Origin: an uncultured Marivita sp.
Lineage (GTDB): Bacteria > Pseudomonadota > Alphaproteobacteria > Rhodobacterales > Rhodobacteraceae
NCBI RefSeq assembly: GCF_947488135.1
Contig: NZ_CANKYW010000001.1
Location: forward strand, 1,178,001-1,242,000
Length of the DNA stretch: 64,000 bases
Reading direction: 5' to 3'
Below the pieces are notes generated by a model. That model was not told where the DNA came from and ran no database searches. It was given only the letters and a program-made list of their open reading frames with translations. The first letter of the stretch is position 1. Each line of letters starts with the position of its first letter. This document shows positions 1-64,000 of this stretch, in pieces. A program made the translations under genes and the position numbers.

Positions 1-1101
1 AGCGCCATTCGCGTGGCCACCGGCGAATGCGATGCGCTGATCGGCGGCGATCTGGTGGTCAGCGCCGGGGCCAAGACGCTGGGCCTCATGCGGACGGGCC
101 GCACCGGAGCAGTGGTGAACGCGCACGAGATCATCACCGGTGACTTTACCCGGAACACCGAATTTGCATTGCCAACCGACAGGTTACGCCTCGCTCTTGA
201 AGCGCGGATCAGGGACCGGCTGGACCTGTTCGATGCGTCCGAGCTGGCGAAGGCGACGCTTGGGGATTCGATCTTTTCCAACATGATGATCCTTGGCGCG
301 GCGTGGCAGCGCGGGTTGGTGCCGCTCAGTTATGACGCGATTGTTCAGGCGATCGAACTGAACGGTGCGGCGGCGGAAAAAAACATCCGCGCCTTCGAGA
401 TCGGTCGCTGGGCGGTGCTGCACCCCGAAGACGCGGCGCGGGTTGCCGAGCCCAAGGTCATCGCGATGCCCAAGACACTGGACGAGAAGATCGCGTTCAG
501 ATTTGACCATTTGGTAAAATATCAGGGCAAGCGCTACGCCAAGCGCTACATCAAGCTGGTCGATCAGGCATCCGATCCCCGCCTGAAAGAGGCGGTGGCG
601 AAAGGGTATCACAAGCTCTTGGCCTACAAAGACGAATACGAGGTCGCGCGCCTGCACCTCGACAGCCGTGCGAAGGCCGCGGAACAGTTCGGTGGCGACT
701 TCAAGATGTCCTTCCACCTTGCCCCGCCGATGCTGTCCAAGACCGGGCCGGACGGGCGCCCGGTGAAAAAGCAGTATGGCGAAGGGATGCTCAAGGGATT
801 CGGCCTTCTGGCGAAACTGAAATGGCTGCGTGGCACGCCATTCGATCCCTTCGGACGCACAGAAGAGCGACGTATGGAGCGGGCTCTCATCAAGCAGTAC
901 GAGACGGACATGGCTGAATGGCTGCCGAAAGCGCGGCCCGAGACGATGGATGCGCTGGTCGCGCTGGCCGAACTGCCGCTTCAGATCAAGGGCTTCGGAC
1001 CGGTCAAGCAGGCCAATGCCGCCAAGGCCGAGAAACGCCGCGAAGAATTGCTGGCGGTGTTGCGCGACGGGGGTGCCGGGTTCAAACAGGCAGCGGAGTG
1101 A
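1..1101 (+). CDS. Indolepyruvate ferredoxin oxidoreductase, C-terminal part (partial gene)
   Basis: The frame is open from base 1, so the 5' end lies outside the window; the GTG at 13 is not taken as the start. About 366 residues remain. The first ~150 match the gamma/beta-type oxidoreductase region of fused alphaproteobacterial indolepyruvate:ferredoxin oxidoreductases (GECDALIGGDLVVSA, then SNMMILGAAWQRGL, the usual KIGG-domain-like end). The rest is the family's long C-terminal domain, with GGDFKMSFHLAPP and RGTPFDPFGRTEERRMERAL. The enzyme oxidatively decarboxylates aryl pyruvates from aromatic amino acid breakdown to acyl-CoA in the cytoplasm. The catalytic thiamine-binding part is not visible here. 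Family call is by recognition. Confidence 0.85.
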   Translation, partial: SAIRVATGECDALIGGDLVVSAGAKTLGLMRTGRTGAVVNAHEIITGDFTRNTEFALPTDRLRLALEARIRDRLDLFDASELAKATLGDSIFSNMMILGAAWQRGLVPLSYDAIVQAIELNGAAAEKNIRAFEIGRWAVLHPEDAARVAEPKVIAMPKTLDEKIAFRFDHLVKYQGKRYAKRYIKLVDQASDPRLKEAVAKGYHKLLAYKDEYEVARLHLDSRAKAAEQFGGDFKMSFHLAPPMLSKTGPDGRPVKKQYGEGMLKGFGLLAKLKWLRGTPFDPFGRTEERRMERALIKQYETDMAEWLPKARPETMDALVALAELPLQIKGFGPVKQANAAKAEKRREELLAVLRDGGAGFKQAAE

Positions 1102-1194
1102 TGCGTCATAAAGGCGTGACACACATGGCATATCTTTGCGGAAAGATCGGGCCGCGCTAACAGGGCGCGGTCCTGTTGCTCTGGAGAGGGAATC

Positions 1195-2073
1195 GTGACG
1201 TCGTCCGCAATCCGTGAATTGTCCTACGCCCATTCCGCGCGGTCGAGACGCGGGCGCGCTCTGATCCGAATGATGGAAAACGCCACCGGCCGGCTGTCGC
1301 TCATCAAACGCGCCGCCGGGTATCAGGATGAGGTCGCGCAGGGCCGTGACTTCTGGCAGGTGATGATCGACCGCTACGGGTTGAGCCTCGATGTCATTGG
1401 CGGGTCCCTCGATACGATCCCGCGCCAAGGGCCTTTGATCGTCATTGCGAACCATCCTTACGGGATTTTGGACGGGTTGATCCTCGGGCATGTCTTGTCG
1501 GTCACGCGCGGGAATTTCCGCATCCTGGCGCACAAGGTGTTCCGCAAGGCCCAAGACCTTGACCGGATCATTCTTCCGGTGGATTTCGACAGTGGCAACG
1601 CGGCAGTCGCGCAAAACATAGCAACGCGCAGACTCGCGTTCGATTACCTGGTGCAGGGCGGGTGCATCGGCGTTTTCCCGGGTGGAACCGTGTCGACTGC
1701 GGCGCGGCCCTTTGCAAGACCGATGGATCCCGGCTGGCGCAATTTCACCGCGCGCATGATCGCCAAGTCGGACGCGACGGTTCTTCCGATCTACTTCGAC
1801 GGTCAGACCAGCCGCCTTTTCCAGCTCGCCAGCCATCTGCACTCCACGCTACGCATGGGGCTTTTGCTCAAGGAGTTCCGGAACCGGGTCGATACCCCTG
1901 TGCGGATCGTCATCGGTGCGCCCATTCCGGCGCATGAAATCGCGCGACGCAAAAAAGACGCGAGAGAGCTGATGGATTTTCTCCGCAAAGCGACGTATGA
2001 GCTGTCTCCAACGCCGTTTGCATCTTTCGACTACGGCTTTGAATTTGAAGACCGGCAGAGGGCGCGGGGCTGA
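1195..2073 (+). CDS. Lysophospholipid acyltransferase (PlsC-like, COG3176-type branch)
   Basis: Predicted 292-residue membrane-associated acyltransferase that would transfer an acyl chain to a lyso-lipid (lysophosphatidate or lyso-ornithine lipid). The active-site block reads [10 protein letters not shown], giving His-x5-Asp, the spacing I associate with the hemolysin-like/ornithine-lipid branch rather than canonical HX4D of PlsC. The second block is [10 protein letters not shown], followed by a conserved VLPIYFDG strand. Start is GTG with a GGAGAGGG ribosome site 7-8 bases upstream. It follows the oxidoreductase after 93 bp and precedes murI by 32 bp. Substrate cannot be fixed from the sequence. 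Confidence 0.8.
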
Positions 2074-2105
2074 TCGCCCACCCTTGCCGAGCGTGCGAGG
2101 GCGAC

Positions 2106-2918
2106 ATGGCGGTTGGTGTATTCGACAGCGGGCTGGGCGGTCTGACGGTGCTGGATGCCGTGTCCAAGCGTTTGCCCGACGTGCCCTTCGTCTACCTTGG
2201 CGACAACAAGCATGCGCCTTACGGCGTGCGCGATGCAAATGATGTCTATTCCCTGACCTGCGCCGCGACGGAACGGCTTTGGGATGCGGGGTGTGATCTG
2301 GTAATCCTCGCCTGCAACACCGCCTCGGCCGCAGCCCTGCGCCGGATGCAGGAGAACTGGATCCCCCGTGAAAAGCGCGTGCTGGGCGTGTTCGTGCCGC
2401 TGATCGAAGCTTTGACCGAACGGCAATGGGGCGACAATTCCCCGCCGCGCGAGGTCGCGGTCCAACACGTCGCCCTGTTTGCGACACCCGCGACCGTTAG
2501 CAGCCGCGCGTTCCAACGCGAGCTGGCCTTCCGCGCCATCGGTGTGGATGTGGAGGCGCAGGCCTGTGGCGGTCTGGTCGACGCGATCGAGGAGGGCGAC
2601 ATGATCCTGGCCGAAGCGCTGGTGCGGTCCCACGTGGATGCGCTCAAGCGGAAGATGCCGACCCCGCAGGCGGCCATTCTCGGCTGCACCCACTATCCGT
2701 TGATGCAGGATATCTTCCAGGACGCGCTTGGGCCTGACGTCGCCGTCTACAGCCAGGCCAACCTCGTGGCGGAGTCGCTCGCCGATTACCTCAAGCGCCA
2801 TCCCAACATGATGGGCTCGGGAGAGCAGTCGATGTTCCTGACCACAGGCGACCCGAAGCGTGTGTCGGATCACGCGACGCAGTTCCTCCGACGACGGATC
2901 CAGTTCGAGGCCGCCTGA
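2106..2918 (+). CDS. murI: Glutamate racemase
   Basis: Converts L-glutamate to D-glutamate for peptidoglycan precursors in the cytoplasm. 270 residues, normal for the family. The N-terminal DSG (Asp7-Ser8) and the two catalytic cysteine blocks are present: ILACNTAS (Cys70) and GCTHYPL (Cys194). Cofactor-independent two-base mechanism is known for the family. It lies 32 bp after the acyltransferase gene and 51 bp before argC, all on the plus strand, so co-transcription with the upstream gene is plausible. Confidence 0.95.
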
Positions 2919-2969
2919 GCCTCGCCCTTTGCAAGTTTCAATTCCCTTTTCGTCACGGAGAGTGACCCC

Positions 2970-3998
2970 ATGACCTGTAAAATCGCCATCATCGGTGCCA
3001 GCGGCTATACCGGAGCCGAATTACTGCGCCTCATCGCCACTCATCCCGACATGGAAATCGCGGCCTTGGCCGCGAATTCCAAGGCCGGGCAGACCATCGC
3101 GCAGGTGTTTCCGTTCCTGCGCCATCTGGACCTCCCTACGCTCGTCACCTGGGAAGAGATCGATTTCTCGCAGATCGACCTCTGCTTCTGCGCCCTGCCG
3201 CACAAAACCAGCCAGGAGGTGATCTCGAAACTGCCGACTAACCTAAAGACTGTCGATCTGTCGGCGGATTTCCGGCTGCGTGATCCGGCGGCATACGAAA
3301 AGTGGTACGGCAACCCGCACGCCGCCGTCGACATGCAGAAAGAGGCGGTCTACGGCCTGACCGAATTCTACCGCGACGCCATTCGGGATGCGCGGCTGGT
3401 GGCCGGAACCGGCTGCAACGCTGCGACAGGCCAATACATCCTGCGGCCGCTGATTGCGGACAAGGTGATCGGATTGACCGACATTATCCTTGATCTGAAA
3501 TGCGCCGTGTCCGGCGCGGGCCGGTCGCTCAAGGAAAACCTGCTCCACGCCGAACTGTCCGAGGGCACAAACGCCTATTCCGTCGGCGGCACACATCGGC
3601 ATTTGGGTGAATTCGATCAGGAATTCAGTGCTTTGGCAGGCGAAGAGGTGCGGGTGCAATTCACGCCGCATCTGATCCCGGCGAACCGGGGGATCCTTGC
3701 CACCTGCTATGTCAGCGGAGAGGCGGGGACCGTGCACGACACCTTGGCCAAAGCCTATTCCGACGAGCCGTTCATCGAAGTGTTGCCGTTCGGCGAAACG
3801 CCCTCGACCCACCACGTGCGTGGATCGAATTTCTGTCACATCGGGGTGACGGGCGACCGCATCGACGGGCGCGCGATCGTCGTGGCCGCTCTCGACAACC
3901 TGACCAAAGGCTCTTCGGGACAGGCGTTGCAGAATGCGAACCTGATGCTGGGGATCGAGGAAACCACGGGCCTGATGCTCGCGCCCTGTTTCCCCTGA
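2970..3998 (+). CDS. argC: N-acetyl-gamma-glutamyl-phosphate reductase
   Basis: Third step of arginine synthesis: NADPH reduction of N-acetylglutamyl phosphate to the semialdehyde. 342 residues, full length. [13 protein letters not shown] at the N-terminus is the dinucleotide-binding loop, and the active-site nucleophile is Cys149 in [19 protein letters not shown] is the conserved substrate-binding block. Ribosome site CACGGAGAG lies upstream of the ATG. The gene ends 78 bp before the LexA-boxed repair cassette, and a new promoter begins in that gap. Confidence 0.95.
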
Positions 3999-4040
3999 AG
4001 GGTATCTGAGGGTCTCTAGCGGATGTGAGCCATCCGCGGC

Positions 4041-4076
4041 TTGCCTTTGCCGGGTGCGGAACATAATGTGAACATT
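4041..4076 (+). promoter_or_regulatory. LexA box and overlapping promoter of the radical SAM-udgX operon
   Basis: GAAC-ATAATGT-GAAC at 4059-4073 is a perfect alphaproteobacterial SOS box (GAAC-N7-GAAC, complement of GTTC-N7-GTTC). It ends 3 bases before the ATG at 4077. CATAAT (4062-4067) inside it could be the -10, with CTTGCC/TTGCCT at 4040-4046 as a weak -35 at 15-16 bp. This would start transcription at or next to the ATG, and there is no ribosome site, so the mRNA may be leaderless. Separately, 4061-4080 is a perfect 9-bp inverted repeat with a 2-base centre. The box is seen; regulation by LexA is inferred. Confidence 0.8.
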
Positions 4077-5309
4077 ATGTCCAAGCTCACTCTGCAACAG
4101 AAGCTCGCCATCCTGTCGGACGCGGCAAAATACGACGCCTCCTGCGCTTCGAGCGGGGGGCAGAAGCGCGACTCGAAAGACGGGAAAGGCATTGGATCGA
4201 CCACCGGGTCGGGCATCTGCCACGCCTATGCGCCGGACGGGCGCTGCATCAGTCTCCTCAAGATCCTGATGACCAATTTCTGCATTTACGATTGCGCCTA
4301 TTGCGTGAACCGCGTGAGTTCGAACGTCGAGCGGGCGCGCTTCACCCCCGAAGAGGTGGTGGAGCTGACGCTGGAATTCTATCGCCGCAACTATATCGAG
4401 GGGCTGTTCCTGTCGTCGGGCATCATCCGGTCGCCGGATGACACGATGGCCGACATGGTGCGGATCGTGAAAAGCCTGCGGGAAGAGCACGGGTTTCGCG
4501 GCTACATCCATCTCAAGACCATTCCCGACGCCTCTCCGCACCTGATCGAGGAGGCGGGCAAGTTCGCGGATCGACTGTCGATCAACATCGAATTGCCGAC
4601 CGACAGTGCCGTCAAAACCTACGCGCCCGAAAAAGACCCGAACCAGATTCGACGCGCGATGGCCGATGTGCGAGTGCTCAAGGAGGCGCGGCGCGAAAAG
4701 ACCTATCGCGGACGCAGCGCGCCGCGTTTTGCACCGGCAGGCCAATCGACCCAGATGATCGTGGGCGCGGACGGCGCCAACGATGCGACGATCCTGCGGA
4801 CGTCGACACGGCTCTATTCGGGATATCGGTTGAAGCGGGTGTACTACTCGGCCTTTTCACCGATCCCGGATGCCTCGGCCACGCTGCCGCTGATCCAGCC
4901 GCCGCTGATGCGCGAGCATCGCCTGTACCAGGCCGACTGGCTGATGCGGTTCTACGGCTTCGATGCGGGGGAAATCACCGCCGCGCAGCCTGACGGCAAC
5001 CTCGATCTCGACCTCGATCCCAAACTGGCCTGGGCGCTCGAAAATCGCGCGCTGTTCCCGGTGGACGTGAACCGGGCCGACCGCGAGATGTTGCTCCGCG
5101 TGCCCGGCTTCGGCACCCGCACTGTCGGCCGTATCCTCGCCACACGGCGGCACCGGTCGGTCCGATGGGAGGATCTCACGCGGATGGGCGCAAACCTGAA
5201 ATCGGCACGCTCCTTCATCAGCCTGCCGGGGTGGCAGGCGCGGGGGCTGGACACGGCCGATCTGCGCGCGCGCTTTGCACCCCCGCCCGAGCAGCTCGCC
5301 CTGTTCTGA
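4077..5309 (+). CDS. Putative DNA modification/repair radical SAM protein (UDG-linked family)
   Basis: 410 residues. The 4Fe-4S motif is CxxxCxxC at Cys69, Cys73, Cys76 (FCIYDCAYC). A helix-hairpin-helix lies near residue 340 (RVPGFGTRTVGRIL), a DNA-binding feature. This family (TIGR03916-type, 'rSAM linked to UDG') is usually next to a UdgX gene, as here 8 bp downstream. Function is unproven; a radical-based repair or modification of DNA is the common guess. The ATG at 4077 is chosen because MSKLTLQQKL matches the family start; an in-frame TTG at 4041 would put the LexA box inside the coding region. Confidence 0.88.
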   Translation: MSKLTLQQKLAILSDAAKYDASCASSGGQKRDSKDGKGIGSTTGSGICHAYAPDGRCISLLKILMTNFCIYDCAYCVNRVSSNVERARFTPEEVVELTLEFYRRNYIEGLFLSSGIIRSPDDTMADMVRIVKSLREEHGFRGYIHLKTIPDASPHLIEEAGKFADRLSINIELPTDSAVKTYAPEKDPNQIRRAMADVRVLKEARREKTYRGRSAPRFAPAGQSTQMIVGADGANDATILRTSTRLYSGYRLKRVYYSAFSPIPDASATLPLIQPPLMREHRLYQADWLMRFYGFDAGEITAAQPDGNLDLDLDPKLAWALENRALFPVDVNRADREMLLRVPGFGTRTVGRILATRRHRSVRWEDLTRMGANLKSARSFISLPGWQARGLDTADLRARFAPPPEQLALF

Positions 5310-5317
5310 GCCGCGTA

Positions 5318-6766
5318 ATGTACCGCATCACCTTGCCCGAAATCGGCACCTTCGACGCCTGGCGCGATGCCGCGCGGCGGGCGCTTGCGGCGAAGGTCCG
5401 ACCGGAGGACATCCTTTGGCAACGCGGCGCAGGGGCCGCGGACCTCTTCGGCACGGAGGCGACCGAATTCCCCGATGTCGCGTCACCGGACCGCGTCACG
5501 GTGCCGAAAAGCTTTCTGTCCACTGTCCGGCTGGCGCTGTGGCACCGCGATCCGGAACGTTTTGCGCGCGCCTACGCGATGCTGTGGGCGCTGCAATCGG
5601 CGCCGCGCCTTTTCGAAGATCGCGGCGACCCTCGTGTCTCAAAGCTCAACGCGCTCGCCAAGGAGGTTGGGCGCGACAAGCACAAGATGACGGCGTTCGT
5701 GCGCTTTCGCGATACCGGAGACCGCGACGCGCCGCGCCGCCGCTTTGCCGCCTGGTTCGAGCCGTCGCATTTCATCGTGGAGCCAACGGCGCCTTTCTTC
5801 GTGAAACGATTTGGCGACATGGATTGGACAATCCACACGCCGGACCTCACGGCGGTGTTCGAAAACGGGGTGCTGCGCTTCGCGCCGGGGATTGAGAAAC
5901 CGCCGTTGCCAGAGGATGCCACCGAGGAACTCTGGGGCACGTATTTCCGCAACATCTTCAATCCAGCGCGCGTCAAGTTGAAAGCGATGCAGGCGGAGAT
6001 GCCGAAGAAATACTGGAAGAACATGCCCGAAACCGCGCATCTGCCGGAAATGATTGCAGGCGCGCGCGCCCGTGCCGCCGAAATGCAAGCCGCGGCTCCG
6101 ACTTTGCCGCCCTTGCGCGCGTCCAGAGTCACCGCGCGCTTGTCGGAGGATCGCCGCGGTCCCGGCGAGGTTCATGGCGAAGACAGGTTGGCCGACGCGC
6201 TTGACGCCTGTCGGCGCTGCCCGCTCTGGCAGGATGCGACACAGCCCGTGCCGGGCGAGGGGCCGGTCGACGCGTCGCTGATGTTCGTGGGCGAACAACC
6301 CGGCGACCGCGAGGACCTTGAAGGGCGTCCCTTCGTCGGCCCCGCTGGCGCGGTACTGGATCGCGCGCTCGACCAGGCGGGGATTGACCGTGCGACGGTC
6401 TATCTCACGAACGCGGTCAAGCACTTCAAATTCGTGCCGCGCGGCAAGCGGCGGGTGCACCAGACGCCAAGCGCGGACGAGATCGACCATTGCCGCTGGT
6501 GGCTGGATCTCGAACGGGAACGGGTGCGCCCGGCCTTGATCGTGGCACTCGGTGCCACGGCTCTGCGCGGCCTGACGGGCAGCGGGACGGGTCTGCTCAA
6601 GCGGCGCGGCCGGATCGAGATGTCGGGCGATCAGCCCGTCTTCGTCACGATTCACCCCAGCTACCTGCTGCGCCTGCGCGACTCCGATCAGCGTCTGCGC
6701 GAGGAAGCGGCCTTTCACGCCGATCTGAGACGCGCGGCCGACCATGCCGCACATCTTGCCGCTTGA
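5318..6766 (+). CDS. UdgX-family uracil-DNA binding/glycosylase protein with N-terminal TIGR03915-like domain
   Basis: 482 residues in two parts. Residues ~1-250 resemble the domain often fused or linked to UdgX (TIGR03915/DUF4130-like). Residues ~290-480 are a family-4-like uracil glycosylase fold with GEQPGD near residue 325 and IHPSYLLRL near the end. The UdgX hallmark is the insertion Lys377-Arg-Arg-Val-His381. In characterised UdgX the equivalent His forms a covalent link to the abasic sugar after uracil removal. The ATG at 5318 is 8 bp after the radical SAM stop and has no clear ribosome site, so translational coupling is likely. The LexA box upstream of the pair implies damage induction. 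Confidence 0.9.
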   Translation: MYRITLPEIGTFDAWRDAARRALAAKVRPEDILWQRGAGAADLFGTEATEFPDVASPDRVTVPKSFLSTVRLALWHRDPERFARAYAMLWALQSAPRLFEDRGDPRVSKLNALAKEVGRDKHKMTAFVRFRDTGDRDAPRRRFAAWFEPSHFIVEPTAPFFVKRFGDMDWTIHTPDLTAVFENGVLRFAPGIEKPPLPEDATEELWGTYFRNIFNPARVKLKAMQAEMPKKYWKNMPETAHLPEMIAGARARAAEMQAAAPTLPPLRASRVTARLSEDRRGPGEVHGEDRLADALDACRRCPLWQDATQPVPGEGPVDASLMFVGEQPGDREDLEGRPFVGPAGAVLDRALDQAGIDRATVYLTNAVKHFKFVPRGKRRVHQTPSADEIDHCRWWLDLERERVRPALIVALGATALRGLTGSGTGLLKRRGRIEMSGDQPVFVTIHPSYLLRLRDSDQRLREEAAFHADLRRAADHAAHLAA

Positions 6767-6856
6767 ACCCGGATCAGGCGCACATGCCGCATATGTCGCG
6801 GTTTTCAGATCGCTCTCTTGCGCCTATATTATCGGCAGCCCGATGATGAGGACGCC

Positions 6857-7312
6857 ATGGCACTGAAATCGCTCAAGAAGCAACGCCGCATTCAGGTGAT
6901 CGCGCTTGCGACGGTCGCGCTGATCCTGTCGACCGCGCTGATCGGATACGGAATGCGCGATGGCATCAACTTTTTCCGCTCGCCCAGCCAGGTTATGGCC
7001 GAACCTCCCGCGCCGAACGAAGTGTTCCGCATCGGCGGTCTGGTCGAGGAAGGCTCCATCGTGCGGGGGCAGGGATCGACCGTGTCCTTCAGCGTGACCG
7101 ATGGCGGCGCGACTGTGCCGGTTGTCTATTCGGGTGTGCTGCCGGACTTGTTCTCGGAGAACGAGGGTATGGTGGGAACCGGGCGCTATGTGAACGGCGT
7201 GTTCGAGGCGTCGGAAATCCTCGCCAAGCACGATGAAGAATACATGCCCGCCGAAGTGGTCGATGCGCTGAAGGAACAGGGCGTCTACAAGGAACCCGGC
7301 GCGGGCAGCTAA
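6857..7312 (+). CDS. ccmE: Cytochrome c maturation heme chaperone CcmE
   Basis: 151 residues. One N-terminal membrane anchor (~residues 9-31) is followed by a periplasmic OB-fold domain. The heme-binding block is His125-Asp-Glu-Glu-Tyr129, matching the covalent-heme His and the axial Tyr of CcmE. It carries heme from CcmC to the CcmF/CcmH ligase. The usual partners ccmF and ccmH are 14 kb away at 21.7-24.2 kb, so the ccm genes are dispersed. The ATG is preceded by GATGAGGACGCC. A TATATT at 6825-6830 may be the -10. Confidence 0.95.
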   Translation: MALKSLKKQRRIQVIALATVALILSTALIGYGMRDGINFFRSPSQVMAEPPAPNEVFRIGGLVEEGSIVRGQGSTVSFSVTDGGATVPVVYSGVLPDLFSENEGMVGTGRYVNGVFEASEILAKHDEEYMPAEVVDALKEQGVYKEPGAGS

Positions 7313-7340
7313 GTCCGGCGCGGGTCTTACCAAATACGGA

Positions 7341-7392
7341 TAAAAAAACCGGGCGCGCAGCGCCCGGCCTGTCGGATTTTCCGAAGGAAAAT
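7341..7392 (-). terminator. Tandem-hairpin terminator of eno
   Basis: Reading away from eno: first hairpin ATTTTCC/GGAAAAT (7376-7392, 3-base loop), then a perfect 8-bp GC stem CCGGGCGC/GCGCCCGG (7349-7367) followed on the minus strand by a run of seven T. This is a classic rho-independent terminator for eno, and its GC stem may also stop ccmE reading from the other side. Confidence 0.9.
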
Positions 7393-7400
7393 TCGAACCT

Positions 7401-9651
<2,251 letters not shown>

Positions 9652-9717
9652 GTGGCGGGAGCTACGCCTCTTTGCGGGCAGAGGCCAGACCGATTGCACC
9701 CTGCGAGGCGGGGCCGC

Positions 9718-10128
9718 TTATTTCTTGATCGGGACGCCGTACAGCTCGAGCTTGTGCCCCTTGAGCCGGTAGCCGAGCTTTGCCGCGATCTTTTCCTGAA
9801 GCGCCTCGATCTCGGGGTCGACAAATTCGATCACGGTGCCGGTGGTCAGGTCGATCAGGTGATCGTGGTGATCGCGTTCCGCGTCCTCGTACCGCGCGCG
9901 GCCATCGCCGAAATCGACCTTTTCGAGGATCCCGGCCTCTTCGAACAGTTTGACCGTCCTGTAGACCGTGGCGATGGAGATATTGGGATCGCGGCCTGAC
10001 GCACGGGCATAGAGTTCTTCCACGTCCGGGTGATCGTCGGCGTCCTCCAGAACCTGTGCGATCGTGCGCCGCTGTTCGGTCAGGCGCAGGCCCTGCGCTT
10101 CACAACGGGAAAGGATGGTTTCAGACAT
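9718..10128 (-). CDS. Fur-family metal-responsive transcriptional regulator
   Basis: 136 residues. The N-terminal winged helix (residues ~1-80, with ISIATVYRTVKLFEEAGI) is followed by a metal-sensing dimer domain with ERDHHDHLID and the C-terminal HKLELYGV. The HHDHLIDLTTGTVIEF stretch is closest to Fur/Mur proteins rather than Irr or Zur as I recall them. It would sense Fe(II) or Mn(II) and repress uptake genes. C-terminal zinc-binding CxxC pairs are absent, as in many alphaproteobacterial Fur/Mur proteins. Confidence 0.88.
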   Translation of the reverse strand: MSETILSRCEAQGLRLTEQRRTIAQVLEDADDHPDVEELYARASGRDPNISIATVYRTVKLFEEAGILEKVDFGDGRARYEDAERDHHDHLIDLTTGTVIEFVDPEIEALQEKIAAKLGYRLKGHKLELYGVPIKK

Positions 10129-10203
10129 CGCCGGGCCTCGTCACTTGGTGCGGCTTGGTTTAGCCAAAGCCGTCGGGCAATGCCATAAGAGCCGCCCGAA
10201 AAA

Positions 10204-11049
10204 TTATGTCCGGCGGCGCAGGTGCACAAGATAGATCGCCAGTGACAGGATCACGATGGCGCCGCCGATCAGCATGGTCGCGGATGGCGTTTCGCCGATC
10301 ACCGCCCACACCCATACCGGCCCCAGTACGGTTTCCAGCAGCAGCACAAGGCTGACATTCACCGACGCCGTGTGACGCGAGGCTTCGGACATGAGGTAGA
10401 ATGAGAGCGGCAGAACGATAAAGCTTGCCGTGGCGATGGCCCAGGTGGTGCCTGACGTCATGGCAGTGGGTGAGGTGAGGCCGACCGCAGTGATCCCCGC
10501 AGGAAGCGATCCGGTGCCGACCGCCGTCAGGAGCGGCATCTCGGGGTTGTGGCGCAGCAGGGTGAAGCTGAGCGCGAGGCTCAGCGCGACGCCAAGCCCG
10601 CAGAGCACGCCGATGACGGATGTCGTCGTGACCGCGACATCACTCTTGCCCGTTGTGGCGAGGATGATGCCCACGCTGACCGCCCCTATGGTGAACCATG
10701 TCGCCGGGCGGGTGGGCTGGCCATACAGAACGCGTGAAAGGACCGCCGCCCAGATCGGCACCGTTGCGACCGCGATCAGGACAAGGGCGACCGGTGCCAA
10801 GGCAATCGCTGGCGCAAAGAGCGACGCGTTTGCCCATTGTGCCAGAACAAGCCCTATACCGGCGGACGAGGCCAGACGCGGGAAAAGGCGCATCTGCCCG
10901 GTCAGAACGGCTGCGATCAGGAACAGCGATCCCATCGCCAGACCGCGCCACGCCACAAGCGGCGCGGCCTCCAGCCCCGACAAACGGATCAGAAGCGCGT
11001 CCGGGGTGAGGATGAGCACACCCAGACACGCCAGCAAAATGCCCTTCAT
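10204..11049 (-). CDS. EamA/DMT-family transporter
   Basis: 281 residues, about ten transmembrane helices, two EamA repeats (MKGILLACLGVLIL start). Distinct from the 8.8-kb paralogue in sequence. It is transcribed after the TerB-like gene with a 15-bp gap, so they probably share a transcript. Substrate cannot be inferred. Confidence 0.85.
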   Translation of the reverse strand: MKGILLACLGVLILTPDALLIRLSGLEAAPLVAWRGLAMGSLFLIAAVLTGQMRLFPRLASSAGIGLVLAQWANASLFAPAIALAPVALVLIAVATVPIWAAVLSRVLYGQPTRPATWFTIGAVSVGIILATTGKSDVAVTTTSVIGVLCGLGVALSLALSFTLLRHNPEMPLLTAVGTGSLPAGITAVGLTSPTAMTSGTTWAIATASFIVLPLSFYLMSEASRHTASVNVSLVLLLETVLGPVWVWAVIGETPSATMLIGGAIVILSLAIYLVHLRRRT

Positions 11050-11064
11050 AAAGCGGTCTCGGTA

Positions 11065-11847
11065 TCAGCTATAGAGCGGCTGAACCCCCATCTGCATGTG
11101 CAGCGCGTTGACCGTGGGCTGATCGAGCCCCATCGCCGTGGCGAGTTCATGCAGGTACTGCGCCTCCGCCTGGGAATCGAGCCGGATGGTCATGAGAGAG
11201 GCCCCGTAGACCTGCGTGCGCAGTGCGGCAGGCGTGTCCTTGGCCAGAGCTTCGACGTCAATGGGCGCCGCGAGCTGTTCCTGCACGAAGGCGATGTCTT
11301 CGGCGTCGGCATCCTCGCCCACGGTTTCGAGGATCTTGGCGCGTTCCGCCTCGTCGATGCCGCCATCGGCTTTGGCGGTCTGGATCATCGCGCGCAGCAT
11401 GAGAGCGGCGGTTTCTTCGGCCTGCGGTGCGGCGGCACCGGATTTCGCGAACTGGTCCATGAGACCCCCCATGTTCTTGCCGCCCGTCGCCGCCATGCCT
11501 CCGGCCGCCGCAAGGATACCGGCAAGGCCCGCACCGCCGCTGCCAGCCATCTGGGACAGCAGCCCGCCCTTGTCACCGGCCGGAGCACCCGCGCCGCCAC
11601 CCATCAGAGACGACAGGTCGAGCCCCCCGGATTGCAGCTTGTCCATGATGCCGGCCAGCGGATTGTCACCGCTTCCGCCGCCCATCATCTGCCCGAACTG
11701 CGCCTGCATCTTGGCCATCGGGTTGTCCCCGGGAACCTGCGCTCCGCCCATGAGGCCACCCAGCCCCTTGCCGCCCGAAAGCGAATCGACACCGCGGGCA
11801 GCTGCGTATCCGATGGCCACTTTGGCCAGTGTTCCCATGAGACTCAT
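11065..11847 (-). CDS. TerB-like / DUF533 family protein
   Basis: 260 residues. The first ~130 are glycine- and methionine-rich low-complexity sequence (GGKGLGGLMGG, QMMGGGSG, AGSGGAGLAG). The C-terminal ~120 form a helical TerB-like domain starting AALMLRAMIQTAKADGGIDEAE, with the acidic DGxIDExE loop of the tellurite-resistance/DUF533 (YebE-like) group. Role unknown; envelope stress genes of this family are often near the membrane. Followed 15 bp later by a DMT transporter. Confidence 0.75.
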   Translation of the reverse strand: MSLMGTLAKVAIGYAAARGVDSLSGGKGLGGLMGGAQVPGDNPMAKMQAQFGQMMGGGSGDNPLAGIMDKLQSGGLDLSSLMGGGAGAPAGDKGGLLSQMAGSGGAGLAGILAAAGGMAATGGKNMGGLMDQFAKSGAAAPQAEETAALMLRAMIQTAKADGGIDEAERAKILETVGEDADAEDIAFVQEQLAAPIDVEALAKDTPAALRTQVYGASLMTIRLDSQAEAQYLHELATAMGLDQPTVNALHMQMGVQPLYS

Positions 11848-11972
11848 ATCCGTACTCCGATGTTGTTCGGGGTCAGGATGGCAGATTCGCCGTGCTCTGG
11901 CGACAGTTGTGGCCCGGGAGTGCAGGGACCCCGGATCGGTTCACGCACCGGGGCATGATCGTGAGCCGGATT

Positions 11973-13391
11973 TCAGGTGCCGCAGAACGTCGCCTGAACG
12001 ACCTCGGTCGGCAGGGGACCACGCCGCAGGTCTTCGTAGTCGGGCGCGTCCTCGTAAGGGGCCGCATAGGCAGCATTAAGCCTGTGAAAGAGACTGTCAT
12101 CGCCGTTTACAGCGGCTTGGATCATCTCTTCGATCCGGTGGTTGCGCGGGATCAGCACCGGGTTCGCGGCGCGCATGGCGCCTTCGGGATCGTCTTCCCC
12201 GTCGATCCGCGCGGTCCAGGTTTCGGTCCACTGGTCGAAACCCGTGGGGTCGGCAAACAGGTCGCGCGCGGTGCCGTCGACGAGACCCCGGAAAGTGTTG
12301 GTGAAATCGGTCTCCGAATCCTCCATCAGCGCCAGCAGGTTGGTAATCAGCGTCGCGTCTTCCGGCACCGCCTGCGCGATCCCGATCTTCTTGCCGAACC
12401 GCGACAGCCATTCGGCGCGGATCATCTCTGGCATGGCGTGGATTTTCGCGGTGAACGCCTCGACCGAGGCTTCGGGGTCGGGCATCAGCGACAGGAGTGC
12501 CGTGGCCAGTTGAGCCATGTTCCAGACGATGATATCGGCCTGTGCCGCGTAGCCATAGCGCCCGAAGCGGTCGATGGAGGAAAAGACCGTCGCCGGGTGG
12601 TAACTGTCCATGAAGGCACAGGGGCCATAGTCGATGGTTTCGCCCGAAATGCTGCAATTGTCGGTGTTCATCACGCCGTGGATGAAACCAAGGCTGAGCC
12701 ATTGTGCGACCAGCGCCGCCTGTCTGCGCATCACCGCATCGAGGAAGGTCGCGGGATCGGTTGCTTCAGGGTAGTGCCGCGCGACGGCATAGTCGAACAG
12801 GGTCTGCAAAGACGCGATGTCGCCACGGGCGGCAAATACCTGAAACGTGCCCACACGCAGGTGGCTTTGGGCGACGCGGGTGAGCACCGCGCCGGGCAGG
12901 GGGCGTTCGCGGACAACTCGTTCCCCGGTGCGCACGGCGGCCAGCGCGCGGGTGGTCGGCACGCCCAGAGCGTGCATCGCTTCGCTGACCACGTATTCGC
13001 GCAGCACCGGACCCAGCCAGGCGCGCCCGTCGCCCATCCGGGAATAGGGCGTCCGGCCCGAGCCTTTGAGCTGGATATCCCTGCGGATGCCGTCCTTGCC
13101 GACCGTTTCCCCCAAAAGGACCGCGCGGCCATCGCCAAGCTGCGGGTTGTACTGGCCGAACTGATGCCCGGCATAAAGCTGCGCCAGCGGCGACGCGCCG
13201 TCAGGCACCGCGTTGCCCGCAAATATCGCGGCAAGCATCGGGTCGTCCAACCCGTCAATGCCGAGCTCACGCGCCAAAGGTTCATTGATCGCGATGAGCG
13301 ACGGGTCTTTCACCGGTTCCGGCTCGACGCGGGAATAAAAGCTGTCGGGCAGGGCGGCGTAACTGTTGTCGAAGGGAATATGCAGGGTCAT
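11973..13391 (-). CDS. selO: Protein adenylyltransferase SelO (YdiU/UPF0061)
   Basis: 472 residues, a pseudokinase that transfers AMP to protein Ser/Thr/Tyr residues, linked to redox stress in characterised members. Recognised by PFDNSYAALPDSFYSR near the start, AGHQFGQYNPQLGDGRA in the nucleotide-binding lobe, and GVMNTDNCSISGETIDYGPCAFMD in the active-site lobe with the catalytic Asn-Asp pairs. Start ATG 13391 is chosen from family starts; an in-frame GTG at 13424 with AAAGG upstream is an alternative. Divergent from the CBS gene. Confidence 0.92.
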   Translation of the reverse strand: MTLHIPFDNSYAALPDSFYSRVEPEPVKDPSLIAINEPLARELGIDGLDDPMLAAIFAGNAVPDGASPLAQLYAGHQFGQYNPQLGDGRAVLLGETVGKDGIRRDIQLKGSGRTPYSRMGDGRAWLGPVLREYVVSEAMHALGVPTTRALAAVRTGERVVRERPLPGAVLTRVAQSHLRVGTFQVFAARGDIASLQTLFDYAVARHYPEATDPATFLDAVMRRQAALVAQWLSLGFIHGVMNTDNCSISGETIDYGPCAFMDSYHPATVFSSIDRFGRYGYAAQADIIVWNMAQLATALLSLMPDPEASVEAFTAKIHAMPEMIRAEWLSRFGKKIGIAQAVPEDATLITNLLALMEDSETDFTNTFRGLVDGTARDLFADPTGFDQWTETWTARIDGEDDPEGAMRAANPVLIPRNHRIEEMIQAAVNGDDSLFHRLNAAYAAPYEDAPDYEDLRRGPLPTEVVQATFCGT

Positions 13392-13486
13392 GCCCGAGAT
13401 ATAGGACCGCTTGTCGCGCGCCACCAGTGGCTTGCCTTTATGAGATCGGCGCTAGGCTCAATAGAAAGGTAAAAAGGAGTTACGGT

Positions 13487-14026
13487 ATGGCTGCATCGAA
13501 TACGTACGGGATGAAACTCAAGGATCGTCCGGAATTCTCATCGAAACCGAAACCGTTGTGTTTCCCGCCCACCGCCACGGTCGCAGAGGCCGTGACCGAG
13601 ATGAGCGCCAAGAATTTCGGATCGGTCGTCGTGGTGGATGCGGATCAGAAGGTGATCGGCATCGCGACGGAACGCGACGTGATGAAAAAGTTGGTGGCGG
13701 CGGGCAAGGATGCCCAGAAGACCACGCTGGAAGAGATCATGACCAAGGATCCCCGGCTTGCACGCGAGACCGATGACGTGGTCGACTGGCTACGCATCAT
13801 GTCGAACGAACGCTTCCGTCGCCTGCCTGTCGTGGACGCAGAGGGGCGTATCCAGGTGATCTTCACGCAGGGCGATTTCGTCAGCTACACATGGCCGGAC
13901 CTGATCTACCAGGCCAAGGAACTCGCCAAGGCCAGCGTCGGGCGCAATTACCCGGTTTGGCTGATCGGTGGGGGCATCATGCTCTATTCGCTGCTGATGA
14001 TCATTGTCGTGTCGTCGATCGGCTGA
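13487..14026 (+). CDS. CBS-domain protein with C-terminal membrane anchor
   Basis: 179 residues. Two CBS motifs (residues ~17-75 and ~85-140: VVVDADQKVIGIATERDV and LPVVDAEGRIQVIFTQGDFV) form a Bateman module that likely binds an adenosine ligand. A single hydrophobic segment closes the protein (WLIGGGIMLYSLLMIIVVSSIG). Strong ribosome site AAAAGGAGT before ATG 13487. What it regulates is unknown. It ends 3 bp before the convergent acetyltransferase gene. Confidence 0.85.
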   Translation: MAASNTYGMKLKDRPEFSSKPKPLCFPPTATVAEAVTEMSAKNFGSVVVVDADQKVIGIATERDVMKKLVAAGKDAQKTTLEEIMTKDPRLARETDDVVDWLRIMSNERFRRLPVVDAEGRIQVIFTQGDFVSYTWPDLIYQAKELAKASVGRNYPVWLIGGGIMLYSLLMIIVVSSIG

Positions 14027-14029
14027 CGC

Positions 14030-14476
14030 TCAAAGCTCGCGTGACATATAGGCATAGCCCTCGCGGGTGAAGAACTTGGCCCGTTCGTAGAAGCGCTTGA
14101 GGGTTTCGTTGCCGAGGTCGGCTTCGAGGTGCAACGCCTTGATGCCGCCATCCTTGAGCGCCTTCGCCAGACCGTTGAGCGCGTCCGATCCCATGCCGCG
14201 TTTGCGGACAGCGTTGCGTACGAACAATTCGTCCACGATGGCGTCCAAACCGCCGTATTCCACCGACCAGCCGAAGGATACGACCACATAACCCACCGGC
14301 GCGCGGCGCGGGCCGATCAGCCAGACAGCACCGTGCGGGCTGCCTTCAAGCAGCGGCAGGATGGCATCGTGTTGATGCTCCGGCGTGGTGTTGAACTGCT
14401 GATGCTCGTGGAACGCGGCGACCAGGGGCAGGAGCTTTGGCAGGTCTTCGGGTGTGGCGAGATGAAGGGATCTCAT
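14030..14476 (-). CDS. GNAT-family N-acetyltransferase
   Basis: 148 residues with the GNAT fold: central VGYVVVSFGWS strand and the acetyl-CoA loop RKRGMGSDAL (Q/RxxGxG/A). The substrate is unknown. Its ATG overlaps the stop of the nucleoside hydrolase gene (ATGA), so the two are translationally coupled. An upstream in-frame extension inside the hydrolase gene is rejected for that reason. Confidence 0.85.
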   Translation of the reverse strand: MRSLHLATPEDLPKLLPLVAAFHEHQQFNTTPEHQHDAILPLLEGSPHGAVWLIGPRRAPVGYVVVSFGWSVEYGGLDAIVDELFVRNAVRKRGMGSDALNGLAKALKDGGIKALHLEADLGNETLKRFYERAKFFTREGYAYMSREL

Positions 14477-15414
14477 AGCCGGGCCAGCCTTTCCGTAAGA
14501 AGAGCGAAGAACCCGTCGGAGTCGATGTCGCCCATGAAGGTTGCATTGGCGGGTCTGTCGGTGACGCCCCACCAGTCGGCGACCGTCATGCCCAGCGTCA
14601 GATCAGACCCGGTTTCGATCTCCACATTGATGTGCCGTCCGGTGAACAGGTCCGGGCGGATCAGGTAGGCGGTGACGCAGGGATCGTGCAAAGGCGCGCC
14701 CGCGCTGCCGTATTTTTCCTTGTCGAACCGTTCGAAGAAATCGGTCATTTGCGCCACTGCGACGCCGACGGGCGTTCCAAGCGCCCGGAAGGCGTTGTTG
14801 CGCGGCTCCGTCACCAACGCCTTGTGCGTCACGTCGAGCGGCATGATTGTGATCGGCGCGCCGCAGGCGAACACGATCTTGGCCGCTTCGGGATCGACAT
14901 AGATGTTGAACTCTGCCGCCGGAGTGATGTTGCCCACTTCGAAATAGGCACCGCCCATGAGGACGATCTCTTGAATGCGGTTCGCGATGTCGGGCGCGCG
15001 TTGCAGCGCCACGGCGATGTTGGTGAGCGGGCCCAGCGGGCAGAGCGTCACCGTTCCCGCGGGTTCGGTGCGCAGCGTGTCGATGATGAAGTCGACCGCA
15101 TGCTGGTCCTGGAGCGGCATCGTCGGGTCGGGTAGGGACGGTCCGTCGAGGCCGGTCTTGCCATGCACATGCTCTGCCGTGACCAGCTTGCGCGCGATCG
15201 GCGCGTCGCATCCCGCGAAGACCTTGGTGTCCGGTTTGCCCGCCAGCTCGCACACGATCCGCGCGTTCTTTTCCGTGAGAGGCAGAGGCACATTGCCCGC
15301 GACCGCCGTGATACCCAGGACCTCCAGATCTTCGGGAGAGGCGAGTGCGAGAAGGATCGCGACCGCGTCGTCCTGGCCGGGATCGGTGTCGATGATGATT
15401 TTGCGCGGTGGCAT
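14473..15414 (-). CDS. Nucleoside hydrolase (inosine-uridine preferring family)
   Basis: 313 residues. IIIDTDPGQDDAVA at the N-terminus is the calcium-binding Asp cluster of nucleoside N-ribohydrolases, and NITPAAEFNIYVDPEAA and the C-terminal HDPCVTAYL complete the active site (catalytic His region). It cleaves purine/pyrimidine ribonucleosides to base and ribose for salvage. First gene of a pair with the GNAT gene. The ATG at 15414 follows an AAGGAGACAC ribosome site. Confidence 0.93.
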   Translation of the reverse strand: MPPRKIIIDTDPGQDDAVAILLALASPEDLEVLGITAVAGNVPLPLTEKNARIVCELAGKPDTKVFAGCDAPIARKLVTAEHVHGKTGLDGPSLPDPTMPLQDQHAVDFIIDTLRTEPAGTVTLCPLGPLTNIAVALQRAPDIANRIQEIVLMGGAYFEVGNITPAAEFNIYVDPEAAKIVFACGAPITIMPLDVTHKALVTEPRNNAFRALGTPVGVAVAQMTDFFERFDKEKYGSAGAPLHDPCVTAYLIRPDLFTGRHINVEIETGSDLTLGMTVADWWGVTDRPANATFMGDIDSDGFFALLTERLARL

Positions 15415-15580
15415 CCGTGTCTCCTTAATTGGCGCGGTGGTGACATGCAGGTGCCGCAGGTTCAAGCGCGATGATTGTGGCACGCGGCGCTTTGCCTGCC
15501 GGTCCTGTAACCCGATTGCAGCCGCCTGTTTGGGTGGTAGGATGCGCCCATTCGTTGCGAAATAAGTTTACATCTGCTTC

Positions 15581-15592
15581 GTTAGCGCTAAC
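15581..15592. promoter_or_regulatory. LacI-family-like operator upstream of zwf
   Basis: GTTAGCGCTAAC is a perfect 12-bp palindrome, 37 bp upstream of the zwf ATG, in a 215-bp intergenic region shared with the divergent nucleoside hydrolase gene. A near-copy precedes eno (8751-8762). The structure fits a LacI-type operator; CceR, known from Rhodobacter to control Entner-Doudoroff genes, is the candidate regulator (inference). Confidence 0.7.
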
Positions 15593-15629
15593 AAGGCCCG
15601 GAGCGAAGCAGAATCGGAAGGACCGCGCC

Positions 15630-17084
15630 ATGGTGTCTCGCGTTATTCCCGTTGATCCGTTTGACCTGGTGATCTTTGGTGGCACGGGCGATCTTGCCCG
15701 TCGCAAGATTTTGCCCGGCCTGTTCCGGCGCTTTTGCGCGGGGCAGATGCCAGAAGGCTCCCAGATCATCGGTGCGGCACGATCCGAGATGGGCGACGCC
15801 GAGTATCGGGAGATGGTCACGGACTCCATCGCGGAATTCGGCGGCATGCATGCGGGTGAGCCCGAAACACTCGATGCGTTTTTGAAGACGGTGCATTATG
15901 TCACGACGGACGCGAAGGGCGATGGCGGCTGGAAAGAACTGAATGGCAAGATGCGCGAAAACCGCGTGCGTGCCTTCTATTTCTCCGTCAGCCCTTCGCT
16001 TTTCGGCGATCTGGCGGAGCGACTTCACCGGTTCGGCCTCGCCACGCCGGACAGCCGTATCGTGGTGGAAAAGCCGTTTGGGCACGATCTCGAAAGCGCC
16101 AAAGCCCTGAACGCGACGCTTGCCAAGCATTTCGACGAAACGCAGATCTACCGGATCGATCACTATCTTGGCAAAGAGACCGTTCAGAACCTGATGGCCG
16201 TCCGCTTTGGCAACATGCTGTTCGAGCCGCTCTGGAACGCGCAATATGTCGATCACATTCAGATCACGGTTGCCGAAACCGTGGGTGTCGGTGGGCGCGG
16301 GGGCTATTACGACAAGTCCGGCGCGATGCGGGACATGGTCCAGAACCACCTGATGCAGCTTCTCTGTCTCATCGCGATGGAACCACCGGCAAAGTTCGAT
16401 CCCGACGCGGTGCGCGACGAGAAACTCAAGGTGATCCGCGCGCTCGAGCCTGTGGATTGGCACCATATCGTCCGTGGTCAATACGATGCCGACGAGGACG
16501 GCCCAAGCTACCGCGAGGATGTGGAAGACCCCAAGTCCCGCACCGAAAGCTTCATCGCCATGAAGTGCCACATCTCGAACTGGCGCTGGGCGGGAACGCC
16601 GTTCTATCTGCGCACCGGCAAGCGGCTCAAGGCGCGCGCGTCGGAAATCGCGGTCGTGTTCAAGGACGCGCCCCATTCGATTTTCGGCGCGGATGCCGGG
16701 CGGCACCGCAACGTTCTCGCGATCCGGTTGCAGCCCAACGAAGGCATGACACTCGACGTGACGATCAAGGAGCCTGGGCCGGGAGGCATGCGCCTTCTGG
16801 ACGTGCCGCTCGACATGAGTTTTGCCGAGGCGCTGGGCCCCGACGCCGAAGAAGCGCCCGATGCCTACGAGCGCCTAATCATGGATGTGATCCGCGGCAA
16901 CCAGACGCTTTTCATGCGTGGTGACGAGGTTGAGGCGGCATGGGCGTGGACGGATCCATTGATCGAAGGCTGGCAAGCGCGCAATGATGTGCCCAAACTC
17001 TACGATCCCGGCAGCTCAGGCCCCGAAGACGCGCTGATGCTGATGCACCGGGACGGACGGAAATGGCGAGAGGTGAAAGCATGA
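15630..17084 (+). CDS. zwf: Glucose-6-phosphate 1-dehydrogenase
   Basis: Oxidises glucose-6-phosphate to 6-phosphogluconolactone with NAD(P)+, the entry to the Entner-Doudoroff and oxidative pentose phosphate routes. 484 residues, full length. FGGTGDLARRK (~16-26) binds the nucleotide; RIDHYLGKE (Arg175-Glu183, catalytic His178) is the active site. Start ATG 15630 with GGAAGGA ribosome site. First gene of zwf-pgl-pgi, with ATGA overlap to pgl. A LacI-like palindrome upstream suggests sugar-dependent control. Confidence 0.97.
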   Translation: MVSRVIPVDPFDLVIFGGTGDLARRKILPGLFRRFCAGQMPEGSQIIGAARSEMGDAEYREMVTDSIAEFGGMHAGEPETLDAFLKTVHYVTTDAKGDGGWKELNGKMRENRVRAFYFSVSPSLFGDLAERLHRFGLATPDSRIVVEKPFGHDLESAKALNATLAKHFDETQIYRIDHYLGKETVQNLMAVRFGNMLFEPLWNAQYVDHIQITVAETVGVGGRGGYYDKSGAMRDMVQNHLMQLLCLIAMEPPAKFDPDAVRDEKLKVIRALEPVDWHHIVRGQYDADEDGPSYREDVEDPKSRTESFIAMKCHISNWRWAGTPFYLRTGKRLKARASEIAVVFKDAPHSIFGADAGRHRNVLAIRLQPNEGMTLDVTIKEPGPGGMRLLDVPLDMSFAEALGPDAEEAPDAYERLIMDVIRGNQTLFMRGDEVEAAWAWTDPLIEGWQARNDVPKLYDPGSSGPEDALMLMHRDGRKWREVKA

Positions 17085-17758
17085 CATATGATTTGCAGAC
17101 CTATCCCGACCGCGAACTGCTCGCGATGGACCTGGCCAACAAGCTGGCGGGCGATCTGCGTACCATCCTGACCCATGAGGACCGCGTTGTTCTGGCCGTG
17201 CCTGGCGGCACGTCGCCCGGACCGGTGTTCGACGATCTCTGCGCCGCCGATCTGGATTGGAGCCGGGTCGACGTGATGCTGACCGATGAACGCTGGGTTC
17301 CCGAAGACAGCGACAGATCCAACACGCGTCTGCTGCGCGAACGGCTTTTGGTGGACCGGGCAGCGAAGGCGCGACTGCTCCCGCTCTATGTTCCGGCGCA
17401 CGAACCCGAAGAGGTGCTCGCCGAGCTTGAATCGCAAATCGTGGACGAATTGCCTTTGGCCGTGGTCCTTCTGGGCATGGGCACCGACCTGCACACCGCG
17501 TCGATTTTTCCGGGCGCGGATCAGTTGGACAAGGCGCTCGATCCACATGCGCCGATCCTGGTGCCGATGCGCGCACCGGGCGCGCCGGAACCACGCATCA
17601 CGCTCAGCGCGCGGGTGCTCAATGAAGCGATGCGCAAGCATGTTCTGATCTTCGGACACGAAAAGCGGGACGCGCTCGAAAAGGCGAAGGGCATGTTGCC
17701 CGAAGATGCGCCGATCAATGCCGTTATCGACGGCGCAACGGTCCATTGGGCGGAGTGA
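17081..17758 (+). CDS. pgl: 6-phosphogluconolactonase
   Basis: 225 residues of the SOL/DevB family. Hydrolyses the lactone made by Zwf. [15 protein letters not shown] and [12 protein letters not shown] are the conserved sugar-phosphate-binding blocks, and [15 protein letters not shown] is the catalytic loop. ATG 17081 overlaps the zwf stop (ATGA) and has AGAGGTGAA upstream; an earlier in-frame ATG at 17063 lies inside zwf and is less likely. pgi follows with only a few bases between. Confidence 0.95.
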
Positions 17759-17763
17759 TGACG

Positions 17764-19347
17764 ATGTGGGACGCCTTGAAATCCGCCGCTGAGGCCGGCC
17801 GCGACCGGTCGATCCTTGGTCTCTTTGACAGCGATCCCGACCGCGCCGAGGCGTTCAGCCTGAGCGCGTTGGACCTGCTTTTCGATTACTCGAAAACCCA
17901 GATCGACGCGACCACCCGCGACGTGCTGATTGACCTTGCCAAGGCCGCAGAGGTCGAAGCCCGACGCGACGCGATGTTCTCTGGGGCCAGGATCAACGAA
18001 ACCGAAGGCCGCGCGGTGCTGCACACGGCGCTGCGCAATTTGGATGGCGACGCGGTGCTGGTCGATGGGCAGGACGTGATGCCCGAGGTTCTGGCAACAT
18101 TGGCGCGCATGGAGAGTATTGCGAAGGATGTGCGCGCGTCCGACATCACGGATGTCGTGAATATCGGCATCGGCGGCTCAGATTTGGGTCCGGCGATGGC
18201 CTATCTTGCCCTGTCGCCCTATCGCGACGGGCCGCGCTGCCATTACGTGTCCAACGTCGATGCGGCGGATATTGCGGACACGCTACGCGGGCTCGATCCG
18301 AAGAAGACGCTGTTCATCGTCGCCTCCAAAACCTTCACCACCATTGAAACCATGACCAATGCCCGCACGGCGCGCGCGTGGTTGAAGGAACACGGCGTCA
18401 GCACCAATGGGCGCTTCATCGCGCTGTCGTCGAACGCCGAGGCCGCCGCCGAGTGGGGCATCCCGTCCGAGCGCGTGCTGGGCTTCGAGGATTGGGTCGG
18501 TGGCCGCTATTCCATGTGGGGGCCGATTGGCCTGTCGTTGATGATCGCCATCGGACCGGACGGCTTCAAGGCGTTTCTGCGCGGAGGGCAGGCGATGGAC
18601 CTGCACTTCCGGTCGGCCGCTCTGCACGAGAACATGCCGGTTCTGCTGGCGCTGGTCGGTGTCTGGCACAATCAGGGCTTGGGCCACGCGACCCGCGCGG
18701 TGCTGCCCTATGACAACCGGCTGTCGCGGCTGCCCGCCTATCTCCAGCAGCTGGAAATGGAGAGCAATGGCAAGTCGGTGGCGATGGATGGCGCGACCCT
18801 GCCGGTCAATTCCGGACCCGTGGTCTGGGGCGAGCCGGGCACGAATGGCCAGCACGCCTTTTATCAGTTGATTCACCAAGGCACACGGGTGGTTCCCTGC
18901 GAATTCATGGTTGCCGCCGAAGGGCACGAGCCCGACCTGCGCCACCACCACGAACTGCTGATCGCCAATTGCCTCGCGCAGTCCGAGGCGCTGATGCGCG
19001 GACGCTCGCTGGACGAGGCGCGCACGATCATGGCGAAGAAGGGCCTGACCGGCGACGAATTGGAACGCCAGGCGCGGCACAGGGTCTTTCCGGGCAACCG
19101 GCCCTCGACCACGCTGATGATGCCGAAGCTGACGCCAGAGGTGTTGGGCCAGATCATCGCGCTCTACGAACACCGGGTCTTCGTGGAGGGCGTGATCCTT
19201 GGCATCAACTCCTTCGACCAATGGGGCGTGGAGCTTGGCAAGGAACTGGCCACATCGCTCGGACCGTTGGTCAGCGGTGATGCACCGGCCGACGGCAAGG
19301 ATGGCAGCACGCAGGCCCTTCTGGGATACGTAAAACGCTATTCGTAA
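17764..19347 (+). CDS. pgi: Glucose-6-phosphate isomerase
   Basis: Interconverts glucose-6- and fructose-6-phosphate. 527 residues, typical long bacterial type. Signatures [28 protein letters not shown], and the C-terminal [10 protein letters not shown] near the active-site Lys are present. Start options are ATG 17758 (overlapping the pgl stop) and ATG 17764; the second gives an 8-base gap to GGAG (17752-17755) and is chosen. Last gene of the zwf operon, ending in a row of three palindromes. Confidence 0.95.
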
Positions 19348-19352
19348 CGCGG

Positions 19353-19416
19353 GAAAGGGGTTTCGAAACCCCTTTCGGCGCGGTTTGAAAACCGCGTGAC
19401 ACGTACGTTCGAACGT
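19353..19416. terminator. Three tandem perfect palindromes after pgi
   Basis: 19353-19376 is a 24-bp palindrome centred on TTTCGAAA with CCCC/GGGG arms; 19379-19396 is an 18-bp hairpin (CGCGGTTT/AAACCGCG, GA loop); 19405-19416 is ACGTTCGAACGT. They fill the 75-bp gap between the convergent pgi and thioesterase genes and probably end transcription from both sides. No clear U-tract follows, so function rests on stem strength. Confidence 0.65.
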
Positions 19417-19422
19417 GCTTGG

Positions 19423-19914
19423 TCAAGGCGCGTCGGCGCGCCTTTCCACCCCGTCCACCTCGTGAAAATGGCGCAGGATATTGGCAGGGATGGGCATGCG
19501 CCCGCTGCCGTCGGGCTGCAACAGCACGATCACGCAAGTGAACGCCGCGCGCTTGGTGCCGCCCGCCCAGATCTCCTGCTGCATGGTGAAGCTCGTGTTT
19601 CGGTAATCGACCGCGCGTGACAGGATGACGTAATCCTCGTCCGCGCGCATCTCTTGCAGCCAGTCGATCTCGCCCCGCCGGATCACGATGCGCGGCTCGA
19701 CCGCGTCGTCCTCGTAGCTCGAAATCCCGACATGCTTGAAATAGGCCACACGGGCGCTTTCGAACCAGGTCAGGTAGGCCACGTTGTTGACGTGGTTGAG
19801 GGGGTCCAGTTCGGCAAAGCGCACGCGGTCGGCGATGGCCAGCGGCCAGGGATCGGTCACACCGAAGGTGCGCTGCTGGTCCGGAGACAGCGGGGTCAGG
19901 TAAGGCACGGTCAT
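19423..19914 (-). CDS. Acyl-CoA thioesterase (hotdog 4HBT family)
   Basis: 163 residues, hotdog fold. FAELDPLNHVNNVAYLTWFES contains the catalytic Asp block of 4-hydroxybenzoyl-CoA-type thioesterases. A later strand (YRNTSFTMQQEIW) matches the family core. It would hydrolyse acyl-CoA thioesters; substrate unknown. The gene follows the cupin gene by 13 bp. The ATG at 19914 is chosen; a longer frame upstream is antisense to nothing functional and lacks family similarity. Confidence 0.88.
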   Translation of the reverse strand: MTVPYLTPLSPDQQRTFGVTDPWPLAIADRVRFAELDPLNHVNNVAYLTWFESARVAYFKHVGISSYEDDAVEPRIVIRRGEIDWLQEMRADEDYVILSRAVDYRNTSFTMQQEIWAGGTKRAAFTCVIVLLQPDGSGRMPIPANILRHFHEVDGVERRADAP

Positions 19915-19927
19915 GCGCGTCTCCGTG

Positions 19928-20356
19928 TCAAGTGGCGCGGGGAATGTCAAACCCCGGCGGTGCCAATTCGAAGCCGTCGAACAGGAATGCGGGGCTGACA
20001 GTGCAGCCGACCAGCGTCCAGTCGCCGGTGCTGCGCGCAGCCTGCCAGTGATGCGGCGGCACGATGATCTGCGGGCTCTGACCGGCGAAAAGATCCGGCC
20101 CGAGAACGTGATCGGTCGTCGGCCCTGCATCCCCTTCCGACAGCGACAAGATCAGGGGCGCACCCGCGTAATGATGCCAGATCTCGGTCGCATCGACCTT
20201 GTGCCAATGGCTCCGCTCATCGCGTGACAGCAGAAAGTAGATGCACGTCCCGGCAGGGCGGCCGGGACCGTCCGCGATCCAGGTCTGGCGGTAGTGTCCA
20301 CCCTCGGGATGCGGGGCAAGGTTCAGGTGGCGAATGATATCTTCTGCGGTTTTCAT
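19928..20356 (-). CDS. Cupin-fold DUF985 family protein
   Basis: 142 residues beginning MKTAEDIIRHLNLAPHPEGGHYRQTW, a DUF985 (YML079w-like) hallmark. The cupin barrel shows SHWHKVDATEIWHHYAGAPL (metal-binding-like His residues) and a C-terminal GCTVSPAFLFDGFEL. Biochemical role unknown. First of a two-gene unit with the thioesterase and divergent from the muramidase-holin pair. Confidence 0.88.
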   Translation of the reverse strand: MKTAEDIIRHLNLAPHPEGGHYRQTWIADGPGRPAGTCIYFLLSRDERSHWHKVDATEIWHHYAGAPLILSLSEGDAGPTTDHVLGPDLFAGQSPQIIVPPHHWQAARSTGDWTLVGCTVSPAFLFDGFELAPPGFDIPRAT

Positions 20357-20467
20357 AATCTTTCCAGATGATTGCGCAACGATCTTGAGAGTGCGCGCGC
20401 TGTCTTCGGGCTTCGTTAACGCCAGATTTGCAGTCTTTGCGCGACAGGGCAATCGGGAGGCAATTCG

Positions 20468-21091
20468 ATGCCGCAGGAAACGCAAGGCGTGCGCGCCATC
20501 GCGCAGGAGATCGTGGCGCGCGAGGGTGGCTATGTGAACGATCCGGACGATCCCGGAGGGGCCACCAACCATGGCGTGACGATCCACACAATGCGCCGAC
20601 TTGGCCTTGATCTGACAGGCGACGGGCAGGTGACGACAGCGGATGTCCGGCGTCTGACCCGCGATCAGGCGGTGGGCATTTTCATCGAACACTACTTCAC
20701 CCGACCCCGGATCGACGATCTGCCAACTCCGCTCCAGCCCGCGGTGTTCGATATGTACGTCAATGCCGGGGCCAACGCGGTGAAGATTCTGCAACGGCTT
20801 TTGCGGCAGATGGGCTTCGACATCGCGGTCGACGGTGTGATCGGTCCGAAAACCATCGCGGCGGCGGCACGGGCTATGGCTATGGCACCGGATCATCTGG
20901 TCGATGCCTACGGGATCGCGCGGCGCAACTATTATTTCGACCTCGCCGACCGCCGCCCGGCCAGCCGCAAATACGCGCGAACCCGGAAAGGCGGCAAGGG
21001 CGGCTGGATCACCCGCGCCGAAACCTTCATCGCCCGGCGCTATCATCTGAGCGCCGAGGCCTTTCAGCAAAGGATTGCAGCATGGGACTGA
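20468..21091 (+). CDS. GH108-type N-acetylmuramidase / endolysin (GTA lysis-type)
   Basis: 207 residues. The N-terminal glycoside hydrolase 108 domain has Glu19 in REGGYVNDPDDPGGATNHG, the expected catalytic residue. The C-terminal third (DIAVDGVIGPKTIAA) is a PG_binding_3 repeat. It would cut peptidoglycan. The gene overlaps the start of a GTA-type holin gene by 10 bp. No signal peptide is visible, so export would depend on the holin. I recall an endolysin/holin pair of this kind serving release of gene transfer agents in Rhodobacter capsulatus. Ribosome site CGGGAGG precedes the ATG. Confidence 0.88.
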   Translation: MPQETQGVRAIAQEIVAREGGYVNDPDDPGGATNHGVTIHTMRRLGLDLTGDGQVTTADVRRLTRDQAVGIFIEHYFTRPRIDDLPTPLQPAVFDMYVNAGANAVKILQRLLRQMGFDIAVDGVIGPKTIAAAARAMAMAPDHLVDAYGIARRNYYFDLADRRPASRKYARTRKGGKGGWITRAETFIARRYHLSAEAFQQRIAAWD

Positions 21092-21624
21092 TCGAACAGG
21101 TGTTTTCGCTGGTTTTCGGATCCGGGCGCAACGTGTTGCGTGAAACGGCTGAGGTCTTCGTCCCCAACGCCGAAGCGCAGGCGCAGCGCGATCACGGGAT
21201 GCAGGACGCGGCCTTGCAGCAATTCGCAAGCGAATTCCACGCGCCGCAGCGTGGCTGGTTCGACCGCCTCATGGACGCACTGAACCGCGTGCCGCGCCCG
21301 GCGATGGCGTTGGGCACTTTGGGGCTGTTCGTGGCGGCGATGGTGGACCCGGTCTGGTTTGGTGCGCGCATGGCGGGGCTGGCCTTGGTGCCCGAGCCGC
21401 TCTGGTGGCTGCTCGGCGCGATCGTCAGTTTCTATTTCGGCGCGCGGCATCAGGCGAAAGGCCAGGAATTTCAACGCGATCTGGCCACTCGGATGACCGT
21501 GCCGGTGTCCGACGTGGTGCGGCGGATCGAAAGCCTCGACCATGCGCCAGAGCCGGAACTCCCGGTGCGACCCGATGGCAACGCGGCGCTAGAAGAATGG
21601 CAACGGCTCCGTCGAGGCCCGTGA
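21082..21624 (+). CDS. Holin of the GTA_holin_3TM family
   Basis: 180 residues. A short N-terminal amphipathic stretch is followed by hydrophobic segments at ~residues 73-95 (PAMALGTLGLFVAAMVDPVW) and ~98-120 (LVPEPLWWLLGAIVSFYFG). The family (PF11351) is named for gene transfer agent release. The start overlaps the muramidase gene by 10 bp in another frame, a typical lysis-cassette arrangement. No GTA capsid or terminase gene is visible nearby; in related bacteria these lie elsewhere. Confidence 0.88.
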   Translation: MGLIEQVFSLVFGSGRNVLRETAEVFVPNAEAQAQRDHGMQDAALQQFASEFHAPQRGWFDRLMDALNRVPRPAMALGTLGLFVAAMVDPVWFGARMAGLALVPEPLWWLLGAIVSFYFGARHQAKGQEFQRDLATRMTVPVSDVVRRIESLDHAPEPELPVRPDGNAALEEWQRLRRGP

Positions 21625-21670
21625 CCCCGGTGCTTGCGACAATGTGAACCGTGTTGAGGGCCGAAACCCG

Positions 21671-21706
21671 TTGGCCACGGCCTGCGCTGCGCCTATACTC
21701 TAGCGC
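21671..21706 (+). promoter_or_regulatory. Predicted promoter of ccmF giving a leaderless mRNA
   Basis: TTGGCC (21671-21676), 17-bp spacer, TATACT (21694-21699), then 7 bp to the ATG at 21707. Transcription starting about 7 bases after the -10 would begin at the start codon, and there is no ribosome site, so a leaderless message is likely. Confidence 0.55.
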
Positions 21707-23674
21707 ATGGTTACAGAACTCGGTCACTTCGCCCTCATCCTCGCGTTTCTCGTCGCGATTGTGCAATCCGTTGTCCCACTTGTGGGCGCGCATAAACGCT
21801 GGCCGGGATGGATGGCCGTGGCCGAACCCGCTGCGACGGTGCAGTTCCTGCTGACGGCCTTTGCCTTCGCGGCGCTGACCTATGCCTTCGTGACTTCCGA
21901 TTTCTCGCTCCGGCTGGTCTGGCTCAACAGCCATTCCGCCAAGCCGATGATCTACAAGATCAGCGGTGTCTGGGGGAATCACGAAGGCTCGATGCTCCTT
22001 TGGGTGCTGATCCTGACGCTCTTCGGCGCGATGGCCGCGTGGTTCGGCAAGGGCCTTCCGCCGACGCTGCGCGCCCGCGTGTTGGCCGTGCAATCCGCCG
22101 TGGCCGTGGCGTTCTTCGCCTTCATCCTCTTCACCTCCAACCCGTTCCTGCGCCTGGCTGTGCCGCCCTTTGATGGGCAGGACCTTAACCCGCTGTTGCA
22201 GGATCCGGGATTGGCCTTCCACCCCCCGTTCCTTTACCTTGGCTATGTCGGCCTCAGCATCTGCTTCAGCTTTGCCGTGGCCGCCCTGATCGAAGGGCGC
22301 GTCGATGCCGCCTGGGGCCGCTGGGTGCGCCCGTGGACACTTGCCGCCTGGGTCTTCCTGACCATCGGCATCGCGCTTGGCTCGTGGTGGGCCTATTACG
22401 AGCTTGGCTGGGGTGGTTTCTGGTTCTGGGACCCGGTCGAAAACGCGTCCTTCATGCCGTGGTTGCTTGCCGCAGCCCTGCTGCATTCGGCCATCGTGGT
22501 CGAAAAGCGCGAGGCGCTGAAAAGCTGGACCATCCTGCTCGCCATCCTCGCCTTCGGCTTTTCGCTGATCGGTACGTTCATCGTCCGCTCGGGCCTTCTG
22601 ACCTCCGTCCACGCTTTCGCAAACGACCCCGAACGCGGTGTGTTCATCCTGATGATCATGGTGTTCTTCACCGGCGGCGCGCTCACGCTGTTCGCGGCGC
22701 GGGCCGGGACGATGGAGGCCAAGGGCGTGTTCGGCGTCGCCAGCCGCGAAAGCGCGCTGGTTGCCAACAACGTCCTTCTCGCGGTGAGTTGTTTCGTCGT
22801 CTTCGTCGGCACACTCTGGCCCGTCGTGGCCGAGATGTTCTTCGACACCAAGCTCAGCGTCGGCGCGCCATTCTTCAACATGGCCTTCACGCCCTTCATG
22901 GTGGTTCTGGGTCTCCTGCTGCCGCTCGGCTCCATGCTCAGCTGGAAGCGGGCCAAGACGGGGCGGGCGCTCAAGCAACTGCTCCCCGGTTTCATTCTCA
23001 GCGTTCTGGTGCTGGGCCTCTTCTGGACGATGCAGACCGGAAACAGCCTGCTTGGCCCGGTGGGCATGTTCCTTGGCGCGTGGATCGTGTCGGGTGCCTT
23101 GCTCGACCTGACCAACCGGCTTGGCCAGTCGCGTGACCTGACGCGCCTCTTCCGGCTGCCGCGCGCCGATTGGGGCAAGGCCACGGCGCATATCGGCCTT
23201 GGCGTCACCATGGTGGGCATCGCTGGCCTCATGGCGTGGCAAGAGGAAGACATCCGCGTCGCGCAGATCGGCGAACCGTTTCAGGTAGGCGATTTCGAGC
23301 TCGAACTGACCGCCGTAAACCAGGTGCGGGGCCCGAATTACTTTTCCACCATGGGCGACGTGATCGTGCGTCAGGATGGAGAGCAGATCGCTTTCCTGAA
23401 CCCCGAAAAACGCAATTACCCCGTGGCCCAGATGCCGACCACCGAAGCGGCCATCGACTACCGCTTCCTGCGCGACATTTACGTCGTGATCGGCGATCCG
23501 CAGGACAACGGCGGCTGGGTGATGCGCACCTATATCAAGCCTCTGGCCAACTGGATCTGGGCGGGGTCCATCCTGATGGCCCTTGGCGGCATCCTGTCCC
23601 TGACCGACCGCCGCTTCCGTGTGGCCGCCGGTGCCAAGCGGCAGGCTCCGGCACAGGGGGTTCCGGCGGAATGA
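21707..23674 (+). CDS. ccmF: Cytochrome c heme lyase subunit CcmF
   Basis: 655 residues, polytopic (about 14-15 helices). The WWD-type heme-handling loop is at ~residues 226-250 (ELGWGGFWFWDPVENAS), with WGNHEGSMLLWV earlier. Together with CcmH it attaches heme to apocytochrome c CxxCH sites in the periplasm, using heme delivered by CcmE (gene at 6.9 kb). The stop overlaps the ccmH start (ATGA). Confidence 0.97.
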   Translation: MVTELGHFALILAFLVAIVQSVVPLVGAHKRWPGWMAVAEPAATVQFLLTAFAFAALTYAFVTSDFSLRLVWLNSHSAKPMIYKISGVWGNHEGSMLLWVLILTLFGAMAAWFGKGLPPTLRARVLAVQSAVAVAFFAFILFTSNPFLRLAVPPFDGQDLNPLLQDPGLAFHPPFLYLGYVGLSICFSFAVAALIEGRVDAAWGRWVRPWTLAAWVFLTIGIALGSWWAYYELGWGGFWFWDPVENASFMPWLLAAALLHSAIVVEKREALKSWTILLAILAFGFSLIGTFIVRSGLLTSVHAFANDPERGVFILMIMVFFTGGALTLFAARAGTMEAKGVFGVASRESALVANNVLLAVSCFVVFVGTLWPVVAEMFFDTKLSVGAPFFNMAFTPFMVVLGLLLPLGSMLSWKRAKTGRALKQLLPGFILSVLVLGLFWTMQTGNSLLGPVGMFLGAWIVSGALLDLTNRLGQSRDLTRLFRLPRADWGKATAHIGLGVTMVGIAGLMAWQEEDIRVAQIGEPFQVGDFELELTAVNQVRGPNYFSTMGDVIVRQDGEQIAFLNPEKRNYPVAQMPTTEAAIDYRFLRDIYVVIGDPQDNGGWVMRTYIKPLANWIWAGSILMALGGILSLTDRRFRVAAGAKRQAPAQGVPAE

Positions 23675-24159
23675 GGCTGTCGATCTATCTGCGTTCTTTG
23701 GCAATCTTCCTTTGCCTCGCTCTGGCATGGCCCCTGGCCACACCGGTCTACGCGGTTCAGCCGGACGAGATGCTGGAGGACCCGGTGCTCGAAAACCGCG
23801 CGCGCGAGTTGTCGCGCGGGCTGCGCTGTGTGGTGTGCCAGAACGAAAGCATCGACGAATCCAACGCTGATCTGGCCCGCGAACTGCGACTGGTGGTCCG
23901 GGAACGACTGGTCGCCGGTGACAGCAACGAGGAAGTGCTGGATTACCTTGTCCAACGCTACGGCGAATTCGTGCTTCTCAGACCGCGCACCGATGGCTGG
24001 AACATGGTGCTCTGGCTTTCGGGGCCAGCGCTGTTCCTGATCGCGCTTGGGATCGGCATTACGTATATCCGCAGCCGCTCCAACGCCGTCGCACCGACCG
24101 AGGCGGGGCTGTCCGAGGATGAGACCGCGCGCCTGAAGGAAATCCTGAAGGACAGCTGA
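23671..24159 (+). CDS. ccmH: Cytochrome c maturation protein CcmH
   Basis: 162 residues: signal peptide (~1-25, ending VYA), periplasmic thioredox-like three-helix domain with LRCVVCQ (the redox-active CxxC, LRCxxC signature), then one transmembrane helix (~MVLWLSGPALFLIALGIGITYI). It reduces apocytochrome c thiols for heme ligation. Only the short CcmH form is encoded; the TPR part (CcmI) is not here. Start ATG 23671 overlaps the ccmF stop. Confidence 0.96.
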   Translation: MRLSIYLRSLAIFLCLALAWPLATPVYAVQPDEMLEDPVLENRARELSRGLRCVVCQNESIDESNADLARELRLVVRERLVAGDSNEEVLDYLVQRYGEFVLLRPRTDGWNMVLWLSGPALFLIALGIGITYIRSRSNAVAPTEAGLSEDETARLKEILKDS

Positions 24160-24246
24160 TCGGGTGTTGTGACGCCGCGTTGGCCTTTGCCAAAGCGCGC
24201 GCTTGTGTGTTTGATGCCCGCGACAGCCTTCAGGAGCACCCGGCGC

Positions 24247-25023
24247 ATGGATTACGACACGATCACCTACGACCTCACCGACGACATCGCGACCGTCACG
24301 CTCAACCGACCCGAGGTGATGAATGCACTCAACACCCAGATGCGGGCCGAACTCACCGACGCTGTTCTCGAGGCGGGCAAAACCGCGCGGGTCGTGGTTC
24401 TGACCGGGGCGGGCAAATCCTTCTGCTCGGGACAGGATTTGGGGGATCGCGCCAATGCGGCGAATCTCGACTTGGAACGCACCTTGCGCGACGAATACGT
24501 GCCGATGCTCCGCGCGATCTACGACTGCCCGGTGCCAACAATCAGCGCCGTCAATGGGGCTGCGGCCGGGGCAGGGGCGAACCTCGCGCTGGCCGCAGAT
24601 GTGGTCATCGCAAGCGACTCCGCGTTTTTCCTGCAAGCCTTCACCCGGATCGGCCTGATCCCCGATGCCGGCGGCACCTACTACCTGCCGCGCCAGATGG
24701 GGCTGGCCAAGGCAATGGGGGCCGCGCTTTTCGCCGAAAAGATCACCGCACGTCAGGCGGATGACTGGGGCATGATCTGGGAAGCCGTGCCCGACGCGAC
24801 TTTCGCCGAGCATTGGAAATCCCGCGCTGCTCATCTCGCCAAAGGGCCGACCGCCGCCTACCAGCGGGTCAAGCAATCCATTCGCGCGTCGTTCGACAAT
24901 GATCTAGAAGACCAACTCGCCTTGGAAGCCAAGCTGCAAGGCCAATGCGGCCAGACCCGCGATTTCAAGGAAGGCGTGGTGGCCTTCCTCGAAAAACGCC
25001 CGGCGCAGTACGAAGGGCGCTAG
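24247..25023 (+). CDS. Enoyl-CoA hydratase/isomerase, PaaG-like
   Basis: 258 residues of the crotonase family. The oxyanion-hole block is GAGKSFCSGQDLGDR and AAGAGANLALAADVV; the catalytic region IGLIPDAGGTYYLPR with its Asp resembles PaaG (1,2-epoxyphenylacetyl-CoA isomerase), as does DDWGMIWEAV. Other paa genes are absent, so a general hydratase/isomerase role remains possible. AGGAG ribosome site before ATG 24247. Its TAG stop interlocks with the stop of the convergent acetyltransferase gene. Confidence 0.85.
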   Translation: MDYDTITYDLTDDIATVTLNRPEVMNALNTQMRAELTDAVLEAGKTARVVVLTGAGKSFCSGQDLGDRANAANLDLERTLRDEYVPMLRAIYDCPVPTISAVNGAAAGAGANLALAADVVIASDSAFFLQAFTRIGLIPDAGGTYYLPRQMGLAKAMGAALFAEKITARQADDWGMIWEAVPDATFAEHWKSRAAHLAKGPTAAYQRVKQSIRASFDNDLEDQLALEAKLQGQCGQTRDFKEGVVAFLEKRPAQYEGR

Positions 25024-25529
25024 GCTGCGCGCTGGTCGGGCTTCAGCGTGAAATACACGCTGTCCGACCATACCCCGTCGACGCAATAGGTGTTCTTGGC
25101 CGCGCCGGTCTGGACAAAGCCAGCGGCCCGCAACGTCGCCACGGAGGCGGCGTTCATCGGGTCCGCATCGGCGGTCAGTTGCGGATAGTGCAGGACCTCG
25201 AAGAAATAGGGGATCAGCGCCGTCAACGCCTCCGACATCAGCCCTTGCTGCCAATGGTCTGAACGCAGGAGGAACCCGATCTCATCGCCCATGTGCACCC
25301 CGGCGCAGCCGATGGCGTGGCCTCCGCGTTCGATGACGAAATAGGTCACAACCGGCTCTGACGAGGCGATCAGCCGATCCAGATGGCGCTTTGTCTTGGC
25401 AAGTTCGTCATGCGGCGGAGTCGACCAATAGCGCATAACCAACGGGTCGCTGTAGACCGCGTGCAGATCCTCCAGATCTTCGGGCCGGGCTTTCCGCAGG
25501 ACCAGTCGTTCGGTGCGCAGTTGGGTCAT
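25020..25529 (-). CDS. GNAT-family acetyltransferase (RimJ/RimL type)
   Basis: 169 residues. TERLVLRKARPEDLEDL at the N-terminus and HWQQGLMSEALTALIPYFFE (acetyl-CoA site) are typical of the RimJ/RimL-like GNAT group that acetylates protein N-termini or small molecules. Convergent with the PaaG-like gene: both genes end in TAG within the tetramer CTAG at 25020-25023. The ATG at 25529 matches the family start; an upstream extension into the gltA terminator is rejected. Confidence 0.85.
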   Translation of the reverse strand: MTQLRTERLVLRKARPEDLEDLHAVYSDPLVMRYWSTPPHDELAKTKRHLDRLIASSEPVVTYFVIERGGHAIGCAGVHMGDEIGFLLRSDHWQQGLMSEALTALIPYFFEVLHYPQLTADADPMNAASVATLRAAGFVQTGAAKNTYCVDGVWSDSVYFTLKPDQRAA

Positions 25530-25531
25530 AC

Positions 25532-25560
25532 GAAAAAGGCCGCCCGAAGGCGACCTTTCC
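25532..25560 (-). terminator. Rho-independent terminator of gltA
   Basis: On the minus strand: AAAGGTCGCC, TTCG loop, GGCGGCCTTT (one G-U pair) and a following T run. It lies directly after the gltA stop and just before the acetyltransferase start. Confidence 0.8.
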
Positions 25561-25567
25561 TCACATC

Positions 25568-26863
25568 TCAGCGATTTTCGATATCGACGTAATCGCGCAG
25601 CGTCTCGCCCTGGTAGAGCTGACGCGGGCGGCCGATCTTCATCTGCGGATCGGCAAGCTGTTCTTTCCACTGGGAAATCCAGCCGACAGTCCGGCTCAGT
25701 GCGAAGATCGGCGTGAACATGGAGGTCGGAAAGCCCATCGCTTCGAGGATGATGCCGGAATAGAAATCCACGTTCGGGAACAGCTTTTTCTCGGCAAAAT
25801 AGGGGTCGGCGAGTGCTGCTTTCTCCAGTTCCTTCGCGGTGGCGAGGATCGGGTTGTTCTCCACGCCCAAGAGATCGAGCACCTCGTCCGCCGATTGCTT
25901 CATCACCGTCGCGCGCGGATCGAAATTCTTGTAGACCCGGTGGCCAAAGCCCATCAGGCGGAACGGATCGTTCTTGTCTTTAGCACGGGCGATATATTCC
26001 GGGATATTCTCGGGCGTGCCGATTTCCTTGAGCATCTCGAGGCAGGCCTGGTTCGCACCGCCATGCGCCGGTCCCCAAAGGCAGGCAATACCGGCCGCGA
26101 TACAGGCAAACGGGTTCGCCCCCGAGCTTGAGGCCAGACGCACCGTTGAGGTCGACGCGTTCTGCTCGTGATCGGCATGCAGGGTGAAGATACGGTCCAT
26201 CGCGCGGGCGAGGATCGGATCGACCTGGTATTCCTCGGCCGGTACGGCAAAGCACATATGCAGGAAGTTCGCGGCGTAATCGAGATCGTTGCGCGGATAC
26301 ACGAAGGGCTGACCGATGGAATATTTGTAGGCCATCGCGGCAATCGTCGGCATCTTGGCGATCAGGCGGTGCGATGCGATCTCGCGCTCGCGCGGGTTAT
26401 TGATGTCGGTGGAGTCATGGTAAAACGCCGACATCGCACCGACCACACCCACCATCGTCGCCATCGGATGCGCATCCCGGCGGAAGCCACGGAAGAAGTT
26501 ATGCATCTGCTCGTGGATCATCGTGTGCTGGGTGATCGTCTTTTCGAAATGCTCCAACTCTTCTGCCTTGGGCAGATAGCCGTAAAGCAACAGGAAACAC
26601 ACTTCGAGATAGTGCGATTTCTCGGCCAGTTGATCGATCGGGTAGCCCCGGTGCAGCAATTCGCCCTTGTCACCGTCGATGAAGGTGATGGTGCTGTCGC
26701 ACGCGGCGGTCGAGGTAAAACCGGGATCATAGGTGAACACGCCGGCCTGCGCATAGAGCTTGCGAATGTCGATCACATCCGGTCCGGCAGTGGGGGCATA
26801 AATCGGAAGCTCGTAAGAGCTGTCGCCAATGGTCAGCGTCGCGGTTTTAGAGGTGTCAGACAT
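25568..26863 (-). CDS. gltA: Citrate synthase
   Basis: Condenses oxaloacetate and acetyl-CoA at the entrance of the TCA cycle. 431 residues, the hexameric type II length. Active-site blocks: [14 protein letters not shown] (His), [14 protein letters not shown] (His), and [12 protein letters not shown] (Asp). Located 84 bp downstream of gltX on the same strand. It ends in a clear terminator. Confidence 0.97.
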
Positions 26864-26947
26864 ACGTGGTCCCTTCGTCTCAATGCTCTGAACAAAGCGC
26901 CCAGAGCCAGCTATCCCAAGCCTCGGCAGATCCCACCATCAAAGGTG

Positions 26948-28360
26948 TCAGACGTCCCCCGTGGCGGCTGCTTCTGTCAGGCGGGCGATCGTTTCGTCGC
27001 GCCCCAGAACCAGCATCATATCGAACACACTCGGCGTCACGGCCCGGCCCGCAAGCGCTGCCCGCATCGGGCCCGCCAGTTTGCCGAATTTGGTCCCGTG
27101 CTCTTCTGCAATTCGGGATGTGACGGCTTCAAGCTCGTCGCGCGTCCAGCTAGCATTTTGCAACTGCGGCGTCAACGATTGCAGTATACCACGGGATACC
27201 GTGTCGAGCTGCTTGGCCGCTTTCTCTTCCATCTCGATCGGGCGATTTGTCAGAACAAAGTGCGCCTTTTCAATCAGTTCCGGGAAAGTGCGCGCCCGCT
27301 CCTTGAGGCAATACATCGCACGACCCATCCCGTCGGCCTGGGCTTCCGTGAGGGCAGGCTCGCCTGCGGCCGCAAGGTAAGCCTGCAATTCATGCAGCAG
27401 TGCAGCATCGTCCGCGACGGCGATATGTTGTCCGCTCAGATTCTCCAGTTTCTTGAAATCGAACCGCGCCGGGGATTTGCCGATGCCGCTCAGGTCGAAC
27501 CACTCTTTTGCCTGATCATCCGTAAAGAATTCGTCATCGCCGTGGCTCCAGCCTAAGCGCGTGAGGTAATTGCGCATGCCCGCCGCCGGGTAGCCCATCG
27601 CCTGGTATTCCTCGACACCCAGCGCGCCGTGACGTTTTGACAGCTTCTTGCCATCTGGCCCGTGAATCAGCGGGATATGCGCCCAGATCGGCACGTCCCA
27701 GCCCATTGCCGTGTAGATGCCCATCTGGCGTGCCGCATTGTTGAGGTGGTCATCCCCCCGGATCACATGGGTCACGCCCATGTCATGATCATCGACAACA
27801 ACCGCCAGCATGTAGACGGGTGTGCCGTCGGATCGTAACAGCACCATGTCATCCAGCTGATCGTTGCGGATGGTGACATCGCCCTGCACCTGATCCTCGA
27901 TCACGGTGCTGCCGTCCTGCGGGGTCTTCAGGCGAATGACATATGGCGCGTCGGGATGCGTGCTCGGGTCGGCATCGCGCCACGGGCTTTGGAACAGGGT
28001 GGATTTCCCCTCGGCCCGCGCCGCCTCGCGAAACGCCTCGATCTCGTCCTGGGTCGAAAAACATTTGTAGGCGGCACCCTTGGCAAGCAACTCGTGCGCC
28101 ACTTCGGCATGCCGTTCGGCCCCTGCGGCCTGGCTGACCACGTCGCCGTCATGGTCCAGCCCGAGCCAGTCCAATCCCTTGAGAATCGCCGCCGTGGCCT
28201 CCGGCGTGGAGCGGGCCCGATCCGTGTCCTCGATCCGCAGCAGGAATTTGCCGCCGCGCCCGCGCGCATATAGCCAGTTGAACAACGCCGTGCGCGCCCC
28301 GCCGATATGCAGGTAACCGGTCGGAGAGGGGGCGAAACGGGTGACGATCTGGCCTGACAT
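26948..28360 (-). CDS. gltX: Glutamyl-tRNA synthetase
   Basis: Class I synthetase charging tRNA-Glu. 470 residues. The HIGH-type motif is [15 protein letters not shown] near residue 12, and the KMSKS-type loop is [11 protein letters not shown]. The C-terminal anticodon-binding domain runs from ~residue 330. Divergent from comEC with 78 bp between starts. An enzyme specific to tRNA-Glu or one also charging tRNA-Gln cannot be told apart here. Confidence 0.95.
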
Positions 28361-28438
28361 TGGGCGCGTTTACCTTTCGATAACTGTATCGGGAGTAGTC
28401 TTAGGCTCTCTTTACCAGCACCATCCACGGGGGCAAGT

Positions 28439-30469
28439 ATGGCGCGGATCTGGTCTGTCATCCCCGACATGCTTCTCGCACAGCGCGGTGGCCTGTTTCC
28501 CTTTGTGCCGGTCTTCCTTGGCGTCGGCATCGCCCTCTATTTCGCGCTGCGGATCGAACCGCCGGTCTGGGCGCTCATCCTGTCAGCCGCCCTCGGCGGT
28601 TTGGCGCTGATCTGGCACCTGCGCAGCCGTTCCGCATGCGCGCCGGTGATCTGCGCCGTCGCGATGGTGGCCCTCGGGCTCGCGCTGGCAGGAACGCGGG
28701 CGCATCTGGTGGCGGGCCCGGTGCTCGACTGGCGCTATTACGGCCCGGTGACGGGCAGGGTGGTTGCTCTCGACCGCTCGGCCTCCGACGCGCTGCGCAT
28801 CACGCTCGACCGCGTCTGGCTGAGCGAGGTGCCACTTTCCGAAACACCCACCCGCGTGCGCCTGTCGCTGCATGTCAAAGGCGAAATTCTGACGCCGGAA
28901 CCAGGACAGACGATCATGACCACCGCCCATCTCGGCCCTCCCGGCGGCGCCGTCGAACCCGGAGGCTTCGATTTCCGCCGCCACGCCTGGTTCCTGCGCC
29001 TGGGCGCAGTCGGCTATACCCGCGTGCCGCTTGTCCTGTGGGAAGAGGCGGGCCGCGACCGGTTCATCTTCCAGACCCGCATGGCGATCTCGGCCCGTGT
29101 GCAGGCCGCGCTGCCCGGCGATACCGGCGCATTCGCCACCGCCATCATCACGGGCGACCGCAGCCCCATCCCCCAGCCGATATTGCAAGCCTTGCGGGAC
29201 ACCAACCTCGCGCATCTGCTGGCGATCTCGGGCCTGCATATGGGGTTGGTCAGCGCCTTTGTGTTCGCAACCCTGCGCCTTGGGCTGTTGCTGACCCCCA
29301 TTGGCCTGCGTTGGCCGATCAAGAAGATCGCGGCCGGTGGCGCGCTGGTCGTCGCGGCCATCTACCTTGCGCTGTCGGGCGGCAATGTCGCCACCGAACG
29401 CGCCTTCGTCATGGTCGCGGTGATGCTGCTCGCCGTCATGGTGGACCGCCGCGCAATCTCTCTGCGCGCGGTGGCACTGGCCGCGCTCATCGTGCTGGTT
29501 CTGCGACCCGAGGCGCTGATGGGGCCCGGCTTCCAGATGTCCTTCGCCGCGACCACGGCGCTTGTCGCGATCTTCAGCGCCATCCGCGACAGCTCCCATG
29601 ACCTGCCGCGCCACCGCCTCCTGCGCGGGGTGGCGTCGGTCGTCCTGTCCTCCGCCATCGCCGGGGCCGCGACCGCCCCCTTCGCCATGGCGCATTTCAA
29701 CCAGATCGCGCAGTTCGGCCTCATCGCGAATCTTCTGACCGTGCCGCTGATGGGCCTTCTGGTCATCCCGGCGGCGGTTCTTAGCATCCTGCTTATGCCT
29801 TTCGGCCTCGAAACCATTGGGCTGTCGCTGATGGGCTTTGGCCTCGACTGGATTCTCGCCGTCGCGCAGTCGATGGCAGGTTGGAGCGGCGCGGTGCGTC
29901 CGGTAATGACGCCAGCCCCGCCGGTCCTGCCCCTGATCACGTTGGGAGGTCTTTTCATCGTCCTGTGGCAAGAACGCCTGCGCTGGCTTGGGCTCGCCCC
30001 CGTCGCCTTGGCCGCACTTCTCTGGGCCAAGGCAGAGCGCCCACCGATCCTTGTCGCCGAAGGCGGCGCATTGGTCGGGGTGATGACCGATCAGGGCCGC
30101 GCCTTGTCCCGCGCGAAAGGGTCAGGCTTCATCGCCGAGGTGTGGTTGGAAAATGACGGGCAGGGGCTCGACCAACCCGCGGCAGCGGCACTTTGGGCAG
30201 GCTCCGACACCACGGTCCGTCACATCCACGGCAAACGCAACGCCGCCAGCTATGAGGGATGCACCGACGGTGCGCTGGTGATCGCCAGCGCGAACTTGCC
30301 CGCCCGGGCCAACGCACCCTCCTGCAGGGTGCTGGACGCGGCGGCCCTGACCGATCTTGGCAGCCTTTCCGTGACCCGGAAGGACGACGGGACGTGGCAC
30401 ATAGAAAAGGCGCGCGACCGATCCGGCGCGCGCCTCTGGAATGATAAAGCCGTGCGAAACGCTCAGTAG
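28439..30469 (+). CDS. comEC: ComEC/Rec2-family DNA-uptake channel protein
   Basis: 676 residues, polytopic. An N-terminal DUF4131/OB-like part (~90-190) precedes the competence domain with [21 protein letters not shown] (the family signature) around residue 260, then about ten helices. It would form the inner-membrane channel for single-stranded DNA uptake. The C-terminal beta-lactamase-like domain is short or degenerate: no HxHxDH motif is visible in the last 150 residues. It converges on lexA and overlaps its stop by 7 bp. Confidence 0.9.
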
Positions 30470-31161
30470 GTGCGGATCAACCCGACCAACCGGCCCTGCA
30501 CCTTGACCGCACCGACCGGCAGGATACGCGACTCATGCGCCGGGTTCGCCGCTTCGAGGATGATGCTTTCGCCCTTGCGCTTGTAGCGCTTCAGCGTTGC
30601 CTCGTACCCTTCGATCTGTGCCACGACGATATCACCATTATCTGCGACCGAGGTTTCCCGGATCACCACGATGTCACCATCGTTGATGCCTGCTTCGATC
30701 ATGGAGTCGCCTTTGACCTCCAGCGCGTAGTGATTCCCCGCGCCCGAAAGCATCGCGCCCGGGATCGTCACCTTGGGCGGGAGATCGTTGATTTCCTGGA
30801 TCGGAACACCCGCCGCGATCCGACCCATCAGGTCCACGCCGACCGCATCCGTCGCCTCGACCTCGACCGCATTGGCGGGCGGCGGGACATCCGGCAGATC
30901 CCCGTCGATCACCTGCGGTGTGAACCCAGGCCGCTTGGCCGCGAGCGTATCGGGAAGCTTCACAATCTCGATCGCGCGCGCCCGGTGGGCAAGGCGGCGA
31001 ATGAAACCACGTTCTTCGAGCGCGGTGATCAGGCGGTGAATGCCCGATTTGGAGCGCAAATCCAGCGCCTCTTTCATTTCGTCAAAGCTTGGCGGGACAC
31101 CGTCGCGCGCCACGCGTTTGCTGATGAAGTTCAGCAGGTCGAGTTGTTTTTTGGTCAGCAT
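30463..31161 (-). CDS. lexA: SOS repressor LexA
   Basis: 232 residues. The N-terminal winged helix (~1-65: [24 protein letters not shown]) binds SOS boxes. The self-cleavage site is Ala117-Gly118 in GRIAAGVP; the catalytic pair is Ser153 (GDSMIEAG) and Lys191 (EATLKR). The long linker is typical of alphaproteobacteria. GGAGG ribosome site. A LexA box 34 bp upstream overlaps its own promoter. It is separated from moeA by 86 bp and can be transcribed independently. Confidence 0.97.
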
Positions 31162-31194
31162 TGTCTGCCTCCGCTCGCATGATCCTCACCGTTT

Positions 31195-31223
31195 GTTCTA
31201 CTGTTGTTCCTGTTTTGTGTCAA
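31195..31223 (-). promoter_or_regulatory. lexA promoter with autoregulatory LexA box
   Basis: GTTC-TACTGTT-GTTC at 31195-31209 is a perfect SOS box. On the minus strand TTGACA (31223-31218) is a consensus -35, the spacer is 17 bp, and TAGAAC (31200-31195) is the -10, inside the box. LexA binding would block this promoter. lexA autoregulation is established in the family; binding here is inferred from the match. Confidence 0.85.
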
Positions 31224-31247
31224 GAATCCGTGAACATGGGCGAAAAA

Positions 31248-32417
31248 TCAACGTATGGGCAGATACTCCACTGTCTCACCGGCCGCGCGCGGTCCGTCTT
31301 TCGGGGGCCGAACGATCAGCGCATCGGCCTGACCCAGGATGCTAAGAAGCGAACTGTCCTGAGAGCCAAAGGCCACCAGACCCGGGCCTTCGAACCGCGC
31401 CCGCATGTAATGCTCGCGCGGGCCATTGGCGGGCAGGGCCTCGGCCAAAGGGGCGTTTTTCCGAGGTGCCGCCGCTGCCGGCAGGCCCAACATCGCGCGC
31501 ACCACCGGGGCCACGAAGACATGCCCGCAGACCATCGCCGACACGGGATTGCCCGGCAAACCGATCATCATCGCCTCGCCAAAATTCCCTGCCATCAATG
31601 GCTTACCGGGGCGCATGGCCACCTTGTAGAAGCTTTGGTCAAAGCCAAGCTGCGGCGCAAGCCGCGCCACCACGTCATGATCCCCGACCGACGCGCCGCC
31701 GATGGTGACAATGAGATCAGCCCCCTTGGTCAACTCGAACGCGGTACGCAACGACGCCTCGTTGTCCCGCGCGATGGGCAAAAGACGCGGCTCTGCCCCC
31801 AGATCCCGCATCAGCGCGTGCAAACCCATCGTGTTGGACGCGATGATCTGGTCCGGACCCGGCGTTTCGCCTGGCATCACCAACTCGTCGCCTGTCGAAA
31901 TCAGCGCAACGACGGGGCGGCGCGCCACCGGCACCTCCGCGACATTCATCGCCGCCATCAGCGCGATGTCGTTGGGTCCGATCACCCGACCCGCACGAAC
32001 CCGGTCGCCAACTCGAAAATCGCCCCCCGCAGGCCGGATATGCGTGTTGTCCTCGGGCGAGTCGCCAATGGTGATCCAGTCGCCTTCTCGGGTGACATCC
32101 TCTTGAATCACAACCGCTTTCGCGCCCCGCGGCACCGGCGCGCCGGTGAAGATCCGCACCGCCTCGCCATGTTTTACCGTTTGGTCAAATCCATGCCCGG
32201 CGGCAGCTTCCCCGATCACCCGAAGCCGCAGGCCCGGCGCCACCTCTGTCACCGCGTAGCCATCCATCGCCGACCCATCGAAAGGCGGCTGGTCGCGCGT
32301 CGCGGCCACGTCCTCTGCCAGCACCCGCCCATGCGCTTGTAACAGCGGCACCGTCTCGGACCCAAGCGGGCGGGCCAGCGCGAACAGATGCTCCAGCGCC
32401 TCCGCGACCGAAATCAT
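31248..32417 (-). CDS. moeA: Molybdopterin molybdenumtransferase
   Basis: 389 residues. Inserts molybdate into adenylated molybdopterin during Moco synthesis. The N-terminal block [16 protein letters not shown] is the MoeA signature; [11 protein letters not shown] and [10 protein letters not shown] mark the MogA-like domain 3; domain IV follows. The ATG at 32417 overlaps the moaC stop (ATGA). Part of the run ung-trpC-moaC-moeA. Confidence 0.95.
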
Positions 32418-32890
32418 TGCGCCTCGTACCGCCCTGATTTTCCGCCATCTTTCAGCATCACGCGGATGCCGGTGATTTCCATCGCCTTGTCCACGGCCTT
32501 GGCCATGTCGTAGACCGTGAGCGCCGCCGTCGACACCGCCGTGAGTGCCTCCATCTCGACCCCGGTCTGGCCCGTGGTCTTGACCGTCGCCTCGATCCGA
32601 AGGCCGGGCAGGTCCGGCGCCGGTGTCAACTCCACCGCGACCTTTGTCACTGGCAAGGGATGACACAACGGAATCAGCTCGGGCGTTTTCTTCGCCCCCA
32701 TGATCCCGGCCAATCGTGCAACGCCGATCACGTCGCCCTTTTTGGCGCGACCTTCGGTAATGATATCAAACGTTTCCCGCGCCATCTTGATGTAGCCCTC
32801 GGCCACGGCCACGCGCGCGGTCACGGCCTTGTCCGACACATCCACCATGTGGGCGTCGCCCTTGGCGTCGAAATGCGTAAGTCCGCTCAT
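32414..32890 (-). CDS. moaC: Cyclic pyranopterin monophosphate synthase
   Basis: 158 residues. Acts with MoaA in the first step of molybdenum cofactor synthesis. [15 protein letters not shown] and the catalytic LIPLCHPLP and [16 protein letters not shown] blocks are intact, as is the MAKAVDK C-terminal helix. Four-base overlaps link it to trpC upstream and moeA downstream. Confidence 0.96.
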
Positions 32891-33690
32891 GCCGCCACCG
32901 GATCGGCCAGCAGCGCGCGCGTCGCCTCGGCCACATCCGCCTGCCGCATGAGGCTTTCGCCGATCAGGAAACTCCGCGCGCCGTGTGACGCCATGTTGGC
33001 AAGGTCGGCGGGTGTGAACAGACCGGATTCCGAAATCAGCATCCGGTCGTTCGGCACGTGCTTCGAAAGTTCACGTGTCGTCTCAAGAGTGGTCTCGAAC
33101 GTCTTGAGATTGCGATTGTTTACACCGATCAGTGGGGATTTCAGTTCGAGCGCCCGATCCAGTTCATCCCGGTCGTGCACCTCGATCAACGCGTCCATGC
33201 CCCAGGCGGTCGCGGCATCCTCCAACTCGGCGGCCTGCGCGTCCGATACGCTGGCCATGATGATGAGGATGCAATCCGCCCCAAGGCTTCGCGCCTCGGC
33301 GACCTGGTAGGTGTCATACATAAAATCCTTGCGCAACGCGGGCAGCGACGTGGCCGCACGCGCCACCACGAGGTAGGACTTGTCACCCTGGAAACTGGGC
33401 GTGTCGGTCAGCACCGACAGGCAGGTCGCGCCTCCGGCCTCATACGCCTGCGCCAGGGTCGCCGGTTCGAAATCGGCGCGGATCAGCCCCTTGGAGGGCG
33501 AGGCCTTCTTGACTTCGGCAATCAACCCGTAGCCCGTCACCTGCGCTGTGCGCAGCGCGGCACCGAAGGGCCGCACCGGGCTTGCGGCCTTCGCGGCGGC
33601 CTCAATCTCCGACAAGGGCACGCGCGCCTTGTCGGCGGCCACTTCCTCGAGCTTGTAGGCCTTGATGGTGTCGAGAATGGTTGCGCTCAT
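32887..33690 (-). CDS. trpC: Indole-3-glycerol phosphate synthase
   Basis: 267 residues, (beta/alpha)8 barrel. Catalytic Lys and Glu occur in [10 protein letters not shown] and the barrel strands; [11 protein letters not shown] and [13 protein letters not shown] are family signatures, with MLISESGL near the end. Tryptophan synthesis step 4. It overlaps moaC and ung by 4 bp each, so it is cotranscribed with them rather than directly after trpD. Confidence 0.96.
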
Positions 33691-34334
33691 GGGTCGGTCC
33701 AGTTGATCGGGGCGTGTCCCTGTTCTTTAAGCCACGCGTTCACGGTGGAAAAGGGGCGCGACCCGAAAAACCCGCGCCGCGCCGAAAGCGGCGAGGGATG
33801 CGCGCTTTGCAGCACCAGATGTCCGTACCCGTCGAGCCGCCGTGCATGGGCGCGCGCATCATTGCCCCAAAGCACAAACGCGCGCGGCCGGTCCGACAGC
33901 GCATCGAGCACCTGCGGCACAAGCTTTTGCCATCCCAAGCGCCGATGCCCGCGCGCCTCGAAAGCGGGCACGGTCAGAACGTCGTTCAGAAGCAAGACAC
34001 CCTGGTCCGCCCAGAACCGTAAGTCCCCATTGGGAGGAACTGAACCCACATCCTCGCGCAACTCCTTGAAAATATTGCTCAAGGACCGGGGCAGGAGCCG
34101 CACCTCACCGTCCACCGAAAACGCCAACCCGTGCGCATGGCCGGGCGTCGGATAGGGATCCTGCCCCAGGATCACGACGCGCACATCCTCCGGCGCGCAG
34201 GCCTCGAGTGCTGCGAAGACCTGATCGGACGGCGGCAGCACGTCCCGCTTGTCTTTCACCAATGCAGCGTCAATTGCTGGCAGGTCATCGCGAAAGAACG
34301 GCAAATGACCCCAATTCGCAGGCGGCGTCAGCAT
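33687..34334 (-). CDS. ung: Uracil-DNA glycosylase (family 1)
   Basis: 215 residues. Removes uracil from DNA. The water-activating loop is [18 protein letters not shown] (Asp59), and the leucine loop is [14 protein letters not shown] near residue 178. The Phe/Asn uracil pocket (LLNDVLTV) is present. The gene sits between trpD and trpC, overlapping trpC by 4 bp and separated from trpD by 124 bp of repeats and palindromes. No LexA box is seen directly upstream. A second, unrelated uracil-DNA enzyme (UdgX) is at 5.3 kb. Confidence 0.95.
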
Positions 34335-34348
34335 GGCGCGCCTCCAGG

Positions 34349-34376
34349 GCTTCTTTGGGCTACAAATACCTCGGGG
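34349..34376 (+). repeat. Dispersed 28-bp intergenic repeat, copy 1
   Basis: Starts GCTTCTTTGGGCT and ends AAATACCTCGGGG. It matches copy 2 on the minus strand at 53922-53949 in 26 of 28 positions. Immediately after it is a GC hairpin CTGGGGC/GCCCCAG (34378-34394), as after copy 2. It lies between ung and trpD. Confidence 0.8.
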
Positions 34377-34393
34377 TCTGGGGCAGCGCCCCA

Positions 34394-34436
34394 GGATTTT
34401 CCGTCGACGGAAAATCCGCGATGCGTCGACGCATCG
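34394..34436. repeat. Paired GTCGAC palindromes between trpD and ung
   Basis: 34394-34417 is a perfect 24-bp palindrome centred on CCGTCGACGG (type A). 34419-34436 is a perfect 18-bp palindrome centred on GCGTCGACGC (type B). One base separates them. Read from the end of trpD (minus strand) the order is B then A, the same as at the other two copies. Confidence 0.8.
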
Positions 34437-34458
34437 CCCGTCGCGCACCACTCAGCCG

Positions 34459-35475
34459 TCACGCCTGCTGCGTGATCCGCGCCAACGCCTTGACCCGCGC
34501 CTTGGCCGCACCGCTGTCGATGCTTTCGGCGGCCATCTCGGCCCCGGCTTTCAGATCATCCACCTTGTCCGCTACGACCAGCGCCGCCGCGGCATTGAGC
34601 AGAACCGCATCGCGATAGGCGCTTTTCTTCCCGTCCAGCAGGGCGCGGAACGCCGCGGCATTCTCGGCCGGGGTGCCGCCCAGGATCTCGCGGAAGGGGT
34701 GGGCGGGCAGTCCCGCATCTTCGGGGTGCACTTCGCGTCCACGGATCTTGCCATTCTCCAGCACCGCTACCTGCGTCGGTTCCGAAATCGAGATCTCGTC
34801 CGTCCCGTCGCCGCCATGCACCAGCCACGCCTTCTCCGAGCCCAGTTCCTTGAGCGTCTCGGCCATCGGGAAGATCAGGTCGATGGCAAAGGCCCCGGTC
34901 AGTTGCCGCGTCACGCCCGCCGGATTGGTCAGCGGACCCAGGATGTTGAAGATCGTCTTCGACCCAAGCTCCTGTCGCACCGGCATGACGTGTTTCATCG
35001 CAGGATGATGCATCGGGGCCATCATGAAGCCGATCCCCGCCTCGGCGATGGCGCGCTCCACGATCTCGGGGCCGACCATGACGTTTATGCCCATTTCGGT
35101 CAGCGCGTCCGCCGCGCCCGATTTCGACGACAGGTTGCGGTTGCCGTGCTTGGCCACCGGAACGCCCGCGCCGGCCACGACGAAGGCGGTCGCGGTGGAT
35201 ATGTTGAGCGTGCCCATGCCGTCGCCGCCTGTTCCGACGATGTCCATCGCGCCCTCGGGGGCCTTTACCGGCGTGCATTTGGCCCGCATCACCGCTGCCG
35301 CCGCCGCGTATTCCGACACGGCCTCGCCGCGCGCGCGCAGGGCCATCAACAGACCGCCGATCTGGGCGGGCGTGGCCTCACCGTCGAACAGGATCTCGAA
35401 CGCCTGTTCGGCCTGCGACCGGCTTAAGGGGCCTTCGGAGGCGGCGTAGATCAGGGGCTTCATCGCGTCGCTCAT
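34459..35475 (-). CDS. trpD: Anthranilate phosphoribosyltransferase
   Basis: 338 residues. Transfers phosphoribosyl from PRPP to anthranilate. [17 protein letters not shown] binds [21 protein letters not shown] and [13 protein letters not shown] complete the active site. ATG 35475 overlaps the trpG stop by 4 bp. The gene ends in the paired palindromes, which may terminate much of the transcript before ung-trpC. Confidence 0.96.
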
Positions 35476-36053
35476 GCGGGCACCTTCAACTCGTTGACGA
35501 AATTCTGGAGCAACGCGTGACCGTGTTCGGACGCGATGCTTTCGGGGTGAAACTGCACGCCGTGCATTGGCAAGTCGCGGTGGCTGAGCCCCATCACCGT
35601 GCCATCCTCCAGCCAGGCCGTCACCTCGAGACAGTCGGGCACGCTGTCCTTGTCCACCACCAGCGAATGATACCGCGTCGCCTCGAAGGGCGAGGGCAGA
35701 CCGGCGAACACGCCTTTGCCAGAATGGTGCATCACCCCCATCTTGCCGTGCACGATCTCGGTGTGGCGCACCACTGTGCCGCCAAAGGCCTGTCCCAACG
35801 TCTGGTGGCCCAGGCACACCCCCAAAAGCGGTGTTTTCGTCTCGGCGGCCGCCAGCGTCAGGGCAAGGCAAATCCCCGCCTGATCCGGGTCGCAGGGGCC
35901 GGGCGACAGAAGGATGCCCGCCGGGTTCAGACCCATCGCGTCCTGCACGGTCAGCGCATCATTGCGCACCACCTTCACGTCGGTGCCCAACTCGCCCAGA
36001 TAATGCACGAGGTTGTAGGTAAAACTGTCGTAATTGTCGATGAGCAGCAGCAT
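35472..36053 (-). CDS. trpG: Anthranilate synthase glutamine amidotransferase subunit
   Basis: 193 residues, class I amidotransferase. Catalytic triad Cys80 (GVCLGHQ), His169 and Glu171 (FHPES). Supplies ammonia to TrpE, which is not in the window. [15 protein letters not shown] at the start is characteristic. Very similar PabA cannot be excluded by sequence alone, but the overlap with trpD argues for TrpG. Confidence 0.95.
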
Positions 36054-36204
36054 GGGGCTTTCTTCTATCTCGGGGCTGGCGGGGCAAGGCGCAATCGCGG
36101 TATACATGCGCAGGCAGACCAAGTCGCGTCAAGGGCGCGGGTGGGTCAACCGGCACGACCGAGATGCCGGAGACGCATGAGACGGCAAGGCGAGGGCATT
36201 GAGC

Positions 36205-37887
36205 ATGGCAAGAGGATTTTTGTCAGGGGCCATTTGGGGCACGGTCCTGTCTGTGGGCGGTCTTGGGGTGTGGTCCATCATGGCACCGACGCCGACGGGG
36301 CAGATGACCGAGGTCCAGCCGTCACCGTCTGACACCGACACGCCCGTGATTGTCGCCGAAACCGAGGACAGCACGCCGACGCCCGATGCGGTCGCTGCCC
36401 CGGAAGTCGCTCCGGAACCCGAGACCGACAGCGCGCCCACGGCGTCCACGGACGACACCGATCCGGCTGAAACCACCGAAGATCAGGCGGCGGAGGCTGC
36501 GACTGAGCCCGAGGCGGACACGCCGCCCGCCGAACCCGCCCGACGCCCCGCCGACGTGACCGAGGTGGACCCGGACACCCAGACCCCGGACCTGGCCACC
36601 CCAAGCGAACTGCAGGACGAGACACCGGAAGAGACCGCTGGCGCGCCGATGCCATCCCCTGACACGGGAGAGGCGATTGCCACGCTCACCGAGCCTGCGG
36701 CCCCTGATGCCCCGTCCATCCCCACCGCACCCGGCGCGGACAGCATCCCCGGAACGTCTGGCGCGCCGTCGCTCAGCACGCCGGAGGGCGAAACCGGTCT
36801 CAATATCTCGACCGAGCCCGCACAGCCACCGGCCCCAGCGGTGCCGGATGTCGAAACCGCGCTGGTTCCCGATCCCGAACCGACCGAAACACCAGAGGCC
36901 GAAGTCGAACCGGCCCCCGCCGCCCCGGAAACGGACGCGCCCGAAACGGATGAGGTCGCAACCGCCGAAGACACCGATCCGGCGGACCGCCCGCAGGTTC
37001 GTCGTTTGGTCCCCGCAGCGCCGGAGGGCGCGGAGCCGGAAAGCGCGGAAGAGGACAGTGCCGCGGCGCTTCGGCCCTCCATCGGCCGTCCCGCCGCGTC
37101 GCTCACCGACCGCAACCCGGGGAACTCCGCCCGCCTGCCGTCGATCAGCGACGCACCCGAGACCGCGCCAGACGAGGCGGCGGTGACGCCCTCGGCTGAC
37201 ACCGACGGGATGCCGCCGCTGCAACGCTACGCGGCTCAGGTCGACAGCGATCCGTCGCTGCCCAAGATGTCCATCGTGATGATCGACGACGGCACCGGCC
37301 CGCTTGGCCCCGACACGCTCGACGGGTTCCCGTTCCCTGTCACTTTCGCGCTCGATCCCGGCCAGCCCGGCGCGGCGGAACGCATGGCCGCCTATCGCGC
37401 CCTCGGCTACGAGGTGGCGGCGCTCATTGATCTGCCGGAGGCCGCGCAGCCCACCGATGTGGAGCAGATTCTCGGCGGGGCGACGGCGGCATTGCCCGAA
37501 GCCGTGGCCCTGATCGAAGCACCGGAGGGCGGGCTGCAAGCCACCCGCGCGGTCACGGAACAGGCGGCGAGCTATGCCGCGGACAGTGGGCATGGGCTGG
37601 TGTTTCTGCCCAACGGGCTGAACACGGCGCAGGCGATCGCGCAGCGCGAAAACGTACCGACAATCAGCATCCTGCGCGATTTCGACGGCGATGGGCAGGA
37701 TGCCCGCACAAAACGTCGCTTTCTCGATGGCGCGGCGTTCCGGGCGCGGCAGGATGGTGCGGTGGTGATGCTGGGACGGCTGACACCCGACACGCTGTCG
37801 GCGCTGGTGCTGTGGAGCCTTCAGGACCGCGCTTCGAGCGTGTCCATGGTCCCGGTGTCGACGCTGCTGCTAGAACAGGCGAACTGA
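36205..37887 (+). CDS. Divergent polysaccharide deacetylase family protein with acidic linker
   Basis: 560 residues. One N-terminal membrane segment (~5-27) is followed by some 280 residues very rich in Pro, Glu, Asp, Thr and Ala with almost no lysine, then a C-terminal domain (~335-560, from MPPLQRYAAQV). That domain has MSIVMIDDGTGPLG and FPVTFALDPGQPGA, the divergent polysaccharide deacetylase (DUF610/YibQ-like) signature. The protein is probably anchored in the inner membrane with a periplasm-spanning linker. Enzymatic activity is unproven. Its stop codon is part of a type B palindrome. Confidence 0.88.
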   Translation: MARGFLSGAIWGTVLSVGGLGVWSIMAPTPTGQMTEVQPSPSDTDTPVIVAETEDSTPTPDAVAAPEVAPEPETDSAPTASTDDTDPAETTEDQAAEAATEPEADTPPAEPARRPADVTEVDPDTQTPDLATPSELQDETPEETAGAPMPSPDTGEAIATLTEPAAPDAPSIPTAPGADSIPGTSGAPSLSTPEGETGLNISTEPAQPPAPAVPDVETALVPDPEPTETPEAEVEPAPAAPETDAPETDEVATAEDTDPADRPQVRRLVPAAPEGAEPESAEEDSAAALRPSIGRPAASLTDRNPGNSARLPSISDAPETAPDEAAVTPSADTDGMPPLQRYAAQVDSDPSLPKMSIVMIDDGTGPLGPDTLDGFPFPVTFALDPGQPGAAERMAAYRALGYEVAALIDLPEAAQPTDVEQILGGATAALPEAVALIEAPEGGLQATRAVTEQAASYAADSGHGLVFLPNGLNTAQAIAQRENVPTISILRDFDGDGQDARTKRRFLDGAAFRARQDGAVVMLGRLTPDTLSALVLWSLQDRASSVSMVPVSTLLLEQAN

Positions 37888-37926
37888 CGCGTCGACGCGT
37901 CAGGGGTTTTCCGTCGACGGAAAACC
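37885..37926. repeat. Paired GTCGAC palindromes between deacetylase and DUF1638 genes
   Basis: 37885-37902 is an 18-bp palindrome with GCGTCGACGC core (type B) that includes the TGA stop of the deacetylase gene. 37905-37926 is a 22-bp palindrome with CCGTCGACGG core (type A). They lie between convergent genes; from the plus-strand gene the order is B then A. Confidence 0.8.
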
Positions 37927-37930
37927 GGGC

Positions 37931-38578
37931 CTAGCCCTTCGGACCGGCCCAGATTCCCATCTGCCACTCCAAATCCCCGTAGCCGGTAAAGCGCCGTTCG
38001 AAGGCCAGCCCCAACCGGTCCGCACAGCGTTGCGCGATCTCGGTCAGCTTCGGATCGTCGGTCTGTGCCTGGTAGACCAGCTTTTCGTAATGCCCGAAAT
38101 ACATCTCCCGCAGGTCGGGATGCCGTTCGAGGCCAAGCGGCTTCCAGACGAAAGCGTCGAACTGGCGCGCGAGGAAATCGGTCAGGTAGAAAGCGGTGAT
38201 CTCGTCACGCTGGGCAAAGGCGTCGTTGCCCTCGAAAAAGCTGTAGCAATGCGGACCGGCGATCATCTCGACCCCCATCTCGGCACAGGCCGCCTCAAGC
38301 AACCCGCCAGTGCCGCAATCGGCGTAGGCGACAAAGATGCTTTGATAGGCGTCGCGATGGGCGTGCACGGCATTGCGGACGGCACCCACGATCTTTTCGG
38401 GATGATTGTGCAGGATCGCCGGAAGGCAGGTGAGATCCAGATGGGTCCAACCATGTGCATCACGCACCGCCAGGATTTCCCGCGCCAGGGCACCGCAGGC
38501 GATGATCAGCACACGACCCGCGCCACGTGCGTCCAATCCCGCATGTGTCAGCGTGGTGTCGTCAGGCAGGCTCGTCAT
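37931..38578 (-). CDS. DUF1638 domain protein linked to split methionine synthase
   Basis: 215 residues. Cys-containing loops LIIACGALAREI, FVAYADCGTGG and AGPHCYSFFEG are the DUF1638 pattern, suggesting metal or corrinoid contact. The family is found beside corrinoid proteins, as here. I recall genetic work in a Phaeobacter linking a DUF1638 protein to a split B12-dependent methionine synthase, perhaps in cobalamin reactivation. ATG 38578 is chosen; the small membrane protein gene overlaps its start. Confidence 0.82.
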   Translation of the reverse strand: MTSLPDDTTLTHAGLDARGAGRVLIIACGALAREILAVRDAHGWTHLDLTCLPAILHNHPEKIVGAVRNAVHAHRDAYQSIFVAYADCGTGGLLEAACAEMGVEMIAGPHCYSFFEGNDAFAQRDEITAFYLTDFLARQFDAFVWKPLGLERHPDLREMYFGHYEKLVYQAQTDDPKLTEIAQRCADRLGLAFERRFTGYGDLEWQMGIWAGPKG

Positions 38579-38735
38579 CGCCGGGCACATGGGCAAGACC
38601 CCAGCGCGCCAGAAGGCCCAGAGCGATCAGCGCGGGCAAGACCTTGAGAATGCCGAACTGCGCCATGGCCCAAACGGTCAGGCCAGAGGCCGCGATCACG
38701 GCCAGGATCATGGAAACGAAGGTGGTCACGGGCAT
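38562..38735 (-). CDS. Small two-helix membrane protein
   Basis: 57 residues with two hydrophobic segments (FVSMILAVIAASGLTVWAM and ILKVLPALIALGLLARW). A strong AAGGAG ribosome site precedes ATG 38735. Its last 17 bp overlap the start of the DUF1638 gene, so the two are coupled. Function unknown; its position between the corrinoid and DUF1638 genes suggests the same pathway. Confidence 0.7.
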   Translation of the reverse strand: MPVTTFVSMILAVIAASGLTVWAMAQFGILKVLPALIALGLLARWGLAHVPGDDEPA

Positions 38736-38778
38736 GTTGATCTCCTTGTCCTGAAAATATGGGGCAGATTGATCCATA

Positions 38779-38806
38779 AGAAAAGGCCTCGCCGGTGGGC
38801 GAGGCC
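38779..38806 (-). terminator. Terminator after the corrinoid protein gene
   Basis: Perfect 9-bp stem GGCCTCGCC/GGCGAGGCC with a GGTG loop; on the minus strand it is followed by TTTTCTT. Located 25 bp after the corrinoid gene stop, so the small membrane protein and DUF1638 genes are probably reached by read-through or by a separate promoter. Confidence 0.8.
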
Positions 38807-38830
38807 GAAAAAGCGTCAATTCGCGCAGTC

Positions 38831-39535
38831 TTATCCGGCGGCGAGTTGATTGTGCTTGCGCCCGACAAAGGTTTTCGCCGTTTCGACCGCCACCGCGGCG
38901 TCGCGGCAATAGGCGTCTGCGCCGATGGCCTTGCCGAATTCCTCGTTCAACGGGGCGCCACCGACCAACACGATGTAATCGTCGCGAATGCCTTTCTCGA
39001 CCATCGTGTCGATGACGACCTTCATGTAGGGCATCGTCGTGGTGAGCAGGGCCGACATGCCAAGGATGTCCGGCTGTTCGGCCTCGATCGCGTCGAGATA
39101 GCTGTCCACAGGGTTGTTGATGCCCAGATCGACCACCTCGAACCCGGCGCCTTCCATCATCATCGACACGAGGTTCTTGCCGATGTCGTGGATGTCACCC
39201 TTCACGGTGCCGATCACCATCTTGCCGACGCGCGGAGCACCGGTTTCCACCAGAAGCGGCTTCAGGATGGCCATGCCGCCCTTCATCGCGTTGGCGGCCA
39301 GAAGCACCTCGGGGACGAAAAGAATGCCGTCCCGGAAATCGTTGCCGACAATGGTCATGCCCCCGACCAGTGCCTTGGTCAGGATGTCGTAAGGCTGCCA
39401 GCCGCGTTCGAGCAGGATGTTCACCGCCTCCTCGATCTCTTCCTTGAGCCCGTCGTAAAGGTCGTCGAACATCTGCTCGACAAGTTCCTCGTCGTTCAGG
39501 TCCGCCAGAATGATATCGTCTTCTTCGTCAGCCAT
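38831..39535 (-). CDS. Corrinoid (B12-binding) methyltransferase protein, MtbC/MetH-like
   Basis: 234 residues. The N-terminal cap of helices (~20-100, EVLLAANAMKGGM) and the Rossmann B12 domain are those of MtbC/MetH modules. The cobalt ligand motif DxHxxG is Asp114-Ile-His116-Asp-Ile-Gly119, with SALLTTTMPYM and VGGAPLN later. It would carry the methyl group for a homocysteine methyltransferase (gene at 41.2 kb). The pterin-binding and reactivation domains of MetH are missing, so it acts in a split system or with methylamine-type methyltransferases. Confidence 0.9.
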   Translation of the reverse strand: MADEEDDIILADLNDEELVEQMFDDLYDGLKEEIEEAVNILLERGWQPYDILTKALVGGMTIVGNDFRDGILFVPEVLLAANAMKGGMAILKPLLVETGAPRVGKMVIGTVKGDIHDIGKNLVSMMMEGAGFEVVDLGINNPVDSYLDAIEAEQPDILGMSALLTTTMPYMKVVIDTMVEKGIRDDYIVLVGGAPLNEEFGKAIGADAYCRDAAVAVETAKTFVGRKHNQLAAG

Positions 39536-39683
39536 GTATGTCACTCCAGACGCCGGCGGTTCGGCCAGCGATTGCTTTTCCGACTATTCGTGGTTTTGCG
39601 GCGCAGCCACTTGGTGAAATCCGACATGCGCGCGAACGCAACCGACGCGCATCACCGGGTTGCGTGCCCGATGCGACGCATTC

Positions 39684-39712
39684 TTGTGGATGTTCCGTTT
39701 CTGTTCTACATT
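39684..39712 (+). promoter_or_regulatory. LexA-boxed promoter of the PA0069-type radical SAM gene
   Basis: GTTC-CGTTTCT-GTTC at 39692-39706 is a perfect SOS box. It fills the 17-bp spacer between TTGTGG (39684-39689, -35) and TACATT (39707-39712, -10). The ATG at 39719 is 6 bases after the -10 and has no ribosome site, so a leaderless, damage-induced mRNA is predicted. Confidence 0.8.
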
Positions 39713-39718
39713 CGCGCG

Positions 39719-40804
39719 ATGACCCGATCCGACCGATATGTTGCCCCGGACCAGCGCAAGGGGCGCGGCGCGCTGAGCCGCGACAGCGGGCGGTATGAGC
39801 CGTTCCGCAGGGTCGACGAAGCCGACGGCTGGGACATCCCCGAAGACGCGCCGGTTCTGCGCACACACGTGACCGAGCAACGGCCCCGCAGCCTGATCAA
39901 CCATGTCCAATCGCCCGATCTCTCCTTCGACCGCACGATCAACCCGTATCGAGGCTGCGAACACGGATGCATCTACTGCTTCGCGCGCCCGAGCCACGCG
40001 TGGCTGGGCCTCTCGCCGGGGCTGGATTTCGAAACCCGTCTGGTGGCGCGCCCCGATGCGGCGCAGGTGCTCGACCGCGAATTGCGGGCGAAACGCTATC
40101 GCGTGGCGCCGATCGCGATCGGTACGAACACCGATCCTTACCAGCCGATCGAACGGGATCGCGAGATCATGCGCGACTGTCTCAAGGTGCTGCACGCCTT
40201 CCGCCACCCGGTGATGATCGCCACCAAGGGCACGCTGATCGAGCGGGATATCGACATCCTCTCTGAAATGGCGGCGAACAATCTTGTCCGCGTCGGCATC
40301 ACGATCACGACGCTGGATGCCAGCCTCAACCGCCGGATGGAACCGCGCGTGCCCAGCCCGGCGCGGCGGCTTGCCACGATCCGGCGCTTGGCCGATGCGG
40401 GCATCCCGGTGCGGGTCATGCTGTCGCCCATCGTGCCGGGCCTTACCGATTCCGAGATCGAACCGATCCTGACCGCTGCCCGCGACGCAGGTGCCTCTGC
40501 CGCCACATGGGCGATGCTGCGCCTGCCGCTCGAGGTGGCGCCGCTCTGGGAGGCGTGGATGGAGGAACACTATCCCGACCGCAAAGCGCGGGTGATGTCC
40601 AAACTGCGCGAGATGCATGGCGGGAAAGTCTACGACGCGGCATGGTTCAAACGCACGCGCGGCGCGGGCGTCTATGCAGAGCTGATCGCGCAACGGTTCA
40701 CCAAGGCGCGCAAACGGCTTGATCTGGATCGGGATCTGCCCGCGCTCGATTGCAGCGCGTTCCGAGCCCCGCCGCGTGCAGGAGACCAGTTGAGCCTCTT
40801 CTGA
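39719..40804 (+). CDS. PA0069-family radical SAM protein (SplB-like)
   Basis: 361 residues. The radical SAM cluster motif is Cys80, Cys84, Cys87 (GCEHGCIYCFA). AIGTNTDPYQPIER and VRVGITITTLD are conserved in this COG1533 group, which is distantly related to spore photoproduct lyase. Function unknown; a DNA-repair role is suggested by the LexA box in its promoter. It is divergent from the corrinoid gene and lies inside the split-methionine-synthase neighbourhood without an obvious metabolic link. Confidence 0.88.
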   Translation: MTRSDRYVAPDQRKGRGALSRDSGRYEPFRRVDEADGWDIPEDAPVLRTHVTEQRPRSLINHVQSPDLSFDRTINPYRGCEHGCIYCFARPSHAWLGLSPGLDFETRLVARPDAAQVLDRELRAKRYRVAPIAIGTNTDPYQPIERDREIMRDCLKVLHAFRHPVMIATKGTLIERDIDILSEMAANNLVRVGITITTLDASLNRRMEPRVPSPARRLATIRRLADAGIPVRVMLSPIVPGLTDSEIEPILTAARDAGASAATWAMLRLPLEVAPLWEAWMEEHYPDRKARVMSKLREMHGGKVYDAAWFKRTRGAGVYAELIAQRFTKARKRLDLDRDLPALDCSAFRAPPRAGDQLSLF

Positions 40805-40812
40805 GCACAGCC

Positions 40813-40929
40813 CGAGACCCTTCGAAGGGTCTCGCACCGTCCTTCGAAGGACGGGTGCCTCCCATCCAGCCCTTGCACCGCAGGCCAAAGCCTTCGAAGG
40901 CTTTGGCCCGTCTTTTCGAAAAGACGGGC
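40813..40929. repeat. Four TTCGAA-centred perfect palindromes between convergent genes
   Basis: Palindromes at 40813-40834 (22 bp, GACCC arms), 40837-40854 (18 bp, CCGTCC arms), 40883-40908 (26 bp, GGCCAAAGCC arms) and 40906-40929 (24 bp, GCCCGTCTTT arms) share the centre TTCGAA. Two follow the radical SAM gene and two follow the 85-residue gene on the other strand, so each gene has its own pair. Likely transcription terminators. Confidence 0.75.
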
Positions 40930-40934
40930 ACGCC

Positions 40935-41192
40935 TCACTCGAAAATCCGCACGGGTTCCGCATTGCAGAAGATGACCACCTGTCCCCCGTTGACCACCGC
41001 GCGGTAGCCGCGTCGGCGCAGTTCGGCGCGGAACCGGTCCCAGCCCATGATCCGCTCCACATCGCGGGCCTGTCGGCGCACGACGCCGCCCTTGGCCGCA
41101 GCCTTGGCGGAAAAGACATGGGCAATCCACTGGTCCGGTTCCAGAGCCGGGGGTGGACGACGGGGCGGGGTGGGCGCAAAGATATCTCGCAT
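40935..41192 (-). CDS. Small conserved-looking hypothetical protein
   Basis: 85 residues, basic, no signal or membrane segment. A proline-rich start (APTPPRRPPPALEPDQW) leads to a helical stretch (KGGVVRRQARDVERIMGWDRFRAELRRRGYRA) and a beta end (QVVIFCNAEPVRIF). I do not recognise a domain. It lies 51 bp after the homocysteine methyltransferase gene on the same strand and may be its downstream partner. Confidence 0.6.
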   Translation of the reverse strand: MRDIFAPTPPRRPPPALEPDQWIAHVFSAKAAAKGGVVRRQARDVERIMGWDRFRAELRRRGYRAVVNGGQVVIFCNAEPVRIFE

Positions 41193-41243
41193 GGCGACAT
41201 GGATGGACCACCGGTGGTTAACATGACGTGAAGGACGGAGCGA

Positions 41244-42260
41244 TCAGGCGCGACGCCGCCCGCGCCGCTCGCGCTTGGGCGCGCCGCTTTGATCGCCGGT
41301 GCCGTCGCTGTCCGAGGTGAAGGGACCGATCTCGGCCACGATCTGCTCCAGCGTCGGGGCGTTGCCTCTGGGTGTGCTCTCCAACGCGGCGCGCATGGCG
41401 CGCAGATGCTCGGGCATGGTGCCGCAGCAGCCGCCGATGATTTTCGCTCCGGCGTTGCGGGCCAAGACCGCGTAGCGCGCCATCAGCTCGGGCGTGCCAT
41501 CATAGTGGATGTGGCCCTCGACATATTTCGGAATGCCCGCATTGCCCTTGGCGATAAGCGCGCGCTGCGTGCCCGTGGCGGCGAAGCCCAGAACCGTGCG
41601 CAGCAGGTCCGACGCGCCCGTGCCGCAATTGGCCCCAAAGGCCAGCGGCGGGTTGGGCAGGGTTTCGATCATCTCGGCCATGCCCTCAGAGGTCATGCCC
41701 ATCATGGTCCGCCCCGCGGTGTCAAAACTCATGGTGCCGCACCAGGGCATGTCGGCCAGGGCAAACGCCTCGGCCGCCGCGCGGAATTCCTCCGGCGCGC
41801 TGATGGTCTCGACCCACATCACGTCCGCGCCGCCCTCCTTGAGACCTTCGGCCTGTTCGTGAAACATCTCGACCGCATCGGCATGGGACAGCGTGCCCAC
41901 CGGTTCCATGATGTCGCCGGTGGGGCCGACCGATCCGGCGACGATCACCGGACGGCCCGCCGCATCGGCGATCTCGCGGGCGATCTCGGCCCCGATGCGG
42001 GACAATTCCCGCGCGCGGTGCCCCGCGTTGTGCAGCTTGAGCCGCGAGGCGTTCGCGCCGAAGGTGTTGGTCAGGAACAGATCGCTGCCCGCCTCGACCG
42101 CGCCGCGATAGAGCGCACGGATGTTGTCCGGTTTGGTCTCGTTCCAGAACTCGGGCGGATCGCCGCTTTCCAGCCCCATGTTGAACAGGTTGGTGCCGGT
42201 CGCGCCATCGGCCAGAAGCCAGTCGCGCGTCGAAAGAAGGTCTTGCAGCGGGTTCGTCAT
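41244..42260 (-). CDS. Betaine/B12-linked homocysteine S-methyltransferase
   Basis: 338 residues of the S-methyl_trans family (BHMT or MetH N-terminal module). LLADGATGTNLFNMG starts the barrel; the zinc-binding cysteines are Cys212 (GANCGTG) and Cys278-Cys279 (GGCCGTMPEHL). It methylates homocysteine to methionine. With the corrinoid protein 1.7 kb away it likely forms part of a split methionine synthase, although direct use of betaine is possible. The C-terminus is a short basic tail (KRERRGRRRA). Interleaved inverted repeats lie in its leader. Confidence 0.88.
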   Translation of the reverse strand: MTNPLQDLLSTRDWLLADGATGTNLFNMGLESGDPPEFWNETKPDNIRALYRGAVEAGSDLFLTNTFGANASRLKLHNAGHRARELSRIGAEIAREIADAAGRPVIVAGSVGPTGDIMEPVGTLSHADAVEMFHEQAEGLKEGGADVMWVETISAPEEFRAAAEAFALADMPWCGTMSFDTAGRTMMGMTSEGMAEMIETLPNPPLAFGANCGTGASDLLRTVLGFAATGTQRALIAKGNAGIPKYVEGHIHYDGTPELMARYAVLARNAGAKIIGGCCGTMPEHLRAMRAALESTPRGNAPTLEQIVAEIGPFTSDSDGTGDQSGAPKRERRGRRRA

Positions 42261-42307
42261 GTGAGGCCTGTCGTTCAGAACGTTTGGCCCTGCCTGTCAC
42301 ACTCTGC

Positions 42308-42346
42308 GTGTTGAGACAAATTCATAATTCTCAACACCATTATGAA
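42308..42346 (-). promoter_or_regulatory. Interleaved inverted repeats in the leader of the homocysteine methyltransferase gene
   Basis: Repeat 1: GTGTTGAGA (42308-42316) pairs with TCTCAACAC (42329-42337), 9 of 9. Repeat 2: TTCATAA (42321-42327) pairs with TTATGAA (42340-42346), 7 of 7. They interlock, so as RNA they would give an H-type pseudoknot, or as DNA two overlapping operator half-site pairs. The element ends 48 bp before the ATG. Identity unknown. Confidence 0.55.
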
Positions 42347-42359
42347 CCAGGCGCGATAT

Positions 42360-42398
42360 ACTCCGTCGACGGAGTGCGCGAAACGCGTCGACGCGTTT
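42360..42398. repeat. Paired GTCGAC palindromes after the hydrolase-OsmC gene
   Basis: 42360-42375 is a 16-bp palindrome with CCGTCGACGG core (type A); 42381-42398 is an 18-bp palindrome with GCGTCGACGC core (type B); 5 bases separate them. From the minus-strand gene that ends at 42409 the order is B then A. Confidence 0.8.
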
Positions 42399-42408
42399 TC
42401 GTCCGCTC

Positions 42409-43617
42409 TCAGACCAGCTCGGTTTCGACCCGGCTCGAGGCTTCCAAGGTCTTGTGAACCGGGCATTTGTCCGCGATCTCGAGCAATTTCCGACGTTGTT
42501 CGGCATTCAGATCTCCGGTCACGGTGATCCGCCTGCGAAAGAGGTCGATATTCGCCGTGGTCGGCGTGCTGGCGTCCTGTGCGTGCACCTTGTCGTGGCT
42601 CACATCCACCGACACGTGCTGCATCGGCCAGCCCTTGCGCCGCGCGTACATGCGCAGCGTCATCGACGTGCAGGCGCCCAGACCGGCGGCGAGCAGCCCG
42701 TAGGGCGACGGCCCGCGATTGGTGCCGCCATAGGCCAGCGGCTCGTCCGCCACGAGGTGACGCGGCCCTGCCTGCACATCCTGCAAGAACCCCGCCGCGT
42801 CCGCTTCGGAGACCCGCACGATGCCTTCCGGCGCGCCGATGGGCGGGGCGGGCGGGGTCAGCTTCAGGTACCGCCCGACCCAGGCAGCGATGACCTCGGC
42901 GGCGTATTCGGCATCCTCGGCCCGTGTGATCAGGTGATCTGCATCGTCCAGCGTGACAAAGCTCTTGGGGTGACGCGCGACGGTGAAGATGTTGGTGGCG
43001 TTCGCGATCCCGACCACGCTGTCGCGCGGGGCGTGCATCACCAGCAGCGCCGCTTTCAGGCTCTTGATCGCAGGGGCGAGCGCCTGTGCCTTCACATCCT
43101 CGACGAACGCTTTGCCGATGGTGAAGGGCCGCCCGCCAAGATCGACCTCGGCTTTCCCGTCCGCCGCGATATTCTCGAGCGCGTCGGAAAAATTGTGGGT
43201 GACGTGTTCGGGATCGAAGGGCGCGCCGATCGTGACCACCGCCTTGATGCCCTCCATCTCGCCCGCCGCGCGCAACACCGCAGCGCCCCCCAATGAATGA
43301 CCGATCAGCATCGCCGGAGCCATGCCGCGCCCCGCCAGATAGGCCGCTGCGGCGTGCAGGTCCTCGACATTGGAGGTGAAGGTGGTGTTGGCGAATTCGC
43401 CCTTGGAATGGCCCAGCCCGGTGAAGTCGAACCGCAGCACGGCAATGCCCATCGACGCCAGGCGCGCGGCGATCCGCCGCGCGGCCGGAATGTCCTTGGA
43501 ACAGGTGAAGCAATGCGCAAAAAGGGCGGTGGCCAGATGCGGCCCGTCGGGCAGATCGAGCCGCGCCGACAGGGGGTCGCCGGAATGGCCGGGAAACGTG
43601 ATGCGTTCGGTGGTCAT
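42409..43617 (-). CDS. Bifunctional alpha/beta hydrolase - OsmC family protein
   Basis: 402 residues in two domains. Residues ~1-255 are an alpha/beta hydrolase with Ser108 in GHSLGGA and a late His (DDADHLI). Residues ~260-402 are an OsmC-like peroxidase domain with Cys316 (GACTSMTL) and Cys385 (DKCPVHKTLE), the redox pair that reduces organic hydroperoxides. The natural fusion is known in bacteria. It may act on peroxidised esters. Ends in paired GTCGAC palindromes. Confidence 0.92.
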   Translation of the reverse strand: MTTERITFPGHSGDPLSARLDLPDGPHLATALFAHCFTCSKDIPAARRIAARLASMGIAVLRFDFTGLGHSKGEFANTTFTSNVEDLHAAAAYLAGRGMAPAMLIGHSLGGAAVLRAAGEMEGIKAVVTIGAPFDPEHVTHNFSDALENIAADGKAEVDLGGRPFTIGKAFVEDVKAQALAPAIKSLKAALLVMHAPRDSVVGIANATNIFTVARHPKSFVTLDDADHLITRAEDAEYAAEVIAAWVGRYLKLTPPAPPIGAPEGIVRVSEADAAGFLQDVQAGPRHLVADEPLAYGGTNRGPSPYGLLAAGLGACTSMTLRMYARRKGWPMQHVSVDVSHDKVHAQDASTPTTANIDLFRRRITVTGDLNAEQRRKLLEIADKCPVHKTLEASSRVETELV

Positions 43618-43736
43618 GGTTTGGTGTCCTCGGGCCGGGTCCGGGCGGGGCCAGCGCGGCCCTTTGGTGTTTCGTCAGGTCTAAGAGTGAGGGGCGTGTT
43701 GCCCATGTGCAAGCATTGTGTCGGGAGCGTCACAGG

Positions 43737-44612
43737 ATGGTGAGAGCGATGCCATGGATGGTGAGCGGCGGTGCAGCGCTGCTTGCGGCGGCCTTCTTCG
43801 GCAGCTTCGCCGGTGCGTTGCATCCGGCGGGTGACAGCCTTGCCGTGTTCCGAATCCCCATCGCGGTCGTCTTCGCGCTCTGGGTGATCTGGTCGACCTG
43901 GCCCGCATGGCTTCGCTGGCTGATCGCGGTGCTCTGCATCGCCGCAATGGCGCAGATCGTGGCGCAGAAATACATCTCGCACCCGTCCGGGCCGGTGACG
44001 ATCTACCAGAAGAACCTGCTGTTCGAAAACGACCGTGTCGCCGAACTGGCCGCCGACATTCGCGCCGCGGACCCGGATATCGTGGCGCTTCAGGAGCTGA
44101 CCTCGCGCAACGCGGCCCTGGTGCGGGATCTGCGGGCGCTCTATCCCTATCAGGCCAGTTGCGCGCTGGTGGAATGGGCGCGTGTCGCAATCCTGTCTCG
44201 CTGGCCGGTCGAGGGCGAGATCTGCATCGAAAACCAAGGTCTTGTCGGGATTCAGGTCGCCGCGCCCGACGGCACCTTCTGGGTTTTCAGCCTGCATGCC
44301 TTCTGGCCGTGGCCACACGGGCAGGCGGACCAGTTCGACCGCATCCTGCCGGTTCTGGCCGATCTTGATGATCCGGTGGTGATCGCGGGCGATTTCAACA
44401 TGGTGCCGTGGTCCCACGCGCTAGGCCGGATTGGCGCGGCGACCGGGACGACGCGCGCCGGGCCGCTCTTTCCCACGCTCATCAAGAAGGGCGCGCCGTT
44501 GCCCATCGACCATGTCTATGCGCCGGGCGGCGGGCAGTCGACGGCGCGTCCGCTCCTGGGGTCCGATCACAACGGAGTTCTGGCTCGCGTCTTTGTCTTC
44601 GATCCGAACTGA
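43737..44612 (+). CDS. Membrane-anchored endonuclease/exonuclease/phosphatase family protein
   Basis: 291 residues. Two or three hydrophobic helices (~5-80) precede an EEP fold: LLFENDRVAELAADIRAADPDIVALQE (metal-binding Glu), VVIAGDFNMVPWS (DFN), and DHVYAPGG/GSDHNGVLA (catalytic Asp-His). Members hydrolyse phosphodiesters of lipids or nucleic acids; the membrane anchor and short form suggest an envelope substrate. ATG 43737 has GGGAG upstream; a GTG at 43707 is an alternative. Confidence 0.85.
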   Translation: MVRAMPWMVSGGAALLAAAFFGSFAGALHPAGDSLAVFRIPIAVVFALWVIWSTWPAWLRWLIAVLCIAAMAQIVAQKYISHPSGPVTIYQKNLLFENDRVAELAADIRAADPDIVALQELTSRNAALVRDLRALYPYQASCALVEWARVAILSRWPVEGEICIENQGLVGIQVAAPDGTFWVFSLHAFWPWPHGQADQFDRILPVLADLDDPVVIAGDFNMVPWSHALGRIGAATGTTRAGPLFPTLIKKGAPLPIDHVYAPGGGQSTARPLLGSDHNGVLARVFVFDPN

Positions 44613-44662
44613 GGCGCGCAAACGGGGTTTTCGCGGCGCCGTGCCGGCGCTATGGCTCGGAC

Positions 44663-45424
44663 ATGATCCTTCAGACCCGCTTGCCCTATGACATCCACGC
44701 CGCGCGCCCCTTGCCGGGGGTCGCTCCGTTGGGAGAGGAACCCTGGTTTCTCGTGGACGAGGCTTACGCCGCCCAGATGGCCGAGCGATGCCGTCTGCTG
44801 CGCGACCGCCGCGAGGATGTGATCGCCACCGATGCGCCTGGCCCGGACGCCGTGTCACACATGCTGGACGCTGTCCTGACGCATCTGCCACCCGAGTTCA
44901 CACGGACCGGAGACAGCGTACATTGCCCGGACGGGCGGACGGTTATCGTGGACCGTGCCGATCCGTTCGGTTCCTTGGGGCGGATCCTCCAGAACGACAT
45001 CTGCCTGCTTGAAAAACGGGGCGATGAGCACGTCCTGACCGGCGCCGTCCTCTGTTTCCCGGCCAGCTGGCGACTGCGGGAAAAGATCGGCCATCCGCTG
45101 ACCCATATCCACATCCCCGTCGCATCCTACACCGACGATATGGCACGCCGGGTGCAGCGGTTGTTCGACGGGGTGCGTCCCGGCCGTCCGATCTGGCGGT
45201 TCAATGCGCTCTGGTACGAGGATCCGGCGCTGTTCCAGCCGCGCTCTGCCGCCGAACCGCGTCCGCTCACGAGGGCAGGGCAGACGCCCTATCTGCGCAG
45301 CGAACGGCAGGTGCTCTGGCGGTTGCCACAAAGCGACGCGGTGCTCTTCACCATCCACACCTTCATGGTCGCCCGCAAAGACGTTCCGGGCGCCGCGAAG
45401 GCGGATCAGCTGCCCGCGCGTTGA
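44663..45424 (+). CDS. Heme-dependent oxidative N-demethylase (HODM, DUF3445) family protein
   Basis: 253 residues. ADPFGSLGRILQNDICLLEK, FPASWRLREKIGHPLTHIHIPV and the C-terminal LFTIHTFMVA match DUF3445, the catalytic-subunit-like family of dimethylamine monooxygenase. Here it stands alone, with no reductase or other subunit genes nearby, so an amine substrate is only a guess. It starts 50 bp after the EEP gene and overlaps the convergent transglycosylase gene by 19 bp. Confidence 0.82.
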   Translation: MILQTRLPYDIHAARPLPGVAPLGEEPWFLVDEAYAAQMAERCRLLRDRREDVIATDAPGPDAVSHMLDAVLTHLPPEFTRTGDSVHCPDGRTVIVDRADPFGSLGRILQNDICLLEKRGDEHVLTGAVLCFPASWRLREKIGHPLTHIHIPVASYTDDMARRVQRLFDGVRPGRPIWRFNALWYEDPALFQPRSAAEPRPLTRAGQTPYLRSERQVLWRLPQSDAVLFTIHTFMVARKDVPGAAKADQLPAR

Positions 45425-46221
45425 GCCGAGTAGACAATGGCGCGCAGGTAGTTTCCGCTGTCGTTCCAGACCGACAGAACATTGAAATTGCGCGTGCCTT
45501 CGCCAAAGGGCTGGCCCGCTTGCCAGCCATTCTGGCGCAGCATATTGGCCGCCGTGGCCAGCGCATCGACCGCGTTGTAGGGATCGGCCCGACCGTCGCC
45601 ATTGCCGTCGACGCGGTAGCGGAGCCAGTTGCCCGCAAGAAACTGCATATGCCCCAATTCACCGGACGGACCACCCTTGGTGCTGGGCGACAGGATCCCC
45701 GCATCCACCATCTCGAGCGCGGCGATCGCGTGCGGCTCGAACCGGGGGTGGCGGCGGCAGTATGACGACAGGGTCACCGCACCGTCGACGACAGAGGTGC
45801 CGCCCAGGTAGCCGCCCCAGCTTGTCTCCAGCCCCCAGATCGTGGCGAGGATGCCCGCAGGCACGCCGTAATTTCGTTCGATCGACGCGAAGGTGTTGGG
45901 GTTTCGCGCGATCCGGTTGCGGGTCTGGGCGATGAAGCTGTCGGCCGTGCTTCCAGACCGTTTCGCGAGAAATTGCGCCGGATCCCCTTGAAGCGTGCCC
46001 GTCTGGTTGCCCGGATTGGATTCGAACCGCCAAGTGATGTCCGACAGGCGCGCGTTTTGCAGCGCGCTTAACCCGCGCTGGCCGACACCGGCCGCGGCGG
46101 CCTGCCGGGAGAGTGTCTGCTTGTATTGCTCGAACGCGCCCTTGCTCGTGATACACTCGGCGGAATAGGCGGGCAGGGCTGCACACAAGGACAAGCAGGC
46201 AGCGGCAATAAGACGACGCAT
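45406..46221 (-). CDS. Lytic murein transglycosylase (MltB-like)
   Basis: 271 residues. A signal peptide (~1-21, ALPAYSAE) leads to an SLT_2 domain with catalytic Glu132 in IWGLETSWGGYLG, followed by the family's GHMQFLAGNW and DGNGDGRADPYN segments. It cleaves glycan strands in the periplasm. The ATG at 46221 puts the signal peptide at the N-terminus; a longer frame upstream is rejected. Soluble form: no lipobox is visible. Confidence 0.92.
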   Translation of the reverse strand: MRRLIAAACLSLCAALPAYSAECITSKGAFEQYKQTLSRQAAAAGVGQRGLSALQNARLSDITWRFESNPGNQTGTLQGDPAQFLAKRSGSTADSFIAQTRNRIARNPNTFASIERNYGVPAGILATIWGLETSWGGYLGGTSVVDGAVTLSSYCRRHPRFEPHAIAALEMVDAGILSPSTKGGPSGELGHMQFLAGNWLRYRVDGNGDGRADPYNAVDALATAANMLRQNGWQAGQPFGEGTRNFNVLSVWNDSGNYLRAIVYSAQRAGS

Positions 46222-46329
46222 CGGGGCACTCCAACAGAAAACGGTTGAAGCGACGTTAACAAATGCACCGTGCGGGGCAAGCGTGAACCCGCGGGAGGCC
46301 TTGGCCGCCCGCGCATTCATCACGCTTGA

Positions 46330-47079
46330 TCAAAGAAGCTCGGGAAAGCTCGGAGCCATACCAGTCTGAGCCAGAACCGCGTAAAGCCCCGCCACGCCAA
46401 GCGCCATCGCACCCGACCGGACATCCTCTCCGCGCACGAGGTTGTGAACGATGAGCGGGATCGCCAGCGGCGCCATGATCAGGGCGGTGGTCAGGGACAG
46501 CGCCCACGCCGAGAGCCGCATCGGCACAGTCTTGGCCCGGCGCTGCTCCACCTCGAGCAGTTCCACATCCGCGAGATCGATCAACTTGAACTGGCTGCGC
46601 AGGGCGCTCATGATCCAGTCATCTATCCGCTCTTCGGTATGGCGGCCATTGCTCCGTGATGTGCCGTTGCCGTGCACCTTGCGCGGAACCACGTGGCGGC
46701 GCGGCGGCAGGGACACGACCGTCGGGTCTCCGGTGGTCTTGAAGACCTCGGCATCGATCGGTGTGGTGCCGTCGCACAGAACCGTATGCGCGTCGTAATC
46801 CCGGCAAAGCGCAGCGGCGACATTCGTGCAGAGCACAGGGGCCACGTTGCGCGTGGCGACCATGACAAGGCAGGACGCGCCCACCTGATCCAGGACAATG
46901 GTCAGCGTGCCGGAGCCGTTCACCGACCAGTCGATGTAATCCCGCGTGATCGGAAGCCTCTTGTGCTGTGCGCCTTGGCATGAAAGCGCATGGTCGACGA
47001 AGGATATCACAGACCGGCACACATCATCGCGTTTCGTGTCGGTCACCAAACTCATTACAGTCACATCCGAAGTAGACAT
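46330..47079 (-). CDS. Hypothetical membrane protein
   Basis: 249 residues. The first ~180 are soluble and contain several cysteines (ALSCQGAQHK, ASCLVMVATRNVAPVLC, AALCRDYDAHTVLCD). Two C-terminal helices follow (LSAWALSLTTALIMAPLAIPLIV and GAMALGVAGLYAVLAQTG). I recognise no domain. ATG 47079 has AAAGGAGG upstream. The neighbouring 96-residue gene 294 bp upstream is on the same strand and also encodes a one-helix protein. Confidence 0.75.
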   Translation of the reverse strand: MSTSDVTVMSLVTDTKRDDVCRSVISFVDHALSCQGAQHKRLPITRDYIDWSVNGSGTLTIVLDQVGASCLVMVATRNVAPVLCTNVAAALCRDYDAHTVLCDGTTPIDAEVFKTTGDPTVVSLPPRRHVVPRKVHGNGTSRSNGRHTEERIDDWIMSALRSQFKLIDLADVELLEVEQRRAKTVPMRLSAWALSLTTALIMAPLAIPLIVHNLVRGEDVRSGAMALGVAGLYAVLAQTGMAPSFPELL

Positions 47080-47373
47080 CCCCACGTCCTCCTTTGGTGT
47101 TTCAGACTGTTAACCCTTGTGAAACTGGCTGTGGATTATGTCCGAATTAGGGATGCAATTCGCCCAAAAGGAGAATTCTGCGGCGTAGAGGGGTGTTAAA
47201 GGGGAACAGACGGACATGCGACGGTGATCTTGAGCGAATCGCCCGAGTTGGCATCTATCGCGTCGACCAGCGCGCCGGGGTCCGAGGCCGTGCCGAGAGC
47301 TATGCAAAGAGGTTTAGCGAACTTGTTTCAAGCGCGTGCTGGCCCCGTGGCACCGTCACACCGGATTTTGAAT

Positions 47374-47664
47374 CTATTCGGACTGCGCGCCGGCGCTTTC
47401 AACTGACACGCTCATATCCGCAAGGGCGTCGTTGGTCTGAGCCAGGTAGATCGTGGCCATCGCGGCACCGATCGGCATGATCACAAGGACTAACACGCCC
47501 AAAAGGATATATTTGCCCATCGATCCTTTCGGACCCGAAGCCCGTGCTGCTGCGTCGCCGCCGCGTGGGTGACTGCGTTTTGGCGCGGGAGATTGGGAGA
47601 CAGCGGACACGCCGCCATTCCTGGCGTTCAATCGTGCGATCCGATCCTCGAAATCTGTGCTCAT
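47374..47664 (-). CDS. Small hypothetical membrane protein
   Basis: 96 residues. A basic, low-complexity N-terminal half (RLNARNGG, PAPKRSHPRGGDAAARA) precedes one transmembrane helix (YILLGVLVLVIMPIGAAMATIYL) and a short tail. GAAGGAA ribosome site before ATG 47664. No family recognised. Between it and the next gene (47080-47373) no further gene is seen. Confidence 0.65.
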   Translation of the reverse strand: MSTDFEDRIARLNARNGGVSAVSQSPAPKRSHPRGGDAAARASGPKGSMGKYILLGVLVLVIMPIGAAMATIYLAQTNDALADMSVSVESAGAQSE

Positions 47665-47974
47665 CGGGTCGTTCCTTCGATAGTTGCCCCAAGGCCCAAA
47701 CCGATGACTGGACCAGGCGCAAAACTGCCATCGCCATGCGGCACGTGCGGGACGGAAGCGGGGCGATTTCGGGGCAGGGCGTTGCCCGCCAAAGGGTGAC
47801 TGGAAAAGCGCCGACAGCGAAAAATCCTGCGTTTCAAAAACCGCATGGCGCGAATATGCCGATAAGCCACCGCCCGCGACGCCATACTTGATCGACGGTC
47901 AGGGCAGGCGCACGATCAGGCTCAGGAGGGCCCGATTTTGGGGCCGTCCGGTATTTTCAGAAAGGAATTTTCTC
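47665..47974. other. Gene-free stretch between divergent hypothetical genes
   Basis: 310 bp with no supported coding frame. It must carry the divergent promoters of the 96-residue and 130-residue genes. AT-richer patches occur around 47812-47836 and 47936-47972. No repeat or RNA was recognised. Confidence 0.5.
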
Positions 47975-48367
47975 ATGCCTTCGATGACCGATTACTTGGT
48001 TCTCAGTGACGGAGCGTTCACACTGAATGACGGCGAAGCCAAAAACCTCGATTTCACGTTGCCGAACAATTTTACGGTTGGCGTGAACCTGGCAAAGCCG
48101 GTTTTGGCTTTCATCATCAACCCAAAGTCCCGCAAGTCCGAAGTGGGCGGCTGGGTCAACCCAACCGTCAGCCCATTCCTGTCCTCCGAACAGGTGATCT
48201 CGCTGAGCTGGAACACCGACAATCACGCCGATTACGGATTGTGGGAAGCGATAGACGGTCGCCAGTTCAAGGCGGGCGAAAGCAATCAGATTTCCTTCAA
48301 GTCCTGGGACGGACAGGTCGTAATTCGCGATGTCATCCTGTGGTTCCAGCGCGGCGCGGGGGGCTGA
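47975..48367 (+). CDS. Hypothetical beta-rich protein
   Basis: 130 residues, no signal peptide or membrane segment. Hydrophobic/polar alternation (DYLVLSDGAFTLNDGEAKNLDFTL, KPVLAFIINP, DGQVVIRDVILWF) suggests a small beta-sandwich or jelly roll. AAAGGAA ribosome site before the ATG. The gene faces glnA and shares its bidirectional terminator. No family recognised. Confidence 0.7.
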   Translation: MPSMTDYLVLSDGAFTLNDGEAKNLDFTLPNNFTVGVNLAKPVLAFIINPKSRKSEVGGWVNPTVSPFLSSEQVISLSWNTDNHADYGLWEAIDGRQFKAGESNQISFKSWDGQVVIRDVILWFQRGAGG

Positions 48368-48369
48368 AC

Positions 48370-48398
48370 GAAAACGGGCGGCCAAACTGGCCGCCCGT
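48370..48398 (-). terminator. Bidirectional terminator, glnA / hypothetical gene
   Basis: Perfect 11-bp stem ACGGGCGGCCA/TGGCCGCCCGT with a 3-base loop (48374-48398). On the minus strand it is followed by TTTT, fitting glnA; the plus-strand gene ends 2 bp before it. Confidence 0.88.
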
Positions 48399-48421
48399 AT
48401 CGTGTCATGAACCGCTGCGGA

Positions 48422-49828
48422 TCAGCAGCTGTAGTACATGCCGAACTCCACCGGGTGCGGTGTGTGCTCGTAAAGTTCGATCTCTTCCATCTTGAGGTCG
48501 ATATACCCCGCGATCTGGTCCTTGGTGAACACGTCACCGGCCAGGAGGAAGTCCATATCGGCCTTCAGCTCTTCGATGGCCTCACGCAGGCTGCCGCAGA
48601 CCGTCGGGATGCCTTCCAGCTCTTCTGCCGGCAGGTCGTAGAGGTTCTTGTCCATCGCCTCGCCCGGATCGATCTTGTTCGCGATCCCGTCAAGACCGGC
48701 CATCAGCAGGGCGGCAAAGCACAGGTACGGGTTCGCCGACGGATCGGGGAAGCGGGCTTCGACGCGCTTGGCTTTCGGGTTCTCGGTCCACGGAATACGG
48801 ACACAGCCCGACCGGTTGCGGGCGGAATAGGCACGCAGAACGGGGGCTTCGAACCCCGGGATCAGACGCTTGTAGCTGTTGGTCGACGGATTGGTGAAGG
48901 CGTTGAGCGCTTTCGCGTGCTTCAGGATACCGCCGATGAAGTAAAGCGCTTCCTGGCTCAGGTCGGCATACTTGTCGCCAGCGAAAAGCGGCTTGCCGTC
49001 CTTCCAGATCGACATGTTGCAGTGCATGCCGGTGCCGTTGTCGCCGTAGATCGGCTTGGGCATGAAGGTCGCCGATTTGCCGTAGGCCTGCGCGACGTTG
49101 TGGATAACATACTTGTATTTCTGAAGCTCATCGGCCTGCTTGGTCAGCGTGCCGAAGATCAGGCCCAGCTCGTGCTGGCAGGACGCCACCTCGTGGTGGT
49201 GCTTGTCGACCTTCATGCCCAGACGCTTCATCGTGGACAGCATTTCCGACCGGATGTCCTGACCGTCGTCGATCGGGTTCACGGGGAAGTAGCCGCCCTT
49301 GAGGCCCGGACGGTGGCCCGTGTTGCCCATTTCGTATTCGGTGTCGGTGTTCCAGGACGCATCGAGCGCGTCGACCTCATAGGAGACCTTGTTGATCTTG
49401 TTCGAGAACCGCACGTCGTCGAACAGGAAGAACTCGGCTTCCGGGCCCCAGTAGGACACGTCACCGATGCCCGAGGATTTCAGATAGGCTTCCGCCTTCT
49501 GCGCGGTCGAGCGCGGGTCGCGGTCATAAGCCTCGCCTGTGTCAGGCTCAACGATGGAGCAATGCACGCAGACCGTCTTTTCAGCGTAGAACGGGTCAAT
49601 ATACGCGCTCTCGGTGTCGGGCATCAGTTTCATGTCGGAGGCTTCGATGGACTTCCAGCCGGCAATGGAGGAGCCGTCGAACATGAAGCCTTCTTCCAGA
49701 AAGTCCTCGTCCACCTCGTCGGCAATCACCGTCACGTGCTGCAGCTTGCCGCGCGGGTCGGTAAACCGGATGTCCACGTAGGCGACATCTTCGTCCTTGA
49801 TCATCTTGAGAAGCGCTTCAGTGCTCAT
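48422..49828 (-). CDS. glnA: Glutamine synthetase type I
   Basis: 468 residues. ATP-dependent amidation of glutamate. [31 protein letters not shown] (metal site) and [18 protein letters not shown] (ATP site) are intact. The Tyr in [10 protein letters not shown] is the adenylylation site of the GlnE-regulated GSI-beta form. It follows glnB by 55 bp, the classical alphaproteobacterial glnBA operon. The ATG at 49828 has GAAGAGAGA upstream; a longer in-frame extension into glnB is rejected. Confidence 0.97.
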
Positions 49829-49883
49829 TCTCTCTTCCCTTTCACTGAGTTTGGGTCGTTGTTCGTTGGGTCGTGGCGCAGGA

Positions 49884-50252
<369 letters not shown>

Positions 50253-50339
50253 TCAGACCACTTCTCTTTGAGGGCCACAATCGCCTAGGGTAAATGAAGC
50301 CGCGACGGGCGTTGGGATTGAAATACTGCGCTCAAAAAA

Positions 50340-50354
50340 TGTGCATAATGCACA
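50340..50354. promoter_or_regulatory. Perfect palindrome between nnr and glnB
   Basis: TGTGCATAATGCACA is a 15-bp palindrome, 37 bp upstream of nnr and 117 bp upstream of glnB, in an AT-rich stretch. It has the half-sites in the order GTGC..GCAC, opposite to NtrC sites, so it is not a standard NtrC box. Which gene it serves is unknown. Confidence 0.45.
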
Positions 50355-50391
50355 AAAGATACGCAGAACTGAATCGCATAAGGGATCACGC

Positions 50392-52032
50392 ATGGCCGAA
50401 TTGCTCACCTCTGCCCAAATGCGCGCCATCGAACAGGCCGAAATCGAGTCGGGCACGGTCTCGGGCCTGCAACTGATGGAGCGCGCCGGACGGGGCGCCG
50501 TTGAGGCCGCGCTCGCACACTGGCCCGAATTGCGCCAAGGCGCACACCGCGCATTGATCCTGTGCGGACCGGGCAACAATGGTGGCGACGGCTTCGTCAT
50601 TGGGCGGCGGCTTCGGGATCTCGGCTGGGACGTCGATGTCTTTCTTTATGGTGACGCGAGCAAACTGCCGCCGGATGCGCAAGCCAATCACGATCTCTGG
50701 CAAACCATGGGCAGCGTGTCGCCGTTCGAGCCGACGGAAATCTGGGGCCGCGACCGGCCGGACGTGTTTGTCGATGCGGTGTTCGGAACGGGGCTGACCC
50801 GACCTCTCCCGCAGGACCTGGCGATGGTGCTCGAGGACCGGATGATGGGCAACTGGCCTCGCGGTTCCATGATCCGCCGACTGGCGATCGATTGCCCCTC
50901 GGGCCTGAACCTCGACACAGGGATGATCCCGAACGCGCAGCAGGACGAAAAGCCGAGGGTCAACTCGGCCCATCTCACCGTGTCGTTCCACGCGCTCAAG
51001 GCAGGGCACAAGCTGGCTCTTGGCCCGCAGCTTTGCGGCGTCGTGAAGGTGGTCGATATCGGCCTTCGCGGCGACGGCCCGTCCGAACGCGCCATGATTG
51101 GCACCGCGCCCGATCCCGAACGCGCCCGTCTTGTCGCTCCCGATTTCGCGCACACATCGCTGCCGCTGCGCATCTGGCCGGGCGCGACAGTCGCCAAGCT
51201 GCGCGGGCAGGGGCATAAATACGACTATGGTCATGTGATGGTTCTGGCCGGCGGTCCGGGACGCGGCGGCGCGGGGCGTATGGCCGCGCGCGCCGCCCTG
51301 CGCGCCGGGGCCGGGCTGGTGACGGTACTGTGCCCACCCGAGGCGCTTCCGGAAAACGCGTGCCACCTCGATGCCGTGATGCTGCGCGCCTGTGGCGATG
51401 CCGATGCCTTTCGCCAAATCCTGGATGACCGGGTCACGGCGCTCTGTCTTGGACCGGGTCTGGGCACGGGGCCGGACACATGCGATCTGGTGGCCGCTGC
51501 GCTGGCGCACCGCCGGGGCGATCGCGGCTGGCGCGACCCTGCCGTGGTGCTGGATGCCGATGCGCTGACCTCGTTCCAGGACGATCCGGATGCCCTTTTC
51601 GCGCTGACCCATCCGCGCACGGTGCTGACACCCCATGAAGGAGAGTTCGCGCGGCTCTTTCCCGATCTCGCGCAATCGGAACGCGGCGACTGGTCGAAGA
51701 TCGACGTGGTGCGCGCGGCGGCGGACCGGGCAGGCTGCATCGTTTTGCTCAAGGGCGAGGACACGGTGATCGCCCAGCCAGGGGGCGGCGCGTCGGTACA
51801 CAGTGCGACGGGGGATCGCGCGGTCCCGTGGCTGGCGACGGCCGGGGCAGGCGACGTGCTGGCCGGGTTGATTGCCGGGCTGGCGGCGCCCGAGACCGCG
51901 CCCGATCTCTTCTGCGTGACCGAAGCGGCGGTCTGGCTGCATTGCGAGGCCGCGCGCCAGTTCGGACCCGGACTGATCGCGGAAGATCTGCCGGACATCC
52001 TGCCCAAGGTTTTCTTAACGCTCGCCGCCTAA
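50392..52032 (+). CDS. nnr: Bifunctional NAD(P)H-hydrate epimerase/dehydratase
   Basis: 546 residues. The N-terminal epimerase (~1-215: GPGNNGGDGFVIGRRL) and C-terminal ADP-dependent dehydratase (~230-546: GHVMVLAGGPGRGGAGRMAARAAL, VLTPHEGEFARLFP, TAGAGDVLAGLIAGL) together repair hydrated NADH and NADPH. Full-length fusion like E. coli NnrD/NnrE. Divergent from glnB. A double hairpin follows the stop codon. Confidence 0.95.
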   Translation: MAELLTSAQMRAIEQAEIESGTVSGLQLMERAGRGAVEAALAHWPELRQGAHRALILCGPGNNGGDGFVIGRRLRDLGWDVDVFLYGDASKLPPDAQANHDLWQTMGSVSPFEPTEIWGRDRPDVFVDAVFGTGLTRPLPQDLAMVLEDRMMGNWPRGSMIRRLAIDCPSGLNLDTGMIPNAQQDEKPRVNSAHLTVSFHALKAGHKLALGPQLCGVVKVVDIGLRGDGPSERAMIGTAPDPERARLVAPDFAHTSLPLRIWPGATVAKLRGQGHKYDYGHVMVLAGGPGRGGAGRMAARAALRAGAGLVTVLCPPEALPENACHLDAVMLRACGDADAFRQILDDRVTALCLGPGLGTGPDTCDLVAAALAHRRGDRGWRDPAVVLDADALTSFQDDPDALFALTHPRTVLTPHEGEFARLFPDLAQSERGDWSKIDVVRAAADRAGCIVLLKGEDTVIAQPGGGASVHSATGDRAVPWLATAGAGDVLAGLIAGLAAPETAPDLFCVTEAAVWLHCEAARQFGPGLIAEDLPDILPKVFLTLAA

Positions 52033-52080
52033 GAATCTTCGTAAGATTCTCAGGCCACCGAATTTTCCGGACGAAAATTC
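52032..52080 (+). terminator. Tandem hairpins after nnr
   Basis: AGAATCTT/AAGATTCT (52032-52050, 3-base loop), then GAATTTTC/GAAAATTC (52060-52080, 5-base loop). They are AT-rich but perfect and lie between the nnr stop and tRNA-Leu. Confidence 0.6.
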
Positions 52081-52122
52081 TTCTCGCATCGGTGCCACAG
52101 CTTTGCTAGTGACCTGCGCAAT

Positions 52123-52206
52123 GCGGGTGTGGCGGAATTGGTAGACGCACCAGATTTAGGTTCTGGCGCCTTTGGCGTGGGGGTTCGAGTCCCTTCACCC
52201 GCACCA
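52123..52206 (+). tRNA. tRNA-Leu (anticodon UAG)
   Basis: 84 bases including an encoded CCA. Acceptor stem GCGGGTG/CACCCGC with discriminator A, D arm with GGCGGAATTGGTAGACGC, anticodon loop TTTAGGT (anticodon TAG, reading CUA-family codons), a long class II variable arm (GCGCCTTTGGCGT), and T arm GGGGTTCGAGTCCCTT. Confidence 0.97.
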
Positions 52207-52468
52207 TCTTGGTCATATCGGTTTCTCCGTGCGGCGCGATTCTGACGTGGCGCGCGAATTGGTTCTCAGATGTACGCCGTCCGTACCAACGCGCACCGCA
52301 GCCGAAACGCCCGGACACCGCCTGACAGACCATTTCACATTCGGACCTTGGCGCGCGCAACGGGGTCTTCATTTCCCGCTTGCACCACTTCCGTCCCACC
52401 ACTAAGACGCGGTGGATTTTGACCGCCGCGGACGCCTCCGCGGCCCCTATGCAATGGATAAGGACGAC
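52207..52468. other. Leader region of tig
   Basis: 262 bp without a supported gene. It contains a GC stem CCGCGGA/TCCGCGG at about 52425-52443, close to the tig start. It probably holds the tig promoter. An in-frame upstream start for tig at 52412 gives residues unlike the family. Confidence 0.5.
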
Positions 52469-53800
52469 ATGCAGGTCACCGAAACCCTCAACGAAGGCCT
52501 CAAGCGCAGCTACTCGATCACCGTTTCGGCGGACGAGCTTGACGCGAAGGTCAATGAAAAACTGAAAGAAGCGCAGCCCGAGATCGAGATGAAGGGCTTT
52601 CGCAAAGGCAAGGTGCCGATGCCGCTGCTGAAAAAGCAGTTCGGCCAGCGCCTTTTGGGCGAAGCCATGCAGGAAACCATTGACGGCGCGATGTCCAAGC
52701 ATTTCGAGGACTCGGGCGACCGCCCGGCGCTCCAGCCCGAGGTCAAGATGACCAACGAGGACTGGAAAGAGGGCGACGACATCCAGGTCGATATGTCCTA
52801 CGAAAAACTGCCCGAGATGCCCGAGGTCGATCTGTCCTCGCTGAAGCTCGAAAAGCTTGTGGTCAAGGCGGGCGACGCCGAAGTCGATGAAGCGCTGGCG
52901 AACCTCGCCGAGACCGCGCAGGACTTCAAGGACCGCAAGAAGGGCTCCAAGGCCAAGGACGGCGATCAGGTCGTCATCGACTTCCTGGGCAAGGTCGACG
53001 GTGAGCCGTTCGAAGGCGGCGCTGCCGAGGATTATCCGCTGGTTCTGGGCTCGGGGTCGTTCATTCCCGGCTTCGAAGAGCAGCTTGTCGGCGTGAAGGC
53101 CGGTGAGGAAAAGAACGTCGAGGTGAAGTTCCCCGAGGAATACGGCGCGGAAAACCTCGCCGGCAAGGATGCGGTGTTCGAATGCACCGTGAAGGCCGTC
53201 AAGGAACCCGTCGCCGCCGAGATCAACGACGAGCTGGCCACCAAGTTCGGCGCCGAGGATCTGGCCGCGCTGAAGACCCAGATCGCCGAGCGTCTGGAAG
53301 CCGAATATGCCGGCGCGGCGCGTCAGGTGATGAAGCGCGAGTTGCTGGATCAGCTGGACGAGAAGGTCTCTGTCGACCTGCCGCCGTCGCTCGTCGAGGC
53401 CGAGGCCAAGCAGATCGCGCATCAGCTCTGGCACGAGGAAAACCCGGATGTGCAAGGCCACGACCACCCCGAGGTCGAACCGACCGAGGAGCACACCAAG
53501 CTGGCCGAGCGCCGCGTCAAGCTGGGCCTGTTGCTCGCCGAGCTGGGTCAGAAGGCCGAGGTCGAAGTGACCGACGCCGAGATGACCCAGGCGATCATGA
53601 ACCAGGCGCGGCAGTATCCCGGCCAGGAACGCGCCTTCTTCGACTTCGTGCGCCAGAACCCGCAGATGCAGCAGCAACTGCGCGCGCCGATCTTCGAGGA
53701 CAAGGTCGTCGATCACGTGGCCGAACAGGCGAGCGTGACCGAGAAGGAAGTGTCCAAGGACGAGCTTCAGAAGGCTGTCGAGGCGCTTGACGAGGAGTAA
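52469..53800 (+). CDS. tig: Trigger factor
   Basis: 443 residues, ribosome-bound chaperone with prolyl isomerase activity. The ribosome-binding loop is [19 protein letters not shown] near residue 40 (GFRxGKxP signature). The FKBP-type domain is ~residues 165-245 ([21 protein letters not shown]), then a helical C-terminal chaperone arm. AAGGA ribosome site before ATG 52469. Strong terminator downstream. Confidence 0.97.
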
Positions 53801-53823
53801 GACCTGCTTGGGTTTTGACATGC

Positions 53824-53850
53824 AAAGGCCGCCTTTCGAGGCGGCCTTTT
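53824..53850 (+). terminator. Rho-independent terminator of tig
   Basis: Perfect 10-bp stem AAAGGCCGCC/GGCGGCCTTT, loop TTTCGA, followed by TTTTCG, 23 bp after the tig stop. Confidence 0.9.
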
Positions 53851-53891
53851 CGTTTGTCAGGATCGGATCGGCGGGGCCGATCCGACCGGGT

Positions 53892-53949
53892 GGGGGCTCT
53901 GCCCCCGTCGCTTCGCGACTCCCCCGAGGTATTTTCAGCCCAAAGAAGC
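53892..53949 (-). repeat. Dispersed 28-bp intergenic repeat, copy 2, with GC hairpins
   Basis: On the minus strand the 28-bp unit (53949-53922, GCTTCTTTGGGCT...) is followed by a hairpin GTCGC/GCGAC (53907-53919) and a hairpin GGGGGC/GCCCCC (53892-53906). Copy 1 at 34349-34394 has the same order: unit, then GGGGC hairpin. Confidence 0.8.
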
Positions 53950-53961
53950 CGCAGCGGCGCG

Positions 53962-55917
53962 TCAGAGCGTCATGCGGAAAAGCGCGAAACCGGCGTCATT
54001 GGTGCCCGCCTCTTCGAGGGTCATGCCCTCGAGACTGTCCGCGTATTTCGCGCCTGCCGGGCCGGTTTCGAAGATCACGCTGGTGTCCTCCATCGGGGCA
54101 AAGCGCCAGTTGAAATCGGCCTTGGGGTCGATGGTGCCTTTCTCCACGATGTAGCGCACGATCACGTCGCGGTTGGTGTCGGGGCCCTCGAAGACAATGG
54201 TGTCGCCGGTGCCGGGGAAGCTGCCACCGCCGCCCGCGCGGTAGTTGTTGGTGGCGATGATGAATTCCTGATCCGGGTCGATCGGCGCGCCGTCATAGGT
54301 GAGGTTCACGATGCGGTTGGCACCTTCGTTGATCACCGCGCCGTCGCGGTCGAATTTCGACGGTTGGCTGAGGTCGATCTGGTAGCTGACCCCGTCGATG
54401 ACGTCGAAATTGTAACTTGGGAAGTCGGGGTTCAGGAGCGGCGCATCGGTGGCGCCGGGATCGACCTGGTTGAACATGCCCGCCGAGCGTTCCAGCCAGT
54501 CCTTGACCTGCGCGCCGGTCACGCGCACGGCGCGGACGGTGTTGGGGTAGAGGTAGAGGTCGGCCACGTTCTTGATCGCCACATCGCCCACCGGTACGTC
54601 GGTGTAATAATCCGGCCCGCCCCGGCCTCCCGCCTTGAACGGCGCGGCGGCCGAGAGGATCGGCAGGCCCTCGTGCGGCGTGCCCTGCATCATCTGTTCG
54701 ATATACCAGGTCTGGGCGTTCGACACGATCTGGACGGACGGATCGTCGGCCACCAGCGCGAAGTAGCTGTGCAGCGGGGCGGCGGTCTTGCCCACGGCGC
54801 GGCGGACATAGGCCAGGGTTTCCTCGTGGTCCGTCATCGTCGCGTCCAGCACCGGCTGGTAGTCTTCGACCAGCGCCGTGACCGAGCGGTCTTCGTTGCG
54901 CTGCGCGATCGGGCGCGCCTCGGATTGGTGGCTGAGCACGCGCCAGCCGTCGCCGTCGCGTTCCAGCATCAGGTCGATAAGGCCCATATGACTGCCCCAG
55001 AACCCGGCCATGACGCCCGGTTTGCCATTGATCGTGCCCGCCGCCGGATCGAGGCCCGGCAGGTCGTCATAGGTCGACGAGGGGAAGACGAGGTGCGAAT
55101 GCCCGGTCAGGATCACGTCGATCCCGTCCACCCCTGCCAGCGGGATGGAGGCGTTTTCCATCATGTCCTCGGCCTCCGCCGCGCCGATGCCGGAATGCGA
55201 GAGCGCGATGACGATATCGGCGCCTTCCTCGCGGATTTGCGGGACATGGGCGCGGGCCGCTTCGAGGATGTCGCGCGCGGTCACGTTGCCTTCAAGGTGG
55301 CGGCGGTCCCAGGTCATGATCTGCGGCGGCACGAAGCCGATTAGGCCGATGCGGATCGGATGGGTGTTGCCTGCACCATCGGTCAATTCGCGGTCGAGGA
55401 TGACATAGGGCGGCACCAGCGTCGTGTCCTCGCGCGGGGTGGCGCCTGCGGTCTTGACCACGTTGGCCGAGACCACCGGGAAATCTGCCCCTGCCAGCGC
55501 CTTCATCAGGAAATCCAGACCGTAGTTGAATTCATGGTTGCCCAGCGTGGAGCCGTCGAAGCCGAGCACGTTCATCGCGGTGATGATCGGGTGCATGTCG
55601 CCATCCTTCATCCCGCGCTCGTAGGCGATGTAATCGCCCATCGGGTTGCCTTGCAGGAAATCGCCATTGTCGAGCAGGATCGAATTCGTCGCCTCGGCGC
55701 GGATGTTCTGGACGATGCTGGCGACGCGGCTGAGGCCCACCGTGTCGGACGGGCGGTCGCCGTAATAATCATACGGGTGCACGTGGACGTGCAGATCGGT
55801 GGTTTCCATGATGCGCAGATGCGCCTGGTTGCTTTGCGCGCGCACCGAGAACGGATGCAATGCGAGAAAGCCGGCGGTGCTTGCCAGAAATCCACGGCGG
55901 TTGAGATGCAGAGCCAT
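53962..55917 (-). CDS. cpdB: 2',3'-cyclic-nucleotide 2'-phosphodiesterase / 3'-nucleotidase
   Basis: 651 residues. A Tat-type signal ([15 protein letters not shown], twin Arg) leads to a metallophosphatase domain with [29 protein letters not shown] and GHSHLVFP metal motifs, then a C-terminal 5'-nucleotidase domain (~residues 370-600: [11 protein letters not shown]). It degrades extracellular nucleotides in the periplasm for phosphate and nucleoside uptake. ATG 55917 places the Tat signal at the N-terminus. Confidence 0.93.
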
Positions 55918-56025
55918 GATCGTGTCCCCCTGTTTCGGATGGTTCCGGGACAAGGCTAGGCCAGAACACGCCTCGCCGGGTAGCGCTTTCGTCATGCTGG
56001 CGTGAAATTGCCAGTGTCGGGCATG

Positions 56026-57168
56026 TCAGAGGTGCAGCTCGCCCGAATAGGTGGCGAAGCGTGCGATCTCGTCGGGCAGGGTGGTGATGCCGAGTCCGGG
56101 CGCGTCGGAGAGCGTGAGCGTGCCTCGGTTGGTCGCACCCTGCCACGGATCGAACGCATCGCGCAGGGGATTGGGGTTCACGTCGACCTCGAGCAGCCCG
56201 TCGCCCTCCGCCGCCGCCAGCAGGTGCGCCGAGGCGATCAGGCCGATGCCCCCGCCCAGGAAATGCGGGCAGTAGCGCAGCCCCGCGTCGCGGATCGCCT
56301 GTGCCACGGGCCAGCAGCCGCTGAACCCGCCCCATTTGGCGATGTCGGGTTGCAGCACGCCGAAAACGCCGGTGGCGATGGCATCGGCAAAGCCGCCGGT
56401 GCCGGTGATGTTCTCGCCCCCCGCCAGCGGGATATCGGTCTGGTCGGCCAACGCGCGCCAATGGGTGAGCGACGCATCGGCGGGCAGCGGTTCTTCGAGC
56501 CAGCCGAGGGACAGGTCAGCGCAAGCGGCGAGGAAACTTTCCGCCTCGGGCAGGGCCCAGGCCTGATTGGCGTCGGCGCAGAGGGTCTCATCGGGTTTCA
56601 GGTCGTGGAATAGCTGTGTCAGCAGGGCGGTATCACGGGCCGTGTCGAAGCCGACCTTGACCTTGAAGCTGCGGAACCCGGCGGTGCGGCTTTGGGCGAT
56701 CTGATCGCTTGCCTGCGCGATGGCGATGCCGCTGGCGTAGCAGGGGACGGTGGCTGCGGCCTCGGGTTTGAGGAACTGGGCCACGGACACCCCTGCGCGG
56801 CGGGCTTCGAGATCGGTCATGGCCGTATCCAGCCCGGCGATCACCTGCCGGAACGGCCCCCATTCGCCGCATTGCAGGGCGCGGATATGGGTCTTGTCGG
56901 TGAGTTGAGTGAAAAGGTCGCGCGCGCCGTCGAAGGACTGGCCGAGCAGGAGGTCGGCCATGTCTTCGACCACCAGACGTGCGCGGTGTTCGGCCCCGGC
57001 GGCGGGCCAGTTGGCGAAGATCTCGCCCCAGCCGAAAGCGCCGTGATGGTCTTCCAGCCGCACGAAGACGGCAGGGCGGTTGTGCATGACGCCGAAGGAT
57101 GTGGCCACCGGTGACGCGACGGGCACGCGGTAGGCGGAAACGGTGATGCGGGACAGGGTGATGGTCAT
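56026..57168 (-). CDS. Enolase-superfamily protein (mandelate racemase/muconate lactonizing type)
   Basis: 380 residues. Capping domain ~1-125, then the barrel with SFKVKVGF (KxK acid/base Lys pair), metal ligands Asp (CADANQAW), Glu (LEEPLP), Glu (AGGEN) and the late Lys region (PDIAKWGGF). The reaction cannot be named: dipeptide epimerase or sugar-acid dehydratase/racemase are options, and the KxK plus WGG(F) pattern fits the MLE/MR subgroup. It is separated from cpdB by 108 bp on the same strand. Confidence 0.82.
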   Translation of the reverse strand: MTITLSRITVSAYRVPVASPVATSFGVMHNRPAVFVRLEDHHGAFGWGEIFANWPAAGAEHRARLVVEDMADLLLGQSFDGARDLFTQLTDKTHIRALQCGEWGPFRQVIAGLDTAMTDLEARRAGVSVAQFLKPEAAATVPCYASGIAIAQASDQIAQSRTAGFRSFKVKVGFDTARDTALLTQLFHDLKPDETLCADANQAWALPEAESFLAACADLSLGWLEEPLPADASLTHWRALADQTDIPLAGGENITGTGGFADAIATGVFGVLQPDIAKWGGFSGCWPVAQAIRDAGLRYCPHFLGGGIGLIASAHLLAAAEGDGLLEVDVNPNPLRDAFDPWQGATNRGTLTLSDAPGLGITTLPDEIARFATYSGELHL

Positions 57169-57580
57169 GGGGGCAGGACAGCAGGACGCGCCCGCAAAGG
57201 CAAGCCGTTGCTGGCAGATCGTCATGTGCAGTGCCCGTTTGTCGAACCGGGTGGTGGGCAGGACTGCCCACCCTACGCATTTGGACCACAGACGTGAAAA
57301 AGAGGTGACGTCACCTGAGTTGGGTGGACATCCTCTCCCCCTTGCAGAGCCTTCGGAAAGGCTCCGAACCTGTACCCCGAAGGGCCTTTCGAGACGCGTC
57401 TCTCATGGTCTGAACGCACATATAGCGTCCGCAGAGAGAGGGTAGTCGCCTTGGGTGTTCCGCCGAAAGACGGAACGGATGTCGGATCCGATGCGGGGGT
57501 TATCCGGGGGAGAGGTTAAGCCGGTGGAAATGGGGCGTTCGGAGGGGTGCGGGACGGAACTGATCTTCGATTCTGCTCCG
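57169..57580. other. 412-bp gene-free region with several palindromes
   Basis: No supported coding frame. It contains hairpin GGTGGGCAG/CTGCCCACC (57253-57272), followed by CTACG as in REP-like elements I have seen across proteobacteria; palindrome AGGTGACGTCACCT (57303-57316); hairpin GAGCCTT/AAGGCTC (57347-57364); and palindrome GAGACGCGTCTC (57391-57402). The pattern looks like accumulated small repeats and terminators beside the TyrA-like gene. Confidence 0.55.
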
Positions 57581-58369
57581 TCAATATCCGGTTCCATTGT
57601 GTGGCGGTGTCTTCAAAGCCGTGTCCAGCTCGACACTCAAACTTGCGGCCAACCCGAAAAACCGTCGCCGCACGGTCTCGGCATACGGATTGGCCTTCTC
57701 AATCGCCTCGAAGACTTCGGGCGCATCATGCTGAACCATGGAAATCGCCTCGGACAGCAAGTCAAAGCTCTTCGTGGTCATGCCGGTTGGCAGTGGTCCC
57801 ATTCTCAGCAGTACTTTGGCGATGAGATGCGTCAACCCTTGAACAACTGCGGCTTCTTGGTCGTGATCGTCTGGTGTCGTCATGATGACGGTCAAACCCA
57901 GAGACTTTCGTAAAAACGCAGCCAGTCTCGCGTGTCGTATTCCCTGAATGGGGCAGACCGCAATTTTCAGACTCTTTATGCCTGTCATGGCGCTCTGAGG
58001 GCCGAACAAGGGGTGAGTTGCTACGATGTCTACGTGGTTCGGCAGCAGTCTGCGCATGATTTCCGAGGGAACGACTTTGACTGAACCGACATCGACAACC
58101 AGCGCGCCGGGTTTACAAGCACCCGCGATCTCGCCGACGACTTGTTCGAATGAAGACACTGGTGCCGCGATGAGGATCACGTCAGCCTGCGCGACCGAGT
58201 TCAATGATGACAGGCGCACGCCAAGTCGCTTTGCGACCTTGGCAACGTCCGGGGACGGATCGTAAGCGGTTATTTCGAAATGCTCGCCCAAATGCAGGGC
58301 TGCAAGTTGTCCGAATGCACCAAACCCCACGATGCCTAGCGACGGGTTTCGACTTCTGGTGTTGTTCAT
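57581..58369 (-). CDS. Prephenate/arogenate dehydrogenase-like protein (TyrA family)
   Basis: 262 residues. NAD(P)-binding GIVGFGAFGQLAA near residue 13, catalytic His region DIVATHPLFGPQSA, and DDHDQEAAVVQGLTHLIA (the HDxxxA-like helix) are TyrA features. It would oxidatively decarboxylate prephenate or arogenate toward tyrosine. No other aromatic-pathway gene is nearby, and by eye its GC content (about 55 percent) is below the neighbours, so it may be an acquired, specialised copy. AAAGG ribosome site before ATG 58369. Confidence 0.8.
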   Translation of the reverse strand: MNNTRSRNPSLGIVGFGAFGQLAALHLGEHFEITAYDPSPDVAKVAKRLGVRLSSLNSVAQADVILIAAPVSSFEQVVGEIAGACKPGALVVDVGSVKVVPSEIMRRLLPNHVDIVATHPLFGPQSAMTGIKSLKIAVCPIQGIRHARLAAFLRKSLGLTVIMTTPDDHDQEAAVVQGLTHLIAKVLLRMGPLPTGMTTKSFDLLSEAISMVQHDAPEVFEAIEKANPYAETVRRRFFGLAASLSVELDTALKTPPHNGTGY

Positions 58370-58679
58370 GTTCTCGACCTTTGAATTTGCCGCCCGGCAC
58401 AAGGTCGCTTGTCTGTTGACCGCTGTTAGGGGCAGCGGACACGCATTGATAAATGACCCGCAGCTATAGAGGCTGAGGGTAATAGTTCTGCGATGCGGAA
58501 AGCAGTTTCATCATGCCGTGTGCGATACGGCACCAAAGGTGTCTGAGTCAACGAAGTTGCCGCCTACCAGGCATTGGCAGGCGCGCAGCATTCTGCAATT
58601 TGCGCTCGAACCAGGCGCAGGGCATAAAAAAAGCCCCGCCAGCGATGGCAGGGCTTCATGATCACGTCTGTGACGTGTC
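58370..58679. other. 310-bp gap upstream of the TyrA-like gene
   Basis: No coding frame is supported. Base composition is AT-richer than the surroundings (for example 58440-58510). It includes the rplI terminator at its right end and presumably the promoter of the TyrA-like gene. Confidence 0.5.
58626..58660 (-). terminator. Terminator of the rpsF-rpsR-rplI operon
   Basis: On the minus strand: AAGCCCTGCC/GGCGGGGCTT with one mismatch, followed by a run of seven T. It lies 20 bp after the rplI stop. Confidence 0.85.
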
Positions 58680-59333
58680 TTACTTGTCGTCGTCCAGCTT
58701 CTCGTCCAGCTCGGCCTTTTCCTGCACCGCAGGTTGGTCCGTGCGCTGTTCGTCCGCGGTTTCCAGCTCGTCGAGCTGGGCGGCACCGATGTCGTCGAAC
58801 AGTTCCTGGATTTCGAATTCCGCCTGGGCTTCTTCCTCGGCGGCCAGTTCCTGGATGGATTTGCCCGACGCCTGAAGCTCGGCCTCTTCGGGGGAGCGGG
58901 CGACGTTGAGTTCGATCGTGACCATCACCTCGGGGTGCAGGTGCACCTCGACCTCGTGCAGACCCAGCACCTTGATCGGGGTGCGGATGATGATCTGCTT
59001 GCGGTCGAGCTTGAAACCCTCTTCGGTGGCGACATCGGCCGCGTCGCGGGTGGTGACGGAGCCATAGAGGTTGCCGCCGTCCGACGCCTGACGAATCACG
59101 ATGAACTGCTGTCCGCCAAGACGGTCGGCCATCGCTTCGGCTTCTTTCTTGGTTTCCAGGTTCTGTGCTTCGAGCTGCGCTTTCTGGTTTTCGAAGGACG
59201 CGATGTTCTCTTTCGAGGCGGTCAGCGCCTTGCCCTGCAACAGCAGGTAGTTGCGCGCGAAGCCGGGCTTGACGTCGACGACGTCGCCCATCTGGCCAAG
59301 CTTGGCCACGCGTTCCAGAAGAATGACTTGCAT
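58680..59333 (-). CDS. rplI: 50S ribosomal protein L9
   Basis: 217 residues. The first ~150 are a standard L9 ([31 protein letters not shown], then connecting helix and C-terminal domain). The last ~65 residues are a very acidic extension ([18 protein letters not shown]... [13 protein letters not shown]), as I recall from Rhodobacterales L9 proteins. Last gene of the rpsF-rpsR-rplI operon. Confidence 0.96.
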
Positions 59334-59345
59334 GTGCGTGTCTCC

Positions 59346-59573
59346 TTACTTCACTGCGTAGGGCAGCAGGGCGAGAAAGCGGGCGCGCTTGATCGCACGG
59401 GCCAGCTCACGCTGTTTCTTTTGCGACACGGCTGTGATGCGCGAGGGCACGATCTTGCCGCGCTCAGAGATATAGCGCTGCAACAGCTTGGTGTCTTTGT
59501 AGTCGATCTTGGGTGCGTTGTCGCCCGAGAAGGGGCACACCTTACGACGGCGGAAAAATGGTTTCGTTGCCAT
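59346..59573 (-). CDS. rpsR: 30S ribosomal protein S18
   Basis: 75 residues, full length, basic. [29 protein letters not shown] is the S18 core. Middle gene of the operon, 25 bp after rpsF and 12 bp before rplI. Binds with S6 at the 30S platform. Confidence 0.97.
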
Positions 59574-59598
59574 TGGTTAGTGTCCTTTCTTCAGGCGA

Positions 59599-59964
59599 TC
59601 AATTGCGACGTTCGCGGCGGTCGCCACGATCACCACGTTCGTCACGTTTCTGCATCTGGACCGACGGGCCTTCTTCATGCTCGTCGACGCGGATGGTCAG
59701 AACCCGCATGACGTCGTCATGCAGACGCATCAGGCGCTCCATCTCCTGCACGGCGGATGCCGGTGCATCGGTGCGCAGATAGGCGTAGTGGCCCTTGCGG
59801 TTCTTGTTGATCTTGTAGGCCATCGTCTTGACGCCCCAGTATTCCTGTTCGACGAGCTTGCCGCCGTTGTCGGACAGGATGGTGCCGAAATGTTCGATGA
59901 GACCTTCAGCCTGCGCGTTGGACAAATCCTGGCGCGAGATAAAAACATGCTCGTATAGCGGCAT
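59599..59964 (-). CDS. rpsF: 30S ribosomal protein S6
   Basis: 121 residues. YEHVFISRQDLSNAQ and WGVKTMAYKINKNRKGHYAYL are S6 signatures. The C-terminal tail is Arg/Asp-rich (KRDERGDRGDRRERRN). First gene of the operon with rpsR and rplI. Its promoter lies in the 296-bp gap shared with the divergent small membrane protein gene. Confidence 0.97.
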   Translation of the reverse strand: MPLYEHVFISRQDLSNAQAEGLIEHFGTILSDNGGKLVEQEYWGVKTMAYKINKNRKGHYAYLRTDAPASAVQEMERLMRLHDDVMRVLTIRVDEHEEGPSVQMQKRDERGDRGDRRERRN

Positions 59965-60260
59965 GTGCACTCCGTTTCTGTTCTGGCGCATTTCAAAGGA
60001 CAGGCTCTGAGCCCTTTCGCTCCTGCCCACGAGAGACTGCGCGGTAAAATCGATCCGCGAAAGGAAGCGCCCGTATACACGGATTGTCCGGGGGATCAAG
60101 CGCCGTGGGGTGCTGCCGGACATCGCGTCACAATGCTGCCGCGAACTTGCCTTGGCATGGCGCGGTGCGTGCCCAGAATCCGGCGGGTTTTCTGAACAGA
60201 CTGTTTCCAAGATGTAAACGGAAGAATGGCCAGAACGGGCAAGGGCCGAGGAGTGACGGA

Positions 60261-60473
60261 ATGGTACATTACGATGAAAACTACCTTCGCGGGGCCAACA
60301 CGCTGGGCCGTCTGTTCCGCCGCATCATTGGAATTGCCTGCCTGATCGCGGTGCCGGGGATCTGGATCGCTGTACAGGGCGCCTTGCCGGAGGCGCGCAT
60401 CCTGGGGCTGGGATTGTCTGTCATCGTCATGGGCCTCGCCGGTCTGTGTTTCCTGGGGGCGACCCGTCGATGA
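60261..60473 (+). CDS. Small membrane protein upstream of a secreted hydrolase
   Basis: 70 residues with two hydrophobic helices (IIGIACLIAVPGIWIAVQ and LGLGLSVIVMGLAGLCFLG). GAGGAG ribosome site. The stop overlaps the next ATG (ATGA), so it is coupled to the hydrolase gene. No family recognised. Confidence 0.7.
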   Translation: MVHYDENYLRGANTLGRLFRRIIGIACLIAVPGIWIAVQGALPEARILGLGLSVIVMGLAGLCFLGATRR

Positions 60474-61408
60474 TCCGCAGATTGGTGCGGAAGGTCCTTG
60501 TCACGGCCGCGCTGTGGCTAGTGGGGCCGATGGCTGCTGTCTACGCACATTCGTTCATTTTGCCGGACCGCACCGGGGTCTATGAGGAAAGCACTGGTCC
60601 GACATTCGCCTTGGCGGGGCAAGGGCCGTATGTCTACCAGCCGCCACAGGACGTCGGCACCCTGCACCGGTTCGAGATCGGATCCGTCGGTAGTTTCGGC
60701 GCCCCCGAGCCGCGCCGGTGGTACGGGTTCGGCCCGACCGAGGGCGCGCCGCGTCCGGTTGTCGTGTTGCTGCACGGGGCCGGGCGGAACGGCGCGGCGA
60801 TGATCGACATGTGGCAGGACCTGGCCAAGCGGCAGGACATCATTCTCGTGGCTCCCGACGCCCGATCGACGCGCTGGTCGCTTGTCACCGACGGCCCGAT
60901 GTTCCTCGGTGCGCTTTTGAAAGAGGCGGCGGCGCTTCATCCGCTGGATGCCGACCGCATCTTCCTTGCCGGTCATTCCGACGGCGGCGCGCACGCGATG
61001 CGCATCGCCAATCTGGGTGGCGGTCCGTTCAGCGCGGTGGTGACGCATTCCGGTCACTCCAATCCCATCCGCATGATCCCGGCGCTTAGCCCGGTGCCGG
61101 TGCACAGCTTCGTCGGCGATGCCGATGTGGCCTTTACCGTGGACAGTTCCCGGACCGCGCTCGAACATCTGGCACGCGCCGGGCACCCGACATCCCTTAC
61201 GGTGATCCCGGACCACAACCACTGGTATTACGGGATTGGCAAGAGCCTTGCGCCGCTGATGTGGCAGCGGCTTACATCGACGGAGGGCGCCCGGCCCGAA
61301 CCTGCAAACGCGCCTGACCAATTGGTGCAGCGGGCCGCGCCAGACCGCAGCGACCGCAGCGACCGCGCCGCCGGTGCGAAATGGGTGCGGGTGCCGCAGT
61401 CCGACTAA
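60470..61408 (+). CDS. Secreted alpha/beta hydrolase (PHB depolymerase/LpqC-type esterase)
   Basis: 312 residues. An N-terminal hydrophobic segment (~10-30, ending VYAHS) is a signal peptide or anchor. The esterase core has VVVLLHGAGRNG (oxyanion), FLAGHSDGGAHAM (nucleophile Ser), FVGDADVAF (Asp) and PDHNHWYY (His). Resembles polyhydroxybutyrate depolymerase-like/feruloyl esterase proteins. The C-terminal ~50 residues are low-complexity (DRSDRSDRAAG). Substrate unknown. Confidence 0.82.
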   Translation: MIRRLVRKVLVTAALWLVGPMAAVYAHSFILPDRTGVYEESTGPTFALAGQGPYVYQPPQDVGTLHRFEIGSVGSFGAPEPRRWYGFGPTEGAPRPVVVLLHGAGRNGAAMIDMWQDLAKRQDIILVAPDARSTRWSLVTDGPMFLGALLKEAAALHPLDADRIFLAGHSDGGAHAMRIANLGGGPFSAVVTHSGHSNPIRMIPALSPVPVHSFVGDADVAFTVDSSRTALEHLARAGHPTSLTVIPDHNHWYYGIGKSLAPLMWQRLTSTEGARPEPANAPDQLVQRAAPDRSDRSDRAAGAKWVRVPQSD

Positions 61409-61519
61409 TGAGCCGCGACTGTTCATAGCGACACAGGATCTGTTGAGTTTCCGGCACTTGAGACCGCACGGGTTTGGTCCAATTGTCCGACCCATGTCAT
61501 CTTGAAACAGGACGGACCT

Positions 61520-62104
61520 ATGAAACGCACACTTCTTGCCGCTGCACTTATCGCAGCACCCTTGGCCGCTCAGGCCGAACCCGAAGCCTACACGCTGGAT
61601 GCCAGCCACAGCCAGATCCTCTTTTCCTACAACCACCTTGGATATTCGACCACGTGGGGCATGTTCTCGGGGTTTGAGGGCGATATCCAGTTCGACCAGG
61701 ACGACCCGGCCAATTCGTCGGTGACAGTGTCCTTCCCGGTGCGGTCGATGTTCACCGGATGGGAAGCCCGGTTCGAACATTTCATGTCCGATGAATTCTT
61801 CGGCGCCGGAGAGGACGATATGGTCACATTCACCTCGACCGCGATCGAAGTCACGGGCGACAGCACCGCGACCATCACCGGCGATCTGACGATGAATGGC
61901 GTGACAAAGCCGGTGACGCTGGATGCGACGCTGAACCAGGTCGGCGATCACCCGATGGAGAACAAGCCCTGGGCGGGGTTCGACGCCACCACAACGCTTC
62001 TGCGCAGCGATTTCAACGTGGGCAACTTCGCGCCTTTCGTCAGCGACGAGGTCGAGGTGCAAATTTCGATCGAAGCGATGAAGGTGACCGAAACAGATTC
62101 CTGA
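61520..62104 (+). CDS. Periplasmic YceI-family protein
   Basis: 194 residues with a signal peptide (~1-20, ALAAQAEP... cleavage after AQA). The lipocalin-like YceI barrel shows YTLDASHSQILFSYNHLGYST at the start and the isoprenoid-binding fold pattern NGVTKPVTLDATLN. Role in binding long isoprenoids such as ubiquinone-like lipids is known for homologues. Convergent with the cytochrome b561-YceI fusion gene; a strong terminator separates them. Confidence 0.92.
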   Translation: MKRTLLAAALIAAPLAAQAEPEAYTLDASHSQILFSYNHLGYSTTWGMFSGFEGDIQFDQDDPANSSVTVSFPVRSMFTGWEARFEHFMSDEFFGAGEDDMVTFTSTAIEVTGDSTATITGDLTMNGVTKPVTLDATLNQVGDHPMENKPWAGFDATTTLLRSDFNVGNFAPFVSDEVEVQISIEAMKVTETDS

Positions 62105-62131
62105 GAGAGCATTGGAATTCTGGTCATCAGG

Positions 62132-62160
62132 AAACCCCGGGCGTCTTGCCCGGGGTTTTT
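62132..62160 (+). terminator. Rho-independent terminator of the YceI gene
   Basis: Perfect 11-bp stem AAACCCCGGGC/GCCCGGGGTTT with a GTCTT-like loop, followed by TTT, 27 bp after the stop. Confidence 0.92.
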
Positions 62161-62181
62161 CGTGTCGGGCGGTGCTTGCGC

Positions 62182-63390
62182 CTACTGATCGCGGCGCTCG
62201 GCAGTCAGGTCTACCGACACGATCACGTCGAACCCAAGCTGGCTTTCATCGGTCATGCTGTCACCGATGCCAAAATTCTGGCGGTCCAGCGTTGTGCTGC
62301 CCTGCATCACCGCGATGCCGTCATCGACAGTCAACGTGAACGGCAGGGTGACGGGCTTCTCGACCCCTTTCAGGATCAAGGTTCCATCCGCCACGTAGCC
62401 GGACTGATTGCTGAGGATATCCGCCGAAAACTGTGCGGTCGGAAAGGCGTCGGCGTTGAAATAATCCGCGCCAAGCGCCTGTGCCGTGACGGAGCCGAGA
62501 GTGATCGAAGCGATTGCAATCTCGACGTCGACTGAACCCGCAGCTCCGTCGGTCACGGTGTCATCGAAGGTGATATCGGCAGTCCAGTCGCCGAAGGACC
62601 CGGTCACATCCGCGCCCATCTGGCGCACGGTGATTGCAAGCGTGCCTTCGGTCACGACCCAGTCACTTTCGACCTCTTGCAATGCGGGGGCCTCGGCAGC
62701 GATGGCTCCTCCCTGATTGTAGACTCCGAACAGGCTGCCGATGCCAAGGGCGGCGGCCCAGACCAAAGCGGCCAGCACGGGTGGCACGAGTTTGCGGGGG
62801 CGGTGCGGTGGCGGTGTGGCCGTGACCCTGCGACGGGGCAGCATGCGGGCAAGCGTGTCATCCTTGTCGATCACCGTGTGCTTGATGGCGCCCGCGATGT
62901 GCAGGATCAGGGAGACAACCAGCACCCGTTCGAACACGATGTGCAGACCGGCAGCGGTTTCGGCAAGCGCCAGGCTCTCCGGCACCAGCGGGAGGTTCTG
63001 TCCGAACGGCCACCAGATCGGCGCAAAGCCTTCGGTTGCGGCGTGGTGGATCCAGCCCGAAAGCGGGACCAGCACCAAAGACCCGTAGAGCAACCAATGC
63101 ACGATTTCGGCCAACAGCGTTTCGGTTCGTCTCTCGGGATGCAGCGGGGCGGGTTTCGGCTGGGTGATGGCCCAGGCGATGCGGGCAAGGGCGACGAAGA
63201 ACAGCGTGACACCGACCGTCTTGTGCAGCGAAAACAGCCACGCCTTGTCGGCCAATTGTTCCGCCGTGTCATAGGGCAGGTCATTGGCGATGATCCCAAG
63301 AGGGATGACGATGAGGATGCCGAGCGCAGTCAGCCAGTGGAAGCTCTTGGCGACAAAGCCGTACTGCGCGGATGTGTTGGTGGCGGGCAT
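62182..63390 (-). CDS. Cytochrome b561 - YceI fusion protein
   Basis: 402 residues. Residues ~1-180 are a four-helix cytochrome b561 with heme-ligand histidines in KSFHWLTAL, FSLHKTVGV, AGLHIVFER and LILHIAGAIKH. A linker and a further helix (VLAALVWAAALGIGSLFG) lead to a periplasmic YceI domain (~235-402: DVTGSFGDWTADITFDD). The fusion suggests electron exchange with a lipid quinone or similar ligand held by the YceI barrel. Convergent with a free YceI gene and divergent from fabD. Confidence 0.9.
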   Translation of the reverse strand: MPATNTSAQYGFVAKSFHWLTALGILIVIPLGIIANDLPYDTAEQLADKAWLFSLHKTVGVTLFFVALARIAWAITQPKPAPLHPERRTETLLAEIVHWLLYGSLVLVPLSGWIHHAATEGFAPIWWPFGQNLPLVPESLALAETAAGLHIVFERVLVVSLILHIAGAIKHTVIDKDDTLARMLPRRRVTATPPPHRPRKLVPPVLAALVWAAALGIGSLFGVYNQGGAIAAEAPALQEVESDWVVTEGTLAITVRQMGADVTGSFGDWTADITFDDTVTDGAAGSVDVEIAIASITLGSVTAQALGADYFNADAFPTAQFSADILSNQSGYVADGTLILKGVEKPVTLPFTLTVDDGIAVMQGSTTLDRQNFGIGDSMTDESQLGFDVIVSVDLTAERRDQ

Positions 63391-63542
63391 GACAGCCTCC
63401 CGAAGGTCAAATTGAGATGCGCATGAGCTATCGTGATCTTGGGCGGCTGCAATCTTCGCCAATGCACAGGTTGCGTGCAGCAACATTGCGTCGCGCCCAT
63501 GCGGGATGTATGGGCTTGTGCCGACAGAACGTGGAGACAGCG

Positions 63543-64000
63543 ATGAGCCGAGCTTTTCTTTTTCCCGGGCAGGGGGCGCAGACCATTGGCATGGGGCGGG
63601 ATCTGGCAGAGGCCTATCCAACGGCACGCGCCGTGTTCGAAGAGGTGGACGACGCGCTGGGCGAAAAGCTGAGCGCGTTGATCTGGGACGGCGAGATCGA
63701 GACGCTCACCCTGACGGCGAACGCGCAGCCCGCGCTGATGGCCACGTCGCTTGCAGCGATGCGCGCTTTGGAGGCCGAAGGGGTCGGCGTGACCTCTGCG
63801 GCGTATGTGGCGGGGCATTCGCTGGGCGAGTATTCGGCCCTGACGGCAGCGGGGGCGCTGTCGGTCTCGGACGCGGCCCGATTGCTGCGCGCGCGCGGGA
63901 CCGCAATGCAGGACGCGGTGCCGGTGGGTGTCGGCGCGATGGCGGCGATCCTGGGCCTTGGGCTGGACGAGGTGCGCAAGGTGGCCGAGGCTGCGTCGCA
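63543..64000 (+). CDS. fabD: Malonyl-CoA:ACP transacylase (partial, runs off the window)
   Basis: First 152 residues only; the gene continues past base 64000. FLFPGQGAQTIGMG and the nucleophile Ser93 in AGHSLGEYSAL are the FabD signatures. Loads malonate on acyl carrier protein for fatty acid synthesis. GGAGAC ribosome site before ATG 63543. The rest of a fab cluster probably follows outside the window. Confidence 0.96.
   Translation, partial: MSRAFLFPGQGAQTIGMGRDLAEAYPTARAVFEEVDDALGEKLSALIWDGEIETLTLTANAQPALMATSLAAMRALEAEGVGVTSAAYVAGHSLGEYSALTAAGALSVSDAARLLRARGTAMQDAVPVGVGAMAAILGLGLDEVRKVAEAAS

Follow-up and report, generated by a model that had tools for sequence, protein, structure and literature searches.

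Described relatives and layout of the locus

Few radical SAM enzymes are, to our knowledge, known to repair DNA, spore photoproduct lyase (SplB) being a DNA repair enzyme of that superfamily. The closest described system to the locus considered here is the 'putative DNA modification/repair' operon of the families TIGR03916 (radical SAM; which we take to be COG4277), TIGR03915 (DUF4130) and TIGR03914 (UdgX), names under which these families are annotated in public plasmids, e.g. of Phaeobacter. An SOS-regulated COG1573-COG4277 operon was predicted in Bacteroidetes by a study that also reports an SOS operon for Verrucomicrobia and Alphaproteobacteria by citation (PMC8565304), and SOS control of CAC3343-CAC3344 of Clostridium acetobutylicum was predicted from footprinting analysis and expression data (PMC3828012); going by the relevant passages of these two sources, SOS control of what is presumably the same operon is already published. 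The partner linked to DUF4130 has been termed SplB-like in a passage of PMC3765255, and the precise physiological role of UdgX is described in PMC10359453 as largely unknown.

Within the window (the whole 64,000-nt stretch of Marivita DNA that was analysed), the locus has the same families, gene order and fusion as the TIGR03916/TIGR03915/TIGR03914 operon, from which no structural difference was seen, and it is a member of that group. The first gene (4077..5309, + strand) encodes a 410-aa radical SAM protein that matches TIGR03916 (rSAM_link_UDG) with 582 bits (cut-off 343.5) and also the Pfam Radical_SAM profile. After a spacing of 8 nt, the second gene (5318..6766, +) encodes a 482-aa DUF4130-UdgX fusion protein scoring above the cut-offs of both TIGR03915 (206.9 bits) and TIGR03914 (307.7 bits); the DUF4130/TIGR03915 domain, the constant partner, was placed at 5345..6034 (+) by profile matches, and the UdgX domain at 6041..6733 (+) by the TIGR03914 profile, phmmer and Foldseek. 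A perfect GAAC-N7-GAAC LexA box, GAACATAATGTGAAC, lies at 4059..4073 (+), 3 nt 5' of the ATG at 4077. The earlier note had described the box 3 bases before this ATG and the two genes 8 bp apart, and the coordinates agree on both points. The span that it gave holds the genes as described, but its first position, 4041, is merely an alternative TTG start, which was rejected because the family profile and the orthologues begin at ATG 4077; likewise, the 'third unknown part' that it saw fused to UdgX is a domain of unknown function but belongs to an already-named family, DUF4130/TIGR03915.

The Bacteroidetes operon likewise sets a UDG and a second gene under the SOS regulator of its lineage; however, its box type differs, and the passages of PMC8565304 that describe it mention neither DUF4130 nor a C-terminal motif. 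CAC3343-CAC3344, unlike the Marivita locus, belongs to a Firmicute. Mycobacterium smegmatis UdgX shares the UdgX domain, the KRRxH loop and the GEQPG motif, whereas its solved chains consist of UdgX alone and the Marivita protein joins UdgX to DUF4130 and is encoded next to a radical SAM gene. A limited literature search did not find in print DUF4130 (rather than UdgX) as the steady partner, the clamp-binding-like C-terminal motif of the radical SAM protein, or the overlap of the box with the predicted -10 element, features that are described below.

The LexA box and its promoter context

The 64-kb window holds 5 copies of GAAC-N7-GAAC where 2.03 would be expected (7 of 100 shuffles reached that count), and the whole genome holds 146, compared with 131 of the reversed control pattern. 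A perfect match alone is no more than chance; its position and conservation are far above chance. Among 146 distinct alphaproteobacterial radical SAM orthologues, 142 carry the box near the gene start (-150 to +20), as in promoters of the alphaproteobacterial-type LexA regulon, with non-alphaproteobacterial loci (L067, L090-L109, L198), the split gene L035/L036 and any locus identical to a previous one over its first 200 residues dropped before counting. Absence of the box from orthologous loci, which the earlier note had named as grounds for giving up its proposal of LexA control, was thus not what this survey found. The box was present at 25 of 27 loci of the family Rhodobacteraceae, at 20 of 21 further loci of the class and at 22/22 further alphaproteobacterial loci; at 75 of the 80 named loci it lay between -80 and +20 relative to the start, and 102 matches were counted over all 795 kb of them.

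The window also contains lexA (30463..31161, - strand; 232 aa, TIGR00498 over cut-off), with its own box, GAACAACAGTAGAAC, at 31195..31209 (-), 33 nt 5' of its ATG. The same box type precedes lexA, recA and pdeM of this genome, together with ORFs resembling dnaE2 and uvrD/pcrA that were read as fragments; for this comparison 20 boxes, mostly with A+T-rich spacers, were chosen by eye among the matches listed (146 in total), and 7 of them were discussed. Box type follows lineage: in other Pseudomonadota the E. coli-type CTGT-N8-ACAG was found at 14 of 20 loci and CTGT-N8-CCAG, one base off, at 3 more, a Caballeronia plasmid copy having a perfect CTGT-N8-ACAG box. Where the lexA promoter was read (8 genomes), lexA and the radical SAM gene share their box type in 6, the box of the latter being exact in 4 and one base off in 2. 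Regulation of the two-gene operon by LexA, as the earlier note proposed, is close to certain on the evidence of these promoter sequences.

SOS control is not universal, because two Xanthomonadaceae-like genomes (G562, G755) have a full LexA and a different lexA box, TTAGTAGTAATACTACTAA, which is absent before their radical SAM gene; no motif common to the lexA and radical SAM promoters was found in these genomes. In the genomes of L041 and L067/L093 (the latter a single locus), both of them loci without a box, the LexA profile is matched in its C-terminal part only, and no full-length LexA was found with it. A fixed list of patterns found no SOS-type box in the Spirosoma, Acetoanaerobium, Acinetobacter and Gemmatirosa records.

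A -35 element (TTGCCT, 4041..4046, +) is predicted 17 nt before a predicted -10 element (TAATGT, 4064..4069, +) that lies within the LexA box. In 90 of the 142 loci the box stands 1-6 nt before the start and overlaps the predicted -10; among these abutting-box loci, 63 have TTG fixed at a distance of 16-18 nt upstream of the box, and TA occupies box positions 6-7 in 75. Transcription would start at or beside the ATG, giving a leaderless or near-leaderless mRNA, for which the scarcity of Shine-Dalgarno-like 4-mers (7/90 abutting-box loci, compared with 9/33 far-box loci) offers weak support.

The radical SAM protein and its partners

The profile score, the CxxxCxxC motif (C69-C73-C76; 4281..4304, +) and the pairing with TIGR03915 all place the radical SAM protein in TIGR03916. 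The motif is invariant in a 58-sequence alignment, as are C23, C48 and C57 upstream of it. The AlphaFold2 model (pLDDT 86, pTM 0.85) has HydE and biotin synthase as nearest folds among the 50 listed. SplB was rejected as nearest relative, since it is neither among these 50 folds nor among the listed sequence matches; the common ground is the radical SAM superfamily and DNA repair. Residues 329-358 (5061..5150, +) form a helix-hairpin-helix-like region with weak matches to Pfam HHH_3 (E 0.0032, below cut-off) and to a ComEA-related chain (E 0.01).

The protein ends in QLALF (5292..5306, +), a beta-clamp-binding-like motif at the conserved end of the orthologues, the beta-clamp-binding consensus being QL[S/D]LF. 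QLALF fits the general form (QLxLF or QLxLxL/F on a flexible tail), Q406 is invariant in the 58-sequence alignment, and the tail is a low-confidence part of the model (residues 407-410, pLDDT < 50). All 166 of the distinct and complete radical SAM proteins counted within Pseudomonadota terminate in the motif, which takes the strict form in 148, is a hexapeptide in 11 and fits only the relaxed pattern in 7. A similar pattern, partly different from that of the 166 count, is found in 30 of 31 recognised radical SAM ORFs, whereas one of the 429 other ORFs at the named loci has it; a further pattern, applied without de-duplication, matches 87 of 89, the remaining two having QGSLF at their end. L059, which a contig end truncates, was excluded from both the 87/89 and the 166/166 counts. 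Farther afield, the tail is also present in the named Spirosoma and Acinetobacter records, lies 20 residues short of the C-terminus in Acetoanaerobium and is missing from a divergent Gemmatirosa copy. Docking of the radical SAM protein on the beta clamp through this tail is likely, judging from its sequence. Neither this motif nor the published SOS control of such operons was mentioned in the earlier note.

The predicted structure of the DUF4130-UdgX fusion has a pLDDT of 90.9 and a pTM of 0.61. DUF4130, with invariant residues H122, R129 and E238 among others, has no solved relative by profile search (best E 0.48). The UdgX domain matches a solved UdgX chain by phmmer (6.2e-48) and M. smegmatis UdgX by Foldseek (TMt 0.88, 47% identity), and it carries both GEQPG at residue 325 and, as the earlier note had it, KRRVH at residues 377-381 (6446..6460, +), an R-loop aligned to end in the cross-linking-type His381. 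In an alignment of 136 ORFs with UdgX, which counts the one in the window and was not reduced for duplicates, the R-loop His is kept in 135 and Arg379 in all 136. By alignment, then, UdgX is shown to keep its predicted uracil-pocket motif and cross-linking His loop.

Radical SAM, DUF4130 and UdgX co-occur in the same 27 of 149 genomes of the family (a further genome, G117, gives a weak, sub-threshold TIGR03915 hit and lacks a radical SAM gene), a pattern consistent with the joint role that had been suggested for the radical SAM and UdgX genes. UdgX as an essential partner did not survive: 28 distinct loci combine radical SAM and DUF4130 without the UdgX motif (in L039, L073 and L140 a partial UdgX-like match remains), 25 of these carry an SOS-type box, exact or one base off, and 14 of 15 genomes with such loci contain no UdgX over the cut-off. 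On this gene content, radical SAM and DUF4130 are the predicted core, and UdgX is a detachable module rather than a steady partner.

Proposed role and alternatives

We favour, with reasonable confidence, a LexA-repressed (SOS) two-gene DNA repair operon in which a clamp-tethered radical SAM protein acts with DUF4130 and UdgX is added in some lineages; a role in DNA repair is likely. Damage would activate RecA, LexA would be cleaved, and transcription of the operon would yield a (near-)leaderless mRNA. The QLALF tail would keep the radical SAM protein at the replication machinery by way of the beta clamp, the helix-hairpin-helix-like region would hold it on DNA, and together with DUF4130 it may use 5'-deoxyadenosyl-radical chemistry to act on an incorrect or damaged nucleotide from stalled or error-prone replication. 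In some lineages only, the fused UdgX may recognise and covalently capture uracil or an abasic site; the division of labour in the earlier note, one enzyme trapping and the other performing radical chemistry, is possible but putative. More tentatively, and with somewhat less than even confidence, the operon may represent a replication-coupled class of radical SAM repair, clamp-tethered by a QLxLF tail, with DUF4130 obligate, a possible second iron-sulphur site (C23, C48, C57) and UdgX as an exchangeable lesion-marking module. The question thus shifts from radical SAM plus UdgX to radical SAM plus DUF4130, and why UdgX sometimes joins; handles on it are offered by the clamp-binding-like tail, by the constancy of DUF4130 as partner and by naturally occurring forms of the operon that have or lack UdgX.

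Two alternatives make UdgX central, and both face the boxed core loci that lack it. A uracil base-excision system, in which UdgX acts on uracil or misinserted nucleotides from SOS polymerases and the radical SAM protein is ancillary, would agree with the nearly invariant R-loop His and is near the published reading of a putative base excision repair system in a passage of PMC8565304; with 28 loci lacking the UdgX motif (three retaining a partial match) and 14 of 15 such genomes lacking UdgX over the cut-off, which rules UdgX out as an obligate partner, we regard it as unlikely. The UdgX adduct is covalent, according to a passage of PMC10359453, and therefore something must resolve it; the coupling of the genes would suit radical SAM and DUF4130 resolving or recycling this cross-link. 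That reading is less probable still, since genomes in which no UdgX exceeds the cut-off still retain the core behind SOS-type boxes, and the matched solved UdgX chains (~205-230 aa, possibly trimmed constructs) lack DUF4130.

The remaining alternatives set aside either housekeeping repair or SOS control. A chance box, with the genes outside SOS control, would fit a pattern whose genomic count barely exceeds that of its reverse, but is ruled out by the position and conservation of the box in the orthologue survey and by the switch to another type of LexA box in other lineages, so that its probability is close to nil. Hardly more credible is an accessory cassette of mobile DNA with a DNA-modifying or defence-like function: SOS-type boxes occur across many families, and DUF4130 is linked to repair genes in a passage of PMC3765255. 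The operon is nevertheless patchily distributed (in the genus, 3 of 13 genomes have it, this one included, besides the 27 of 149 in the family), and its families occur in 10 phage-collection records and in 158 plasmid records, 142 of which are predicted to be non-mobilizable.

The cassette and its LexA-type box

The radical SAM open reading frame (410 aa, TIGR03916 by profile search; 4077-5309) is followed after 8 nt by a second ORF (482 aa; 5318-6766), in which profile searches identified a TIGR03915/DUF4130 domain and then a TIGR03914 UdgX domain, and is preceded by the GAAC-N7-GAAC box GAACATAATGTGAAC at 4059-4073. The UdgX half showed 47% identity to M. smegmatis UdgX (Foldseek match) and possesses both the GEQPG and KRRVH motifs, His381 lying within the latter. 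Pair and box are as an earlier note on this DNA had described them, and our ortholog survey strengthens that observation.

As a mere string, the box is not above chance (5 occurrences in the window against 2.03 expected; 146 genome-wide versus 131 for the reversed pattern); as a placed, conserved element it is more than chance. Among 149 Rhodobacteraceae genomes searched, it was found ≤250 nt upstream in 25 of 27 TIGR03916 loci, compared with a mean of 0.2 loci when the same stretches were shuffled by single bases; the two misses were L032, with one base changed, and L035, where the gene is split over two frames. Recurrence of the box in orthologues had been set beforehand as a check, and the box was present in 20/21 further loci of the class (miss, L041), in 22/22 further alphaproteobacterial loci (120 nt searched) and, within -80 to +20, in 75/80 named loci (misses: L139 and L148, one base changed each; L182; L191; and L198, an Acidovorax). 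In the de-duplicated alphaproteobacterial set (-150 to +20), 142 of 146 distinct loci carried it, the misses being L032, L041, L139 and L148. The split gene (L035/L036, G147:C212, in a 73%-complete genome) adjoins DUF4130 and UdgX matches, both over cut-off. Five loci of alphaproteobacterial family f165 (L081, L082, L085, L086 and L088; tail QLGFGF) have the box GTTCATGATATGTTC 93-97 nt upstream, and most of the five carry a second, GAATC-N5-GATTC-like element directly before the start codon.

A gap of 1-6 nt separates the forward box from the start codon in 21/26 unsplit family loci and in 90/142 loci overall. Of these 90, 63 have a TTG 16-18 nt before the box and 75 read TA at box positions 6-7 (per-position base counts were taken in 23 family loci); the spacer in the window is 17 nt. 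Shine-Dalgarno-like 4-mers were found at 7/90 abutting boxes versus 9/33 far forward boxes (gap >8 nt), a modest contrast. From this layout we infer a -10 element within the LexA box and an mRNA whose 5' end coincides with the ATG or adjoins it.

Twenty boxes of the window's genome, including that of the cassette, were sampled by eye among the matches listed, and the family search covered the genes following seven of these boxes. About 25 kb from the cassette, lexA (30463-31161, minus strand; over family cut-off) has its own GAAC-N7-GAAC box at 31195-31209, 33 nt before its ATG. The box also precedes recA and pdeM (both over family cut-off), dnaE2-like and uvrD/pcrA-like ORFs (fragments, with strong but partial matches) and an ORF that resembles ImuB by eye and had no match in the NCBIfam family search. 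In pdeM (TIGR04123, ligase-associated damage-response endonuclease; L206, G000:C3 near 62954), the perfect box contains the presumed start ATG.

In other classes of Pseudomonadota, CTGT-N8-ACAG, the E. coli type, precedes the radical SAM gene at 14/20 loci and with one base off at three more (misses: L093, L095, L107); it was also present at a Caballeronia plasmid copy. The lexA promoters of eight genomes were examined for comparison: the lexA box is CTGT-N8-ACAG in G500, G740 and G704 and GAAC-N7-GAAC in G399, G075 and G054, and the radical SAM box is of the same type in all six, exact in four and with a single mismatch in G740 and G054. The other two, G562 and G755 (Xanthomonadaceae-like, as we guess from the lexA box), are real exceptions: their lexA box differs (TTAGTAGTAATACTACTAA) and was absent before the radical SAM gene, and the promoters there (L095, L107) share a palindrome around TCTCATCCAATGAGA, possibly belonging to another regulator or an RNA hairpin. 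G345 and G545, whose radical SAM loci have no box, seem to be without full-length LexA because the LexA profile matched only in its C-terminal part, though a very divergent LexA could have escaped. The SOS control claimed in the earlier note is supported by a box that is placed and conserved (142/146) and whose type mostly follows that of lexA.

Partners of the radical SAM gene

One and the same set of 27 among the 149 family genomes contains the radical SAM, DUF4130 and UdgX genes, in line with the joint pathway previously proposed. The radical SAM family was over cut-off in 26 of these, the remaining one being G147 with its split gene; DUF4130 passed its cut-off in 27 and matched weakly in one more genome (G117); and UdgX was over cut-off in 27, while some match, above or below, was found in 145/149, such wide matches being expected to represent other UDGs.

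Beyond the family, the constant neighbour of the radical SAM gene is DUF4130. At 28 distinct loci the DUF4130 ORF is short and lacks the UdgX motif, a partial UdgX-like match still lying beside it in three (L039, L073, L140); 21 of the 28 have a perfect box, or 25 with a CTGT-N8-CCAG variant counted, and L041, L067 and L148 have none. No UdgX over cut-off was found anywhere in the genome in 14 of the 15 such genomes searched. Because of these loci and genomes, UdgX is regarded as an added module, and its casting as an essential partner does not hold. UdgX, where it occurs, seems to have kept its chemistry: the His of the R-loop is conserved in 135/136 aligned ORFs and the Arg two before it in 136/136 (the window's ORF counted in, duplicates kept).

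Tail, fold and possible role

In the window, PPPEQLALF forms the C-terminus of the radical SAM protein. The beta clamp is bound through such a consensus, in penta- and hexapeptide forms, by DNA polymerases, MutS and Hda. A motif of this type closes 166/166 distinct complete orthologues (all Pseudomonadota), its Q 5-11 residues from the end: 148 have Q[LM]xL[FLIW], 11 a hexapeptide (e.g. QLSLAF, QLGFGF) and 7 a relaxed form (e.g. QGSLF, QASLF). A similar pattern occurred near the end of 1/429 other ORFs of the named loci versus 30/31 recognised radical SAM ORFs. The motif stands at the very end in Spirosoma (QLSLF) and Acinetobacter (QLSLGF) and 20 residues before it in Acetoanaerobium (QLSIF), and is absent from a divergent Gemmatirosa copy. 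We take it as a putative clamp-docking tail.

The radical SAM model (pLDDT 86, pTM 0.85) matched radical SAM barrels, e.g. HydE, biotin synthase and viperin, over ~240 columns; spore photoproduct lyase was not among the best 50 fold matches listed. Six cysteines are invariant in 58 aligned orthologues: C69-C73-C76 of CxxxCxxC and, outside it, C23, C48 and C57 (window 4143-4247), which may form a second metal site; residues 23-49 are modelled with low confidence, and a helix-hairpin-helix-like region is a weak match. For DUF4130, whose invariant residues include H122, R129, R164, R218 and E238, profile search returned no solved relative. Docked on the beta clamp by its tail, the radical SAM protein would, together with DUF4130, repair a nucleotide that blocks replication or was misinserted, and UdgX would serve as an optional module capturing the lesion.

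Related systems and spread

We take COG4277 to be the radical SAM family of the cassette. SOS regulation is predicted for a COG1573-COG4277 operon in Bacteroidetes, and a UDG-based system under SOS is stated as reported earlier for Verrucomicrobia and Alphaproteobacteria, the latter via a Caulobacter paper (PMC8565304); LexA control is proposed for Clostridium CAC3343-CAC3344, which encode an unknown protein and a radical SAM protein bearing the same name (PMC3828012); and DUF4130 is linked with UDGs and with radical SAM proteins resembling SplB (PMC3765255). The cassette therefore belongs to a system that is known but little studied. Other papers report a gene of the same radical SAM name upregulated on drying in Acinetobacter (PMC13130816) and merely list one in a Sphingomonas genome (PMC9611098). 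A literature search for UdgX together with radical SAM found no paper; neither "SOS" nor "operon" occurred in two UdgX papers searched for these words, and the titles and abstract openings of the papers listed on sliding clamps and radical SAM repair held nothing on this protein. Our literature searches, only one of which was directed at any of these features, turned up no printed account of the tail motif, of UdgX being dispensable or of a box on the -10 at the start codon.

This radical SAM protein had matches in 158 plasmid records (58 from Phaeobacter) and in 10 records of phage collections; within the genus, the gene is sporadic (3/13 genomes).
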